Positions 1-35,132 of a stretch of 35,132 bases of DNA are shown piece after piece. The DNA comes from a virus, in IMG/VR virus record IMGVR_UViG_3300020202_000059, positions 1 to 35,132 of that record. One strand, given 5' to 3'. The position numbers were made by a program, and so were the translations under genes. Position 1 is the stretch's first letter. Every line of letters starts with the position of its first letter. Under the pieces are notes generated by a model that saw only the letters and a program-made list of their open reading frames with translations, was not told the DNA's origin and searched no databases.

Positions 1-127
1 CAGGGGTTGCGAGAGGGGCAGAGGTTCCAAGTAGCTCGTGAGTAGTTACTCCTAAGATTTCTGCTAACCGCACGATGCTAGAGTATTCAGGAAAGCTTTT
101 TCCGGACTCCCAACGGAAAATCGTCAC
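1..127. repeat. Terminal direct repeat, left copy (contig closes on itself)
   Basis: Bases 1-127 repeat exactly at 35006-35132. The repeat lies inside one reading frame, the repressor gene read leftwards, and joining the ends restores that gene without a frameshift. This is what an assembler leaves at the ends of a circular or circularly permuted molecule, and 127 is a common k-mer size. It is probably not a biological terminal repeat. Confidence 0.95.
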
Positions 128-241
128 CGGGGCAACACCAATTAACTCAGCCAGCCTTTCCCTCGACAGACGTGGCCTACGGGCTGTCCGCAGCTCTTCA
201 ATTCGAGCGCCTAGATTTTTCTTTAGTGATTCCACAAACAT
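1..241 (-). CDS. CI-like HTH repressor, N-terminal part (wraps across the contig end)
   Basis: Read on the minus strand from ATG at 241-239, this gives the first 80 codons of a protein that continues at 35005-34488. The whole gene is 759 nt on the circle (252 residues). An XRE-type helix-turn-helix occupies about residues 25-70, with 'LAELIGVAPVTIFRWESGKS' as helix-turn-recognition helix and 'LAEILGVTTHELLG' as the closing helices. It is divergent from the Cro-like gene at 331 with operator-like repeats between them, the standard layout of a lysogeny switch. No S24/LexA peptidase motif is seen in the C-terminal half, so RecA-dependent self-cleavage is not expected. I infer that it represses the rightward early promoter. 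Confidence 0.85.
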   Translation of the reverse strand, partial: MFVESLKKNLGARIEELRTARRPRLSRERLAELIGVAPVTIFRWESGKSFPEYSSIVRLAEILGVTTHELLGTSAPLATP

Positions 242-244
242 GAG

Positions 245-318
245 ACTACATTTCACCCAATGAATCAAAAAGTACATATATGTAGTGAAATGCTTGATTT
301 TCACTACATACGTGTAGT
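245..318. promoter_or_regulatory. Operator cluster of the repressor/Cro switch
   Basis: Three related sites lie between the divergent regulators. 303-318 is a perfect palindrome with arms ACTACA and TGTAGT around TACG. 271-286 has arms AGTACA and TGTAGT around TATA (one mismatch). 245-250 is a lone ACTACA half-site followed by TTTCAC; TTTCAC/GTGAAA also borders the other two sites. I infer these are binding sites for the repressor and Cro-like protein, because one site sits inside the predicted rightward promoter. Confidence 0.7.
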
Positions 319-323
319 ATTAT
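294..323 (+). promoter_or_regulatory. Predicted rightward early promoter
   Basis: A -35 box TTGATT (294-299) and a -10 box TATTAT (318-323) are separated by 18 bp. The perfect operator palindrome fills the spacer, so repressor binding would block RNA polymerase. Transcription would start at about 330, only a base or so before the ATG at 331, implying a leaderless Cro message. Confidence 0.6.
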
Positions 324-330
324 TATTCTG

Positions 331-555
331 ATGTTGCAGAAGACAGTGTTGAACTCAGACAAAGTTAGAGCGTTGATTAAGGAGCAAGGCCGGACGAGGG
401 CTTGGATAGCCGCGCAGTGTGGAATTACAGTGCACTATCTAAACATTCTGCTCTCAAAAGGGGGATCGCCTAGCAAGTCGGTCACTATCCTTTTGGCAAA
501 AGCACTGTCGTGTAATGAGGACGACCTTCTTCGCGCCAACGAAGAGGCGTCCTGA
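331..555 (+). CDS. Cro-like small HTH regulator
   Basis: A 74-residue XRE-type DNA-binding protein. The motif 'RAWIAAQCGITVHYLNILLS' (about residues 23-42) is the helix-turn-helix and 'KSVTILLAKALSCNEDDLL' is the typical following helices. Its position opposite the repressor, behind a promoter that contains the operator, indicates the Cro role: shutting down repressor synthesis and tuning early transcription. The -10 box ends 7 bases before the ATG and there is no ribosome site, so the message is probably leaderless. In-frame TTG and GTG codons follow, but none has a ribosome site either. Confidence 0.8.
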   Translation: MLQKTVLNSDKVRALIKEQGRTRAWIAAQCGITVHYLNILLSKGGSPSKSVTILLAKALSCNEDDLLRANEEAS

Positions 556-624
556 TTCCTGCATATTACGAACTGACAGTGGGTACTAACTTAAATTTGA
601 ACGCATGAAATTAAAGGAGGCCTT

Positions 625-699
625 GTGTTTCGGGCTGATGAAAAAAAGTTAAACAGAAATGAGTTTATGTCTCTTGTTAGAGAGGTATCTCATGTCTGA
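625..699 (+). CDS. 24-residue leader peptide, coupled to the next gene
   Basis: A GTG at 625 follows a near-perfect ribosome site AAAGGAGG (613-620) by four bases. The frame runs 24 codons, with 'MFRADEKKLNRNEF' at the N-terminus, and stops at TGA 697-699. That stop overlaps the likely start (ATG 692) of the Gp157-like gene. The strongest ribosome site here therefore serves the short peptide, and ribosomes ending on it could restart on the next gene. No family is recognised; its role is inferred from position. Confidence 0.55.
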   Translation: MFRADEKKLNRNEFMSLVREVSHV

Positions 700-1228
700 A
701 ATCGTAGTTCGTGAAAAGCAATCGCTTAGAGAGCTAGTGTCATTTGCAGCTGAATTGATGAATGAGCTTGTCGAATCAGGTGGCGTTCTCACTCCTGAAT
801 TAGAAGCTAAACTTAATGTCATTGAACTGTCTTTGCCAGAGAAAGTCGATGCCTATGCCTTTGTTATGCAAAAGCTCGAATTCGAAGCTGAATATTGGAA
901 AAAGCAGGCAGAAACATACAACAAGATTAAGACTGCATGTCAAAATGCTCGAGATCGAATTAAAGATAACCTTAAACTCGCAATGAAAGAAAATGGGATC
1001 AACGAGCTTAAGGGTATAGATCATAAGTTTAAGCTCACAAATGGAACATTCTCTCTAGTTATCGACGAAAGTGAGATAGATGACATTTATAAAAAGCGTG
1101 TCGAAGAGATCGTGGTCGATAAGAAGCGAATTGAGGAGGACCTAAAAGCCGGCGTACCTGTTAAAGGTGCACGACTGGACCCTGTTTACACTCTTAGACC
1201 CTACGTGAACAAGGCGGTGATCAAGTGA
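692..1228 (+). CDS. Gp157-like recombination-module protein
   Basis: A 178-residue, strongly helical and charged protein. The arrangement of a long coiled coil, the segment 'LKLAMKENGINELKG', a short beta stretch 'HKFKLTNGTFSLVID' and a C-terminal part ending near 'KGARLDPVYTLRPYV' resembles the siphovirus Gp157 family (PF05565). Members are common next to phage single-strand annealing proteins; their biochemical role is not settled. ATG 692 is preferred over ATG 659 because it follows AGAGAGG and overlaps the stop of the leader peptide. Its 3' end overlaps the GTG start of the annealing protein by four bases, so the two are translated as a unit. Confidence 0.7.
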   Translation: MSEIVVREKQSLRELVSFAAELMNELVESGGVLTPELEAKLNVIELSLPEKVDAYAFVMQKLEFEAEYWKKQAETYNKIKTACQNARDRIKDNLKLAMKENGINELKGIDHKFKLTNGTFSLVIDESEIDDIYKKRVEEIVVDKKRIEEDLKAGVPVKGARLDPVYTLRPYVNKAVIK

Positions 1229-2016
1229 GTAACCTAGTCGCCGCCCCGACCATTGCAAAAAACTTAGAGACTGTCCTTTTGAGAGGTGACTTGTCAGTTC
1301 TAGATGCGCACGACAAGATCGCTTACTACAAAAGCGTTTGTGAGTCGGTTGGATTGAATCCTCTTACAAAGCCATTCGAGTACATTAAACTCAACGGCAA
1401 GGAAGTCTTATACGCTACGAGGGCCTGTACTGATCAGCTCCGGTTCATACACAAGATTTCCCTTGAGATCGCAGCACGCGACAAATTCGACAGTCTTTAT
1501 GTCGTAACTGCACGTGCAAGGAATCCAGACGGACGAGTAGATGAGTCGACAGGAGCCGTCGACTTAAGCAATCTCAAAGGCGACGCACTCGCAAATGCGA
1601 TGATGAAAGCCGAAACCAAGGCAAAGAGACGAGTTACACTTTCGATATGCGGATTAGCACTTCTTGATGAAACGGAAGTAGCTTCGATTGCAGAAGTAGT
1701 AGAAACGCCACCTCAGATCGCATCGATTCCTGTTAAACATTCATCGGGTTCAATCAACGAGCCTCGATTTGATCTCGATCCGCCCAAAATTGCTACTTAT
1801 ACAATTAGCTTCGGGAAACATAAGGGAAAGCGTTTCATCGATATGGACGCCTACGAGCTTGATAGCTATTGCAAGTACATCAAGAAGGGTATCGCTGAAA
1901 CAAAATCTCCAAAGCAGATGTATGTTGAATTTGTAGATCTTGCCGAGGAATACCTTTCAGGTCTTGAGCCATCCAAAAAACAAGAATTTGACATGAACGA
2001 GGAGATCCCGCTTTGA
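1225..2016 (+). CDS. Single-strand DNA annealing protein (RecT/Rad52-like) with C-terminal DUF3820-like domain
   Basis: 263 residues, GTG start overlapping the previous stop. The N-terminal part carries 'YYKSVCESVGLNPLTKPFEY' and later 'ALANAMMKAETKAKRRVTLS' then 'GLALLDETEV' (about residues 35-150), a pattern I know from phage recombination proteins of the RecT/Bet-like group. Such proteins anneal complementary single strands during replication and recombination. From about residue 190, 'FGKHKGKRFIDMDAYELDSY' resembles the small DUF3820 domain. The last residues, 'EFDMNEEIPL', resemble the acidic tip of single-strand binding proteins (D/E-rich then I-P-F/L). No partner exonuclease is seen. 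The annealing assignment is from family memory and needs a profile search. Confidence 0.68.
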   Translation: MSNLVAAPTIAKNLETVLLRGDLSVLDAHDKIAYYKSVCESVGLNPLTKPFEYIKLNGKEVLYATRACTDQLRFIHKISLEIAARDKFDSLYVVTARARNPDGRVDESTGAVDLSNLKGDALANAMMKAETKAKRRVTLSICGLALLDETEVASIAEVVETPPQIASIPVKHSSGSINEPRFDLDPPKIATYTISFGKHKGKRFIDMDAYELDSYCKYIKKGIAETKSPKQMYVEFVDLAEEYLSGLEPSKKQEFDMNEEIPL

Positions 2017-2210
2017 ACGACTATTGGCAGGGTGACGATTTTATCTGCGGACGCTGCAAACAAGTGATTTGCAAAGATGATGGAACTTGCGGATGTGTCG
2101 GCTGGGCTGACGGCGACCGAAAAGTACTCGTTTACGCTGATGGGAGCGAACAATCTTGGGAAGATGCGTTTGTTCACGGATTTGAATTAGCCCGGAGGTT
2201 AGGGTCATGA
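2013..2210 (+). CDS. Small protein with cysteine cluster, unknown function
   Basis: 65 residues from TTG 2013, whose TTGA overlaps the previous stop; GAGGAG lies about 10 bases upstream. Cysteines in 'CGRCKQVICKDDGTCGC' suggest a small metal-binding knuckle. The rest is acidic and aromatic. No family is recognised. The overlaps on both sides place it in the recombination operon. Confidence 0.6.
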   Translation: MNDYWQGDDFICGRCKQVICKDDGTCGCVGWADGDRKVLVYADGSEQSWEDAFVHGFELARRLGS

Positions 2211-2446
2211 TTCTAACAGAAGAAATCGATATCGAATGTGTAGGTGACGTACACATGGAAGGCGACTCTGTTTTAGTTGATAACTTCAGAATCCTTAGCG
2301 ATGAGACCGGAGAAGATATCACGCGTTTCTTCTCAGCGAAGCAAATCGAAGCGCTTAAGGACCAATTAGTTAAACAATATTTTGATGAAGCTGAGTGGGA
2401 AGGTGTTGACGATTACTACGATGGGCTCGAAGACGAGATAGCTTGA
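2207..2446 (+). CDS. Small acidic protein, unknown function
   Basis: 79 residues. ATG 2207 overlaps the previous stop as ATGA and follows GGAGG (2194-2198) at 8 bases, so expression is well supported. The sequence is rich in Asp and Glu with an acidic end 'YDGLEDEIA'. An acidic protein of this size could be a DNA mimic or an inhibitor, but nothing in it proves that. Last gene before the regulatory gap at 2447-2528. Confidence 0.65.
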   Translation: MILTEEIDIECVGDVHMEGDSVLVDNFRILSDETGEDITRFFSAKQIEALKDQLVKQYFDEAEWEGVDDYYDGLEDEIA

Positions 2447-2452
2447 GATTTG

Positions 2453-2505
2453 AAGTGAGCGGTGGGACCCCTTGTCCTTTTGTCATTAATATGACCCGTT
2501 CACTT
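2453..2505. promoter_or_regulatory. Nested inverted repeats upstream of the excisionase/integrase operon
   Basis: AAGTGAGCGG (2453-2462) is matched in inverse by CCGTTCACTT (2496-2505) with one mismatch in ten. Inside the loop is a perfect inverted repeat GTCAT-TAAT-ATGAC (2482-2495). No T-run follows, so it does not look like a simple terminator. It lies between the recombination genes and xis/int and could be an operator or an RNA structure controlling read-through into integration genes. Confidence 0.45.
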
Positions 2506-2528
2506 GAAGTTTCAACACCGAGGGTAAT

Positions 2529-2858
2529 ATGCACGCAGTTCAAATTAATCAGTTAGATCGTGACCTCTATGAGATAGCTGGAAAGTTCAATGATCCCAAG
2601 ATCAACGAGCTTTTGATGCAAGCAGTCTTACTACCTGAGGAAGCCGCCTATATATTTCGTTGCTCGTCAGCAATGATATACGAATGGGCGAAAGTGGATC
2701 CCACTTTCAAAATCTGCATGCCCGGGAGATTGGTTAGAATTGCACGTTCCACGGTAATTGATATATTGCTGGGCCGACGTTCTTTGAAAACTAAACGAGT
2801 AGACGAGAAAAGCCCTACCAAGTCCTACCGAAAGGAGAAATTGGTGTGGCAAAAATAG
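2529..2858 (+). CDS. Excisionase-like MerR/HTH_17 DNA-binding protein
   Basis: 109 residues; ATG 2529 follows GAGGG. About residues 38-75 read as a winged helix of the excisionase type: 'LPEEAAYIFRCSSAMIYEWA' is the HTH and 'RLVRIARSTVIDIL' the wing and last helix. Such proteins bend DNA at the attachment site and direct the integrase to excise. It overlaps the integrase start by 13 bases, so the two are co-translated. The long basic C-terminus is not part of the usual domain. It could instead be a repressor of the int operon. Confidence 0.65.
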   Translation: MHAVQINQLDRDLYEIAGKFNDPKINELLMQAVLLPEEAAYIFRCSSAMIYEWAKVDPTFKICMPGRLVRIARSTVIDILLGRRSLKTKRVDEKSPTKSYRKEKLVWQK

Positions 2859-4084
2859 TTAAGCGCAAGGGGCGCTGGGTCTGTGATCATTATCGCAACG
2901 GTAAACGAGCCAGGCCTACTTTTGAAACGAGAGCAGAAGCCGAAGACTTTAAGAGAGAATTACTACTTTCCAAGTCGGTCGGTGGTGGCAAATTAGAAGG
3001 AACTTCGATTGCTGCGTCTAACGTGATTAAGTCTATGACTTTGGTAAACGCAGTTAATAACTATTATGAGCTTGAGACGCTCTCAAAGGCTGAAAAGAGT
3101 CGACCTCAGGAACAGAAGTGGTTTGAGATCTTAATTGAGTTTGCCGAGCGCAATAACCTTAAATTTGTCCATGACATAAAGCTTTTACATTTGCAGAAGC
3201 TTCAGAAGGAATTGCAAGCAAAAAATCGCGTCGAAGAAAGGCAGCGATTCATCGATAAAAGAAGAGCTAAGTCTAAGAACCCCGCTGTTAGAAAGTTGGT
3301 TGGCACTCCGATCAAAATGGAAAGCGGAAGCCTAACTAACTCGGCGATCAATCGTTTTTTCAACACCTATCGAGATTTTTTTACTAAGTGCGTACAATGG
3401 GAGGCAATAGCTAAGTCTCCGACTGAGCACTTAGAAAATCTAGAAGAGGCGCCGCGAATACGAAAGATCTGGGAGGACGAAAAGATCAACCAAGCAATTG
3501 AAAAGGCGTATGAGGGCTTCCATTGGTCAAACAATGGAAAACCTAGCTTCACTGACACTGCTTGGGCGGGTGACGTCTATTATTTTCTTGCATGGACCGG
3601 ATGTAGGCCGATTGAGGCGTGTAACCTTCGGATTCCTGAAATCGATTTTGAACGGAACTTTTTCTGGGCAACGACTCGAAAAGGGACAGGTAAGTTAAAG
3701 CGGCGCATGGTGCCTATGATTCCTGAGGTCGCAAACTTCCTAAGTAAGAAGATTGCGGAGAACAAACGCCGAGTAATAGGCATTCATGCGGACCGAGTTT
3801 TCCTGACCAGGGTGAATACCCCGGTCACCACTAACGCCCTTGATCGTGTGTTGGCTAGAATTATTAAAGCATTAGGTTTGCAAGGATATGAGCTTTACGG
3901 ATTTAGGCATTCTTTTGTGACGGCAACCGGTGATGTTGAGGGTGGGAATCTTGAACACACTAGACAACTGGCTGGTCACTCTAATCTGTCGACAACTCAA
4001 GGATACATGCACCCAAGAGTTGAGCGAATTCGTGAAGCGGCATTAAGAACAGCGAAAGTGAGGGGCTTAAAAAGTCGGGAATGA
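2846..4084 (+). CDS. int: Tyrosine-recombinase integrase
   Basis: 412 residues from GTG 2846, chosen for AAAGGAG nine bases upstream. The N-terminal 'RKGRWVCDHYRNGKRARPTF' is an arm-binding-type beta domain (residues 8-27), followed by a core-binding helical domain (about 60-185). The catalytic domain has Arg254 in 'TGCRPIE', a basic hairpin around 279-288, Y351-G-F-R354 in place of the usual H-x-x-R, His378 in 'LAGHSN' and nucleophile Tyr387 in 'TTQGYMHP'. The Tyr for His change at 351 is seen in some active integrases. It would integrate the phage at the attP lying 79 bp downstream. Confidence 0.95.
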   Translation: MAKIVKRKGRWVCDHYRNGKRARPTFETRAEAEDFKRELLLSKSVGGGKLEGTSIAASNVIKSMTLVNAVNNYYELETLSKAEKSRPQEQKWFEILIEFAERNNLKFVHDIKLLHLQKLQKELQAKNRVEERQRFIDKRRAKSKNPAVRKLVGTPIKMESGSLTNSAINRFFNTYRDFFTKCVQWEAIAKSPTEHLENLEEAPRIRKIWEDEKINQAIEKAYEGFHWSNNGKPSFTDTAWAGDVYYFLAWTGCRPIEACNLRIPEIDFERNFFWATTRKGTGKLKRRMVPMIPEVANFLSKKIAENKRRVIGIHADRVFLTRVNTPVTTNALDRVLARIIKALGLQGYELYGFRHSFVTATGDVEGGNLEHTRQLAGHSNLSTTQGYMHPRVERIREAALRTAKVRGLKSRE

Positions 4085-4085
4085 T

Positions 4086-4104
4086 GGTCTCCTATGGTCA
4101 CCAA
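4086..4104 (+). repeat. 19-bp direct repeat, left copy flanking attP
   Basis: GGTCTCCTATGGTCACCAA here and GGTCTCCAGTGGTCACCAA at 4349-4367 agree at 17 of 19 bases. The pair brackets the tRNA-Glu-like attP core (4163-4210) in the same orientation. The arrangement suggests arm-type binding sites for the integrase or excisionase. Confidence 0.6.
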
Positions 4105-4162
4105 ACAAGGTGTTCATACCACCCTGAAGTGACCTGTAATGAGATAAGTTCTTGAAAAGATT

Positions 4163-4210
4163 TGGCGTTCCCAAGGGGATTCGAACCCCTGTATCCTCCG
4201 TGAAAGGGAG
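4163..4210 (-). other. attP: attP: 3' half of a tRNA-Glu(UUC) gene
   Basis: On the minus strand this 48-bp stretch runs through the anticodon loop CTTTCAC (anticodon TTC), the anticodon stem 3' side GGAG, variable ATAC, the T arm AGGGG-TTCGAAT-CCCCT, acceptor strand TGGGAAC, discriminator G and encoded CCA. The 5' half of a tRNA is missing, so it is not a gene. Tyrosine-recombinase phages commonly carry the 3' part of their target tRNA so that integration rebuilds it. Sitting directly after int, this is the attachment core. Confidence 0.92.
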
Positions 4211-4348
4211 TATACTGGCGAGTTTCCGGGGAATTTGTAACAACTAGATTTGGCTGGGTTTTTCTCGTTTCTCGTGAGGTTTCAAAGCTTTATCGAGATC
4301 CGTAAGAGTCGCCCTATTTTTTCTAGTTGAGCCTGTTTTGGAGGTACC

Positions 4349-4367
4349 GGTCTCCAGTGGTCACCAA
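4349..4367 (+). repeat. 19-bp direct repeat, right copy flanking attP
   Basis: Second copy of the repeat at 4086-4104 (17 of 19 identical), 139 bp past the tRNA-like core. Probable integrase/excisionase arm site. It also overlaps a partly palindromic GGAGGTACCGGTCTCC. Confidence 0.55.
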
Positions 4368-4460
4368 GTTTTTTTGATCGTTCTGACTTTGTTTGCCCCT
4401 CGGTTAACGAGGGTTATGTCCAGAATAGATATCGGCCTACCGGCTAGAAACATTAATCAT

Positions 4461-4486
4461 AAGACCGAGCATCGCGTCTTTTTTTT
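4461..4486 (+). terminator. Candidate intrinsic terminator
   Basis: AAGAC-CGA, loop GCA, TCG-(C)-GTCTT forms an eight-pair stem with one bulge and runs directly into a tract of eight Ts. It would end rightward transcripts from xis/int before the replication operon, or be an anti-termination point. The stem is only moderately GC-rich. Confidence 0.55.
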
Positions 4487-4613
4487 GCTGTTCCGGAATT
4501 TGGACAGCCTTTCACTAGCCTACAAATCAAATACCAAGCCCACGGATGGGATTCATCAACAAGGACGAATCATCGAGAAAACTCAACCAAGTTTCTCACA
4601 CCAGGGGGTCATC

Positions 4614-5450
4614 ATGGAGTGGTTCAAACACTTCTCAGATATGCACGAAGGGCGATCGATCAATAACCTAATGGACGAGCTGGGTCATACGGGCCTCTGT
4701 TTCTTCCTAATTCAAGAAATGTGCGCGGGAAAGCTTGCGTTAAAACCTCATGAAGCCGGCACCGAAGCTGATTGTAAGTTCAGCTTTCACACCAGGGTGG
4801 TTAGGGAAAGGCTGCGCCTAAGTCACGCCAAGATGGAGCGGTTGCTGAGTGTTGCCCAAGCCAACGGTCTACTTTCCTACGCGGTGGTTGGGTCTACACT
4901 TCAAATAGACATGCCTATCCTATTGGATTTACGAGAAAAGGACTCTCGCAAAGCACGCAGACGTCGCGAAGCTGGTGTGCAAATGGTCTCGCAAGAATTA
5001 GAATTAGAATTAGATAAAGAATTAGAATTAGAGAAAGAGTTGTCGCGAACAGCGCAAGCGCCTGTTTCGCAGCCAGCCGAAGTTATCGAGATCAGTCAGG
5101 CTCCAACGACCAAAAACATCGAACTTAATCGTAGAATCTGGAATTCGTATCGCGATGCGTACATTAGGCGCTGGAACAAAGAGCCAGTTAGGAATGCAAA
5201 AGTAAACCGCAACATTTCGGACTTAGGTAAACGGCTGGGTGAAGACGCTGTAGCCGTAATCCAGTTTTATGTCGGCCACAATAAAGCTTATTACGTCGAA
5301 CATACACACGACGTTGGCCTGTGTTTAAAAGACGCTGAGAGCCTCCACACGCAATGGGCGAACAACCAACCCATAACCCGCAATGAAGTCCGGCAAATGG
5401 AACAGAACGAGTTTTATCGCGCTCAGATGGAACGAATGGGGCAGAGATGA
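4614..5450 (+). CDS. Phage replication initiator (O/DnaD-like organiser)
   Basis: 278 residues from ATG 4614, which follows CAGGGGG and opens with 'MEWFKHFSDMHEGRSINNLM', the usual start of winged-helix phage replication proteins. About residues 1-110 form the DNA-binding domain. A low-complexity stretch of Glu-Leu repeats (about 128-142) and a Pro/Thr linker follow. The C-terminal domain ('KVNRNISDLGKRLGEDAVAV', about 198 on) resembles the helicase-recruiting part of replication organisers. The gene contains AT-rich hexamer repeats at 4995-5036, recalling lambda, whose origin lies inside O. It is followed by a helicase-loader candidate and a resolvase in one overlapping operon. Confidence 0.7.
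   Translation: MEWFKHFSDMHEGRSINNLMDELGHTGLCFFLIQEMCAGKLALKPHEAGTEADCKFSFHTRVVRERLRLSHAKMERLLSVAQANGLLSYAVVGSTLQIDMPILLDLREKDSRKARRRREAGVQMVSQELELELDKELELEKELSRTAQAPVSQPAEVIEISQAPTTKNIELNRRIWNSYRDAYIRRWNKEPVRNAKVNRNISDLGKRLGEDAVAVIQFYVGHNKAYYVEHTHDVGLCLKDAESLHTQWANNQPITRNEVRQMEQNEFYRAQMERMGQR
4995..5036 (+). repeat. Hexamer repeats inside the replication gene, possible origin
   Basis: Seven hexamers in a row: GAATTA three times, GATAAA, GAATTA twice, GAGAAA. They encode a Glu-Leu-rich linker. A phased AT-rich array in the middle of a replication initiator gene is the layout of lambdoid origins. It could equally be a simple low-complexity linker; no longer iterons are seen beside it. Confidence 0.45.
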
Positions 5451-6019
5451 GCCCGCAAGATAAAACCGTACTACGTAAAGCCTATGTAGCCTTGTCGGCA
5501 TACTACCGAACTCAGATTCCTGATGGAACCATCGACATGTACGTCGAGGACTTGGAGTCTTTCGAACTAATGCCGGTTCTTAACGCGATATCCAAATATC
5601 GCAAGGACTTTCGAAATCGGAATGTGCCTTTGCCTGCACACATAGCAGCGTTAATCAATCCGGAGCCGACGAGTCGGGATCTTGCAGAGATCACACTTGA
5701 TAAGGTGATGAATGCAATAAGGTGCTTCGGATACATGGGAAGTGCAGACGCACGAGCGACAGTCGGGGAAGTTGCCTGGCGAATCATTCAAAGAATGGGT
5801 GGATGGTATGCAGTCTGTACTGATCCTAACTTTAATCCCGGGGTCTTCCGAGCGCAGTTCTTAAACTCTGCAGAAAGTCTTCATCGCATAGCTGGCGTTA
5901 CCGACCTAGGTAAATTCATTGAGTCTCGCCAGGCCAAGGAATTTGAGATCGAGCAGAAAAAATCAGAAGCGATAAAACAATTGGGCACCATCAAAGACAT
6001 CAACGAGGTGATTAAATGA
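5447..6019 (+). CDS. Helicase-loader-like replication protein
   Basis: 190 residues, ATG 5447 overlapping the initiator stop as ATGA. The N-terminal part, with 'YYRTQIPDGTIDMYVEDLES' then 'RNRNVPLPAHIAALINP' (about residues 19-72), matches the helical layout of G39P/lambda P-like helicase loaders. The middle has a compact helical segment around 'VGEVAWRIIQRMGGWYAVC' and the end is a charged helix. It would deliver the host DnaB helicase to the phage origin. The family call rests on position and N-terminal pattern only; no Walker motif is present, so it is not a DnaC-type ATPase. Confidence 0.55.
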   Translation: MSPQDKTVLRKAYVALSAYYRTQIPDGTIDMYVEDLESFELMPVLNAISKYRKDFRNRNVPLPAHIAALINPEPTSRDLAEITLDKVMNAIRCFGYMGSADARATVGEVAWRIIQRMGGWYAVCTDPNFNPGVFRAQFLNSAESLHRIAGVTDLGKFIESRQAKEFEIEQKKSEAIKQLGTIKDINEVIK

Positions 6020-6417
6020 GTTACGTTGCCGAAGTCGTAATTCCTCGTCTACCAAAAGCCCCGAATGTGATGGGAAAAGCGTCCATCTGGGCCACTCAGA
6101 AAGAACGGGTAATCTGGAGAAGATTAATTAACCACGCCTTCATGGGCATTGCTCCAAAGGCCCCGCTTACATGTGCACTTGTAAAGTGCGTACGCGTGTC
6201 TGCTAGCAGGTGTGACGATGACAACCTAGGCTTTTCATTTAAGCACGTACTCGATGCTCTCACTTTCAATGGAATCATCAAAGACGATAGTCCAAAGACT
6301 ATTCGCTATGTACATCAACATGAAAAAGGTAAGCGTGGCCAAGGCAAGATCAAAATCTTTATCAGAGAGCTAGAAAATCTAGCTCAGGAAGAACCAAATC
6401 ATGAAGCAGTCCTATAA
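6016..6417 (+). CDS. rusA: RusA-family Holliday junction resolvase
   Basis: 133 residues, ATG overlapping the previous stop. The RusA signature is complete: acidic cluster Asp67-Asp69 followed by N-L, Lys76 in 'FKHVLDAL', and the 'GIIKDDSPK' motif with Asp90/Asp91. These are the metal-binding acids and lysine of RusA, which cuts four-way junctions. It would resolve recombination intermediates made by the annealing protein and replication forks before packaging. The end overlaps the next gene by 17 bases. The C-terminal 'NLAQEEPNHEAVL' is a short extension. Confidence 0.88.
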   Translation: MSYVAEVVIPRLPKAPNVMGKASIWATQKERVIWRRLINHAFMGIAPKAPLTCALVKCVRVSASRCDDDNLGFSFKHVLDALTFNGIIKDDSPKTIRYVHQHEKGKRGQGKIKIFIRELENLAQEEPNHEAVL

Positions 6418-6721
6418 GAACCAAGCGAAGCTTTGCAAATCCATTCGCGATCGACTTCAAATAACTCAGAAAGAGTTTGCCGTAATAGTCGGATTTAAAG
6501 GCGGTTTTGCGGGAGCTCAGTTTGTATCAAACATCGAGCGCGGTCGTTGCAACATTCCACGAAAGCGTCTTTCCCGTCTACTTAGGTACGTGCCAGCAAA
6601 ACAAATCGTAAGCGCTATATTGGCCGACGAATTAGAAAACTTAAAAGCTGCATTGAAGATAAAAACAAAAGCAAATGTCATTGTTAAATTTGAAGATACA
6701 CCAGGGGGAGAAAAGACATGA
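6401..6721 (+). CDS. XRE-family HTH regulator (VSNIERG type)
   Basis: 106 residues. 'SIRDRLQITQKEFAVIVGF' and 'GAQFVSNIERGRCNIPRKRL' form an XRE helix-turn-helix (about residues 10-60). The same 'AQ-VSNIERG-C--P' signature recurs in the regulator at 32567, so the phage carries two relatives of one regulator type. It lies inside the early operon, so it may time the switch to late transcription. The C-terminus is a charged helix plus a short tail. Confidence 0.75.
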   Translation: MKQSYKNQAKLCKSIRDRLQITQKEFAVIVGFKGGFAGAQFVSNIERGRCNIPRKRLSRLLRYVPAKQIVSAILADELENLKAALKIKTKANVIVKFEDTPGGEKT

Positions 6722-6927
6722 AAATATCCAATGCATTCAATGTTGAGCATGTTTACATGAACGGACTTCAATACTCAGCTCGGGTGGATCGATGCAGAGG
6801 CATAACCTTTTATGAAACAGATAGCGGAACAATATACGTTGATGTCGATCTTGGTGAAGAAGTTATGCGGATCTTCAAACCTGACTCGATTAAATTCGCA
6901 AAGGCAGCTTTGGCGGAGTATCGATGA
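6718..6927 (+). CDS. Small hypothetical protein
   Basis: 69 residues, ATGA-coupled to the regulator before it and to the next gene. GGGGGAG lies just upstream. It reads as a beta-rich fold ('FYETDSGTIYVDVDLGEEVM') ending in a helix. Family not recognised. Confidence 0.6.
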   Translation: MKISNAFNVEHVYMNGLQYSARVDRCRGITFYETDSGTIYVDVDLGEEVMRIFKPDSIKFAKAALAEYR

Positions 6928-7355
6928 GCGCTTACAAGTGTCCGCGCTGTATGTCTTCCCGAAAGCGCGAACGCATGGTCACAAGAGGCGGAAAACGTCA
7001 GCTCGAGATGGAATACGAGTGTGGTAGCAAGTTTCTGCTCGATAGTACGGATGGCATTTGGACGCATAGGTTAGTAAGGACGTGTATTAAACAAGTGAGA
7101 GACGATAAAGTGAAACTACCAAATTGGCTTTCAGAGAAACGTGATGATGCTGTGAGGGCTGCTTACGGCAAAGACATTGGCATCAAACACTATTCTGGAT
7201 TTATGAAGGGTTTCAACGCCTGCACCGAACTCCTTTTCCATGAGATTGCTGCCACGATCGAAACGCTTGAGAACAGCGCTCATTACGAAAATGATGACCA
7301 TCTCTCGGTGATCGGTGAAGCCCTGGCCCGCCTGAATGAAAGGTTTCCGCGATGA
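6924..7355 (+). CDS. Zinc-ribbon-containing hypothetical protein
   Basis: 143 residues, start overlapping the previous stop. The N-terminal 'YKCPRCMSSRKRERMV' with later Cys in 'EYECGS' and 'VRTCIKQ' forms a probable zinc ribbon (residues 5-55). The C-terminal part is helical. Function unknown; such ribbons in phage early operons often bind nucleic acid or partner proteins. Confidence 0.6.
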   Translation: MSAYKCPRCMSSRKRERMVTRGGKRQLEMEYECGSKFLLDSTDGIWTHRLVRTCIKQVRDDKVKLPNWLSEKRDDAVRAAYGKDIGIKHYSGFMKGFNACTELLFHEIAATIETLENSAHYENDDHLSVIGEALARLNERFPR

Positions 7356-7624
7356 GCGACATTGAAGATCAACTGAAAAAGGCCAAGACGCTAGATGAAG
7401 TACTGGCGATCATGGTGCAGATCGAAGAGCCAACGATCACCTTCGTGTGCCCTGAGTGCAAAAAACCTTTCGTCTTTAAATCACAACCTGTTTTCGAGGA
7501 AACAGGTAAGCCAGTAGGTTTTTCGATCTATGTGGAATGCAAGTCTTGTGAGTTTGAATTGGCACTAAAGAATGAGACCTCGTTTCACGAGGGCGTTGGC
7601 ATCGTGTTTGGAGATGAGCAATGA
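7352..7624 (+). CDS. Small zinc-ribbon protein
   Basis: 90 residues, ATGA-coupled. Two Cys pairs, 'CPECKKPF' and 'CKSCEFEL', about 28 residues apart, make a clear zinc ribbon in a beta-rich protein. The N-terminus 'DQLKKAKTLDEVLAIM' is helical. Second of three Cys-pair proteins in this operon. Confidence 0.62.
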   Translation: MSDIEDQLKKAKTLDEVLAIMVQIEEPTITFVCPECKKPFVFKSQPVFEETGKPVGFSIYVECKSCEFELALKNETSFHEGVGIVFGDEQ

Positions 7625-7649
7625 CCACACAGACACGAGGGAGGTTGGG

Positions 7650-7931
7650 GTGAGTTGGGACATTTACGGAGAAAAACTTAGACCAGGACACTGCGAGGTA
7701 CATCCGAGCGTTCATGAAGAGTATCCATGCAGTGTTTGTTTGAAGGAAACTCAAAGACGCCAAGAGAAAAGCGAACATCACTTCCTTAAACGAGAACTCG
7801 AAGCCGAGCGCGATAAGAACAGGCGGCTGGTGGAGGCTGGGAACGCTCTAACTAAAGCCGACGTCTGGGGTAGGGCTGCAGCTTATGAGGGATGGAAGAA
7901 AGCCCTCGCAGAAAACGGCGGTGACAGATGA
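7650..7931 (+). CDS. Small coiled-coil protein with Cys pair
   Basis: 94 residues from GTG 7650, preferred because GAGGGAGG (7637-7644) ends five bases before it. An in-frame ATG at 7614 would overlap the previous gene but lacks a usable ribosome site. It has 'CEVHPSVHEEYPCSVC', a likely metal site, followed by a charged coiled coil and 'WGRAAAYEGWKKALAENGG'. Unknown function. Confidence 0.58.
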   Translation: MSWDIYGEKLRPGHCEVHPSVHEEYPCSVCLKETQRRQEKSEHHFLKRELEAERDKNRRLVEAGNALTKADVWGRAAAYEGWKKALAENGGDR

Positions 7932-8152
7932 CACGACGAGAAGAGATTGACGATGCTGCTGAAATCGCTCTTTCAAATGCAATACTTGAGGCTGCTAAGG
8001 AAATCGACCGTCTCACCGATGCGCTCGACGTCGCTGAGAAGGCGTTGGAGTTCTACGCTGGTTTCTCAGACGAGCATAAGATCTTTGACAATGTTAGTTT
8101 GATGGCCCGTGAAACCCTCGCCAAGATCCGCGAGTTGCGAGGTGGCAAGTGA
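7928..8152 (+). CDS. Small helical hypothetical protein
   Basis: 74 residues, ATGA-coupled on its 5' side and GTGA-coupled on its 3' side. Almost entirely alpha-helical with heptad character ('ILEAAKEIDRLTDALDVAEK'). Family not recognised. Confidence 0.6.
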   Translation: MTRREEIDDAAEIALSNAILEAAKEIDRLTDALDVAEKALEFYAGFSDEHKIFDNVSLMARETLAKIRELRGGK

Positions 8153-8412
8153 TTCTCGCATTTGGGCTGATATTTTTGTACCTCATCATAGCAGTGCGGA
8201 GATTCATTTTCGTGCGTAGGCACTTGCAAGCGGCGTTTGAAATGAGTTCTATCGGTGATTTAAGATACTTAAAACAAACGCTATCAGAGCTTTCTTACGG
8301 ATCAAAGTTTGCAACTGAAACTATCTTCATTCTGTTACCATTTATTCACGCTATGTTTTGGCTGGCGATATTACTTCTAAGGCCAATCCCCAAAAGGAAT
8401 ATTAATGAATGA
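8149..8412 (+). CDS. Small membrane protein
   Basis: 87 residues from GTG 8149. Two hydrophobic spans, 'FGLIFLYLIIAV' near the N-terminus and 'FILLPFIHAMFWLAILLL' near the C-terminus, are separated by a basic cytoplasmic-looking loop. Coming from the early operon, it could be a superinfection-exclusion or host-membrane protein, but this is only a guess from topology. Confidence 0.6.
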   Translation: MILAFGLIFLYLIIAVRRFIFVRRHLQAAFEMSSIGDLRYLKQTLSELSYGSKFATETIFILLPFIHAMFWLAILLLRPIPKRNINE

Positions 8413-8501
8413 CGTTTCAACCACCTGGTGCCTCACCTCAAGGCTTAAATTCGTGGACTATGCGAAGTGAGTGGATCGCAAGTGTCGCCGGTAGACCATG
8501 A
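8409..8501 (+). CDS. Possible 30-residue peptide
   Basis: ATG 8409 overlaps the membrane-protein stop as ATGA and the frame runs 30 codons ('MTFQPPGASPQGLNSW' at the start). Only the coupling and Pro/Gly-rich phage-like composition support it. Two other short frames overlap the same gap, including GTG 8467 to TAG 8568. Confidence 0.3.
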   Translation: MTFQPPGASPQGLNSWTMRSEWIASVAGRP

Positions 8502-8548
8502 CGCCCGGGTGATTGATTTCGGGATTCAGAACAGAAAGCAACCGATCC

Positions 8549-8566
8549 AGTTAAGTCAATTTAACT
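8549..8566. promoter_or_regulatory. Inverted repeat before gene 8579
   Basis: AGTTAA-GTCAAT-TTAACT has perfect six-base arms. AGTTAA/TTAACT also appears in the palindrome at 12635-12652, so one regulator might bind both. Weak evidence. Confidence 0.3.
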
Positions 8567-8578
8567 AGAGCTATTTGG

Positions 8579-8878
8579 TTGAAAAAAGGGCACAGCAGGC
8601 TGAAAATGTGGTGCATAGGACGGGATGCAATGATACGTCATTTGTACCAGTCAAAAGACAGTCTAATTCACCTTTGCGAATCCGCCGAAATCGATGAGGG
8701 TCTCCGGTTGGTCTGGACTAAATGCGATATCGACGTGCCGGAAAACTCAAGTTTCATGTCTACAGAAGAGCCAACGTGTCCAAGATGCACTGCTAAGGAA
8801 AAAGCTGAGTTAGATCAGGTAGAAAAGGCGATGAAACACGTATTTGAAAATAGTGAGATCAAAGAGAAAGTTCCCTAG
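8579..8878 (+). CDS. Small Cys-pair hypothetical protein
   Basis: Up to 99 residues. The frame opens with TTG 8579; ATG 8606 (after GCAGG) or ATG 8630 are alternative starts. 'LIHLCESAEIDEGLRLVWTK' and 'PTCPRCTAKEKAELDQVEKA' suggest a small zinc-binding protein with one Cys pair near the C-terminus. It ends the rightward early operon and overlaps the 3' end of the ligase gene on the other strand by 20 bp. Confidence 0.5.
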   Translation: MKKGHSRLKMWCIGRDAMIRHLYQSKDSLIHLCESAEIDEGLRLVWTKCDIDVPENSSFMSTEEPTCPRCTAKEKAELDQVEKAMKHVFENSEIKEKVP

Positions 8879-9782
8879 TCACCTGTAAGGCACTCTTATC
8901 AATTCGAATCCCCACAAAGGAAGCGTGACGTAAAGATCCACCACTTGTTCGTTCGAGGAACTCTACTTCAACTACTATCTTCGGCTTTAACCAAGTGACG
9001 ATAAATTCTTCAGGGACATTTTCAGCGACTGCCTTCTTAGAGATTCCTGCTTTCAAAATATCCTTTACCGCAAGATATGGTACCTGTTTCACTCGCCCAG
9101 CATAAACTAGTGTCTCTCCCACATATTCACCAAGCAGTAAGGGGCCTATGCCTGAGCTTCGACCCTCAGGGGCGGCAAAGCCGATAGCCACGAATTCTTG
9201 TCTATGAACACACTTAGTCTTTACCCAATCACGACTTGAGTTTTTGCCTGAAACATACGTGCTGTTTTTTCGTTTGCTGACTATACCCTCAAGGCGATAT
9301 TCGCACGCCATTTTAAAGATTGCCTCAGACTTGGCGTTTAATACCTCACTCAGGTGAATCTCGTTTGGGAATTTATGACTTAGTTTCACGAGGCGATCAC
9401 GGCGTTTGATCAGTGGCAGTTCTCTTAAGTCCTTAGGCCCATCTTTAAGAAGGTCGAACACGAAGTATTGAATCCTGTTTTGCAAATGCTTCTTGCCGAT
9501 CGCTCTTCTCAAGGCTTCAAAGTCGGACCGACCCTCGTCGTTGATAAAAACTATTTCGCCATCAAGGATGAGTGGTCCCTTGAGCTCTGCCAGCGCCTCA
9601 ACTATTGTGGGAAACTTGTTCGAAAAGTCCACGCCATTCCGACTTATGAGTCTAACATCGTGCCTCTCGACGTACGCTAACATCCGGTAACCATCAAATT
9701 TGACCTCGTGAATGTAGTCACTAGACGAAGGTACTTTAGAAACTAGGAGTGGCTGCTGTGGAACAATGTAGTGTTGCGCCAT
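8859..9782 (-). CDS. ATP-dependent DNA ligase, LigD-type ligase domain
   Basis: 307 residues. Nucleotidyltransferase motif I 'HEVKFDGYR' gives the adenylated Lys28 and Arg33; motif III region 'LDGEIV' gives Glu76; motif IV 'EGIVSK' (165-170) and motif V 'DWVKTK' (185-190) follow. An OB-fold domain with 'RHASFVGIRIDKSA' ends the protein, as in LigD ligase domains. It lacks the polymerase and phosphoesterase domains of full LigD, and no Ku gene is seen. It would seal nicks or join ends, possibly with host Ku. It is convergent with the early operon and divergent from the SRAP operon, so it is regulated separately. Confidence 0.93.
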   Translation of the reverse strand: MAQHYIVPQQPLLVSKVPSSSDYIHEVKFDGYRMLAYVERHDVRLISRNGVDFSNKFPTIVEALAELKGPLILDGEIVFINDEGRSDFEALRRAIGKKHLQNRIQYFVFDLLKDGPKDLRELPLIKRRDRLVKLSHKFPNEIHLSEVLNAKSEAIFKMACEYRLEGIVSKRKNSTYVSGKNSSRDWVKTKCVHRQEFVAIGFAAPEGRSSGIGPLLLGEYVGETLVYAGRVKQVPYLAVKDILKAGISKKAVAENVPEEFIVTWLKPKIVVEVEFLERTSGGSLRHASFVGIRIDKSALQVTRELSL

Positions 9783-9820
9783 GCATCGATTCTACTAGAT
9801 GTGGACCTGATCAGAGAGTC

Positions 9821-9921
9821 GAATCGTGCTATATTGTCGATTCCTAACCAACTAGGCCAGATTTAAACTATTCCACTTGAATTGGGGTAAGACCAATATA
9901 TACAAAGTATATATACAAAAT
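9821..9921. promoter_or_regulatory. Divergent control region, ligase versus SRAP operon
   Basis: GAATCG (9821-9826) and CGATTC (9838-9843) form an inverted repeat around the AT-rich TGCTATATTGT. Further right, TATATACAAAG is followed by TATATACAAAA (9897-9920), a tandem AT-rich repeat that also supplies -10-like hexamers for the rightward operon. GAGGTG (9925-9930) is the ribosome site for ATG 9938. No good -35 box is visible, so activation is possible. Confidence 0.4.
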
Positions 9922-9937
9922 ATTGAGGTGCATCTAA

Positions 9938-10234
9938 ATGACTTTAAACTATGAAGTCGCTCGTGATGTTTTTGGTCAAAAGCTAATTGAGATCCCTGTT
10001 CCCAACTATGCCGGTTCAGAGGAAGGAAAATACTTAGTGATTGAACGGATGCAGTCCCTAAGTGATGAAGTCTATAAAGAGTTCCTAACTCTCCTCCACA
10101 CATTTGGAGCGACGCCAATTAGACCCATCCACCAACTGGATTTCACACCTGACATTGTTGAAGTATGTACGGCGGCAGAAGTTTGTATGGCTGCGATTGA
10201 TGCAGTTAGAAAATATAAGAAGAAACAAGGGTAG
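9938..10234 (+). CDS. Hypothetical protein upstream of SRAP
   Basis: 98 residues with a clear ribosome site (GAGGTG, 7-base spacing). Mixed alpha/beta; 'LSDEVYKEFLTLLHTFGATP' and 'DIVEVCTAAEVCMAAIDAVR' are helices. It ends five bases before the SRAP gene, so the two form one operon. Family not recognised. Confidence 0.6.
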   Translation: MTLNYEVARDVFGQKLIEIPVPNYAGSEEGKYLVIERMQSLSDEVYKEFLTLLHTFGATPIRPIHQLDFTPDIVEVCTAAEVCMAAIDAVRKYKKKQG

Positions 10235-10239
10235 AAAAT

Positions 10240-11040
10240 ATGTGTGCACAGTACAGAATTGAAGCAAATAGAGAATATCTAGAAAGAGTTTACGGAATTA
10301 AGTTACCCAAAGACTTTGAACCGTATGACAGAAGAATCCTTCCTTACTCCGAAGCGCCAGTGATATTACAAAAGAAGGGCATCGTGCTTCTCGAAGAGAT
10401 GGTATTCTCGCTTATCCCGCCTTGGTCAGATAAACCAAAGGCATTCTTTGCAACTCACAATGCAAGGCTTGATGGACTTAAGGACGTTAAGAAGAAAGTT
10501 AAAGGTAAAGAAGTAGTAGAGGAGAAATACCAAACTATCTATGAAAGTGGGCTTTGGAAGGGACCGTTTACCAAGCAAAGATGTGTAGTTCCGATCTCAG
10601 GGTTTCGTGAGCCCCTTTACTGGGGCGACCTCGCAGGCCATTGGGGCCTATTTAGATCAAAGGATCATGAACTACTTTCGGCTGCCGCAATCTACTCTGA
10701 ATGGACAGATAAGAAAACGGGAGAGGTGGTCCCAAGCTTTGCCATCATTACGGATGATCCTTATGACGATGTCGAAAAAAATGGCCATCACAGATCCCCG
10801 CTTTTCCTAAAGCCAGACGCAGTAGAAGAATGGATCTCTGAGGAAAAAATAGAGGGTCCTGATGCGTTTAAATTCTTAAGAAAGAATCGTCTAAAGACAA
10901 AATTTGAAATTGAGCCACAAGAGGAAATGGCTGCTTCTTGGAAAAAGAGAGTTAAGGAAAAAGAGGAAGAAAGAGAATTTGAAGCTAAGTTCCGTAAGGA
11001 GCGGCCTAAGTATGTGGCCGCGGCAAAAGAGACCGCCTAA
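10240..11040 (+). CDS. SRAP-domain protein (HMCES/YedK family)
   Basis: 266 residues beginning Met-Cys, so Cys2 becomes the catalytic N-terminal residue after methionine removal. The other active-site positions are present: Asn74 in 'THNARLDGL', Glu124 in 'SGFREP' and His184 in 'GHHRSP'. Family members crosslink covalently to abasic sites in single-stranded DNA and protect them from error-prone processing. The lysine/glutamate-rich tail (about 215-266) is an extension. SRAP genes are known to associate with SOS and LigD-type repair genes, which fits the ligase next door. It would guard replicating phage DNA, and is unlikely to be a peptidase despite the old name. Confidence 0.93.
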   Translation: MCAQYRIEANREYLERVYGIKLPKDFEPYDRRILPYSEAPVILQKKGIVLLEEMVFSLIPPWSDKPKAFFATHNARLDGLKDVKKKVKGKEVVEEKYQTIYESGLWKGPFTKQRCVVPISGFREPLYWGDLAGHWGLFRSKDHELLSAAAIYSEWTDKKTGEVVPSFAIITDDPYDDVEKNGHHRSPLFLKPDAVEEWISEEKIEGPDAFKFLRKNRLKTKFEIEPQEEMAASWKKRVKEKEEEREFEAKFRKERPKYVAAAKETA

Positions 11041-11408
11041 TGCACAAGTCTGGTACGGAGTTGCTGACCAGGTTCTTTCTTGAGCTAAGAGATCGGATGG
11101 AGCCATATCTAGCAGCCATCCCTCAAAGTGAACGTACTCACAAAATGTATACCGAATACTGGCATGTCTCTTGGGTCATTGGTGGAATTGAAAGCCTGTT
11201 GCATCAACTTTCTTGTTCTGACTGGGTAAGACATCAAGATGCTGTAAGATCCGCTTGGCGGCACATTGTTGAATATGATTCTAAATACAAACTTCTTGAA
11301 CCCTACAAGGGACGAACGGATCTAAAGCAAGAGCTTGCAAAATTCCTGACCAATCCAAACACATATGAATCGGAGAAAAAAGGAAATTGGTATCCTTCTC
11401 CAAACTAG
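11040..11408 (+). CDS. Hypothetical helical protein in SRAP operon
   Basis: 122 residues; ATG 11040 shares a base with the SRAP stop (TAATG), so it is co-translated. It is helical with several Trp residues ('MYTEYWHVSWVIGGIESLLH') and 'VRHQDAVRSAWRHIVEYDSK'. No known domain recognised. Confidence 0.6.
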   Translation: MHKSGTELLTRFFLELRDRMEPYLAAIPQSERTHKMYTEYWHVSWVIGGIESLLHQLSCSDWVRHQDAVRSAWRHIVEYDSKYKLLEPYKGRTDLKQELAKFLTNPNTYESEKKGNWYPSPN

Positions 11409-11476
11409 ATTCCACAAGAAAAAGTAATTTCAATCTGATTGAATTTGATGTTTCATGAGTTAAGGAGGGATTCTTC

Positions 11477-11707
11477 ATGGAACAGGAATCACTTGTTTTC
11501 GTTCATCGGGACATTCTAAAGCAAACTCTTTCGACCCTCGAACGTGCTAAAAGGTTTCATCAGCACGCCCACGAAATGAAAGTCGCAGAGGGCTATCGCG
11601 CAGGAGACCTTGGTTCTCCACTCTTTGAGGACATAAAAGATACCTTATCAATGCTAGAAAATCTGCTTAACCCGATTCCAAAAGAATTCGACAATATCGA
11701 GGGTTAG
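11477..11707 (+). CDS. Small helical hypothetical protein
   Basis: 76 residues with a strong ribosome site AAGGAGG (11462-11468). Helical hairpin-like, with 'LKQTLSTLERAKRFHQHAHE' then 'LFEDIKDTLSMLENLLNPI'. It ends two bases from the stop of the LuxR-type gene on the other strand. Confidence 0.6.
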   Translation: MEQESLVFVHRDILKQTLSTLERAKRFHQHAHEMKVAEGYRAGDLGSPLFEDIKDTLSMLENLLNPIPKEFDNIEG

Positions 11708-11709
11708 AG

Positions 11710-12018
11710 CTACCGCGAAATTTTAGGACCTGAGACCGTCCTGGAGCCAGCAGGGATAATCTCTTGAGGTTCACTCGTTACCGCCTGCGCCTCTCCTTTT
11801 TCCTCAAAGCTTAGCCTCGGCGTGCACCATACAATCAATTGTGCTCTTGATTTCAACCCTAGTTTTTGAAATACGTTTGTCAGATGAAACTTAACTGTCT
11901 TTTCTGTGATAAACGTTTCATGGGCGACTTCTCGGTTAGAAAGTCCCCGATTGACGTATTCAACGATCTCAGCCTCTCTACGAGTAAGGCCACTCTTTCT
12001 GAGCTCATCCCTGAGCAT
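11710..12018 (-). CDS. Stand-alone LuxR-type HTH regulator
   Basis: 102 residues from ATG 12018, chosen because AAGGAGG precedes it by five bases; GTG 12024 lies inside that ribosome site. The GerE/LuxR domain fills about residues 10-68: 'LTRREAEIVEYVNRGLSNRE' and 'EKTVKFHLTNVFQKLGLKSR' with the recognition helix. No receiver or ligand domain. The tail is short and disordered. Probably a transcription factor of the accessory region or of host genes during lysogeny. Confidence 0.85.
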   Translation of the reverse strand: MLRDELRKSGLTRREAEIVEYVNRGLSNREVAHETFITEKTVKFHLTNVFQKLGLKSRAQLIVWCTPRLSFEEKGEAQAVTSEPQEIIPAGSRTVSGPKISR

Positions 12019-12152
12019 AGCCACCTCCTTGTGCTGCCCTTGATAAAAGTTTGATGAGGGCCGAATTTAAAATCAAGTTTTCGCGGGCTTATAGTCTAGG
12101 GACGGATACGTGATTGCTATGGAACTAATGTAATGTCTGAGAAGCTCAGAGA

Positions 12153-12332
12153 GTGGATATTAGTGAGAAGTGCGAGCATCCGGTTGAACAAGTAGAGGAT
12201 AGAATCCTCGCTTCAATCGAAGTTCGAAGCGCTACTCAAGTATTCCGAAAGCTGATTCACTCATACATTTGCAGGCTATGCAGAAAGCGAGTGCGGCCTG
12301 AAAAGTTTATTGAAGATTCTGATGAGACCTAA
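12153..12332 (+). CDS. Possible 59-residue zinc-finger-like protein
   Basis: GTG 12153 opens a 59-codon frame, with 'SEKCEHPVEQVEDRI' near the N-terminus and 'HSYICRLCRKRVRPEKF' near the C-terminus. The Cys-x-His and Cys-x2-Cys make a plausible zinc site. Its stop overlaps the stop of the gene on the other strand by four bases, a close packing typical of real genes. The ribosome site is weak. It is the only sizeable frame in the gap 12019-12328. Confidence 0.45.
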   Translation: MDISEKCEHPVEQVEDRILASIEVRSATQVFRKLIHSYICRLCRKRVRPEKFIEDSDET

Positions 12333-12583
12333 GCACTTCGATCACTCTTAAGTTCGACTCCAGCCTCAGCCTTATCAATAATCATTATGATTAGCTTGGC
12401 GAGATTCTTACCTAGTTTCTTCTTAGATCGATCTTGGATTTGTTCGTACTTGCGCTTATAGTCTTCGGGAATCCAAAAGGTGATAGCTTTCTTATCAACA
12501 GGTTCAGTGTCGAGGTCCCTTGCCATGTCAGTAAGAAAGCCCTCATTGATGAATTCGACGATGTCTTTCAAGTCTTCTTTCAT
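12329..12583 (-). CDS. Ribbon-helix-helix-like small protein
   Basis: 84 residues. 'KKAITFWIPEDYKRKYEQIQ' followed by 'KLGKNLAKLIIMIIDKAE' reads as a beta strand and two helices of an RHH-type DNA-binding fold (about residues 31-74). It is divergent from the late operon with a perfect palindrome between them, so it may repress itself or the late promoter. No toxin-like partner lies beside it. Confidence 0.55.
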   Translation of the reverse strand: MKEDLKDIVEFINEGFLTDMARDLDTEPVDKKAITFWIPEDYKRKYEQIQDRSKKKLGKNLAKLIIMIIDKAEAGVELKSDRSA

Positions 12584-12634
12584 ACCCGAATCCTAACCAC
12601 AAACTACGTTCCACTTCAAAGTAATATAAATCTA

Positions 12635-12652
12635 AAAGTTAACTATAACTTT
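12635..12652. promoter_or_regulatory. Palindrome upstream of the late operon
   Basis: AAAGTTA-ACTA-TAACTTT has perfect seven-base arms in an AT-rich stretch between the divergent RHH-like gene and the terminase operon. TAAAAT (12655-12660) and TATTAT (12660-12665) could be -10 boxes for late transcription, without a good -35 box. Probable operator or late-activator site. Confidence 0.5.
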
Positions 12653-12703
12653 CATAAAATATTATGGGATTTAGAATCTGTTTGAATGGACCGAATTTGA
12701 ATT

Positions 12704-13204
12704 ATGGCAAAGAAGAAAGTTACCCACACGAAATCCACAGTAGGCAGGCCATCCGACTACGATCCAAAATACGTCCAGATGCTTCTAGACTATTTCGACA
12801 TCAAGCCCTACCAAGAAAAGACTAAAAAAGTCCTAACTGGCGGGGCGCTTGTCGAGATTCCATTCTCAGAGGCCAGTGACTTTCCGACACTCGCAGGTTT
12901 TGCAGTCAAGATTGGGAAACATAGAGATACTTTGCACCGATGGTCCGAAGAACATCCTGAATTTTCCGACGCCTATAAAAGGGCCAAGGACTTTCAGGAA
13001 AATTACCTGGCAGTAAACGGTAACAAGGGGCTAATCGCACCGGCATTCGCAATTTTCACAGCTAAGAACGTACTTGGGTGGCGAGACAAACAGCCAGGGG
13101 AAGCCGACGTTATTGTGAATAACAATGTGAGTAACTTGTCGGACGCAGAGCTTGAGGCAAGGGTTCAGGAAAAGCTTAGTAAACTCTCAGGGACAGGCGA
13201 GTGA
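12704..13204 (+). CDS. Terminase small subunit (P22 gp3-like)
   Basis: 166 residues, close to P22 gp3 (162). 'VGRPSDYDPKYVQMLLDYFD' opens a helical DNA-binding region, and 'TLAGFAVKIGKHRDTLHRWS' is an HTH-like segment (about 65-84). 'NKGLIAPAFAIFTAKNVLGW' and 'LSDAELEARVQEKLSKL' are typical of small terminases that choose the pac site. The ribosome site is weak. It overlaps the large-subunit GTG start. The pac site may lie within this gene, as in P22. Confidence 0.88.
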   Translation: MAKKKVTHTKSTVGRPSDYDPKYVQMLLDYFDIKPYQEKTKKVLTGGALVEIPFSEASDFPTLAGFAVKIGKHRDTLHRWSEEHPEFSDAYKRAKDFQENYLAVNGNKGLIAPAFAIFTAKNVLGWRDKQPGEADVIVNNNVSNLSDAELEARVQEKLSKLSGTGE

Positions 13205-14637
13205 ATCGAAGGGATAAACTCGAACTTCTAGCACTCCTTGAAGAAAAGGAGCGCCGACAGAGAACTCGCAAGCTCTTTAGCTACTATCCTAATGAAGGCC
13301 CACTGAGGCGCGAACTTTACGTAAAACACACGCTGTTCTTCGAGGCTGGCCAAAAGTTCCGGGAACGTCTTATGCTTGCTGCAAACCGTGTTGGGAAAAC
13401 AGAAGGTGTTGGCGGTTATGAAGCGGCACTTCACTTAACGGGACTATATCCGGATTGGTGGACAGGTCGCAGGTTTTCAAAGCCAGTCGATGCGTGGGCT
13501 GCAGGAGATACAGCAAAGACAGTTCGTGAAATCATTCAATTTAAGCTTCTAGGGCCTATCCATGAAATCGGCACTGGCCTCATTCCTCAGGAATTAATCG
13601 TTAGTACGACTCGAAAGCAGGGAGTCTCTGATGCTATTGATACGATATATGTTAGACACGTATCAGGTGGAGTGAGCCAATTAGTTCTCAAAAGCTACGA
13701 TCAAAAAAGGCACTCGTTTCAAGGAACTGAAAAAGACTTCATCTGGCTTGATGAAGAGCCGCCACTTGAGATTTATACAGAGTGTTTGCTTAGAACAATG
13801 ACGAACAACGGGATGCTCATGCTAACCTTTACTCCACTTCAAGGTATGAGCGAGACTGTTATGGCGTTTCTTCCAGGTGGCCAGGTTGAGGAAAAGCGAG
13901 ACGGTTCTAAGTTTGTTGTTATGGCGACTTGGGATGATGCACCCCACTTAAGCGAGGAAGTTAAAGAAGAGTTGTGGAATTCAATTCCTCCGTTCCAACG
14001 AGATGCTCGGTCTAAGGGAGTCCCTCAGCTTGGCTCTGGAGCAATATATCCAGTGCCTGAGTCTGACTTTGTAGTTGATGACTTTCCAATTCCCGAACAT
14101 TGGCCCAGAGTTTATGCATTAGACGTTGGATGGAATCGAACGGCAGTGCCATGGGGTGCGATTGATAAAGATACAGATACGCTCTACCTATATAGTGAAC
14201 ACTATCGTGGGCAAGCGGAGCCTAGTATTCACGCTGAGGCTATTAAAGCTCGAGGGCTCTGGATTCCAGGTGTGTTTGATCCAGCTGCTAGGGGGAGGTC
14301 TCAGTTAGATGGCAAGCAAGTGCTTCAGAGTTACATCGACTTAGGATTAGATCTAGAACCCGCGTTGAACGCTGTAGAAGCAGGGATTTATGAGGTATGG
14401 CAGCGCCTTTCTACCGGAAGGCTTAAGGTGTTTAGAAGTATGTCTAACTGGCTCTATGAGTTTCGCATCTATAGACGTGATGAAAAGGGCCACATAGTTA
14501 AGGTTAATGATCACTTAATGGATGCCACTAGATATCTTGTAATGTCGGGACTTGATAGAGCAAAGACAAAGCCAGTAGCAAAGAAAACAGAGTCAGGCGA
14601 GTATTTCGGGAATCAGTCGACTGGATGGATGGGATAG
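13201..14637 (+). CDS. Terminase large subunit
   Basis: 478 residues (P22 gp2 499), GTG start. ATPase: Walker A 'ANRVGKT' (61-67) and Walker B 'FIWLDEE' (180-186, catalytic Glu). The coupling motif region is 'LMLTFTPLQG' (206-215). Nuclease: RNase H-like acids Asp308 in 'YALDVGW', Asp360 in 'VFDPAARG' and Asp441 in 'HLMDATRY'. It pumps DNA into the prohead and cuts it; with the P22-type portal this implies headful packaging. The gene is complete and no frame disruption is seen. Confidence 0.96.
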   Translation: MNRRDKLELLALLEEKERRQRTRKLFSYYPNEGPLRRELYVKHTLFFEAGQKFRERLMLAANRVGKTEGVGGYEAALHLTGLYPDWWTGRRFSKPVDAWAAGDTAKTVREIIQFKLLGPIHEIGTGLIPQELIVSTTRKQGVSDAIDTIYVRHVSGGVSQLVLKSYDQKRHSFQGTEKDFIWLDEEPPLEIYTECLLRTMTNNGMLMLTFTPLQGMSETVMAFLPGGQVEEKRDGSKFVVMATWDDAPHLSEEVKEELWNSIPPFQRDARSKGVPQLGSGAIYPVPESDFVVDDFPIPEHWPRVYALDVGWNRTAVPWGAIDKDTDTLYLYSEHYRGQAEPSIHAEAIKARGLWIPGVFDPAARGRSQLDGKQVLQSYIDLGLDLEPALNAVEAGIYEVWQRLSTGRLKVFRSMSNWLYEFRIYRRDEKGHIVKVNDHLMDATRYLVMSGLDRAKTKPVAKKTESGEYFGNQSTGWMG

Positions 14638-14940
14638 TCAGATTTGTTTTAGTCGAGCGAGAATTTCGGCGTGTCCCTGCTTAGCCTCTTCATAAGTATG
14701 ATATCGTTCTAGCTCACCATCAAGTTTTCCACCAAATATGATCGTCTCGAAGAGTATGGGATTACCTATGATTGAAAAGTCGTGGTCGACACCTAAGAAT
14801 ACTGTTGAAACAAAGGATTCACCAACTCGATCTTGGGCTACGACCCTCTTTTCGGTGGTGTCCATCCACGCGCTCCATTCCGCTAAGTTCGAAATTTTAA
14901 CTGGTCGCTTGTTTTCATCGAGAATGTAGTGATCTGCCAT
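14638..14940 (-). CDS. Conserved phage hypothetical, antisense insert between terminase and portal
   Basis: 100 residues from ATG 14940, chosen for AGGAG eight bases upstream; upstream in-frame codons lack one. The pattern 'HYILDENKRPVKISNLAEWS', 'VSTVFLGVDHDFSIIGNPIL', 'FETIIFGG' and 'RYHTYEEAKQGH' recalls a small hypothetical found in many phages and prophages, of unknown function. It starts right after the terminase stop on the opposite strand and interrupts the late operon, like a moron with its own promoter. Confidence 0.72.
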   Translation of the reverse strand: MADHYILDENKRPVKISNLAEWSAWMDTTEKRVVAQDRVGESFVSTVFLGVDHDFSIIGNPILFETIIFGGKLDGELERYHTYEEAKQGHAEILARLKQI

Positions 14941-14991
14941 TTTCTCGCTCCTGTTTTGCCTTTGCAGTGTCATACATCAAACCTCAATAAA

Positions 14992-15025
14992 ATTAAAGAT
15001 TTTATAAAAATTCATTAAAGATTTT
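14992..15025. promoter_or_regulatory. AT-rich direct repeats upstream of the portal gene
   Basis: ATTAAAGATTTT occurs at 14992-15003 and again at 15014-15025, 22 bp (two helical turns) apart, between the antisense gene and the portal. A regulator or UP-type element may sit here, restarting late transcription after the insert. No firm promoter boxes could be fixed. Confidence 0.4.
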
Positions 15026-15046
15026 TTGCTCCGTATTTTAAGGTGA

Positions 15047-17209
15047 GTGCCACCTAAACATCAAGCCACAGAAATCGACAGTGAAAATGACGACAGCCGT
15101 GCGATTGCACGTCAGGACGAAGAAATCCTCGAAATTGCTCGCAAGCGATTTGACTTAGCAGCTGAGGCCGAAGCTGAAATCCGCAAAGAAGCCCTAGACG
15201 ATCTCAAGTTCAGTGCGGGTGAACAGTGGCCGGAAGACGTGAAACGTGCAAGGGAGCAAGATAGACGTCCTTGCATTACTATCAATAGATTACCGCAGTT
15301 TATAAGACAGATTACGAACGACCAACGTCAGAACAGGCCCTCGATTAAGGTAAGTCCTGTTGACGATAAAGCCGATCTTGAGACAGCCAAAATCTATCAA
15401 GGTCTTATCCGTCATATTGAATATGCAAGCAACGCTGACACCGCTTATGACACAGCGTTTGATTCCGCGGTCAGGGCAAGCTTTGGATTCTTTAGAGTCG
15501 TAACAGATTACTGTGATCCATTTTCATTTGAGCAGGAAATTAGAATCTTACGAGTTCCCGATAGATTCTCCTGTTATCTTGATCCTTCATACAGAGAGCC
15601 AGATGGCTCAGATGCCAACTGGGGCTTTGCGTTCGAAGACATATCAATTGATGAATACAAGGCGCATTACCCGAAATCAAAACTTGCGTCGATGAGCGAC
15701 TGGGCCTCACTAGGTCAATCTCAACCAGATTGGGCTACATCAAGCACTGTGCGAGTAGCAGAGTACTTTTACCGGGAGTATCGAGAAGCGACGATTTGCC
15801 AGCTGAGTGATGGATCGACAATTGAGAAGGATAAGCTTCCAAAAGCTCCCTCAATGATGCCAATGGGTCTTGAAATAGTGGCTGAGCGTGTGACACAAAT
15901 TCCAACAATTAAGTGGTGCAAGATAAACGGCGTTGAAATACTTGAGCGGACCGACTGGCCAGGTAAGTGGATTCCGATTATTCCGGTACTCGGAGAAGAG
16001 CTAATCGTAGACGGAAAGCGAATTCTCTCGGGAGTCATTCGGCACGCCAAAGACCCTCAACGCATGTACAACTACTGGAAGTCTAGCGAGACAGAAACCA
16101 TTGCTCTAGCGCCTCGCGCGCCATTTATAGGTTACGCCGGCCAATTTGAAGGCTTTGAAGCGCAATGGAAAACAGCAAATGTTAGGAATCATGCGTATCT
16201 AGAAGTAAATCCTAAGACAATTAACGGTGAAGCGGCTCCCTTGCCTCAAAGAAATGTGTTCGAGCCGCCTGTACAAGCAATCACTCAGGCGAGCATGTTT
16301 GCTGCCGAAGACCTCAAAGCAACAACTGGAATCTACGACGCGGCCCTTGGCGCTAAGAGTAATGAACAGAGCGGAATCGCAATTCAACGCCGAAACATTC
16401 AAGCGCAAACATCAAACTTTCACTTCATCGACAATCTGTCGAAATCAATACGGCATTGTGGCCGTATCATCGTTGATCTGATTCCTCATATTTACGATAC
16501 ACCGAGGGCCGCGAGAATTTTAGGTGAGGATGGAACAGAGGAAATTGTAAGGCTAAACGAACAATTTCTAAAGAACGGCAAGCTGACAAAATATAACTTC
16601 GGCGTAGGAAAATACGACGTAACGGTCGACACAGGTCCAAGCTTTGAGACTAGACGTCAGGAAGCAGTCGCCTCAATGGCTGATCTAACCCGAAGTTATC
16701 CTCAGATCATGCAAGTCGCTGGCGACCTTATGGTCAAAAATATGGATTGGCCAGGAGCAAGTGAAATCGCTGAAAGACTTAAGAAGACGCTTCCGCCTGG
16801 TGTCGCAGACGACAAATCTCAAAAGCCAGTTCCTCCAGAGATCCAGCAACAGATGACCCAAATGAATCAGATGATTGAGCAGTTAACTGCTAGCCTAAAT
16901 GAAGCTAACGGCAAGATCCAAAATAAGACCCTTGAGCTCGAATCCCGTGAGCGGATCGAAAATGCTAGGCTTCAGATTCAGGCCGAAATCGAATTAGCAA
17001 AGATGGGGTCCGTTGAAGCAATTGCACTTCTTAAGCAGGAGATTGCTGAGATTAAGACGCGTGAGAAACTGCTTAGAAATCACTTACCAATCAACTTTGA
17101 AAATGAAATAGGTGCTGGCCCTTTTGAGGCTGTGACGCCGAATGAACAACAACCTACTGGTGGGTTTTCACCAGGCCAACCCATGGGGAGTATGAACCAT
17201 GTCGATTAA
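15047..17209 (+). CDS. P22-type portal protein
   Basis: 720 residues (P22 gp1 725). GTG 15047 lies three bases after AAGG. The N-terminal 'FDLAAEAEAEIRKEALDDLK' and 'ITINRLPQFIRQITNDQRQN' are hallmarks of P22-like portals. The core runs to about residue 580 with 'GIYDAALGAKSNEQSGIAIQ' and 'TKYNFGVGKYDVTVDTGPSF'. A long C-terminal coiled coil (about 600-680) would form the barrel that reaches into the head. It makes the dodecameric vertex for DNA entry and tail assembly. It overlaps the scaffold start by 11 bp. Confidence 0.94.
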   Translation: MPPKHQATEIDSENDDSRAIARQDEEILEIARKRFDLAAEAEAEIRKEALDDLKFSAGEQWPEDVKRAREQDRRPCITINRLPQFIRQITNDQRQNRPSIKVSPVDDKADLETAKIYQGLIRHIEYASNADTAYDTAFDSAVRASFGFFRVVTDYCDPFSFEQEIRILRVPDRFSCYLDPSYREPDGSDANWGFAFEDISIDEYKAHYPKSKLASMSDWASLGQSQPDWATSSTVRVAEYFYREYREATICQLSDGSTIEKDKLPKAPSMMPMGLEIVAERVTQIPTIKWCKINGVEILERTDWPGKWIPIIPVLGEELIVDGKRILSGVIRHAKDPQRMYNYWKSSETETIALAPRAPFIGYAGQFEGFEAQWKTANVRNHAYLEVNPKTINGEAAPLPQRNVFEPPVQAITQASMFAAEDLKATTGIYDAALGAKSNEQSGIAIQRRNIQAQTSNFHFIDNLSKSIRHCGRIIVDLIPHIYDTPRAARILGEDGTEEIVRLNEQFLKNGKLTKYNFGVGKYDVTVDTGPSFETRRQEAVASMADLTRSYPQIMQVAGDLMVKNMDWPGASEIAERLKKTLPPGVADDKSQKPVPPEIQQQMTQMNQMIEQLTASLNEANGKIQNKTLELESRERIENARLQIQAEIELAKMGSVEAIALLKQEIAEIKTREKLLRNHLPINFENEIGAGPFEAVTPNEQQPTGGFSPGQPMGSMNHVD

Positions 17210-18140
17210 AGTAACGTCAACGACAGAACCAACGGAAGTGGCCGCTCAAGCAGTGGCGATTCCTTCCTCGGACTCTGGAGTTGCAAAGCAATCCGCGCCA
17301 GCTCCAGACGAGCAGGTAGAAACAGGTGAGGAATCGGAAACCTCAGACGATAATCTTGCAGAAGATGTGGAAGGTAAGGACGTCAAAGGTAGCGAATCAG
17401 ACGATGACGACACGCAGTCCAAAGAAGAAAAGCCAAAGCGGAATGGTTTCTCAAAGCGTATTTCAAAACTCACGAACAAGATCTCTGAAAAAGAGCGCGA
17501 GCTTGAGTATTGGAAAAACGAGGCCCTCAAAAGTCGTAAGACTGACGAACCTCAAGCGCCAAAGGAGACGCAGTTAGCCCAAGTAGATGGAAAACCAAAA
17601 GCTGATGATTATGAAACAGCCGAGGCCTACTACGAGGCTCTTGCGGATTGGAAGGTCGAACAGAAGCTTAAAGAGAAGGAATCTAAGCAAAAAGAAATTC
17701 AGGTTAAGTCTGAATTTGAAAAGCAGATTACTGCCCATCGCGACCGAGTGAGGGCATTTGCTGATGCCCACGACGATTTTGATGACCTAATGGAGCAGGT
17801 AAACGATGTGCCAGTTTCATTAACGGTCTCTGAAGTGATCCTCGCCTCTGAAAATGGCCCTGAGCTTATGTATGAGTTAGCTAAAAATAAGGAAGAGTTT
17901 GCGCGTATATGTGCACTTCCGTCAATTGCAGCGGCTCGGGAGCTAGGGAAGATAGAGGCACGAATCGCTAAACAGATCCCATCTAAGCAAGACATAGAGC
18001 CTAAGACGACAAAGGCACCTGCGCCAATCGCGCCAGTCGGAAGAAAGACATCGGGAGCAGCAAGAAAATCCATCTTTGATCCCGATCTATCTCAAGCCGA
18101 GTACGAAAGGCTGAGGCAGGAGCAAACGAGAAGGGCATAA
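17199..18140 (+). CDS. Scaffolding protein
   Basis: 313 residues (P22 gp8 303). A disordered, acidic N-terminal third (Asp/Glu/Ser-rich) is followed by a coiled coil from 'FSKRISKLTNKISEKERELE', the segment 'KPKADDYETAEAYYEALADW', a helical middle 'FDDLMEQVNDVPVSLTVSEV', and a Pro/Ala linker leading to a C-terminal coat-binding segment around 'DPDLSQAEYERLRQEQTRR'. It guides coat assembly and leaves before packaging. It sits between portal and coat, as in P22. Confidence 0.88.
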   Translation: MSIKVTSTTEPTEVAAQAVAIPSSDSGVAKQSAPAPDEQVETGEESETSDDNLAEDVEGKDVKGSESDDDDTQSKEEKPKRNGFSKRISKLTNKISEKERELEYWKNEALKSRKTDEPQAPKETQLAQVDGKPKADDYETAEAYYEALADWKVEQKLKEKESKQKEIQVKSEFEKQITAHRDRVRAFADAHDDFDDLMEQVNDVPVSLTVSEVILASENGPELMYELAKNKEEFARICALPSIAAARELGKIEARIAKQIPSKQDIEPKTTKAPAPIAPVGRKTSGAARKSIFDPDLSQAEYERLRQEQTRRA

Positions 18141-18172
18141 GGCTTTTCTCGAAAAATTTAACTTTAACCTTT

Positions 18173-18189
18173 GCCCCATAACAAGGGGC
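18173..18189 (+). promoter_or_regulatory. Hairpin just upstream of the coat gene
   Basis: GCCCC-ATAACAA-GGGGC, followed at once by the ribosome site AGGAG (18191-18195). It could protect the coat message or tune its translation. The loop is short and there is no T-run, so it is not a terminator. Confidence 0.4.
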
Positions 18190-18202
18190 CAGGAGATTTC
18201 AA

Positions 18203-19441
18203 ATGAGTAACTCACTCTTAACCGATTCAATTATCGTGAAAGAATCCTTGATGGAGCTTAAGAACCAATTAGGCTTCACAAAGAATGTAAATAGACAATA
18301 CGACGAGAAATTCGCTGTTGAAGGTGCAAAGATTGGTGACACCATCAATATTCGAAAGCCTTCTCGTTACGAGGTAACTGATGGTGCTGTTCTTAACGTA
18401 CAAGACTCAGTTGACCAATCAGTAGCGTTACAACTTGATACTCAACAGCACGTAGGCATGGGCTTTTCAAGCAAAGACCTTACGCTTTCTGTTGATGCAT
18501 TTAAAGAACGCTACATTAAGCCTGCGGTAACTGCACTTGCTAACAAGGTTGACTACACAGGCTTTGCAGCAATGTACAAGCAAGTTTATAGCTCAGTTGG
18601 TGTACCAAGTGCTTCGGCTTTCCCATCTGACCTAAAGGGATTCTTAGCGGCTAAGCAAAAGCTTGCTGAGCTTGGAGCTCCTGTCAGCGATCTAACGGCA
18701 ATCGTGAATCCTGCAACTGAAGCGTCGTTAGTTCATGGACTGAAGGGTCTATTTCAGTCTTCGGAACAAATCGCTAAGCAATATGAAAAAGGTGTTATGG
18801 GCTATGCAGCTGGCTCTAAGTTCGTGATGAGCCAAAACGTTGCTCAGCATACTATTGGAGCTCTCGGCGGAACACCGCTTGTAAACGGAACCACTGCTGC
18901 AGGTGCTACAACTATTGTAACCGATGGATGGACCGCGGCTGCGGCAACACGCTTGAAAAAGGGTGACGTAATTACTATTGCCGATGTGTACGCTGTAAAC
19001 CCACAGACACGTCAGTCGACCGGCGCTCTTGCTCAGTTTGTTGTGACTGCTGATACAGCATCAGATGGTTCTGGAAACCTTACGATTCCAATCGACCGCG
19101 CGATCTACGCGAGTGGCCAGTATCAGAACGTAAATGCGTTACCAATTGATAACGCTGCAATCACAGTCTTCGGACACGCGTCTAGCTACGCAAACGTTGT
19201 CGCCCCACAGAATATGGTCTTCCACAAGGACGCATTCGTCCTTGGATGTGCTGACTTAATTCTTCCAAAGGGAATGCACATGGCAGCTAGAGCGTCTGAT
19301 CCAGAAAGCGGTCTCTCAATCCGTCTAGTGTCTGGATATGACATCGTGAACGACAGGATGAACTCGCGTCTCGATATCCTTTATGGATGGAAGTGCGTGT
19401 ATCCAGAGTTCGCATGTCGCGTAGTCGGTCAACCTGCTTAA
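18203..19441 (+). CDS. Major capsid protein (P22 gp5-like)
   Basis: 412 residues (P22 coat 430). The opening 'MSNSLLTDSIIVKESLMELK' and 'NRQYDEKFAVEGAKIGDTIN' are typical of P22-type coats, which use the HK97 fold with an inserted domain. 'LDTQQHVGMGFSSKDLTLSV' forms the E-loop/P-domain part. The Gly/Ala/Thr-rich middle from about residue 225 ('LVNGTTAAGATTIVTDGWTA') is the likely I-domain. The ribosome site is good. Codon use is smoother here than in neighbours, as expected for an abundant protein. Confidence 0.95.
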   Translation: MSNSLLTDSIIVKESLMELKNQLGFTKNVNRQYDEKFAVEGAKIGDTINIRKPSRYEVTDGAVLNVQDSVDQSVALQLDTQQHVGMGFSSKDLTLSVDAFKERYIKPAVTALANKVDYTGFAAMYKQVYSSVGVPSASAFPSDLKGFLAAKQKLAELGAPVSDLTAIVNPATEASLVHGLKGLFQSSEQIAKQYEKGVMGYAAGSKFVMSQNVAQHTIGALGGTPLVNGTTAAGATTIVTDGWTAAAATRLKKGDVITIADVYAVNPQTRQSTGALAQFVVTADTASDGSGNLTIPIDRAIYASGQYQNVNALPIDNAAITVFGHASSYANVVAPQNMVFHKDAFVLGCADLILPKGMHMAARASDPESGLSIRLVSGYDIVNDRMNSRLDILYGWKCVYPEFACRVVGQPA

Positions 19442-19449
19442 TGAAATAT

Positions 19450-19473
19450 GGGGGCTTGAGTAATTAGGCCCCC
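19450..19473 (+). terminator. Hairpin after the coat gene
   Basis: GGGGGC (19450-19455) pairs with GCCCCC (19468-19473), plus two weaker inner pairs, around a 10-12 base loop. No T-tract follows, so it probably stabilises coat mRNA or attenuates the operon, not a strong stop. Confidence 0.5.
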
Positions 19474-19501
19474 AACTAACAACAAATTAGGAGAATAGAA
19501 A

Positions 19502-19831
19502 ATGAACACAGCAACAGACTCTTTAGAGACAGCGACACCTAAAACTGGTGGCGGAATGCAGGTCGGTCAGTCGTCAAGTGACTTGGTTGGCTTTTGGGGT
19601 GCAACTCCAGTCGATCAACCAGCAGCACTAACGGCACAGCTCACAACAATTACTCACACCGAGCCAGGAACGCCCGACTACGCGATTCAAAATATGACTA
19701 ATAGCTCACCTTACGGATTCGTCTCTCAAGATGAAGCGAACTCTGTGTTGAAGGTCATTAAGAATCTTCAAACACGATTAGCTGAGGTTGAAGCACGCCT
19801 TGAGGAAGCAGGTATCGTAGCTGCGAACTAA
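19502..19831 (+). CDS. Probable head fibre/decoration protein
   Basis: 109 residues, good ribosome site TTAGGAG. The N-terminal 'GMQVGQSSSDLVGFWGATPV' pattern is common in small virion-surface proteins encoded next to coat genes. The middle is Thr-rich beta structure and the C-terminus is a coiled coil ('VIKNLQTRLAEVEARLEEAG') suited to a trimer. I infer it attaches outside the head. The hairpins on both sides give it a transcript boundary of its own. Confidence 0.6.
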   Translation: MNTATDSLETATPKTGGGMQVGQSSSDLVGFWGATPVDQPAALTAQLTTITHTEPGTPDYAIQNMTNSSPYGFVSQDEANSVLKVIKNLQTRLAEVEARLEEAGIVAAN

Positions 19832-19844
19832 CATTAGGCTTTGA

Positions 19845-19878
19845 GCCCTGGTGGTTACGCCGCCGGGGCAAGTTTTTT
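19845..19878 (+). terminator. Intrinsic terminator after the decoration gene
   Basis: GCCCTGGTGG pairs with CCGCCGGGGC (10 pairs, two G-U) around TTACG, followed by AAG and TTTTTT. This is a textbook stem and T-run. It would reduce transcription into the tail genes relative to the coat genes. Confidence 0.8.
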
Positions 19879-19908
19879 AAAACTAACGATCTGAATTGGA
19901 GCAATACA

Positions 19909-20145
19909 ATGAAAGTATATCCATCTTGGAGATATCACAAAGACCTAGGTAGCAAGATAATCCATAGTGCTGCTGATGAAGCAGAAGATTGGGCTGAATC
20001 ACCTGCGTCGTTTGAAGTTACCGAGCAGATTAACGTGCAGCCAGTCGAAATAGCGGCACCTGAAGTAATCGAATCGGTCATGTTACCAAGCGAACCGGAA
20101 GCAGAAGTAAAACCAGCAAAAAAGAAATTTAAAGGACTCAAATGA
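19909..20145 (+). CDS. Small acidic hypothetical protein
   Basis: 78 residues; GGAG lies nine bases before ATG 19909. The N-terminus 'MKVYPSWRYHKDLGSKIIHS' is compact. The rest is acidic and Pro/Val-rich, ending in a Lys-rich tip 'AKKKFKGLK'. It is coupled to the gp4-like gene by ATGA. Small proteins of this kind are frequent at this position in podophages; their role is unknown. Confidence 0.6.
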   Translation: MKVYPSWRYHKDLGSKIIHSAADEAEDWAESPASFEVTEQINVQPVEIAAPEVIESVMLPSEPEAEVKPAKKKFKGLK

Positions 20146-20846
20146 CGGTCCGAGAACTCATCGGAAGTTCATTAAGACTAATCGGTGCGATCGCAACGGG
20201 GGAGACGCCCTCTGCAGATGAACTATCCGATGGTCTTTCTTCAGTAAATAGACTCTTGGGGCGATGGAGTACTGAGGGGCTTATTGTATACGGTAGAGTT
20301 CGCGAGGAATTTACTCTCACGTCAAATGATGGATCTTACACTATTGGTAGTGGTGCAAACTTTAATACCACAAGACCCTCAAAGCTTGAACATGTAACAA
20401 TCGAAGATCAATCAGCGACACCTACGTCGGAGTATCCAGTTGAAATTATCAACCAAAGCCAATGGGCAGCGATTGTACAAAAAGACCAAACTGGTAGACC
20501 AACGAAGCTTTACCCTGAGGGAACATTCCCGAACGACACCTATAATCTTTGGCCCGTCCCAAATGAAGCGGACAAATTAGTTCTATATTCTCAAAAGCCA
20601 CTCACGGCCTTTGCTAGCATCAATAGCACGGTTTCTCTGCCGACTGGGTACGACGATGCACTTGTTTACAATTTAGCAGTAAGACTTGCGCCCGAATACG
20701 GGAAAACCGTCACGCCAGAACTCATGTATGAAGCTAACGAATCTAAAGCACTCATTAAGAAATCAAACATTAAGCCAGTCTATCTAGAATGTGATCCCGG
20801 AACCTTATCAACGGCAACCACTTACGACATCAATTTGGGGGAATAA
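20142..20846 (+). CDS. Tail accessory factor (P22 gp4-like head-completion protein)
   Basis: 234 residues. 'MTVRELIGSSLRLIGAIATG' followed by 'LSDGLSSVNRLLGRWSTEGL' is the characteristic start of gp4-type adaptor proteins, which bind beneath the portal and begin tail assembly. 'DDALVYNLAVRLAPEYGKTV' (about 170-190) is the conserved C-terminal helix. It is longer than P22 gp4 (166). Some gp4 proteins also hydrolyse peptidoglycan; no catalytic pattern is evident here. Confidence 0.85.
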   Translation: MTVRELIGSSLRLIGAIATGETPSADELSDGLSSVNRLLGRWSTEGLIVYGRVREEFTLTSNDGSYTIGSGANFNTTRPSKLEHVTIEDQSATPTSEYPVEIINQSQWAAIVQKDQTGRPTKLYPEGTFPNDTYNLWPVPNEADKLVLYSQKPLTAFASINSTVSLPTGYDDALVYNLAVRLAPEYGKTVTPELMYEANESKALIKKSNIKPVYLECDPGTLSTATTYDINLGE

Positions 20847-22277
20847 GTGCGATTTTCAGGATTTATCGGACCAAGTTATACATTAAGGTCAGTCAATGTT
20901 GACTGCCAAAGATGTATCAACCTCTATCCTGAATTTAATGAGCACGGTACAGGAAAAGAAAAAGAAGTCGCAGCTCTAATTGGGGTTCCTGGCTTATCGC
21001 TACTGGTGACAATTGGTTCTGGGCCAATCCGTGGCGTGTGGATGGCCAGCAATGGTCAACTCTTCGTAGTTAGTGGCAATAAACTCTTTCGAGTAAGCTC
21101 AGCTTGGGTGGCGACCGAGCTTGGAACATTAAGTACGTCAATTGGCCAAGTTAGTCTAGCAGACAACGGGACACAACTCATGATTGTGGACGGTACTTAC
21201 GGCTATGTACTTACACTAGCGACTTCAATCTTCTCACAAATTACAGATCCAGATTTTCCTGGTGCAAACCAAGTCGTTTTTCAAGACGGATACTTCATAT
21301 TCAATAATCCAGGTACAGGGCAGTTTGGAATATCTGGATTGAATAGTGCGACCTTCGACGCGCTCGATATCGCAACGTCTGAAGGCAATCCTGACGATAT
21401 TGTTGGAATCATTTCCAACAATCGAGATCTTTGGTTAGCGAATGAAAAGACGATTGAAGTATTTTTCAACAGTGGTGCTGCCGACTTTCCTTTTGAACGG
21501 GTGCAAGGGGCATTTGTAGAAGTTGGTCTCGCAGCGCGCTTTAGCCTCGCAAAAATGAACAACGTAGTTTATTGGCTTGGCCAGGATGAAAATGGTCAAG
21601 GGACAGTATTTCAGGCAAAAGGCTACCAGCCGCAGAAAATTAGTACTCACGCCATTGACTTAGCAATTCAAGGCTACGGAACAATTAGCGATGCAGTAGC
21701 GTTTACGTATCAGGATTCCGGCCATTACTTTTACGTATTAAACTTCCCCACAGCGAATACTACTTGGGTTTACGATGCGACGACTAGTCTTTGGCACGAG
21801 AGAGCTTACAACAATGGTGGACAACTTGCCAGGCATCGAGGGAACTGCCACGCATTTGCATTTGGGAAGCATGTCGTGGGTGACTATGAAAATGGCAATC
21901 TTTATGAACTAAGATCTGACGTTTATGCCGACAATAGTAATCCTCTGATCAAACGACGTGTAACACCGCATGTGTCAGCCGGTGGAAAACGAGTAACCTA
22001 TCATCGATTTCAACTCGATATCGAAAGTGGAGTGGGACTTGATGGAACAACTCAAGGTACTGACCCACAGGCCATGCTTCAGTTCAGCGATGACGGTGGT
22101 CACACCTGGTCCAACGAAAAATGGGTCAGCATGGGAAAAATTGGCCAGACTAAGTGGCGGGCGGACTGGCGTCGTTTAGGAATGTCTCGCGATCGTGTGT
22201 TTAGGGTAACTGTTTCCGATCCTGTTAAGACAATATTCGTGGGCGCTGAGCTCGATATCGAAGTGGAGGCTAGCTAA
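20847..22277 (+). CDS. Packaged-DNA stabilisation protein (P22 gp10-like)
   Basis: 476 residues (P22 gp10 472). GTG start directly after the previous stop. Beta-propeller-like throughout; the diagnostic start 'GPSYTLRSVNVDCQRCINLY' and 'VFFNSGAADFPFERVQGAFV' with 'IGVPGL' repeats of the family are present. It forms the hexameric tail tube that plugs the portal after packaging. It follows gp4 as in P22. Near the C-terminus, 'MLQFSDDGGHTWSNEKWVSM' is an Asp-box-like beta turn. Confidence 0.92.
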   Translation: MRFSGFIGPSYTLRSVNVDCQRCINLYPEFNEHGTGKEKEVAALIGVPGLSLLVTIGSGPIRGVWMASNGQLFVVSGNKLFRVSSAWVATELGTLSTSIGQVSLADNGTQLMIVDGTYGYVLTLATSIFSQITDPDFPGANQVVFQDGYFIFNNPGTGQFGISGLNSATFDALDIATSEGNPDDIVGIISNNRDLWLANEKTIEVFFNSGAADFPFERVQGAFVEVGLAARFSLAKMNNVVYWLGQDENGQGTVFQAKGYQPQKISTHAIDLAIQGYGTISDAVAFTYQDSGHYFYVLNFPTANTTWVYDATTSLWHERAYNNGGQLARHRGNCHAFAFGKHVVGDYENGNLYELRSDVYADNSNPLIKRRVTPHVSAGGKRVTYHRFQLDIESGVGLDGTTQGTDPQAMLQFSDDGGHTWSNEKWVSMGKIGQTKWRADWRRLGMSRDRVFRVTVSDPVKTIFVGAELDIEVEAS

Positions 22278-22576
22278 TGGCAGCGATCCTTCCGCCAATA
22301 CCATATAAAACGCCCCTTCTCGATCGAAATGGCTATCTTAACGAGGCGTGGTCTAGATGGTTTCGCGACATGTTCGAAAGAATCGGTGGTACAAGGGCCC
22401 TCTCTAACACAGAACTTGAGAACTTACAGTCGGACAATCTAGAGGACGTTGAAGCCGACATACTGGCGCTTCAATCTCTAACATCAAGCCATACTACTGA
22501 CCTGACAAGCTTACAAAGCTCGGTAGCAGCACTTCAAGTCAGCATCAATGATCTAAATCAAGGACGGCAGCTATGA
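22277..22576 (+). CDS. Small tail protein with coiled-coil stalk
   Basis: 99 residues, TAATG-coupled. The N-terminus 'LPPIPYKTPLLDRNGYLNEA' followed by 'WSRWFRDMFERIG' is seen in many podophage and siphophage tail operons. The C-terminal half is a heptad coiled coil ('LTSLQSSVAALQVSINDLNQ'). It could plug the tail tube as a needle (P22 gp26 position) although it is much shorter than gp26. Confidence 0.6.
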   Translation: MAAILPPIPYKTPLLDRNGYLNEAWSRWFRDMFERIGGTRALSNTELENLQSDNLEDVEADILALQSLTSSHTTDLTSLQSSVAALQVSINDLNQGRQL

Positions 22577-22911
22577 CGGTGACTGCTAAAGCTCTGATCC
22601 AGGCAAAATATGCTGCGAATACAAACACGACCGAATACACCTCACCCGCTTCGACAAGAACCATCATAGATAAGCTAACGGCAACAAACACAGACGCAAG
22701 TGCCAGAACGTTAGACATTTATATAGTTCCAAGTGGCGGCGCTGCTGGTGGATCTAACCAGGTCATTCAGACACATTCCATTGCTGCCGGCGCAATTAAA
22801 GACTTCACAGAACTCCAGAATCACATTCTAGCAACGGGTGATTTTATCGTGATTGCAGCGAGTGTTGCGAGCAAGGTTGTGATCAGAGCGTCTGGGAGAG
22901 AGATCACATGA
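22573..22911 (+). CDS. Small virion-associated beta protein, unknown
   Basis: 112 residues, overlapping both neighbours. Beta-rich and Thr/Ala-rich ('DIYIVPSGGAAGGSNQVIQT'), a style found in small tail proteins. The pattern 'TNTDASARTLDIYIVPSGG' resembles virion proteins of many tailed phages. No precise role is assigned. Confidence 0.6.
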   Translation: MTVTAKALIQAKYAANTNTTEYTSPASTRTIIDKLTATNTDASARTLDIYIVPSGGAAGGSNQVIQTHSIAAGAIKDFTELQNHILATGDFIVIAASVASKVVIRASGREIT

Positions 22912-23255
22912 TCGCAAATACCTTATACGCTAAGTACATCCAGGAGCGAGAGGGACTTGAGATCATTGAAAATGAGAATGGTTTCATAATTTATAAGCTC
23001 TATCCGGACGAGTGCTTAATTGTAGATATGTTCGTCGACAATCATGTCCGTGGCGAAGGGTTCGGGAGGCAACTTTTAGATGAACTCAAAACCAAGGCTG
23101 TTGGATGTAAGACAATTACAGCTAACGTATGGATCTCAAAGCCAAACTCAAATCATACATTACAAGCTGCGCTCGCCTGCGGATTTAAGGTCATGCGGGC
23201 AGATAACGGCTGTCTAATAATCGCTCGAAAATTGTCAGGAGATGAACATGGGTGA
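22908..23255 (+). CDS. GNAT-family acetyltransferase
   Basis: 115 residues, ATGA-coupled. Acetyl-CoA motif A is 'VRGEGFGRQLLDEL' (about residues 47-60), following the beta-4 strand 'CLIVDMFVD'; motif B lies around 'NHTLQAALACGFKVM'. Small GNAT genes occur inside tail operons of several podophages. The target is unknown; it may modify a virion or host protein during assembly. Confidence 0.78.
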   Translation: MIANTLYAKYIQEREGLEIIENENGFIIYKLYPDECLIVDMFVDNHVRGEGFGRQLLDELKTKAVGCKTITANVWISKPNSNHTLQAALACGFKVMRADNGCLIIARKLSGDEHG

Positions 23256-24156
23256 AAATAGCGTATTCGATAATCTCGGAGGAATGTTCGAGGATAGAAC
23301 GGGCATGGATGTCGGCGGCACCAGTGCAGGTGATAGAGCGTTAAATGCTCAACGGGATGCAAGCCATCAAGCAAATGAACTCCAGCGATATATGTACGAT
23401 ACTCAACGAGGAGATGCAGCTCCCTGGCGAGATGCTGGTGTTAGGTCACTTAGTCAGCTCGCCTCTGGAGACTTTCAGCGCGACTTTACTCCGTCGGATT
23501 TTCAGGCGGACCCTGGTTTCGCGTTCAGAATGGCGGAGGGTCAAAAAGCAATTGAACGATCAGCAGCTGCTCGAGGAGGACTAAACTCTGGTGCTACAAT
23601 GAAGGCGCTGATGAGATTTGGTCAAGATACTGCAAGCAGCGAATACCAAAATGCTTACAACAGATTTAATGCTGATCGTGATCGACGTTTCAACCGACTC
23701 TCAAATCTAGCTGGCCTTGGTCAAACGGCAAATTCACAAGTCGCGAATGCTAGCCAAAACTATGCTGCAAATGTTGGAAACAACATGATCGGCATCGGCA
23801 ATGCTCAAGCGGCTATGAATATTAACCGCGCAAATCGCATGAATCAGTTTATGGACCGTGGCGAAGAGATGGCGGCCCGAGGCGCCGGAGCGATGTTCTC
23901 AGATGCTAGGCTAAAGACTGAAGTCGAGCCAATTTCACCTGCAGACATAGCTGAACTCAGAGCTGTGATTAAACCCTATCGATTCCAGTATATCGACACG
24001 AAGTATGGCGATGGAACCTGGATTGGCGTAATGGCCCAAGACTTAAATAAGTCGCGACTTGGAAGAACACTCGTTCATACAGACAAGCATGGTCATTTGA
24101 AAATTGATGTGAACAAGGCTGTAAGTCTTCTCTTAGCAACAATGGCGGAGGAATAG
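23248..24156 (+). CDS. DNA-ejection protein with C-terminal S74-like chaperone domain
   Basis: 302 residues from ATG 23248, preferred over ATG 23242 because AGGAG (23237-23241) is six bases upstream. The N-terminal two-thirds is helical and Ala/Asn-rich with 'FRMAEGQKAIERSAAARGGL' and 'SSEYQNAYNRFNADRDRRFN', a pattern of gp7-like ejection proteins. From about residue 220 'FSDARLKTEVEPI' followed by 'YRFQYIDTKYGDGTWIGVMA' matches the start of intramolecular-chaperone (Peptidase_S74) domains, normally on spikes and fibres. The remaining ~80 residues fit a short version of that domain. Cleavage would be just before the Ser. Confidence 0.72.
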   Translation: MGENSVFDNLGGMFEDRTGMDVGGTSAGDRALNAQRDASHQANELQRYMYDTQRGDAAPWRDAGVRSLSQLASGDFQRDFTPSDFQADPGFAFRMAEGQKAIERSAAARGGLNSGATMKALMRFGQDTASSEYQNAYNRFNADRDRRFNRLSNLAGLGQTANSQVANASQNYAANVGNNMIGIGNAQAAMNINRANRMNQFMDRGEEMAARGAGAMFSDARLKTEVEPISPADIAELRAVIKPYRFQYIDTKYGDGTWIGVMAQDLNKSRLGRTLVHTDKHGHLKIDVNKAVSLLLATMAEE

Positions 24157-24159
24157 TCT

Positions 24160-25239
24160 ATGCCAATTGATCACAGCATTTACATGCAGCAGGTAGGCAT
24201 CAATTCGAATCCTGGTCAGGCATTCGAGGGGGGCATGAGACTTGGCGATTTAATGCAGCAGAGGAAAGACAACGCTGCTATAAAGGACACATTCAAACGA
24301 AATACTCTCAAGAATGCTGACGGGACGCTTGGATTTAATCGGCCTCAGCTGCTCTCAGATCTTGCAAATATTAATCCGGAGAAGGCGCTAGCCTATCAAA
24401 AGGAGTTTGCAACTAATGACAAAGCTGCCTTTGAAGCAAAAAAGCTAAACACTGAGTACGATTCTGAATTGTTCAAAAAGAAAATTGCTGAACAATCGGA
24501 GATTGCAAAACTCGCTGGAAGTGTAACCGATCAGACGACTTGGGAGCAGGCAATTGGTCAAGCAAAGAAGTTAGGCGTAGATACTTCGCACCTACCTTCG
24601 CAATATGATCCGAGTATAGTTAAAAATATTTTTATGTCGTCACTGACTGCTAAAGAACGACTTGAACACGAAGCAAAACAACGCGAATTAAAAGCCAAGG
24701 AACAAGAGGTCTCAAGTAAAGTCCAAGCCGATGCTGTTAAAACTGCTTCAGAGCTCAGACGTGAACGCTCGGGATTGCCCACTACGAAAGCTACGCAAGA
24801 TGTTTCGGCTGCGTACAACAAGATTCAATCCGCAATGGCAAATCCCTCGCCAGCCGGTGATATGAGTTTGATTTTTAACTACATGAAGATGCTTGATCCT
24901 GGATCCACGGTTCGAGAGGGAGAGTATGCAACCGCTCAACAGGCGACAGGGGTACCAAACCAAATCTTAAATGCATACAATCGCGCACTAAAGGGAGAGG
25001 GACTAAATCCTGATCAGAGAAAAGATTTTGCCGGTCAAGCTGGGCGGATTTATAAATCTCAACTCGACGTTCAGAAGCAGGTGGACTCACAGTTTGGCGA
25101 ATTAGCGAAAAAATCGGGAAGTGACCCAAAAGATGTCTTACTCAATTTTGAAGCAAATAGTCCGAAGGGCCAGCCAAAGACCGTAATCCAAAACGGTCAT
25201 ACATACATCCTTAATCCGCAGACAGGAGAGTATGAATAA
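24160..25239 (+). CDS. Internal/ejection protein, P22 gp20-like position
   Basis: 359 residues, mostly helical and polar. The N-terminal 'GMRLGDLMQQRKDNAAIKDT' and long charged helices around 'AKQRELKAKEQEVSSKVQAD' fit internal virion proteins that leave with the DNA. 'DMSLIFNYMKMLDPGSTVRE' followed by 'GEYATAQQATGVPNQILNAY' is a motif I know from podophage ejection proteins. The end is a small beta tail. It is TAATG-coupled to the next gene. Role assigned from motif and order. Confidence 0.7.
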   Translation: MPIDHSIYMQQVGINSNPGQAFEGGMRLGDLMQQRKDNAAIKDTFKRNTLKNADGTLGFNRPQLLSDLANINPEKALAYQKEFATNDKAAFEAKKLNTEYDSELFKKKIAEQSEIAKLAGSVTDQTTWEQAIGQAKKLGVDTSHLPSQYDPSIVKNIFMSSLTAKERLEHEAKQRELKAKEQEVSSKVQADAVKTASELRRERSGLPTTKATQDVSAAYNKIQSAMANPSPAGDMSLIFNYMKMLDPGSTVREGEYATAQQATGVPNQILNAYNRALKGEGLNPDQRKDFAGQAGRIYKSQLDVQKQVDSQFGELAKKSGSDPKDVLLNFEANSPKGQPKTVIQNGHTYILNPQTGEYE

Positions 25240-26972
25240 TGACGAAACCGAAGTTTGACCCGCATGCACCCTTTGAAGTTGGAACGAGTACGATTGCATC
25301 CAAACCAAAGTTTAATCCTGAGCTGCCATTCGACGTGAGCACTGATGTCACTATGAGGTCGGATGTCGCATCACCTATCGAATCTGGCGTACGAAAATTT
25401 GTACAAGGGGGATCTCTAGGTCTTTCGGATGAAATTGCGGGTGCCGTTGAGGGTCTTGGCCGTACGGTGGGCGTGGAAGGACTCGGTGGGCCCATGAAGG
25501 ACGTCTCGATTTCAAAAGGCGGTCCGACATTAGATTGGGAAATACTTAAAGATGCCTATGTGCGTGCAAGGGACAAGGAACGCGAAGCGCTTCAAAAGGA
25601 CTCTAAAGACAATCCTAAAATTTCGGCAGTATCTGAACTTGCGGGGGCATTTGTATCGCCTGCTAATAAAGTACTAAAGGGAGCGTCGTTAGCAAAAGGA
25701 GGCGCACTGCTCGGTGGTGCCACTGGTCTAGGGTATAGCGATTCAGACTCATTAAAAGGCTTAGCTGCTGACACAATAGCTGGTTCGGTTGTAGGTGCTG
25801 GCACTGGCAAGGTGCTTGAAAAAGCTGCGCCTCTATTAGGTAAAGCTGCGCAAAGCTTGGCCTCGAAGTTCAGCGGAATTGCTGAAAAATCGGCGGTCAA
25901 TGCAACAGGCGCCACGGGGAAACAGGCTTCTCAATTTTCTGATACCGCCGGACGTGAATTATTAGATCGAGGGATAGTTCGCTTCGGAGATAGCCAAGCA
26001 AAGATTTCTGAACGTGCGGCAAAAGCGGTCGATCAGGCGAATCGACAGATTGATGACGCGCTAACTGCACTTGAATCTAAGGGCGTAAAGGTAGACGCCA
26101 ATAAAGTTTACGAAGAAATACAGAAGAAAATTGTCAAACTAAAGAGTGATCCGTCGCAAGCAGATGTTGTTCGAATGCTCGAGGGTGAAGCTGAAAACCT
26201 AATTAACGCAACAGTAGCAAAAGGAAGTGCTGAATTCGGAGTAAAGGAAGCCGAGCAGATTAAGCGTGGTTATAACCGCAAGGCCGGAAACTGGGCGGAT
26301 CCCGAAAAGGGGTTAGTCGGTAAAGAAATGTACCAGACTTATCGTGGAGCGGTGGAAGATGTCGCGCTGAAGGCTGATCCTGGCACAGCGAAGGTATTTA
26401 CCGAAGGAAAGAAATCCTACGGTCTGCTTACTCCGATTCAAGAAGCGGCAGAAAGACGAGCGGCAACAACATCGCAGCATCCGGCGGGTGGTTTTCTGGA
26501 TATTGCTTCGATCTTAGCAGGTGGTGCACAGGCAGGACCGGCTGGAGCGGTAGCCGCACCAATTGCAAGAAGATTTGTCGCTCCAAGAATTTCGTCGAGC
26601 ATTGCAGCCTCTGCAGATGGAGTTGCGAAAATACTTCGTAAAATTCCTAATGCTGCTGTTCTAGAGAAAGAACAACCTAGAGCTTTCCAAGCATTGGTTA
26701 AACAATTAGTAGGCTCATCAGAAAATCCGACACCTCTACCGAAGGCGGCTGATAAAGAGGAACCATCGCAAGGCCCTGAGAAATGGGCAAATGAAGGTCT
26801 TAAGAGACTTGAAGCTCACGCATCGGGATCGGTGAAGCGCGACGCTCTACAATCATTAAAGGAAACAAAGCGAGGTCGGGACCTTCTCGTGAAGGCATCG
26901 ACTCTAAAGCCTGGTTCAATGGCCATGGAGAATGTTATGGCCAACATTTCTAACCTAGGAAAGGCGAAATAA
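25239..26972 (+). CDS. Internal/ejection protein, P22 gp16-like position
   Basis: 577 residues. The N-terminal 'RKFVQGGSLGLSDEIAGAVE' is common in podophage ejection proteins. A glycine/alanine-rich hydrophobic stretch ('ALLGGATGLGYSDSDSLKGL', about 155-200) could insert into the host membrane. The middle is helical, with 'AERRAATTSQHPAGGFLDIA' and a second Ala/Gly-rich patch near 420. It probably forms the channel through the inner membrane with the two preceding proteins. No lytic-transglycosylase motif is found. Confidence 0.7.
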   Translation: MTKPKFDPHAPFEVGTSTIASKPKFNPELPFDVSTDVTMRSDVASPIESGVRKFVQGGSLGLSDEIAGAVEGLGRTVGVEGLGGPMKDVSISKGGPTLDWEILKDAYVRARDKEREALQKDSKDNPKISAVSELAGAFVSPANKVLKGASLAKGGALLGGATGLGYSDSDSLKGLAADTIAGSVVGAGTGKVLEKAAPLLGKAAQSLASKFSGIAEKSAVNATGATGKQASQFSDTAGRELLDRGIVRFGDSQAKISERAAKAVDQANRQIDDALTALESKGVKVDANKVYEEIQKKIVKLKSDPSQADVVRMLEGEAENLINATVAKGSAEFGVKEAEQIKRGYNRKAGNWADPEKGLVGKEMYQTYRGAVEDVALKADPGTAKVFTEGKKSYGLLTPIQEAAERRAATTSQHPAGGFLDIASILAGGAQAGPAGAVAAPIARRFVAPRISSSIAASADGVAKILRKIPNAAVLEKEQPRAFQALVKQLVGSSENPTPLPKAADKEEPSQGPEKWANEGLKRLEAHASGSVKRDALQSLKETKRGRDLLVKASTLKPGSMAMENVMANISNLGKAK

Positions 26973-28465
26973 TGGCTCATCTCTTAGGTGTATTAAAGCA
27001 GAGATTTTTCGATGCAAACGGTGACCCTCTGGTCGGTGGAAAGCTCTATAGTTATGCCGCTGGGACCAGCACACCTCTTGCGACGTATACTGATCAGGGT
27101 GGACTCACGCCTAATGCAAATCCAGTAATTCTAGATGCAAATGGAGAAGCTAGTGTTTGGCTTGGCGCTTCGGCTTATAAGTTCGTAGTTAAAGATTCGA
27201 CCGACGTTACCCAATTTACTACTGACAATGTCTCCTATTTAAATGACGGGACTGTCACGACTGCAAAAATTGCCGACAGTGGGGTCACGACTATTAAGAT
27301 CGCGGACGATGCAGTAACAACGGCAAAAATCGCAGATGATGCAGTGACTAGCGATCAATTAGCGGACTCCGCGGTTCAACTTGCACATGTTCAAAAGAAG
27401 ATTAGGTTTGTAGTTGGAGCAGACGGCAATTTAAGGCCTCTATTTGGATGGTCGAGTCCGTCGAAGCTTTCGAATCCGACGAACCTACCGAATTTTGGTC
27501 TCGCGGCTGCGTGGTCGCCTGATGGCAAGTTTCTTGGAGTCGGGCAACTCACTTCACCCTACATTCTTATTTACGAACGAGGACGAACCACGTTTTTGAA
27601 AGTGACTGACCCTGGATCGCTTCCGGCTGGCACTCCTCGTGGAGTTGCTTGGTCTCCAAGTGGGGAGTTTTTTGCCGTAGGACACCTTGTTTCTCCTTAC
27701 ATTACAATTTATCAGAGATCTGGTGTGACTTTCACAAAGCTGACGAATCCAGCGTCGTTACCTGGAGATGCCGCAAGGGGAGTTGCGTGGTCGAAAGATG
27801 GTCAATTTTTAGCGCTTGGAATAGACAGTAGTCCGTATATCAACATTTATCAGCGAGCAGGTACGACATTTACGAAACTTAGTGACCCCGCTACTTTGCC
27901 AGCAGGTGTCGTCAATGGAGTCGCGTTTTCGTATGACGGCGAATTCCTAGCTTGCGCTCATGCCACGACACCATTTGTTACAATCTATCAAAGATCAGGG
28001 ACTACATTTACGAAGTTAAGTAACCCAGCAAGTTTGCCAGCGGGCGCTGGAAATGGGGTTGCTTGGTCGCCTGATGGAGCATACCTCGCTGTAGGACATA
28101 ACTCGTCTCCGTATGTAACCATATATCAGCGCTCTGGAACCACGTTTACGAAACTTAGTGATCCGGCATCTCTTCCCGCTGCGGCCGTTACGGCTTTGCA
28201 ATGGGCGCCAGCCGGTGACTACCTTGCTTGCGCAGTTGATAGTACTCCATTTATAGCGGTCTATCTTCAATCGGGCACTACGTTTACTAAACAGAGCGAT
28301 CCCGCCAGTCTTCCTGCAGGAGCCGGAAACGATATCTCTTGGTCTCCAGATGGCCAGTTCTTAGCACTGGGCATGGATACCACACCTTTCATTCAGATTT
28401 ATCAGACTGCTTCAACGTTAGATACGAATGCTTTCTTCTACTCTACCGAGGTCACAAATGTCTGA
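26972..28465 (+). CDS. Tail fibre with seven-bladed beta-propeller tip
   Basis: 497 residues. The anchor domain (about 8-90, 'RFFDANGDPLVGGKLYSYAA') is shared with the next gene. A stalk of 'VTTAKIADD'-type repeats (95-140) follows. From about residue 172 there are seven 45-46-residue repeats, each with 'GVAWSPDG-FLAVG' then 'SPYITIYQRSGTTFTKLSDPASLP', the WD40/PD40 beta-propeller pattern. The strand before repeat 1 ('SPSKLSNPTN') matches the repeat end and would close the ring. Propellers bind partners, so this is a likely receptor-binding protein. Very unlike P22 gp9 tailspike. Confidence 0.82.
   Translation: MAHLLGVLKQRFFDANGDPLVGGKLYSYAAGTSTPLATYTDQGGLTPNANPVILDANGEASVWLGASAYKFVVKDSTDVTQFTTDNVSYLNDGTVTTAKIADSGVTTIKIADDAVTTAKIADDAVTSDQLADSAVQLAHVQKKIRFVVGADGNLRPLFGWSSPSKLSNPTNLPNFGLAAAWSPDGKFLGVGQLTSPYILIYERGRTTFLKVTDPGSLPAGTPRGVAWSPSGEFFAVGHLVSPYITIYQRSGVTFTKLTNPASLPGDAARGVAWSKDGQFLALGIDSSPYINIYQRAGTTFTKLSDPATLPAGVVNGVAFSYDGEFLACAHATTPFVTIYQRSGTTFTKLSNPASLPAGAGNGVAWSPDGAYLAVGHNSSPYVTIYQRSGTTFTKLSDPASLPAAAVTALQWAPAGDYLACAVDSTPFIAVYLQSGTTFTKQSDPASLPAGAGNDISWSPDGQFLALGMDTTPFIQIYQTASTLDTNAFFYSTEVTNV
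27485..28450 (+). repeat. Seven tandem ~138-bp repeats (propeller blades)
   Basis: DNA and protein repeats of about 138 bp, each encoding one blade. They have diverged but keep the codons for 'WSPDG' and 'TFTKLSDPAS'. The first blade is the most different. Such repeats can expand or shrink by recombination, which would change the tip. Confidence 0.8.
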
Positions 28466-30395
28466 GTTAGCGCCGCCGCTTAAACACAGGTTTTTTGATA
28501 GTAATGGAGACCCACTCGCCGGTGGAAAATTGTATAGCTATGTTGGGGGAACCAGTACTCCTCAATCGACCTACACAGACCAAACGGGTGTGACCGCAAA
28601 TGCGAATCCCATTATACTAGATGCTAATGGTGAGGCCAATGTTTGGATGGCCACAGGAGTCTACTATAAGTTTGTCTTGAAAGACGCGAATGATGTGACC
28701 CAGTGGACTCAAGATAACGTTTACATCCCTACTGTTGGTGGGGCTTCAGCCGGAAACGCCATTCACTCAAATGCTGGAGGTGGGACAATTACTCTCCTAC
28801 CTTCAACAGATAACGTTCAAATAATCACGGGATCTGGTGCAACGACAATTGAGTCAATGACCGCACCATCAAGTGTGGCAAAAATCACGATTCACAACGA
28901 CACTGATAGCGTTGTTACCATTAAACACGAGAATGCGGGTTCGACAGCGGCAAACAGGTTCTATTTACCAGGCACAGCCGACGCTAAACTCTCTGTCTCA
29001 CAATCCTTAGAATTCTTTTATGACACCGGTGATGCTAGGTGGAAGCAGATAGGTGAAAGTCTTCAAACGTCGTCCGCAATTAGTGACTTTACAGAAGCAT
29101 CTCAGGACGCCGTAGGCGCTATGGTCGACACGACGCTGGTTTATGTCGATGGCACGCCTTTGCTGACCAGGGCAGCGCTCACTGGTGATGTGACAGCTGC
29201 ACAAGGGTCAAATGCTACTACCATTGCAAATGATGCTGTGACGAATGCGAAACTTGCAAACATGGCAACTGCCACATTTAAGGGACGAACTACTGCAGGT
29301 ATTGGTGATCCCGAGGACCTAACTGCGACACAGGCTACAGCTTTATTGAATTCAGTTGTTGGTGATTCTGGCTCAGGCGGGACCAAGGGTCTAGTGCCAG
29401 CACCAGCAAGCGGCGATGCTGCTGCGAACAAGTATCTTAAGGCGAGTGGAAGTTGGAGCAGTATCGCCTCTGGCGACCTACCAGATAATGGTGTCACAAA
29501 TGCGAAACTCGCCGATGTAGCAACTGCTACCTTCAAAGGAAGGACGACAGCTGGAACTGGCGATCCTGAGGACCTCACCGCTACACAAGCCACAGCTCTT
29601 CTCAACAACTTTGTCGGAGACTCTGGCTCTGGAGGTACGAAAGGATTAGTTCCCGCTCCTGCGAGTGGCGATGCTGCAGCTGGAAAGTTTCTCAAAGCTA
29701 ATGGCTCGTGGGCTGCGCCTTCCCTTAGTAGTTCGTACACTGCGCCAAAGATCACAACATATACCTCTGGCTCAGGGACTCACACTTTCACTGGGTCACC
29801 ACTCTTCGTAAGAGTGCGGATGGTAGGTGGTGGCGGTGGCGGTGCTGGTAGTGCGACAACTGCGGCGAATAACGGTGGTGCCGGAGGTGATGGTGGTCAG
29901 AGTACATTTGCAGGACTCCTTACTGCAAATGGCGGCGTTAAGGGCACAGCGGGTGGCACTCCCGGAGGAGTTGGAGGAACAGCATCTTTAGGTGCAGGCC
30001 CGACCGGCATTGCACGACAAGGTGGCGCTGGTGGCCCAGGATCTTACCACGGAGCTACCAGTGTGTATGCACCTGGCGGGCAAGGTGGCGCGACTCCATT
30101 TGGTGGAGCGGGAGGTGGTGGGGGAGGCGGAACTAACTCAATAGTTGCGGTCATTGCGAACACTGGTTCCGGTGGCGGTGGCGGCGGTGGGCCAAATACC
30201 GGTGTGTCTGGTTCAGGTGGTGGAGCTGGTGGATTCATCGACGCAATCATAAGTGGAGCTACTCTTTCTGCCTTAAGTGGATCTGCATCATACGCAGTAG
30301 GCGCGGCAGGAACAGCCGGTGCTGCAGGTACAAGCGGCTCTGCTGGTGGCGCCGGCTCGGCAGGGTTTATCGAAGTCACCGAGTATTACCAATGA
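28458..30395 (+). CDS. Second tail fibre with glycine-rich tip
   Basis: 645 residues from ATG 28458, chosen for GAGG six bases before it. Residues 8-90 repeat the anchor domain of the previous fibre ('RFFDSNGDPLAGGKLYSYVG'). A beta domain and then two ~80-residue tandem repeats follow, each with 'ATFKGRTTAGTGDPEDLTAT' and 'SGGTKGLVPAPASGDAAA'. The last ~200 residues are Gly-rich ('MVGGGGGGAG', 'GGAGGGGGGG') ending 'FIEVTEYYQ', like the polyglycine-II receptor-binding tips of some phage adhesins. Two fibres may widen or switch host range. Confidence 0.82.
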   Translation: MSELAPPLKHRFFDSNGDPLAGGKLYSYVGGTSTPQSTYTDQTGVTANANPIILDANGEANVWMATGVYYKFVLKDANDVTQWTQDNVYIPTVGGASAGNAIHSNAGGGTITLLPSTDNVQIITGSGATTIESMTAPSSVAKITIHNDTDSVVTIKHENAGSTAANRFYLPGTADAKLSVSQSLEFFYDTGDARWKQIGESLQTSSAISDFTEASQDAVGAMVDTTLVYVDGTPLLTRAALTGDVTAAQGSNATTIANDAVTNAKLANMATATFKGRTTAGIGDPEDLTATQATALLNSVVGDSGSGGTKGLVPAPASGDAAANKYLKASGSWSSIASGDLPDNGVTNAKLADVATATFKGRTTAGTGDPEDLTATQATALLNNFVGDSGSGGTKGLVPAPASGDAAAGKFLKANGSWAAPSLSSSYTAPKITTYTSGSGTHTFTGSPLFVRVRMVGGGGGGAGSATTAANNGGAGGDGGQSTFAGLLTANGGVKGTAGGTPGGVGGTASLGAGPTGIARQGGAGGPGSYHGATSVYAPGGQGGATPFGGAGGGGGGGTNSIVAVIANTGSGGGGGGGPNTGVSGSGGGAGGFIDAIISGATLSALSGSASYAVGAAGTAGAAGTSGSAGGAGSAGFIEVTEYYQ

Positions 30396-30404
30396 GGTAC
30401 ATAA

Positions 30405-30791
30405 ATGGCTGAGATCTTCCCTGTCATAGGAAGTGCGCTCGCGATCATAGGCTCACTAGTCGGCGGTGGCATCTGGCTCATGAAAGTGAATTTCAATCTA
30501 AGCCAAAAGAATTTGGAAGCGAAAAAAGAAATATACGCTGAGAGACTTAAAGGTCTTCAAGAGATCATAAAGGGATTAGAGAACAGGCTCAATCAATCGG
30601 AAGCCAAACTAGAGTCCACGATGCAGAAGCTTGAAAAAGTCTCTGACGAATTCGTTGAAGCGAAAAACACAATGTCTAAGTACGTCGATGCAACAGAGAA
30701 AAAGATAACTTCGTTTGAAAGCAAAATCGTAAAGCTCTCCAGTGAGCTGATAATGGTCAAAGGTGTAAAGCCAAAACATAAGGGGGTATGA
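30405..30791 (+). CDS. Membrane-anchored coiled-coil protein (inner-membrane spanin candidate)
   Basis: 128 residues. One N-terminal transmembrane span 'VIGSALAIIGSLVGGGIWLM' (6-25) is followed by a long coiled coil to the end, the layout of Rz-type inner-membrane spanins. It opens the lysis cassette. Its partner may be the lipoprotein at 31140. A holin role is less likely because of the long coil. Confidence 0.6.
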   Translation: MAEIFPVIGSALAIIGSLVGGGIWLMKVNFNLSQKNLEAKKEIYAERLKGLQEIIKGLENRLNQSEAKLESTMQKLEKVSDEFVEAKNTMSKYVDATEKKITSFESKIVKLSSELIMVKGVKPKHKGV

Positions 30792-30792
30792 A

Positions 30793-31053
30793 GTGAGTGA
30801 GTTTATTCAATCAAATGGGGGCCTAATCGCGACTGTAGTTCTTGTGGTCGTAGCATTTAATGCCGTTATCATGGGTCTTCACAAAGGACTCGAATTGATA
30901 AAGGACAAAACTGCAACAGACACTGATAACAAGATCTATGAAGTGTTAGGAAAGGTGATTTCAGTCTTTCAAAAGATCATCGAACTTGCTGCCGCCTACA
31001 AGCCAACCGTGAAGGATGAGGTGAAGCCCGATGGCGTTTCTCCTCAACCCTAA
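30793..31053 (+). CDS. Small membrane protein, holin candidate
   Basis: 86 residues from GTG 30793 after GGGGG. One hydrophobic span 'LIATVVLVVVAFNAVIMGLH' (11-30) and a helical tail ending 'DEVKPDGVSPQP'. Size, single span and place before the endolysin fit a class III-type holin. It overlaps the next gene by 23 bp. Confidence 0.6.
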   Translation: MSEFIQSNGGLIATVVLVVVAFNAVIMGLHKGLELIKDKTATDTDNKIYEVLGKVISVFQKIIELAAAYKPTVKDEVKPDGVSPQP

Positions 31054-31240
31054 TTTTTGGAAAGCGATTCCAGTCATTGTTCAATTTATGCTTGAGCTAA
31101 AGAAGCTCCTTGATGCAAAGGTGGCGGAGGACAAACGACATGAAAAACTCAAAGAGATCAAGGCGGCAGTGGCTCGAGCACGAATATCTGGCAATACTGA
31201 CGATCTTGACCGGGTTATTAGTAGTTTTAAGTCTCCTTAG
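31031..31240 (+). CDS. Small amphipathic lysis-region protein
   Basis: 69 residues, start inside the previous gene. Hydrophobic N-terminal half ('NPNFWKAIPVIVQFMLELKK') and basic helix behind it. It could be an accessory holin or regulator. A second reading frame inside it begins the lipoprotein gene. Confidence 0.55.
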   Translation: MAFLLNPNFWKAIPVIVQFMLELKKLLDAKVAEDKRHEKLKEIKAAVARARISGNTDDLDRVISSFKSP

Positions 31241-31418
31241 CTGCTCAACCCAACAGCCCAAGAAATCGTACTCCATGACCACTGTTTGGGTGCCAAATAG
31301 CGCAAAACAAAGTCTCTTTAGCAGGAAGGACATGAAGCCCATTTTATGTTCCGAAAAAAGATTCGATGATCTCATCTGTATGTCTCAGGACGAATTCATT
31401 AATAACTGCATTGAATAG
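31140..31418 (+). CDS. Rz1-like outer-membrane lipoprotein (spanin candidate)
   Basis: 92 residues from ATG 31140, which has GGAGG at 31126-31130. Basic start 'MKNSKRSRRQW', hydrophobic helix 17-33 and lipobox 'LLSC' with Cys35, so a lipoprotein signal cut by signal peptidase II. The first 100 bases lie inside the previous gene in another frame, as Rz1 genes commonly nest in Rz. The mature part has four further Cys-containing or Lys-rich segments. It would link to the inner-membrane coil to disrupt the outer membrane. Confidence 0.62.
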   Translation: MKNSKRSRRQWLEHEYLAILTILTGLLVVLSLLSCSTQQPKKSYSMTTVWVPNSAKQSLFSRKDMKPILCSEKRFDDLICMSQDEFINNCIE

Positions 31419-31427
31419 GGGTTAAAA

Positions 31428-31829
31428 GTGCCGAAATTCAGTGATGATTCAATTGCCCAGTTAGCGACGTGTGATTATCGAATTCAGGAAGTTCTCAATG
31501 AAGCAATCAAGGTCGTCGATTTCACGATTCTAGAAGGGCACAGATCATTTGATAGGCAGCGCCAACTCTATGAGTCTGGTTCAAGTTTATCGAAGCCGGG
31601 TCGGGGTAAGCACGAAACGTTTCCTTCACTTGCAGTTGATATCGCGCCTTACCCAATCGACTTTACATACCTTCCACAATATTACTATCTCGCAGGCGTG
31701 ATACTTACAATTGCATCTCGATTAGGAATAAAAATGCGGTTTGGCGGAGATTGGGACATGGACGGTCACATGAAACCCAAGGGCGCCTGTCTGTCTGATT
31801 TAGGTCACTTTGAGCTAATGGAGGACTGA
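31428..31829 (+). CDS. Endolysin, M15-family L-alanyl-D-glutamate-type peptidase
   Basis: 133 residues from GTG 31428. The zinc site is readable: His62 in 'GRGKHETFPSLAVDIAPYP' with Asp71, and His127 in 'LGHFEL' with Glu129 nearby. Arg39 in 'LEGHRSFDRQ' is the conserved substrate-binding arginine. This is the VanY/M15 type that cuts the stem peptide of peptidoglycan. No signal peptide, so it needs the holin. Last gene of the late operon. Confidence 0.9.
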   Translation: MPKFSDDSIAQLATCDYRIQEVLNEAIKVVDFTILEGHRSFDRQRQLYESGSSLSKPGRGKHETFPSLAVDIAPYPIDFTYLPQYYYLAGVILTIASRLGIKMRFGGDWDMDGHMKPKGACLSDLGHFELMED

Positions 31830-31833
31830 TGCT

Positions 31834-32052
31834 TTATCTTTGACTTACAGAATCCAAGCGAAAATTTCCACCAGTAGGTCTTAGTTTCCAATACCAATCT
31901 TCAAACATAGTCACCAAGTCTGGACTAATTTCTTCGTTAGCATCGATTTCGTAAATCGCACAGAATTCCTGCCAAGCATTTACCAATATTTTTCCGTCTG
32001 CGACAGCCATCCCTGCCTTTGAAAGCTTCGTCCGTACATATTCGGGATCCAT
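31834..32052 (-). CDS. Small acidic hypothetical protein
   Basis: 72 residues from ATG 32052, with strong ribosome site GGAGGG four bases upstream. Helical, with 'AWQEFCAIYEIDANEEISPD' and 'VTMFEDWYWKLRP'. Unknown family. It faces the late operon and may share a promoter region with the regulator at 32160. Confidence 0.62.
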   Translation of the reverse strand: MDPEYVRTKLSKAGMAVADGKILVNAWQEFCAIYEIDANEEISPDLVTMFEDWYWKLRPTGGNFRLDSVSQR

Positions 32053-32159
32053 CTAGCCCTCCCGTACTTAAAGCAGGCTCCCAAAGAATCCGACAGTCAA
32101 GAAAAACACAAAACTCTATAGTTTCACTAGAGCTAATTGAGCAAGTGATCAAAATATGA

Positions 32160-32450
32160 TTACTCGGCAGCCTTTAGGAATTGAATGATGTTGTCGTATC
32201 CCAAACCTTTAGAAATAGTGACCAGTGTCAGGAATTTCATGTTGGAACGACCTGCCACGATTTCCGTTAAAGCCGACCTTGAGATTTTTATTTCATAGGC
32301 AAAGTCTTCAAGAGCCTTCTCTTGGAGATGTAATCGATTCTGGATGTGTAAACCAATTTTCTTTAGAAGCTTTACCTCATCAGACGAAAAGACAAACTCG
32401 TTGTAACGAGCTCTGGAATTCCTAGACGTTTTGGGTCTAAACTGAGGCAT
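32160..32450 (-). CDS. XRE-family HTH regulator (second switch, leftward)
   Basis: 96 residues from ATG 32450; the longer GTG form to 32522 runs through the operators and is rejected. 'ALEDFAYEIKISRSALTEIV' and 'SNMKFLTLVTISKGLGYDNI' are the HTH and following helices (about 45-85). The N-terminus is basic and disordered. It is divergent from the regulator at 32567, with paired palindromes between them, so the two probably cross-regulate. Confidence 0.75.
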   Translation of the reverse strand: MPQFRPKTSRNSRARYNEFVFSSDEVKLLKKIGLHIQNRLHLQEKALEDFAYEIKISRSALTEIVAGRSNMKFLTLVTISKGLGYDNIIQFLKAAE

Positions 32451-32467
32451 TAACGTAAGTTTAAGTG

Positions 32468-32527
32468 TTGACGTGGATAATTGCTGACCTGTATACCGGT
32501 ATTTTTTGCACGACCGGTACACAGGTC
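32468..32527. promoter_or_regulatory. Promoter and paired operators of the second switch
   Basis: GACCTGTATACCGGT (32486-32500) and ACCGGTACACAGGTC (32513-32527) are inverse copies (14 of 15). Each is itself nearly palindromic, ACC-x-GTATAC-x-GGT. A rightward promoter TTGACG (32468-32473) and TATACC (32492-32497) with 18-bp spacing is overlapped by the first copy. Binding there would block transcription of the 32567 gene. A leftward promoter was not resolved. Confidence 0.68.
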
Positions 32528-32566
32528 ACGGTCTAGCAACTAGACGTTCGTAGATAAGGATGACAA

Positions 32567-32848
32567 ATGCGTCGACAGCGAAGTGAATTAGCTAACTTTC
32601 TACGCACTCAACGTATTAAGAAAGGCCTAAGTCAAAAGCGAGTTGCCGCCGCATTGGGATATAGTTCCGCTCAATATGTCTCAAATATCGAAAGAGGTGT
32701 TTGCTCGGTACCTATTAAGGCGCTTCGAAAAATGTGCATTCTCTACGGTATAAAGAGAGAGCACCTTATCGCCGTGATGCTGATTGATGCACGAGCTAGA
32801 TTAGAAAATGTTCTCAATTCAAAATCGGTTCGCAAAGTGAAACGTTAG
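32567..32848 (+). CDS. XRE-family HTH regulator (VSNIERG type, rightward)
   Basis: 93 residues with AAGGATG upstream. 'FLRTQRIKKGLSQKRVAAAL' and 'SSAQYVSNIERGVCSVPIKA' form the HTH (about 11-55). It shares the signature of the early-operon regulator at 6401. The basic tail 'KSVRKVKR' could add DNA contacts. It may control the cargo genes that follow or the leftward regulator. Confidence 0.75.
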   Translation: MRRQRSELANFLRTQRIKKGLSQKRVAAALGYSSAQYVSNIERGVCSVPIKALRKMCILYGIKREHLIAVMLIDARARLENVLNSKSVRKVKR

Positions 32849-32911
32849 ATGGCTAGATGTAGGTCTCAGTTAAACGACTCCTCCTTAACCAAAATAACAG
32901 ATGTGTCGCAG

Positions 32912-32930
32912 GATAAACAATGATTGTTTA
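32912..32930. promoter_or_regulatory. Perfect 19-bp palindrome upstream of the diiron-protein gene
   Basis: ATAAACAAT-G-ATTGTTTAT has perfect nine-base arms. TATATA (32928-32933) is a possible -10 box without a good -35. The palindrome overlaps the expected promoter, so a repressor or activator is likely. AGGAG (32990-32994) then serves ATG 33002. Confidence 0.6.
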
Positions 32931-33001
32931 TATAGCACGGTGTGCTTGGACTCATCTGTTACTTGAAGTCTTTCGATAAGCATTCATACAGGAGACGACA
33001 G

Positions 33002-33637
33002 ATGTTTAAATATTTCGAATTCGAATTCAGTAAGATTGACTCAACCATCATGAATTTTCCGTGGGAAGACAAGGCGGCCTACGCTATGTTTTTGGCGCAA
33101 GTTTATCACTTTGTAAAAAACTCGAGCCGAATAATGACCTGTGTTGCATGCCGTTTTGACCAGGATAGAGAACTTATTCATAGAAACTTAATTAAGCACG
33201 CAGATGAAGAAGCAGGTCACCAATTCTTAGCTAAGAAGGATCTAGAAAATCTTGGGTATCGATTAGAAGAGATCCCAGAACTTTATACAACCCGCCAATT
33301 CTATGAACCCCAGTACTATAAAGCGATGTTTCACGATCCAATTGGATTCTACGGTTACGCACTAGCCTTAGAGGGTACAGCAGTGAAGCGTGGTCAGGAG
33401 ATCTACCAACGAGTGAGAAAAGCGCACGGTGAAGGAGCATCGCTATTCTGGAAGGTACACGTTAAGGATGATCAAGACCACGTCGGCGACGCTTTAAAGA
33501 TGATCGATCAGCTTTCAGATAAAGAGAAGGATGCCATTAAAGACAATTTGTCTCAAAGTGTGTTTGGTCTCGGAAGGATGTTCGAAGAAATTGTAGCGAA
33601 AAAGGCCCTGGTTCCGAAGAGTAAGAAATCCGCTTAG
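33002..33637 (+). CDS. Heme-oxygenase-like diiron (iron-containing redox) protein
   Basis: 211 residues from ATG 33002 (AGGAG seven bases upstream; an earlier TTG frame lacks one). All-helical. Candidate iron ligands are 'YHF' His36, 'HADEEAGH' with His66, Glu70 and His73, Glu124 in 'LALEGTA', His153 in 'KVH' and the 'DDQDH' Asp157/Asp159/His160. The spacing matches the heme-oxygenase-like diiron oxidase superfamily (relatives of PqqC, TENA, UndA). Members oxidise varied small substrates. No metabolic partner gene is seen. It sits beside the repressor, so it is probably a lysogenic-conversion cargo gene. Confidence 0.72.
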   Translation: MFKYFEFEFSKIDSTIMNFPWEDKAAYAMFLAQVYHFVKNSSRIMTCVACRFDQDRELIHRNLIKHADEEAGHQFLAKKDLENLGYRLEEIPELYTTRQFYEPQYYKAMFHDPIGFYGYALALEGTAVKRGQEIYQRVRKAHGEGASLFWKVHVKDDQDHVGDALKMIDQLSDKEKDAIKDNLSQSVFGLGRMFEEIVAKKALVPKSKKSA

Positions 33638-34248
33638 TTCATAGGGCGAAGCCGCGGGGATTTGGATCTTGTTGCCTTCTGACTGACAAGAAGACCGACA
33701 ACCTTATCCTCGGAGTTGAACACGGGCCACGCCCATTTAAAAATAACGTCTATTGCTAGACCTTCTCCACCTGCCTCAATCAGTGTGTGAGGGGGAATTG
33801 ATGAGAGGTCTATTGCTTTTCCCTTATTTGCATCTGAGAACACCTTCTGCCATGCCTCGAGCATGGGAGCTAATATATCAGCAGAGCGTTTATAGAGTTC
33901 GTCAAACGGCCTTGTATGTAGTTCGTCTATTGCAACTGATGTCACTTCAAAAAATTTTCCGTTGCAGTAAACTTGGGTACGATCGCTATCGTACAGTTCA
34001 ATCACGTCGCCATAGGTTAATTTACCTTCGACATCATCTTTAACTCTTAATCCTGCAGTACTCAGAAATTGACTGATCCTACGTTTCTCAACGTCCGGTG
34101 CGTAGTTGAAGGAGGATTCTGCGGGAATAAGCTCAGTACCTATCACTGTCGCCATATGTCTAAACTCATAACATACAGGAGGTCCGGAATTAACTGCATT
34201 GTAATACTTTCCATTGCCCGTAAACAAAATACGATTATAAATAAGCAT
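33634..34248 (-). CDS. Unrecognised acidic protein, possible PAS-like fold
   Basis: 204 residues, tail-to-tail with the diiron gene (four-base overlap). The middle shows alternating strands and helices, with 'GKLTYGDVIELYDSDRTQVY' and 'YKRSADILAPMLEAWQKVFS', and the end has 'VIFKWAWPVFNSEDKVVGLL', recalling a PAS-like sensory domain. No catalytic motif. The ribosome site at ATG 34248 is poor; ATG at codon 32 is an alternative. Unknown function. Confidence 0.55.
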   Translation of the reverse strand: MLIYNRILFTGNGKYYNAVNSGPPVCYEFRHMATVIGTELIPAESSFNYAPDVEKRRISQFLSTAGLRVKDDVEGKLTYGDVIELYDSDRTQVYCNGKFFEVTSVAIDELHTRPFDELYKRSADILAPMLEAWQKVFSDANKGKAIDLSSIPPHTLIEAGGEGLAIDVIFKWAWPVFNSEDKVVGLLVSQKATRSKSPRLRPMN

Positions 34249-34270
34249 ACTTTACCAAGCCGGGGGACAA

Positions 34271-34507
34271 GTGAGCGCAAGTTTCAAAGATCCGCTCTTA
34301 GAGTCTATTCGAGAACAAGATCGATTAAGAGAACAGTTAGAAGCATTAAGGGGCTTGGCAGAAAAATTCAATAACATGGGAAGGCGCAGACAGCTCATGA
34401 TTGAGAACTTAAATGGCGCTAAGCTAACTGCAATCTCTTATGTTAGATGTGTTTACATTGGGAGCCTTGTAGAGGGTGAGGAATCAGTTAGTCAGCAACT
34501 TCGTTAG
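34271..34507 (+). CDS. Small coiled-coil hypothetical protein
   Basis: 78 residues from GTG 34271 after GGGGGA. The first half is a coiled coil ('LLESIREQDRLREQLEALRG'). It ends 20 bases inside the repressor gene on the other strand, tail to tail. Divergent from the 33634 gene with a 22-base gap. Confidence 0.5.
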   Translation: MSASFKDPLLESIREQDRLREQLEALRGLAEKFNNMGRRRQLMIENLNGAKLTAISYVRCVYIGSLVEGEESVSQQLR

Positions 34508-35132
34508 ATTTCTTTTTGAATCGACTCAATACTTCAGTGACTTCAGCGGTATCTACTGGCTTTTCCAAAAGAAACCCTCGAATCATTTGTCGAACGAATA
34601 GCTTATCGTAATCACTGGCACGCTTATATTTTTGAACAATTTCAGTGTCTGAGAATTTGTCGGAAGGGTCGACCGTAGGCTCATCAAAAACTCCGCGCAA
34701 ATAGCTAAGAACAAAAACTTTTTCGATGTTTTTGAGTCGCGGCAAGAATTCGGTAATTTCAATATCTGTGACCAATTTGATTACCTTTCCCTCCTCAATA
34801 AGTACGGCGACTTTATCAATAAAATCAATGATTTTGGTCTTAGCGGCTCCACTTTTCACTAGGCGTTTGATTGTTAAGAGTGCGTCCACTAGGGTCTGTA
34901 GATGTCTTTCCTTCTTAAGAACCTCAGGATCAGTAGAACCCTTTAGCTTTAGGAGCCTAATCTCGTTGGCTTGATCAGCTATAGTTTGCGCTAACTCCTG
35001 AATGGCAGGGGTTGCGAGAGGGGCAGAGGTTCCAAGTAGCTCGTGAGTAGTTACTCCTAAGATTTCTGCTAACCGCACGATGCTAGAGTATTCAGGAAAG
35101 CTTTTTCCGGACTCCCAACGGAAAATCGTCAC
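34488..35132 (-). CDS. CI-like repressor, C-terminal part (gene continues at 241-1)
   Basis: The frame enters from the contig end and finishes at 34488. On the circle it is the last 172 codons plus stop of the 252-residue repressor begun at 241. After the HTH there is a helical dimerisation region ('ATPAIQELAQTIADQANEIR', 'VDALLTIKRLVKSGAAKTKI') and a charged end 'LSRFKKKSNEVAD'. No Ser-Lys peptidase pair is seen, so induction probably depends on another signal or an antirepressor. Confidence 0.85.
   Translation of the reverse strand: MTIFRWESGKSFPEYSSIVRLAEILGVTTHELLGTSAPLATPAIQELAQTIADQANEIRLLKLKGSTDPEVLKKERHLQTLVDALLTIKRLVKSGAAKTKIIDFIDKVAVLIEEGKVIKLVTDIEITEFLPRLKNIEKVFVLSYLRGVFDEPTVDPSDKFSDTEIVQKYKRASDYDKLFVRQMIRGFLLEKPVDTAEVTEVLSRFKKKSNEVAD
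35006..35132. repeat. Terminal direct repeat, right copy
   Basis: Identical to bases 1-127; see that entry. Treat as one copy when drawing the map; the true genome is about 35,005 bp. Confidence 0.95.

Follow-up and report, generated by a model that had tools for sequence, protein, structure and literature searches.

The window analysed here, the whole stretch of DNA under study, is IMG/VR record IMGVR_UViG_3300020202_000059 from position 1 to 35,132, and it represents an entire phage: the record is a complete circular genome of 35,132 nt with a 127-bp direct terminal repeat (1-127 and 35006-35132). Near its end lies the gene for a heme-oxygenase-like dimetal oxidase (HDO) of 211 residues, which occupies exactly 33002-33637 on the plus strand and is complete, with an AGGAG ribosome-binding site and an ATG start. 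It follows the endolysin gene and is flanked by HTH genes; in agreement with the preliminary description of this locus, it is outside the structural and replication genes. The gene immediately upstream (32567-32848, plus strand) encodes a Cro/C1-type HTH protein of 93 residues (HTH_31, E 3e-11). On the other side, convergent with the HDO gene and overlapping it by 4 bp, is a gene for a PAS-domain sensor-like protein of 204 residues (33634-34248, minus strand), and beyond it a gene for a repressor-like HTH protein (34488-35132, minus strand; weak HTH and RstR/phage repressor matches) whose ORF runs past the end of the record, over the circular junction, into its beginning. The preliminary description had placed the HDO gene next to the repressor, which holds in so far as its immediate neighbour is a Cro/C1-type HTH gene, but the gene at 34488-35132 is the larger, repressor-like one; the description also gave the HDO gene these limits, but had not linked the PAS gene to it as a partner.

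The palindrome assigned to the HDO gene in that description is indeed present and perfect. It is the 19-bp sequence ATAAACAATGATTGTTTAT (32913-32931), with 9-bp arms and a 1-bp spacer (ATAAACAAT-G-ATTGTTTAT), 70 bp upstream of the HDO gene, and is a candidate operator. The chance of finding a palindrome with 9-bp arms in the 153-bp gap upstream of the HDO gene is about P = 0.005, and in the window only one other locus has one. An inverted repeat with 16-nt arms, TGACCTGTATACCGGT / ACCGGTACACAGGTCA (32485-32528; 94%), is located between the divergent HTH genes 32160-32522 and 32567-32848 and is likewise operator-like.

Judged by its sequence, the product of the gene at 33002-33637 belongs to the HDO superfamily and would be a diiron (or dimetal) oxidase. 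A heme-oxygenase-like fold, which in this superfamily has seven helices, had been claimed at the outset, with a profile search proposed as the check, and that search finds Pfam Haem_oxygenas_2 (PF14518) at E 4e-12 (46.7 bits against a gathering cut-off of 28.9) and PDB 3dde at E 1e-6; a profile built from 32 relatives of the HDO matches 3dde at E 8e-19 and the mangotoxin oxidase MboA (9ypi) at E 1.5e-5. The metal ligands published for MboA are E86, H89, E143, H172, D176 and H181 (PMC13185094). With the profile of relatives aligned to MboA, and the 25-residue offset of that chain taken into account, the equivalent residues of the phage protein are E70, H73, E124, H153, D157 and H160, so that all six ligands of the 3-His/3-carboxylate diiron type, which the superfamily draws from core helices 1-3, are present. 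The two ligand motifs quoted earlier are found as H66-ADEEAG-H73 and H153-VKDDQD-H160, and E124 completes the set. At least 80 of the 81 relatives keep the residue in each of the six ligand columns. The phage HDO resembles other members of the superfamily (UndA, BesC, SznF, CADD, MboA; PF14518) in having the ligand set, order and spacing class of MboA, and differs from them in being phage-borne and in belonging to the gene module described below. Membership in the CADD family itself is excluded by an NCBIfam score of 20 against a cut-off of 200. A single-sequence AlphaFold model of the protein reached a pLDDT of only 37 and was set aside.

The phage is a temperate P22-coat phage, most likely of Bdellovibrionota, the host being taken from its relatives only. 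Its capsid, portal and terminase are of the P22-coat podovirus type, an ORF of 412 residues (2846-4084) that is integrase-like by eye has homologues in related phages, and G207 and G284, both genomes of Bdellovibrionota, contain related prophages. The structural genes common to the phage, its IMG/VR relatives (including L009 and L010) and the two prophages are about 25-73% identical. Because the record is a complete circular phage genome, the HDO gene is carried by the phage and is not host flank; the circular record with its 127-bp terminal repeat likewise rules out a gene at a prophage boundary. Among the related IMG/VR phages examined (L009 and L010 included) and in the G207 and G284 prophages there is no HDO, no sensor and no module GNAT gene, and the HDO gene is therefore accessory cargo, as had been claimed. 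Consistent with this status, no relative of the HDO was found in the 50,697 phage records of INPHARED. Pattern scans of IMG/VR and of genomes, with single sequences or alignments of two or three rows as queries, also returned no relatives; these are weak negatives, as the patterns mostly missed the active site. Scans of the genome for Rfam families and tRNAs gave no matches.

Relatives of the phage HDO are instead found in Bdellovibrionota. Its top plasmid match is on the Bdellovibrio plasmid pBdHM1 (Bdellovibrio sp. HM001), where the surrounding gene order is similar and the HTH protein at the locus is 49% identical over 55 residues to that encoded at 32567-32848. Much closer HDO homologues are present in 11 of 12 Bdellovibrio genomes picked by 16S signature, and a homologue occurs in 153 of 369 Bdellovibrionota genomes. 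In the tree the phage HDO groups with the L094 and L071 proteins inside the chromosomal Bdellovibrionota clade (support 100/96), at an identity of 42-44% to its nearest relatives. More distant HDOs on plasmids of Citrobacter, Vibrio and Pseudoalteromonas (L019, L021, L022 and L026) belong to a recurrent operon of genes for a thermostable hemolysin, an AMP-binding protein, the HDO and an SDR protein.

The gene context of the Bdellovibrionota HDOs was counted in 79 non-phage loci, chosen as the best HDO matches and drawn from genomes that include MAGs, with flanks that are often short. A GNAT-like gene lies within 3 kb of the HDO gene in 74 of these loci, a gene for a PAS-like sensor in about 60 (60-61, the printed count of 61 including the phage itself), and both in 59; no sensor gene was found within the available flanks, some of them short, in about 18 chromosomal loci. 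GNAT and HDO genes mostly overlap or are separated by no more than 50 bp, and at one locus they are naturally fused into a single ORF of 455 residues in a Bdellovibrionota genome (L082:1477-2844, minus strand). The commonest arrangement of the HDO and PAS genes is convergent, and in several chromosomal loci the two overlap by 4 bp. Near the module, the density of genes for Cro/C1-type HTH proteins is about 8 times that in the outer parts of the loci. The sensor family, present in 124 of 369 Bdellovibrionota genomes, aligns with the PAS_9 profile (hhalign E 8e-7, 92%). Single genomes carry several paralogues of it, at most 7, and many of these are away from any listed HDO (for example G023, C1:1416417, 1729303 and 82755). 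The assignment of the third family as GNAT-like is weak: its similarity to LuxI/OlsB-like acyltransferases reaches hhalign E 4e-4 at a probability of 36%, compared with E 0.1-0.7 for unrelated pairs, and single members match Pfam at E of about 0.07-0.12. A relationship to the T_hemolysin protein of the Vibrio-type HDO operons was rejected, as no similarity was found (hhalign E 0.36). Neither GNAT nor sensor members have a Pfam match to Autoind_synth or Autoind_bind, and hardly any canonical LuxI or LuxR ligand-binding domains occur in this phylum, with 6 and 1 of 369 genomes, respectively, over the cut-off. In open-licence papers no description of the GNAT-HDO-PAS set of Bdellovibrionota or of its partial copy in a phage was found, nor any paper linking Bdellovibrio to the HDO family; as far as found, the set, which is named here, appears to be undescribed, and the phage enzyme adds a member to the HDO superfamily.

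With an HDO and its PAS partner present and the GNAT-like partner missing, the phage is a carrier of a partial module. Its sensor belongs to the Bdellovibrionota module sensor family (HMM E 5e-44) and is very divergent, with a long branch and 28-31% identity at best. The phage resembles the chromosomal module, and that on pBdHM1, in the nesting of its HDO in the clade, in the HTH type nearby and in the convergent PAS gene, whose 4-bp overlap with the HDO gene is identical to that of several chromosomal loci; it differs in the position of the HTH gene, which is upstream on the HDO strand, in the unusual divergence of its sensor, and in having no GNAT gene. Neither the module GNAT nor a remnant of it was found among the ORFs or when all six frames of the circularised genome were searched; the single hit to the GNAT set there comes from the L082 fusion, through its HDO half. 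A gene of the phage for a small GNAT-like protein at 22908-23255 was rejected as the module GNAT: it belongs to the virion operon, is conserved at 38-40% identity in phages and prophages of this kind, and has no relationship to the module family. The phage HDO appears to be best explained by acquisition from the chromosomal three-gene module. Since the HDO and sensor ORFs are intact and their conserved residues are kept at 30-44% identity to anything known, we infer that they are under selection for function. The initial suggestion of a stand-alone enzyme of lysogenic conversion thus survives in the accessory HDO cargo and is otherwise too narrow, because that cargo is part of a GNAT-HDO-PAS module.

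The mechanism proposed here rests on analogy with LuxI/LuxR and VqmA. A host GNAT-like enzyme would most likely conjugate or build a small molecule, the HDO would oxidise it, and the PAS protein would bind it and pass its state to an HTH regulator, a logic like that of LuxI/LuxR in separate parts. Keeping the HTH, HDO and PAS genes and no GNAT gene, the phage would depend on the host synthase, whose product it would modify and read, and lysogeny or the host response would be tuned in this way. That the phage modifies and reads the product of a host synthase through its HDO and PAS protein, to such an effect, is the reading that we favour tentatively, with slightly less than even confidence. 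The 204-residue PAS protein has no match to an HTH or other DNA-binding domain, and the path from it to transcription is therefore a guess.

A known precedent is VqmA of vibriophage VP882, a quorum-sensing receptor in which the signal DPO, made by the host, is bound by a PAS domain (PMC8284805, PMC12324486). Like VP882 and the phages that encode LuxR receptors, the phage studied here is temperate and has a receptor-like gene, of the PAS type in the case of VqmA, for which the signal would come from a host synthase; the PAS ligand-binding domain of a VqmA-like receptor is found in the phage sensor family, by its similarity to PAS_9. However, VqmA includes an HTH domain, and its ligand and lysis pathway are proven, whereas the PAS protein here lacks a DNA-binding domain and is a putative receptor, and the present phage also carries a predicted tailoring enzyme. 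Compared with the acyl-homoserine lactone systems, the module similarly has an acyltransferase-like putative synthase, of weak profile similarity, beside a putative receptor of PAS fold, but it is below detection by Pfam Autoind_synth and Autoind_bind, its HTH protein is separate, it includes an additional oxidase, and its genes are convergent. Arbitrium (AimP/AimR) of SPbeta-type phages shares the idea of a small-molecule decision system in a phage; there the signal is a peptide made by the phage itself, and no homologous parts are seen here.

Other readings of the same genes have to be weighed. The module might make an intracellular metabolite, a cofactor or an antibiotic-like product, with the PAS protein as a sensor of redox state, oxygen or a metabolite in the same cell, and the phage would then carry a metabolic gene for lysogenic conversion together with the regulator of that gene. 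Sensing of redox state or of metabolites is common among PAS domains, which also respond to oxygen, and the more distant plasmid HDOs share biosynthetic operons with genes for AMP-ligase and SDR proteins. The substrates of characterised HDOs are, moreover, mainly amino or fatty acids and belong to natural-product pathways (PMC13108848). However, a self-contained conversion gene would need the near-invariant GNAT partner, which the phage lacks, unless the host supplied it, and the sensor evolves faster than the HDO (median end branch 1.15 vs 0.77), as expected of ligand specificity and not of redox sensing; this reading seems somewhat unlikely.

The missing GNAT gene is compatible with two further readings. 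The phage HDO could interfere with a host signal by consuming or altering it (quenching or diverting it), or counter competing phages that use the signal, with the PAS protein as its regulator. An oxidase with intact ligands that is kept without a synthase fits this possibility, but the phage HDO retains every module-invariant residue and a changed reaction is not indicated, which leaves interference improbable. Alternatively, the genes could be passenger cargo, a fragment of the chromosomal module that entered by imprecise excision or recombination, lost its GNAT gene and has no present function, and the cargo is indeed absent from related phages and prophages and known from one phage only. 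Against such a passenger, which we consider slightly less probable still, both ORFs are intact at 42-44% (HDO) and about 30% (sensor) identity with all metal ligands and invariant residues kept, and the palindrome ahead of the HDO gene, like its good ribosome-binding site, points to controlled expression.

If the favoured reading is extended to the phylum, chemical communication in Bdellovibrionota would run through a GNAT-like synthase, a tailoring HDO and a PAS receptor, which would together stand in for LuxI/LuxR, and the synthase-less phage would eavesdrop on it or rewrite it to time lysis or lysogeny; we regard this extension as possible but doubtful. A module whose HDO occurs in 153 of 369 genomes of a predatory phylum with almost no LuxI/LuxR is a concrete, testable candidate for predator communication or life-cycle timing. 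Possibly the phage draws on chemical signals of its host, in which case its synthase-less copy would be a natural probe of the pathway and possibly a new route by which phages read their hosts.

Three other genes of the phage deserve mention. The gene at 11710-12024 encodes a protein with a LuxR-type (GerE) DNA-binding domain on its own, no ligand-binding domain being attached; its counterpart in the related phage L009 is 59% identical. Two genes of the early region, judged by eye, resemble those for an ATP-dependent DNA ligase (8859-9782, minus strand) and an SRAP/YedK protein (10240-11040), an uncommon pair in a 35-kb phage.
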